Source: Candidatus Zixiibacteriota bacterium
Lineage (GTDB): Bacteria; SM23-81
Direction of reading: 5' to 3'
Assembly (NCBI GenBank): GCA_030628225.1
Contig: DAOVRJ010000110.1
Span: 1 to 7,995 of the forward strand
Length of the DNA stretch: 7,995 bases
Of the stretch, positions 1-7,995 are shown one piece after another. Both the position numbers and the translations under genes were made by a program. The notes beneath the pieces are model-generated. The model saw only the letters and a program-made list of their open reading frames with translations. It did no database searches and had not been told where the DNA came from. Position 1 is the stretch's first letter. Every line of letters starts with the position of its first letter.

Positions 1-26
1 CTTCCCCCTCCCAGCCACGTCACCCC

Positions 27-66
27 AAATGCAAAATGAAAATTGAAAAGTTCAAAGTGAAAAATG
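27..66. repeat. 40-bp A-rich intergenic repeat, copy A
   Basis: An A/G-rich stretch made of loosely repeated AAAATG-like units. It aligns without gaps over 40 positions to 3388-3427: the first 16 bases (AAATGCAAAATGAAAA) and the last 13 (AAAGTGAAAAATG) are identical and the middle 11 differ at five places, giving 35/40 by eye. It lies upstream of the GH57 promoter, and its partner lies upstream of the C25 gene. Function is unknown; it may be a dispersed repeat or may affect DNA curvature. Confidence 0.7.
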
Positions 67-101
67 CCCCGCCGCCACACACCTTCCCCCAAAAACAATT
101 T

Positions 102-130
102 TGTCATCCTGAGCAAAACAAAGAATGACA
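102..130. repeat. Short imperfect inverted repeat, possible dispersed palindrome
   Basis: TGTCATCC at 102-109 pairs with GAATGACA at 123-130 (seven of eight positions; the TGTCAT/ATGACA core is perfect), leaving a 13-base loop. The arrangement resembles the TGTCATTCTGAG...GAATGACA type of palindromic repeat that I recall from intergenic regions of many environmental bacterial genomes; that resemblance is from memory. There is no T-run after it, so it does not look like an intrinsic terminator. Confidence 0.45.
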
Positions 131-171
131 GGCTGGGGTGTTTGTTGTTGATACAAAATATCCCCCCTCAA

Positions 172-195
172 AAAAAACCACACAAAAAACCACAC
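172..195. repeat. Tandem 12-bp duplication with A-tracts next to the -35 box
   Basis: AAAAAACCACAC occurs twice back to back (172-183 and 184-195). A-tracts at 171-177 and 184-189 are spaced about one helical turn apart and end a few bases before the -35 box at 202. The position fits an upstream-element or intrinsic-bend role for the promoter, though the C content makes it a poor match to a classic UP element. Confidence 0.5.
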
Positions 196-201
196 AAACA
201 C

Positions 202-230
202 TTGACAAACATCCCGGCATATGGTAAAAT
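202..230 (+). promoter_or_regulatory. Sigma70-type promoter of the GH57 gene
   Basis: TTGACA at 202-207 is a perfect -35 hexamer. After exactly 17 bases comes TAAAAT at 225-230, a five-of-six match to TATAAT. Transcription would start near 236-238, leaving a leader of about 43 bases before the ATG at 280. It is the only consensus-grade promoter seen in the window. Neither the C25 nor the M14 gene has one of comparable quality, so both may depend partly on readthrough. Confidence 0.8.
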
Positions 231-279
231 ATTTGAAAGGACTGATTAAAAACTGATTCTGTCCGAAAGGGAGAGGTAT

Positions 280-3024
280 ATGCGATTTACGACAAAACGA
301 CTTCGCACCGGCATGTTTTTCCGATTATTCTCCTGCCGACTGCCGACGCTCATTTTTCTGCTTACTGCCTACTGCCTCCTGCCTACTGTTTCTACCACCG
401 CCGAACCCATCTACATCAGCTTCCTGTGGCACATGCACCAGCCCATCTACTGGCCCTACGAGAGCATCGTCGATACCGAGGCCGAGGGGGTGTACGGTTT
501 CAGCCTATACACCGTCCACGACGACCGGGTGGGGCCGTATACCGACTGGCCCATCGACGCCGTGGAGACGGGCATGGGGGCGTCCGGCAACGTCGGCGAC
601 CACTTCGGAGCCCAGGTGAGCTTTTCCGGATCGCTGATGGAGAACCTGGACAACCTCAAGGACGACGGCGACCTTAACTTCGCCACCTGGGAGAGCCGCT
701 GGATGGCCGGCCGGGGATACAGCACCACGCTGGGCCATCCGCGGGTGGAGATGGTCGCCTTCGGGCACCATCATCCGATCATGCCGCTGATCGATCCCGA
801 TGTCGTCAGCCGGCAGATCGCATCGCATCGAACCATCTTCTGCGACAACTTCGGCTGCACTATCCCGCACTCCCGGGGCCTGTTCCCCCCGGAGAACAGC
901 TTCGGCCTGCAGGCCATCCCCGGTGTGCTGGCCGGGGGCGTGGAGTGGGTGATGGTGGACAACATCCACCTGCAGCGGGCCTGCCTGGGCTACCCCTGGA
1001 GCTCCGGGGGAGATGTGCTGGAGCCCAACGTGGCCGACCAGGTCAACCCCGACCCGGGAGACTGGCTCAGCCTGACCGGCCTGTGGGCGCCCACCCCGGT
1101 GTCGGCCCGGTGGAGCTACCAGCCGCACTGGGCGGAGTATGTCGATCCGGCCACCGGCCAGGCGCAGCGCATCATGGTCATCCCCACGGCCCGCTATATG
1201 GGCAACGAGGACAGCCGCGGGGGCTTCGGGGCGCTGCAGTACGAGACGGTGATGAGCCAGTTGGAGCCCTACAACACCGACCCCGACCACCCCATCCTCA
1301 TCGTTCTGCACCACGACGGGGACAATTACGGGGGCGGCACCGACAGCTACTATCACGGCAACTTCGACAACTTCGTCGACTGGTTGGAGGACAACCCCAC
1401 ACGCTTTGTCTGCACGACCATCGAGGACTACTTGGAGATGTACCCTCCCGATTCGACGGACCTGATCCACTTCGAGGACGGCTCCTGGGTGGGGGCCGAC
1501 GCCGGGGACCCGGAGTTTCACAAGTGGAACGGCGACACCGGAGGTGGGGGATACAGCTCAGACCGCAACTCCTGGGCCTCTCTTGTTGCCGCCGCCAATC
1601 GCGTTGAGACGGCCGAGGCCATCGCCCCGTCTGACCCGCATACTCAATTAGCCTGGCATTATTTGCTCAACGGACAGACCAGCTGCTATTTCTACTGGGA
1701 CAGCACCCAGCCCTGGGACAGCCACCCCACCCGGGCGGCCAATTTAGCCGTGGGTGAGGCCGATCTGGTCACCGGCTCCGGATCGGACAACGTGGGGCCA
1801 ACCGTTTTTCCACCACAGAGAGAGCCTTACAACCCGGGCGGGAACGAGTTCGGCATCGCCCAGCCGGCCGATTTCACTGTGTGGACCCTGGTCTACGACC
1901 TCTCCGGGGTGGCCGCCTGCTCGCTGAAGTACCGGGTGGACGCTGACGGGGTTAACTCTGTCTCCTCCCACGACAATGAGACATATGCCGGTGGGGCAGA
2001 GGTGGGCTCCTGGCAGAGCCTGGCCATGAGCGGCTCTGATCTGCCGGCGTCGCTGACGGATCCTCAGCCCATCTACCGGGCACGGCTGTATCAGGCCGAG
2101 ATCGCCGGCCAGGAGGAGGTACTGCTGGACTACTACGTGGAGGCCACGGATAGCCTGGGCAATCCCACCCGCTCGATCATCAACCACGTCTACGTGGGTC
2201 TGGCCGGGAGCTCACCGGGGGACACGGTGGCTTACTGGCATCCGCAGGAGCCGGAAGCGGGGGATACCCTGGCCATCTACTACGACCCGGTGGCCGGGGC
2301 GCTGCCCGACGGGACGGACCCGGTGTACATCCACATCGGCCACAGCGGCTGGCAGGAGATCATCACCCCGGATCCGGCCATGACCTATCGCCCGACCATC
2401 GAGTACTGGAAGTACGTCTACGACATCCCCACCGGAGCCACCAGCGTGGATTTCGTGTTCACCGACGGCCTGGGCAACTGGGACAACAACAACGGCCAGG
2501 ACTGGCATGTCACCGTTACAGGCGGAGGCAGCAGCTACGTCATGGACGGGAACCTGGATGCCGGGGCGGTGCAGGTGGCCACAGGCGGGGACATGGATCT
2601 GTGGGCCGGCTTCAACGGCACCCAGCTGTATGTGGCCACCCAGGCGGCATCGTCGCCGGACGACCGGTTCATCTTCGTGGCCCAGGCACCGGGGAACATG
2701 CGCGGCGCCCCCTGGGCCAAGAGCGGGCAGGTGGCCGATTGGGATGCCTATTTGGCCAACGAGGGCCTCAACGGCTATAACGCCTGGTACGACAAGGAGG
2801 GCACCGCCCACAGCGCCGCCGGAGCCTATCTGGAGGGCTCTTTGGATCTGCAGGGCGAATTCGGGTCTATTCCGTCGTCAGTCTGGCTGGCGGCCACCTC
2901 GTATGGAACGGCCGATGGGGGGGCGCTCCTGGATCAAGCGCCAGCGGGGGATGGGGACACGGCCACGTGGAGGCCGACGAGTACGTACAGTTCCTGCTGG
3001 ATTCCACACCGCCCCAGGCGGTGA
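280..3024 (+). CDS. Secreted GH57-type alpha-glucan hydrolase, multi-domain, C-terminus frameshifted
   Basis: This is a predicted exported glycoside hydrolase acting on starch or glycogen-like alpha-glucans. The start at 280 is set by AGGGAGAGG at 268-276. Residues 1-41 form a signal peptide (basic N-region, hydrophobic core around 24-38, cleavage likely near TTA|EP). The GH57 region spans about 43-480: motif 1 HMHQP (51-55), motif 2 GHHHPIMPL (162-170), a PPENSF segment (203-208) whose Glu205 is the candidate nucleophile, and HDGDNYGG (345-352) containing the candidate acid Asp346, with Asp348 where Glu is common. An Ig-like domain (about 525-640) follows, then a CBM25-like starch-binding module (about 645-746, ending FVFTDGLGNWDNNNG), then a sandwich-like domain (about 752-895) common in secreted GH57 proteins. 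From about residue 893 the frame appears wrong; the true tail continues at 2961-3335. Alternative activities (4-alpha-glucanotransferase, amylopullulanase) cannot be excluded. Confidence 0.88.
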   Translation: MRFTTKRLRTGMFFRLFSCRLPTLIFLLTAYCLLPTVSTTAEPIYISFLWHMHQPIYWPYESIVDTEAEGVYGFSLYTVHDDRVGPYTDWPIDAVETGMGASGNVGDHFGAQVSFSGSLMENLDNLKDDGDLNFATWESRWMAGRGYSTTLGHPRVEMVAFGHHHPIMPLIDPDVVSRQIASHRTIFCDNFGCTIPHSRGLFPPENSFGLQAIPGVLAGGVEWVMVDNIHLQRACLGYPWSSGGDVLEPNVADQVNPDPGDWLSLTGLWAPTPVSARWSYQPHWAEYVDPATGQAQRIMVIPTARYMGNEDSRGGFGALQYETVMSQLEPYNTDPDHPILIVLHHDGDNYGGGTDSYYHGNFDNFVDWLEDNPTRFVCTTIEDYLEMYPPDSTDLIHFEDGSWVGADAGDPEFHKWNGDTGGGGYSSDRNSWASLVAAANRVETAEAIAPSDPHTQLAWHYLLNGQTSCYFYWDSTQPWDSHPTRAANLAVGEADLVTGSGSDNVGPTVFPPQREPYNPGGNEFGIAQPADFTVWTLVYDLSGVAACSLKYRVDADGVNSVSSHDNETYAGGAEVGSWQSLAMSGSDLPASLTDPQPIYRARLYQAEIAGQEEVLLDYYVEATDSLGNPTRSIINHVYVGLAGSSPGDTVAYWHPQEPEAGDTLAIYYDPVAGALPDGTDPVYIHIGHSGWQEIITPDPAMTYRPTIEYWKYVYDIPTGATSVDFVFTDGLGNWDNNNGQDWHVTVTGGGSSYVMDGNLDAGAVQVATGGDMDLWAGFNGTQLYVATQAASSPDDRFIFVAQAPGNMRGAPWAKSGQVADWDAYLANEGLNGYNAWYDKEGTAHSAAGAYLEGSLDLQGEFGSIPSSVWLAATSYGTADGGALLDQAPAGDGDTATWRPTSTYSSCWIPHRPRR
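333..392 (+). repeat. Heptanucleotide tandem repeat inside the GH57 signal-peptide codons
   Basis: Two perfect CTGCCGA units (333-346), an 11-base spacer, then five 7-base units at 358-392: CTGCTTA, CTGCCTA, CTGCCTC, CTGCCTA and a degenerate CTGTTTC. In the reading frame the second block encodes LLTAYCLLPTVS, the hydrophobic core of the signal peptide. Because the unit is not a multiple of three, gain or loss of one unit would break the frame, while three units would be neutral. Confidence 0.7.
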
Positions 3025-3335
3025 CGGATCTGACCGTCTCTCTGGCAGGGAATTTGCTGCTTCTCCAATGGGCGGCTGTGACAACCGACACGGCCGGAGG
3101 GTCGGAGTCTATCCAGTATTATGTCATCTACCGGGACGAGGCCCCCGATTTCGCGCCCACGGCAGCGGAGTCCCTGGGATCGACCCCGGCGACCGGCTTC
3201 GCGGACAGCAGCGTCTTCTTCAGCCCGATGGTGAATTTCTACTATCTGGTGAGGGCGGTCGATGCGACCGGGAATAAGTCGTCGGACTCGGGGAGAGTGG
3301 GGGAGTTTGATAGGGAGTTGAGTGCGTTGAAGTGA
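2961..3335 (+). pseudogene. Displaced C-terminal Fn3 segment of the GH57 gene
   Basis: This reading frame continues the GH57 protein after a -1-type shift (one base missing from the DNA, or re-read). It runs GHVEADEYVQF, then an Fn3 domain beginning DSTPPQAVTDLTV, with YYVIYRD, FYYLVRAVDATGNKS and the tail VGEFDREL, ending at TGA 3333-3335. The Fn3 domain matches the C-terminus of the C25 peptidase at about 49 of roughly 100 aligned residues (hand count), so it is real coding sequence. It has no start codon with a Shine-Dalgarno of its own. The upstream frame reads sensibly to GALLDQAPAGDGD (residues 881-893) and then becomes TATWRPTSTYSSCW, so the break lies about 2946-2966, near GGGGG (2946-2950) and GGGG (2953-2956). 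It is either a true mutation, a sequencing error in a G-run, or less likely programmed shifting. Confidence 0.8.
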
Positions 3336-3387
3336 TAGGCAGAGATCAGAGACTCGAGACTGGAGGGTTCGAGGGGGAGAGGAAATG

Positions 3388-3427
3388 AAATGCAAAATGA
3401 AAAATGCAAAATGAAAAGTGAAAAATG
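3388..3427. repeat. 40-bp A-rich intergenic repeat, copy B
   Basis: Partner of the repeat at 27-66 (35/40 by eye, ungapped). It sits in the 153-base gap between the GH57 tail and the C25 gene and ends 61 bases before the C25 start. The rest of the gap shows the C25 Shine-Dalgarno but no clear promoter or terminator. Confidence 0.7.
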
Positions 3428-3488
3428 AAGATCCGTAACGAACCCCGACACCGATAAACGACTCACCAGCTTTAAACGAGGAGGTTCC

Positions 3489-6400
3489 ATGCGCCACAGA
3501 TATTTGCCGGTTACAATTCTGCTGATGGCAGCCCTGTTTTGGGCATCGGCCGCTGCCGGGTCCATCGACCTGACGGTGGATTTCTCTCAGGCCGATCTCT
3601 CTTTTTCCGCCCGGAACGGCTATGATCAGGTCTTCATGCAGGGGCTGGACATCCTGCGCCAGCCGGGCCAGCCCCAGCTACCCATAAAGATAGCCCGCGT
3701 GGCCATTCCGCCGGGAGCGAGGGTCGACAGAGTGGAGATCCTGAAGATGGATCTGGCGGATCTGCCCGGGGAGTACGAAATATACCCGGCCCAGCCGCCG
3801 CAGATCCTGTCCCTGTCCCAGGCCGAGCTGGAGAAGGTCTCCTTCGTCCAGCCTGAGCAGCTCATCTACCGGTCCAGGGAACCGTTTCCCGCCCAGGCTG
3901 TTCGTGTAACCGGCAGCGGCTATCTGGCCGGTTACCATCTGGCCGATCTGGAGATCTGCCCGCTGGTGTACACACCTGCCCGGAAGAAGCTGCAGTTCTG
4001 CCGCAGCATCCGCTTTCGCCTGCACAGCTCACCGGGTGGACGAAAGGCGCGTCCGGCAGGCCGGCGCAGGGAGAAGGATCGCCGCTTCTATGAGGGACTG
4101 GTGGAGAACATGGTGCTCAACTCAGCAGAGGTAAGCCTCATGGCACCCCGGCCGGGGAAGGTCCCCTCGAAATCCCTGTTTCCCGGGGACTACGAGTATG
4201 TTATCATCACCAGAGATAGCTATGTGGATGAGTTCCAGCCCCTGGCCGATTGGAAGGGCCAGAAGGGCATCTCCGACACGGTGGTCACCCGGGAGTGGAT
4301 CGAGAGCAACTACTCCGGCTATGATGTGCGGGAGAAAATCCGCAACTTCATCATCGATGCCTATGGAACTTGGGGAACCAAATGGGTGCTATTGGGAGGA
4401 GACACAAATGTGATTCCCTCTCGAACCGCCTATGCCATGACCTGCGAGGCCTATCATCACTCCAAGGAGGATAGCATCCGGGCCGATCTGTACTTCTCCG
4501 ACCTGGATGGCTCCTGGGACGCCGACGGCGATCACATCTACGGCGAGGTGGCCGACAGTATCGATCTCTACCCGGATGTCTTCGTGGGACGAGCATCGGT
4601 CAGCTTGCCGGCCGAAGCGGTGGCCTGGGTCAACAAGGTATTGCTCTATGAAAAAACACCACAGCTGGATCACGCGCTGCGCATGCTCTTTCTGGCGGAA
4701 GTGCTCTGGGGTTTTCCCGATTACACCGATGGCGGGGTGCACAAGAACATGATCGACGAGGAGTCGGTGCCGCCCCGGTTCGACCCCATCAAGAAGCTCT
4801 ACGAATCCCTGGGCAACGAGAGCGCCGACTCGGCCCGCTACTATTTTAACCAGGGCCAGAACCTGGTCAATCATGACGGTCACTGCTGGTACAACCAGAT
4901 GTCCATGGGCAACGGGTCATTCAATTGTTCCGACATGGATAGTCTGACCAACGCCACCCGCCCCTCTATCCTGTACTCCATCGGCTGCTGGCCGGCGGCC
5001 TTCGACTATGACTGCATAGCCGAGCACTGGACCAACAACCCCGACGGTGGGGGCGTGGCCTTTGTGGGCAACAGCCGCTACGGCTGGGGCTCTCCGGGAA
5101 ACCCCGGGTACGGCTATTCCGACATCTACGACAACCGGTTTTACCATGAGCTTTTTATAGGCGGCCAGACGCACATCGGGGCCACGCTGGCTGCTTCCAA
5201 GGCATTCTACGCTCCCAAGTCACGGCAGGAGAACGTCTACCGCATACACCAGTATGAAGTGAACCTGCTGGGTGATCCGGAGATGCCCATCTGGACAGAT
5301 ACCCCCGAGGTCCTGCAGGTTCTCTACCCGGACGAGGTTCCCCAGGGTCCGACCAGCTTTGAGATCACTGTGACCGACGATGGCAGCCCTATGGAAGGAG
5401 CATTGGTCTGCGTGACCAGCCCCGGTGGTCTGTACCAGCGGGGCTACACAGAGGCCAATGGCCAGATCGTGCTGGACCTGACCGTGCCCAGCCCCGATTC
5501 GCTGAATGTGACGGTCACTGCCCAGGACTTTTTACCTCATCTGGGCTCTGTCCCGGTGATCTCCGATGGGCCGTATATCGCCCGGCTGAAATACTCCATT
5601 GACGATTCCGCAGAAAATGGTAACGGGGAGATCAACCCCGGCGAGACCATCGGCCTGTCCGTGACCCTGAAAAACTATGGTTCTCAGGCCGCCTACGGCG
5701 TCTCGGCCGTGCTGCGGGCCTCCGATGAGCTGATCAGCGTGCTGGATTCCACGGGAAGCTATGGGGATCTGAGCCCCGGCGATACGGTCAGCAGCGACTA
5801 TCAGGTTTCCTTCTCCGGGGACTGCTCCGATGGCCAGATCTTCTACCTGGATCTGGAGATCACCGACGGAGCGGCCCATACCTGGTACAGCAGGCTGGGG
5901 CTGAAAAGTGTGCAGCCCATCATCGTCTACTACAGTTGTATCATTGACGATGGCGGCAATGGAGTGCCGGAGCCAGGTGAGCAGCTGGATCTGGACCTTG
6001 TTCTGCAGAATACAGGTCTGGGCACGGCTGTGGGCGTATCGGCTCATCTCTTTGCGCTGGATGAGTACGCAACCGTGCTGGTGGACTCCGCCGCCTTCGG
6101 GACCATCGATCCGGACAGCTCTGCCGTCTCCGGGGTTTCCTACCATCTGGCCATCGCCGATTCCTGCCCGGCGCACCACTTCCTGCCCCTGCGGCTGGAC
6201 ATAGATGCCGGAGGAGAATATGCCTTCGTGGGCGGACTCCTGTTGGCTGTCGGGTCCCGCGGATTCGCCGACGACATGGAGAGCGGACAGGGATCATGGG
6301 CCCACGGTGGGGATAACGATCACTGGCATCTGTCCACCCACCGTAGCCACTCCGGCTCCACCAGCTGGTACAGTGGCCTGGAGGGCACATGGGGGTATGT

Positions 6401-7076
6401 AGACAACATGGATGCCTATTTGCTCTCGCCGGAGATCGTGCTGGGGCCGGAGTCCAGGCTGACCTTCTGGACCTGGTACGACGTGACCATCTACGGCTCC
6501 GACGGTCTCTACGTGGTGGTGGGCCAGGACGCCCAGTGGGATACCCTGGATTACTTCGGCAGTGGCGGTGCTCTGGACTCCCTGTACATGGGCAACGACT
6601 GGCTTGCCGACGAGTACGATCTCTCCGCCTACGACACAGACACAGTACAGGTGAAGTTCATCTTCCACACCAATTACAGCGATCACGATGCCGAGGGCAT
6701 GTACATCGACGACGTGACCATCTCCGGGGCCTGGATGATCGGCGAGGATGTGGTGCCTCCCGAGCAGGTAACCGGTCTGACCCTGACCCTGGCCGACACG
6801 GCCCTGGTCCTGTCCTGGTCGCCTGCGCAGGACGATGAAGGCGTGGACCACTACGTGATCTACCGCGATACCCTGTGGGATTTTCAGCCCGCCCCGGCCA
6901 ATTCCCTGGGCAACACCGCTGATACATCCTACTTAGATGAGGATCCCGGCCTGACCGGAGATCCGGGCCGCAGCCACTACTATCTGGTCAAGGCGGTGGA
7001 TGCCGTGGGGAACAAGTCGGTCACGTCGGGTCCGGTGGGCGAGTTCGACAGGCAGCTTTTGGAGTCGGCTCCGTAG
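3489..7076 (+). CDS. Secreted gingipain-like C25 cysteine endopeptidase
   Basis: This is a predicted exported cysteine endopeptidase of family C25. The start is set by GAGGAGG at 3478-3484. Residues 1-24 are a signal peptide (cleavage near ASAAAG). About 25-195 resembles the C25 propeptide and ends in an Arg-rich linker (GRRREKDRR, 191-199) suited to proteolytic activation. The catalytic domain spans about 233-602: VLLGGDTNVIPSR (300-312), an acidic, likely calcium-binding stretch (338-349), catalytic His465 in NHDGHC, catalytic Cys500 in YSIGC, GGGVAFVGNSRYGWGSPG (520-537), and the closing motif NLLGDPEMPIW (592-602). The His-Cys spacing of 35 is close to the 33 of RgpB. Accessory regions follow: an Ig/CarboxypepD-like domain (610-690), two tandem CARDB-like domains (about 703-805 and 817-920, each opening with an acidic GNG..PGE motif), a MAM-like jelly-roll (about 925-1080) and an Fn3 domain with tail VGEFDRQL (1088-1190). 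No typical type IX secretion C-terminal domain is seen. Confidence 0.92.
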   Translation: MRHRYLPVTILLMAALFWASAAAGSIDLTVDFSQADLSFSARNGYDQVFMQGLDILRQPGQPQLPIKIARVAIPPGARVDRVEILKMDLADLPGEYEIYPAQPPQILSLSQAELEKVSFVQPEQLIYRSREPFPAQAVRVTGSGYLAGYHLADLEICPLVYTPARKKLQFCRSIRFRLHSSPGGRKARPAGRRREKDRRFYEGLVENMVLNSAEVSLMAPRPGKVPSKSLFPGDYEYVIITRDSYVDEFQPLADWKGQKGISDTVVTREWIESNYSGYDVREKIRNFIIDAYGTWGTKWVLLGGDTNVIPSRTAYAMTCEAYHHSKEDSIRADLYFSDLDGSWDADGDHIYGEVADSIDLYPDVFVGRASVSLPAEAVAWVNKVLLYEKTPQLDHALRMLFLAEVLWGFPDYTDGGVHKNMIDEESVPPRFDPIKKLYESLGNESADSARYYFNQGQNLVNHDGHCWYNQMSMGNGSFNCSDMDSLTNATRPSILYSIGCWPAAFDYDCIAEHWTNNPDGGGVAFVGNSRYGWGSPGNPGYGYSDIYDNRFYHELFIGGQTHIGATLAASKAFYAPKSRQENVYRIHQYEVNLLGDPEMPIWTDTPEVLQVLYPDEVPQGPTSFEITVTDDGSPMEGALVCVTSPGGLYQRGYTEANGQIVLDLTVPSPDSLNVTVTAQDFLPHLGSVPVISDGPYIARLKYSIDDSAENGNGEINPGETIGLSVTLKNYGSQAAYGVSAVLRASDELISVLDSTGSYGDLSPGDTVSSDYQVSFSGDCSDGQIFYLDLEITDGAAHTWYSRLGLKSVQPIIVYYSCIIDDGGNGVPEPGEQLDLDLVLQNTGLGTAVGVSAHLFALDEYATVLVDSAAFGTIDPDSSAVSGVSYHLAIADSCPAHHFLPLRLDIDAGGEYAFVGGLLLAVGSRGFADDMESGQGSWAHGGDNDHWHLSTHRSHSGSTSWYSGLEGTWGYVDNMDAYLLSPEIVLGPESRLTFWTWYDVTIYGSDGLYVVVGQDAQWDTLDYFGSGGALDSLYMGNDWLADEYDLSAYDTDTVQVKFIFHTNYSDHDAEGMYIDDVTISGAWMIGEDVVPPEQVTGLTLTLADTALVLSWSPAQDDEGVDHYVIYRDTLWDFQPAPANSLGNTADTSYLDEDPGLTGDPGRSHYYLVKAVDAVGNKSVTSGPVGEFDRQLLESAP

Positions 7077-7111
7077 GGAATGGCCAGATAGATTGAGAAA
7101 GCGGCAACTGA

Positions 7112-7204
7112 ATGGTCAGTTTGAGCGTGGATGGAGAGAACAGTAAATCGGAACCATCGAAGAAGGTGGGCGAGCTCGATCATCATCTGATCAGGGTCAA
7201 ATAA
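7112..7204 (+). pseudogene. Relic of an Fn3 C-terminal tail (VGELD motif)
   Basis: A 30-codon ATG-to-TAA frame (stop 7202-7204) in the gap between the C25 and M14 genes. Its second half reads SVDGENSKSEPSKKVGELD followed by HHL. Aligned without gaps to the C25 tail AVDAVGNKSVTSGPVGEFD followed by RQL, 10 of 22 positions agree (V, D, K, S, S, V, G, E, D, L), and the stop lies a few codons beyond in all three cases. No Shine-Dalgarno is evident, and the codon three before the ATG side is a stop (7109-7111), so it is most likely the end of a deleted gene rather than a working peptide. The remaining gap sequence (7077-7108) shows nothing recognisable. Confidence 0.6.
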
Positions 7205-7245
7205 AAAAGCACGTCAACCGCCATCCTTTCAAGAAGGAGAAGCTA

Positions 7246-7995
7246 ATGAAGAAATGGGCAAAGTTGTTCGCCGTCCTTTTCTCTATCGCTCTGCTGAGCC
7301 TTATCCTCATTCCAACGGCCCAGGCCGAGATCAAAAGCCTGGTGCGCATCTACGCCAAGACCCCAGAGGAGATGAGCCGCTTGCCCCGAGCCCTGGATGT
7401 GGCCGGAAAGAGCCGCGGGGAGTGGATCGATGTAGTGGTCACCAGTGAGAAGCTAAGCGAGATTCAGGCCACAGGTCTGCGCACGGAGATCATCCACGAG
7501 GACGTGGAGGCTTATTCAAAAACCGTCAAGGGTTTCTACCACACCTTTCCCGGATTGGTCTCCGACCTGCAGGCCATCGCCGCGTCGTATCCCAGCATCG
7601 CCCGGCTGGATACGTTAGGCACTACCTGCGAGGGACGGGTTTTATTGGTCTTGAAGATCTCCGACAACGTGAATACAGAAGAGGCCAGCGAGCCGGATCT
7701 CTTCTTCATGGGCCTGCACCACGCCCGGGAGTGGCCTACTGTGGAGATCGCCTACTTCATCGCCGACACCCTCACCGCCGGATACGGTGTCAATTCCCAT
7801 ATCACCGAGATCGTCGACAGCCGGGAGATCTGGGTGATGCCCTGCGTGAACCCCGATGGGTATGTCTGGGACCATGACCTGGGACACGATTGGCGGAAGA
7901 ACAGAAGATATTTTCCCCAGTATGGCACCTATGGCGTGGATTTGAACCGGAACTACGCCGGTTCCTGCAACGGCGACCGCGAGGGGGCTTGGGGC
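7246..7995 (+). CDS. Secreted M14 zinc carboxypeptidase (partial, runs off the window)
   Basis: This is a predicted exported metallocarboxypeptidase that removes C-terminal residues from peptides, plausibly finishing products of the upstream C25 enzyme. AAGGAG at 7234-7239 sits six bases before the ATG. Residues 1-27 are a signal peptide (MKKWAKLF, hydrophobic core 8-22, cleavage AQA|EI). About 28-90 is a propeptide-like region, and the M14 domain begins near YHTFPGLVSDLQAIA (98-112). Zinc ligands His159 and Glu162 lie in HHAREW. VNPDGYVW (201-208) is the conserved core, Arg217 in DWRKNRR is the candidate equivalent of Arg127 of bovine carboxypeptidase A, and Asn234-Arg235 in GVDLNRNY match its Asn144-Arg145 substrate-binding pair. 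The third zinc ligand (His196 equivalent) and the catalytic Glu270 equivalent lie beyond the window. The gene starts 169 bases after the C25 stop on the same strand. Confidence 0.94.
   Translation, partial: MKKWAKLFAVLFSIALLSLILIPTAQAEIKSLVRIYAKTPEEMSRLPRALDVAGKSRGEWIDVVVTSEKLSEIQATGLRTEIIHEDVEAYSKTVKGFYHTFPGLVSDLQAIAASYPSIARLDTLGTTCEGRVLLVLKISDNVNTEEASEPDLFFMGLHHAREWPTVEIAYFIADTLTAGYGVNSHITEIVDSREIWVMPCVNPDGYVWDHDLGHDWRKNRRYFPQYGTYGVDLNRNYAGSCNGDREGAWG

Follow-up and report, generated by a model that had tools for sequence, protein, structure and literature searches.

A C-terminal Fn3 module ending in VGEFD as a candidate sorting or surface-attachment domain of diverse secreted bacterial enzymes

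The T9SS C-terminal domain (CTD) and PEP-CTERM are C-terminal address domains, each of which opened up a new secretion or anchoring system. The T9SS CTD is a C-terminal beta-sandwich with its export signal within the last 22 residues (PMC4804311). CTERM signals occur several to a genome or not at all, on diverse proteins with signal peptides, and are sporadic by phylum (PMC1569441, PMC3237569, PMC11980579); it was through this several-or-none pattern that PEP-CTERM was recognized (PMC1569441). Here, a C-terminal Fn3 module with a terminal VGEFD motif, seen on two enzymes encoded in one contig of the SM23-81 family, is compared with these systems.

The window and its tailed genes

The window, the whole 7995-base stretch of DNA that was analyzed, is an entire contig (C301) of a 2.34 Mb, 306-contig MAG. 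Its features are as follows.

280..3024, + strand: GH57 glycoside hydrolase with a CBM25/53-like module and an N-terminal signal peptide (ORF; Pfam Glyco_hydro_57, 1.2e-8; CBM_25, 2e-5)
3006..3332 (frame 2967-3335), + strand: tail module (Fn3 + VGEFD) of the GH57 gene (alignment with the C25 tail; profile match 3.6e-42)
3297..3320, + strand: VGEFDREL motif of the GH57 tail, stop four residues on (sequence)
3489..7076, + strand: secreted C25 (gingipain-type) peptidase with a C25 propeptide, a MAM/choice-of-anchor-J-like domain and the tail at its end (Peptidase_C25, 7.5e-61; choice_anch_J, 8e-8; full-length homologues with a T9SS CTD)
6759..7073, + strand: tail module (Fn3 + VGEFD) of the C25 peptidase (profile match; AlphaFold2 Fn3 sandwich, pLDDT 95; PDB Fn3 matches)
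7035..7058, + strand: VGEFDRQL motif of the C25 tail, stop five residues on (sequence)
7112..7204, + strand: decayed tail remnant (VGELDHHL at 7166-7189, stop at 7202-7204; 15.6 bits to the tail-only profile; stops in the frames)
7246..7995, + strand: M14 zinc carboxypeptidase with a signal peptide, truncated by the contig end (Peptidase_M14, 4.2e-37)

The first-pass annotation had placed a shared tail on the GH57 tail frame and the C25 peptidase, with about 49 identities in roughly 100 hand-aligned residues; both modules lie where it had put them, and the computed alignment gives 50 identities in 105 positions (E 6e-29). The third, decayed copy that it had proposed is real but weak: when 11,690 six-frame chunks of related DNA are scored as background, the remnant (VDGENSKSEPSKKVGELDHHLIRVK, then a stop) ranks below the intact tails and above the best other chunks, which score 13.9 and 11.4 bits. 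As the GH57 ORF and its tail lie in different reading frames, and the tail frame itself lacks a signal peptide, the GH57 gene is, from its sequence, probably frameshifted near position 2950 (a sequencing error and a real mutation being indistinguishable here). A neighboring fragment of the assembly, contig C300, holds a 5'-open ORF resembling the remainder of an M14 protein, with the same tail at its end (NRVGEFDAELINALPK); it may be the rest of the window's M14 gene, with no overlap found between the two contigs. No RNA families were found in the window.

Position, fold and conservation of the tail

As the search profile is blind to the stop codon, its matches provide a fair test of position. 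The exact GEFD motif was found no more than 40 residues from the stop in all 58 matches of the SM23-81 family, in 40 of 43 from Anaerolineae and in 4/4 from an Eisenbacteria-like pair of genomes, which bears out the concentration of conservation at the extreme C-terminus that had been noted in the window. The SM23-81 family proteins end in GEFD[RK]xL plus 1 to 22 residues, those of Anaerolineae typically in GEFDFxLxPG plus one or two; no hydrophobic stretch follows the motif, the carriers mostly stopping 1-22 residues past it. A plain text search for xGEFD in the examined ORFs placed 108 of 117 occurrences within the same 40 residues and nine elsewhere, three of the nine lying outside Fn3. Terminal Fn3 domains in other genomes lack GEFD (for example L293, L298 and L322), so the motif is not simply a need of a terminal Fn3. 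The results that the first-pass annotation had named as refuting its own reading were thus not observed, since the motif is not equally frequent at internal positions.

Whether the tail is always C-terminal is a question with a divided answer: most copies are terminal, but a rarer form, mostly GEYDY or GEFDY, is internal, and usually stands before a particular terminal domain that is about 180 residues in length (about 165 to 195). This domain consists of two repeats, often with WP at the end, and the internal form was found in the window's own genome (contigs C47 and C9), in the related genome SM23_81 and in several unrelated genomes; in two Anaerolineae cases the internal motif stands ahead of RHS cores.

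The structure of the tail was predicted with AlphaFold2, for which a 22-sequence alignment gave a pLDDT of 61 and a 126-sequence alignment a mean pLDDT of 95.3. The latter model is an Fn3 beta-sandwich, and thus an Ig-type sandwich at the C-terminus, in which the last strand comprises V-G alone, and the chain from E-F-D onward is ordered and non-strand (mean pLDDT of 82 for the final ten residues). Among solved structures, the closest folds are those of Fn3 domains, for example that of chitinase A1 (PDB 1k85; 29% identity, E 3e-5), and Pfam fn3 matches the tail weakly (0.015-0.025, under the cut-off). The four most conserved columns are W25, Y37, Y80 and F101, with G99, D102 and E100 among the top fifteen, which places the GEFD residues alongside those of the Fn3 core in conservation. 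The GEFD codons vary, with 20 distinct 12-mers in 58 tails, so selection, rather than recent copying, maintains the protein sequence. That the conservation stems from a recent copying event or from gene conversion was rejected on the same codon variation, together with the finding that a single other copy in the window's own genome matches at the DNA level (77%).

These features bear on the main alternative, possible but less likely than a sorting domain, that the tail is a plain terminal Fn3 subfamily in which VGEFD caps the structure by locking the chain end, spread by shuffling within lineages and stabilizing or spacing the enzyme with no address in it. A confidently predicted Fn3 sandwich in which the motif is ordered, with ordinary Fn3 domains as PDB neighbors, is what such a cap would look like, the same Fn3 type occurs internally ahead of another domain, so that the motif need not terminate the chain, and no machinery was found. 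It fits poorly with the protein-ending Fn3 domains cited above that do without the motif, with the conservation of the chain end across phyla, with the exchange of the tail, in several proteins, for a T9SS CTD that sits at one and the same boundary (below), and with the occurrence of one tail module per protein, even behind other Fn3 domains (L048, L143, L154 and L186).

Carriers, spread and exchange with T9SS domains

Further tail matches in the window's own genome number 27 with E < 1e-4, far beyond chance. With a profile built from 22 tails (A2), there are 34 matches in this genome and 48 in Zixibacteria SM23_81 (G001), the sole other genome of the family, and the two genomes combined have over 60 tailed proteins. 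C-terminal tails also occur in Anaerolineae and Caldilineales (Chloroflexi), in one Fermentibacteria-labelled MAG and in one Eisenbacteria-labelled MAG; the contig search across groups used a sub-alignment containing [ED]SNRVGEF, so the motif is present in those matches by construction and its terminal position is not. A cross-phylum profile gave 12 to 87 matches in each of the carrier genomes outside the family. Among 386 genomes sampled from the domain and searched with a tail-only profile, four had at least 20 tails (among them G297, apparently identical to the G037 assembly) and three had a few internal forms, the other matches being Fn3 fragments that end ahead of the motif. In the class to which one Anaerolineae carrier belongs, 150 sampled genomes included eight with 4 to 25 tails, one with 2 and 134 with none. 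Many copies or none per genome, the general pattern of a sorting signal, is thus also that of the tail. Lineage-specific domain expansion could also yield a many-or-none pattern.

The carriers are highly diverse. In the SM23-81 family, the 61 proteins with Pfam matches cover 56 families, C25 and S8 peptidases in the lead, with amylase, amidase, PAD, PLD, endonuclease and FG-GAP proteins also present; in the other groups, 62 proteins match 62 families. By a simple rule, signal peptides are present in 43/49 and 33/34 tailed proteins, compared with 59/147 control ORFs, and for three of the six misses in the family an in-frame TGA splits the gene and the upstream frame has the signal peptide. The combination that marks a sorting signal, an extreme C-terminal position on signal-peptide proteins of diverse families, is accordingly found for the tail; the first-pass annotation had proposed to look for this combination.

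The C25 peptidases of the sister family end in a T9SS CTD. Without its tail, the window's C25 protein (1104 residues) is 49.8% identical, over residues 1-1104, to two of them (L275 of G003 and L273 of G002) and 42.7-43.8% identical to L272, to a paralogue in its own genome (L260) and to one in SM23_81 (L266); in all five homologues a T9SS domain starts at the tail boundary of the window's protein. On contig C46 of SM23_81, two neighboring amylase genes share 63.9% identity over 734 residues, one with a GEFD tail and one with a T9SS domain, and contig C42 provides a third tail-swapped pair (43% identity). The two tails do not occur together in any of 109 tailed proteins. With the same boundary in homologues and never both in one protein, the GEFD tail and the T9SS domain are therefore alternatives at one place. 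Bin contamination was ruled out, because GEFD and T9SS tails share contigs of SM23_81 (C46, C42 and C85).

SprA is present in the window's own genome (G000), SM23_81, the sister-family genomes G002 and G003 and the Eisenbacteria-like pair (G037 and G038), and the genomes of these three groups hold 56 to 144 T9SS CTDs each. Both SprA and T9SS CTDs are absent from 6/6 tail-bearing Anaerolineae genomes, despite 12-64 profile matches in each, and T9SS was rejected on these grounds as the general reader of the tail. The T9SS CTD model TIGR04183 matched neither the window's C25 protein (up to E 1) nor any of five tails (up to E 5). That the tail is a further T9SS signal in the T9SS lineages, read by the T9SS translocon, with the related Anaerolineae domain used otherwise, is improbable: the four tail-bearing genomes with SprA (G000, G001, G037 and G038) have CTDs in plenty, the tail replaces the CTD in close homologues and both are Ig-type sandwiches, whereas the Anaerolineae genomes and the lack of a match to the type A CTD model argue against it, as do the sister-family genomes, which have T9SS and no tail, their Fn3 matches ending ahead of the motif.

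Candidate partners and comparison with known systems

The first-pass annotation had asked about a co-occurring dedicated protease or translocon, and none has been found so far among the known candidates. In T9SS, the CTD is required for export across the outer membrane and is cut off by PorU. Besides T9SS, a PorU-like C25 peptidase was rejected as the processing enzyme, because one tailed genome (G036) has no C25 at all; sortase was rejected on its absence from the carriers G000, G001, G033, G037, G038 and G532, and exosortase on its absence from G001, G033, G034, G037 and G038. Each known candidate for a reader or processing enzyme (SprA with the T9SS CTD, C25, sortase and exosortase) is thus lacking in at least some carriers, so that none of them suits every carrier. 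No gene is shared as a neighbor of tailed genes in both lineages, among 177 and 129 adjoining ORFs. A literature search for VGEFD returned no relevant paper, and nothing was found linking Chloroflexi/Anaerolineae or Zixibacteria with sorting signals; together with the negative TIGR04183 result, this agrees with the earlier remark that the tail matches no named signal. YLPLV, possibly a second end motif of Anaerolineae, occurs in 2/337 ORFs of the examined loci, which is too rare for a verdict.

We favor the reading that the Fn3 domain with a terminal VGEFD[F/K/R]xL acts at the C-terminus in sorting or surface attachment, similar in action to the T9SS CTD yet distinct from it, and put the probability of this at about 50%. 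The reading is favored because of the terminal position, the single copy per protein, the diverse carriers, the signal peptides, the exchange with T9SS domains, the many-or-none spread and the selection on the protein sequence. A Sec signal peptide would take the protein over the inner membrane, where the C-terminal Fn3 would fold, its last segment leaving the usual G strand after V-G and being held in place; a putative receptor outside the cytoplasm would then read this segment and either retain the enzyme at the cell surface or pass it on. In T9SS-bearing lineages the tail would stand in for the T9SS CTD on enzymes that are collinear in all other parts; in Anaerolineae it would do the same job without T9SS. 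Recognition, destination and the existence of a receptor are what we infer from this picture. Against the sorting reading stand the internal GEFD/GEYD minority and the lack of any receptor, protease or common neighbor gene among those sought; the carrier lineages also have different envelopes, and a single mechanism would therefore have to suit them all. The earlier sorting-signal interpretation is thus partly supported, the tail showing each mark of a sorting domain that could be examined, save a partner.

Different envelopes and absent machinery would both be accounted for if the tail bound a surface glycan or exopolysaccharide directly, anchoring enzymes that are of use at the surface with no dedicated protein receptor; this is very improbable, since the tail matches no carbohydrate-binding family and its conservation, as judged from the alignment, appears to lie at the chain end and in core residues and not on an exposed aromatic platform. 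Returning to the sorting domain, a more far-reaching proposal is held tentatively and with less than even confidence: that SM23-81, Eisenbacteria-type bacteria and Anaerolineae may possess an undescribed sorting system that reads a folded Fn3 ending in VGEFD[F/K/R]xL and that, for the same set of surface enzymes, either competes with T9SS or takes its place.

To our knowledge, little is known about how the exoenzymes of Anaerolineae stay at the surface. A nameless C-terminal module found in uncultured lineages, Anaerolineae included, on dozens of secreted proteins (proteases, amylases, nucleases and adhesin-like proteins) is of interest for this reason, and the swaps with T9SS domains in close homologues make it testable whether one enzyme with alternative tails follows two routes or ends up in two places. 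With the tail profile, the surface proteome of these bacteria could also be predicted, and the putative receptor sought by phylogenetic profiling.

In comparison with known systems, the tail is similar to the type A CTD of T9SS (TIGR04183 / Por_Secre_tail) as a C-terminal Ig-type beta-sandwich on signal-peptide carriers with diverse domains, found dozens of times per genome, conserved at the extreme end and taking the same place in homologous proteins. It differs in failing to match the CTD model, in its Fn3 and VGEFD end (compared with the YPNP...K end of the CTD) and in occurring in Anaerolineae with neither SprA nor T9SS CTDs. Bacterial Fn3 domains of the chitinase A1 type share its fold and the core residues W, Y, R and Y, but the tail exits the G strand after V-G, has an ordered GEFDxxL end and is almost wholly C-terminal. 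With PEP-CTERM/exosortase, GlyGly-CTERM and MYXO-CTERM it shares the occurrence of several copies per genome or none, the signal-peptide carriers, the diversity of proteins and the sporadic distribution across phyla. It differs from those signals with a transmembrane anchor (PEP-CTERM, LPXTG and GlyGly-CTERM) in having no transmembrane helix or basic end, and from PEP-CTERM also in occurring in several genomes that lack exosortase. The tail is thus probably a member of neither the T9SS nor the CTERM group, and probably an undescribed example of the C-terminal sorting or anchoring domains.

Tailed genes with an in-frame TGA

Three genes that encode tailed Omp28/thioredoxin-like proteins (that is, proteins with a C-terminal Fn3 domain ending in VGEFD[F/K/R]xL) contain an in-frame TGA codon that falls at a UxxC position:

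G000:C134, 103-1083: one gene (L046), window's own genome
G001:C53: two genes (L156), family relative Zixibacteria SM23_81

The UxxC directly follows the signal peptide, and the TGA contexts are FTSCY-U-GAC, FTNCY-U-GAC and FTSTM-U-FDC. A tRNA-Sec match (73-79 bits) was obtained in 4 of 4 genomes from the phylum; the L046 and L156 proteins are probably selenoproteins.

The truncated M14 gene, tail-only ORFs and an AT-rich repeat

The M14 gene at 7246-7995 is truncated by the contig end. It probably continues on G000:C300, where a 5'-open ORF resembles the remainder of an M14 protein and has the same tail at its end, and where the following gene is also tailed; no sequence overlap between the window end and C300 that would prove the join was found.

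Short ORFs of 31-59 aa, resembling the window's decayed tail copy at 7112-7204, consist of the tail alone:

G001:C53:9901-10041: one ORF
G001:C87:2216-2353: one ORF
G297:C216, G297:C268, G532:C314 and G034:C233: ORFs on four contigs

These are genes in decay or broken frames close to tailed genes.

Separately, window 3384-3430 is an AT-rich repeat, AATGCAAAATGAAAAATGCAAAATGAAAAGTGAAAAATG, with >45 similar copies across many contigs of the same genome, some forming inverted pairs.

Other C-terminal arrangements

In several phyla, the internal GEYDY/GEFDY-type Fn3 is followed by a terminal domain built from two repeats of ~85 residues (L047, L051, L166, L282, L284, L305, L317), with the pattern NxIxxPL...ASDL...I...C.AV..W and, frequently, WP at the end. 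Thermoplasmata-type archaea (L095, L097, L099) have a looser, WNLVS-type version, which comes after a KVGKF Fn3. In the Anaerolineae proteins L117 and L122, an RHS core-like region, YDADGNRVKGTVNG, immediately follows a GEFDF-Fn3. Some Anaerolineae secreted proteins (L241, L243, L322 and others) end, in place of the tail, in a [YH]LP[VM][VI]-type motif, which is rare among the loci examined and is possibly another terminal signal.
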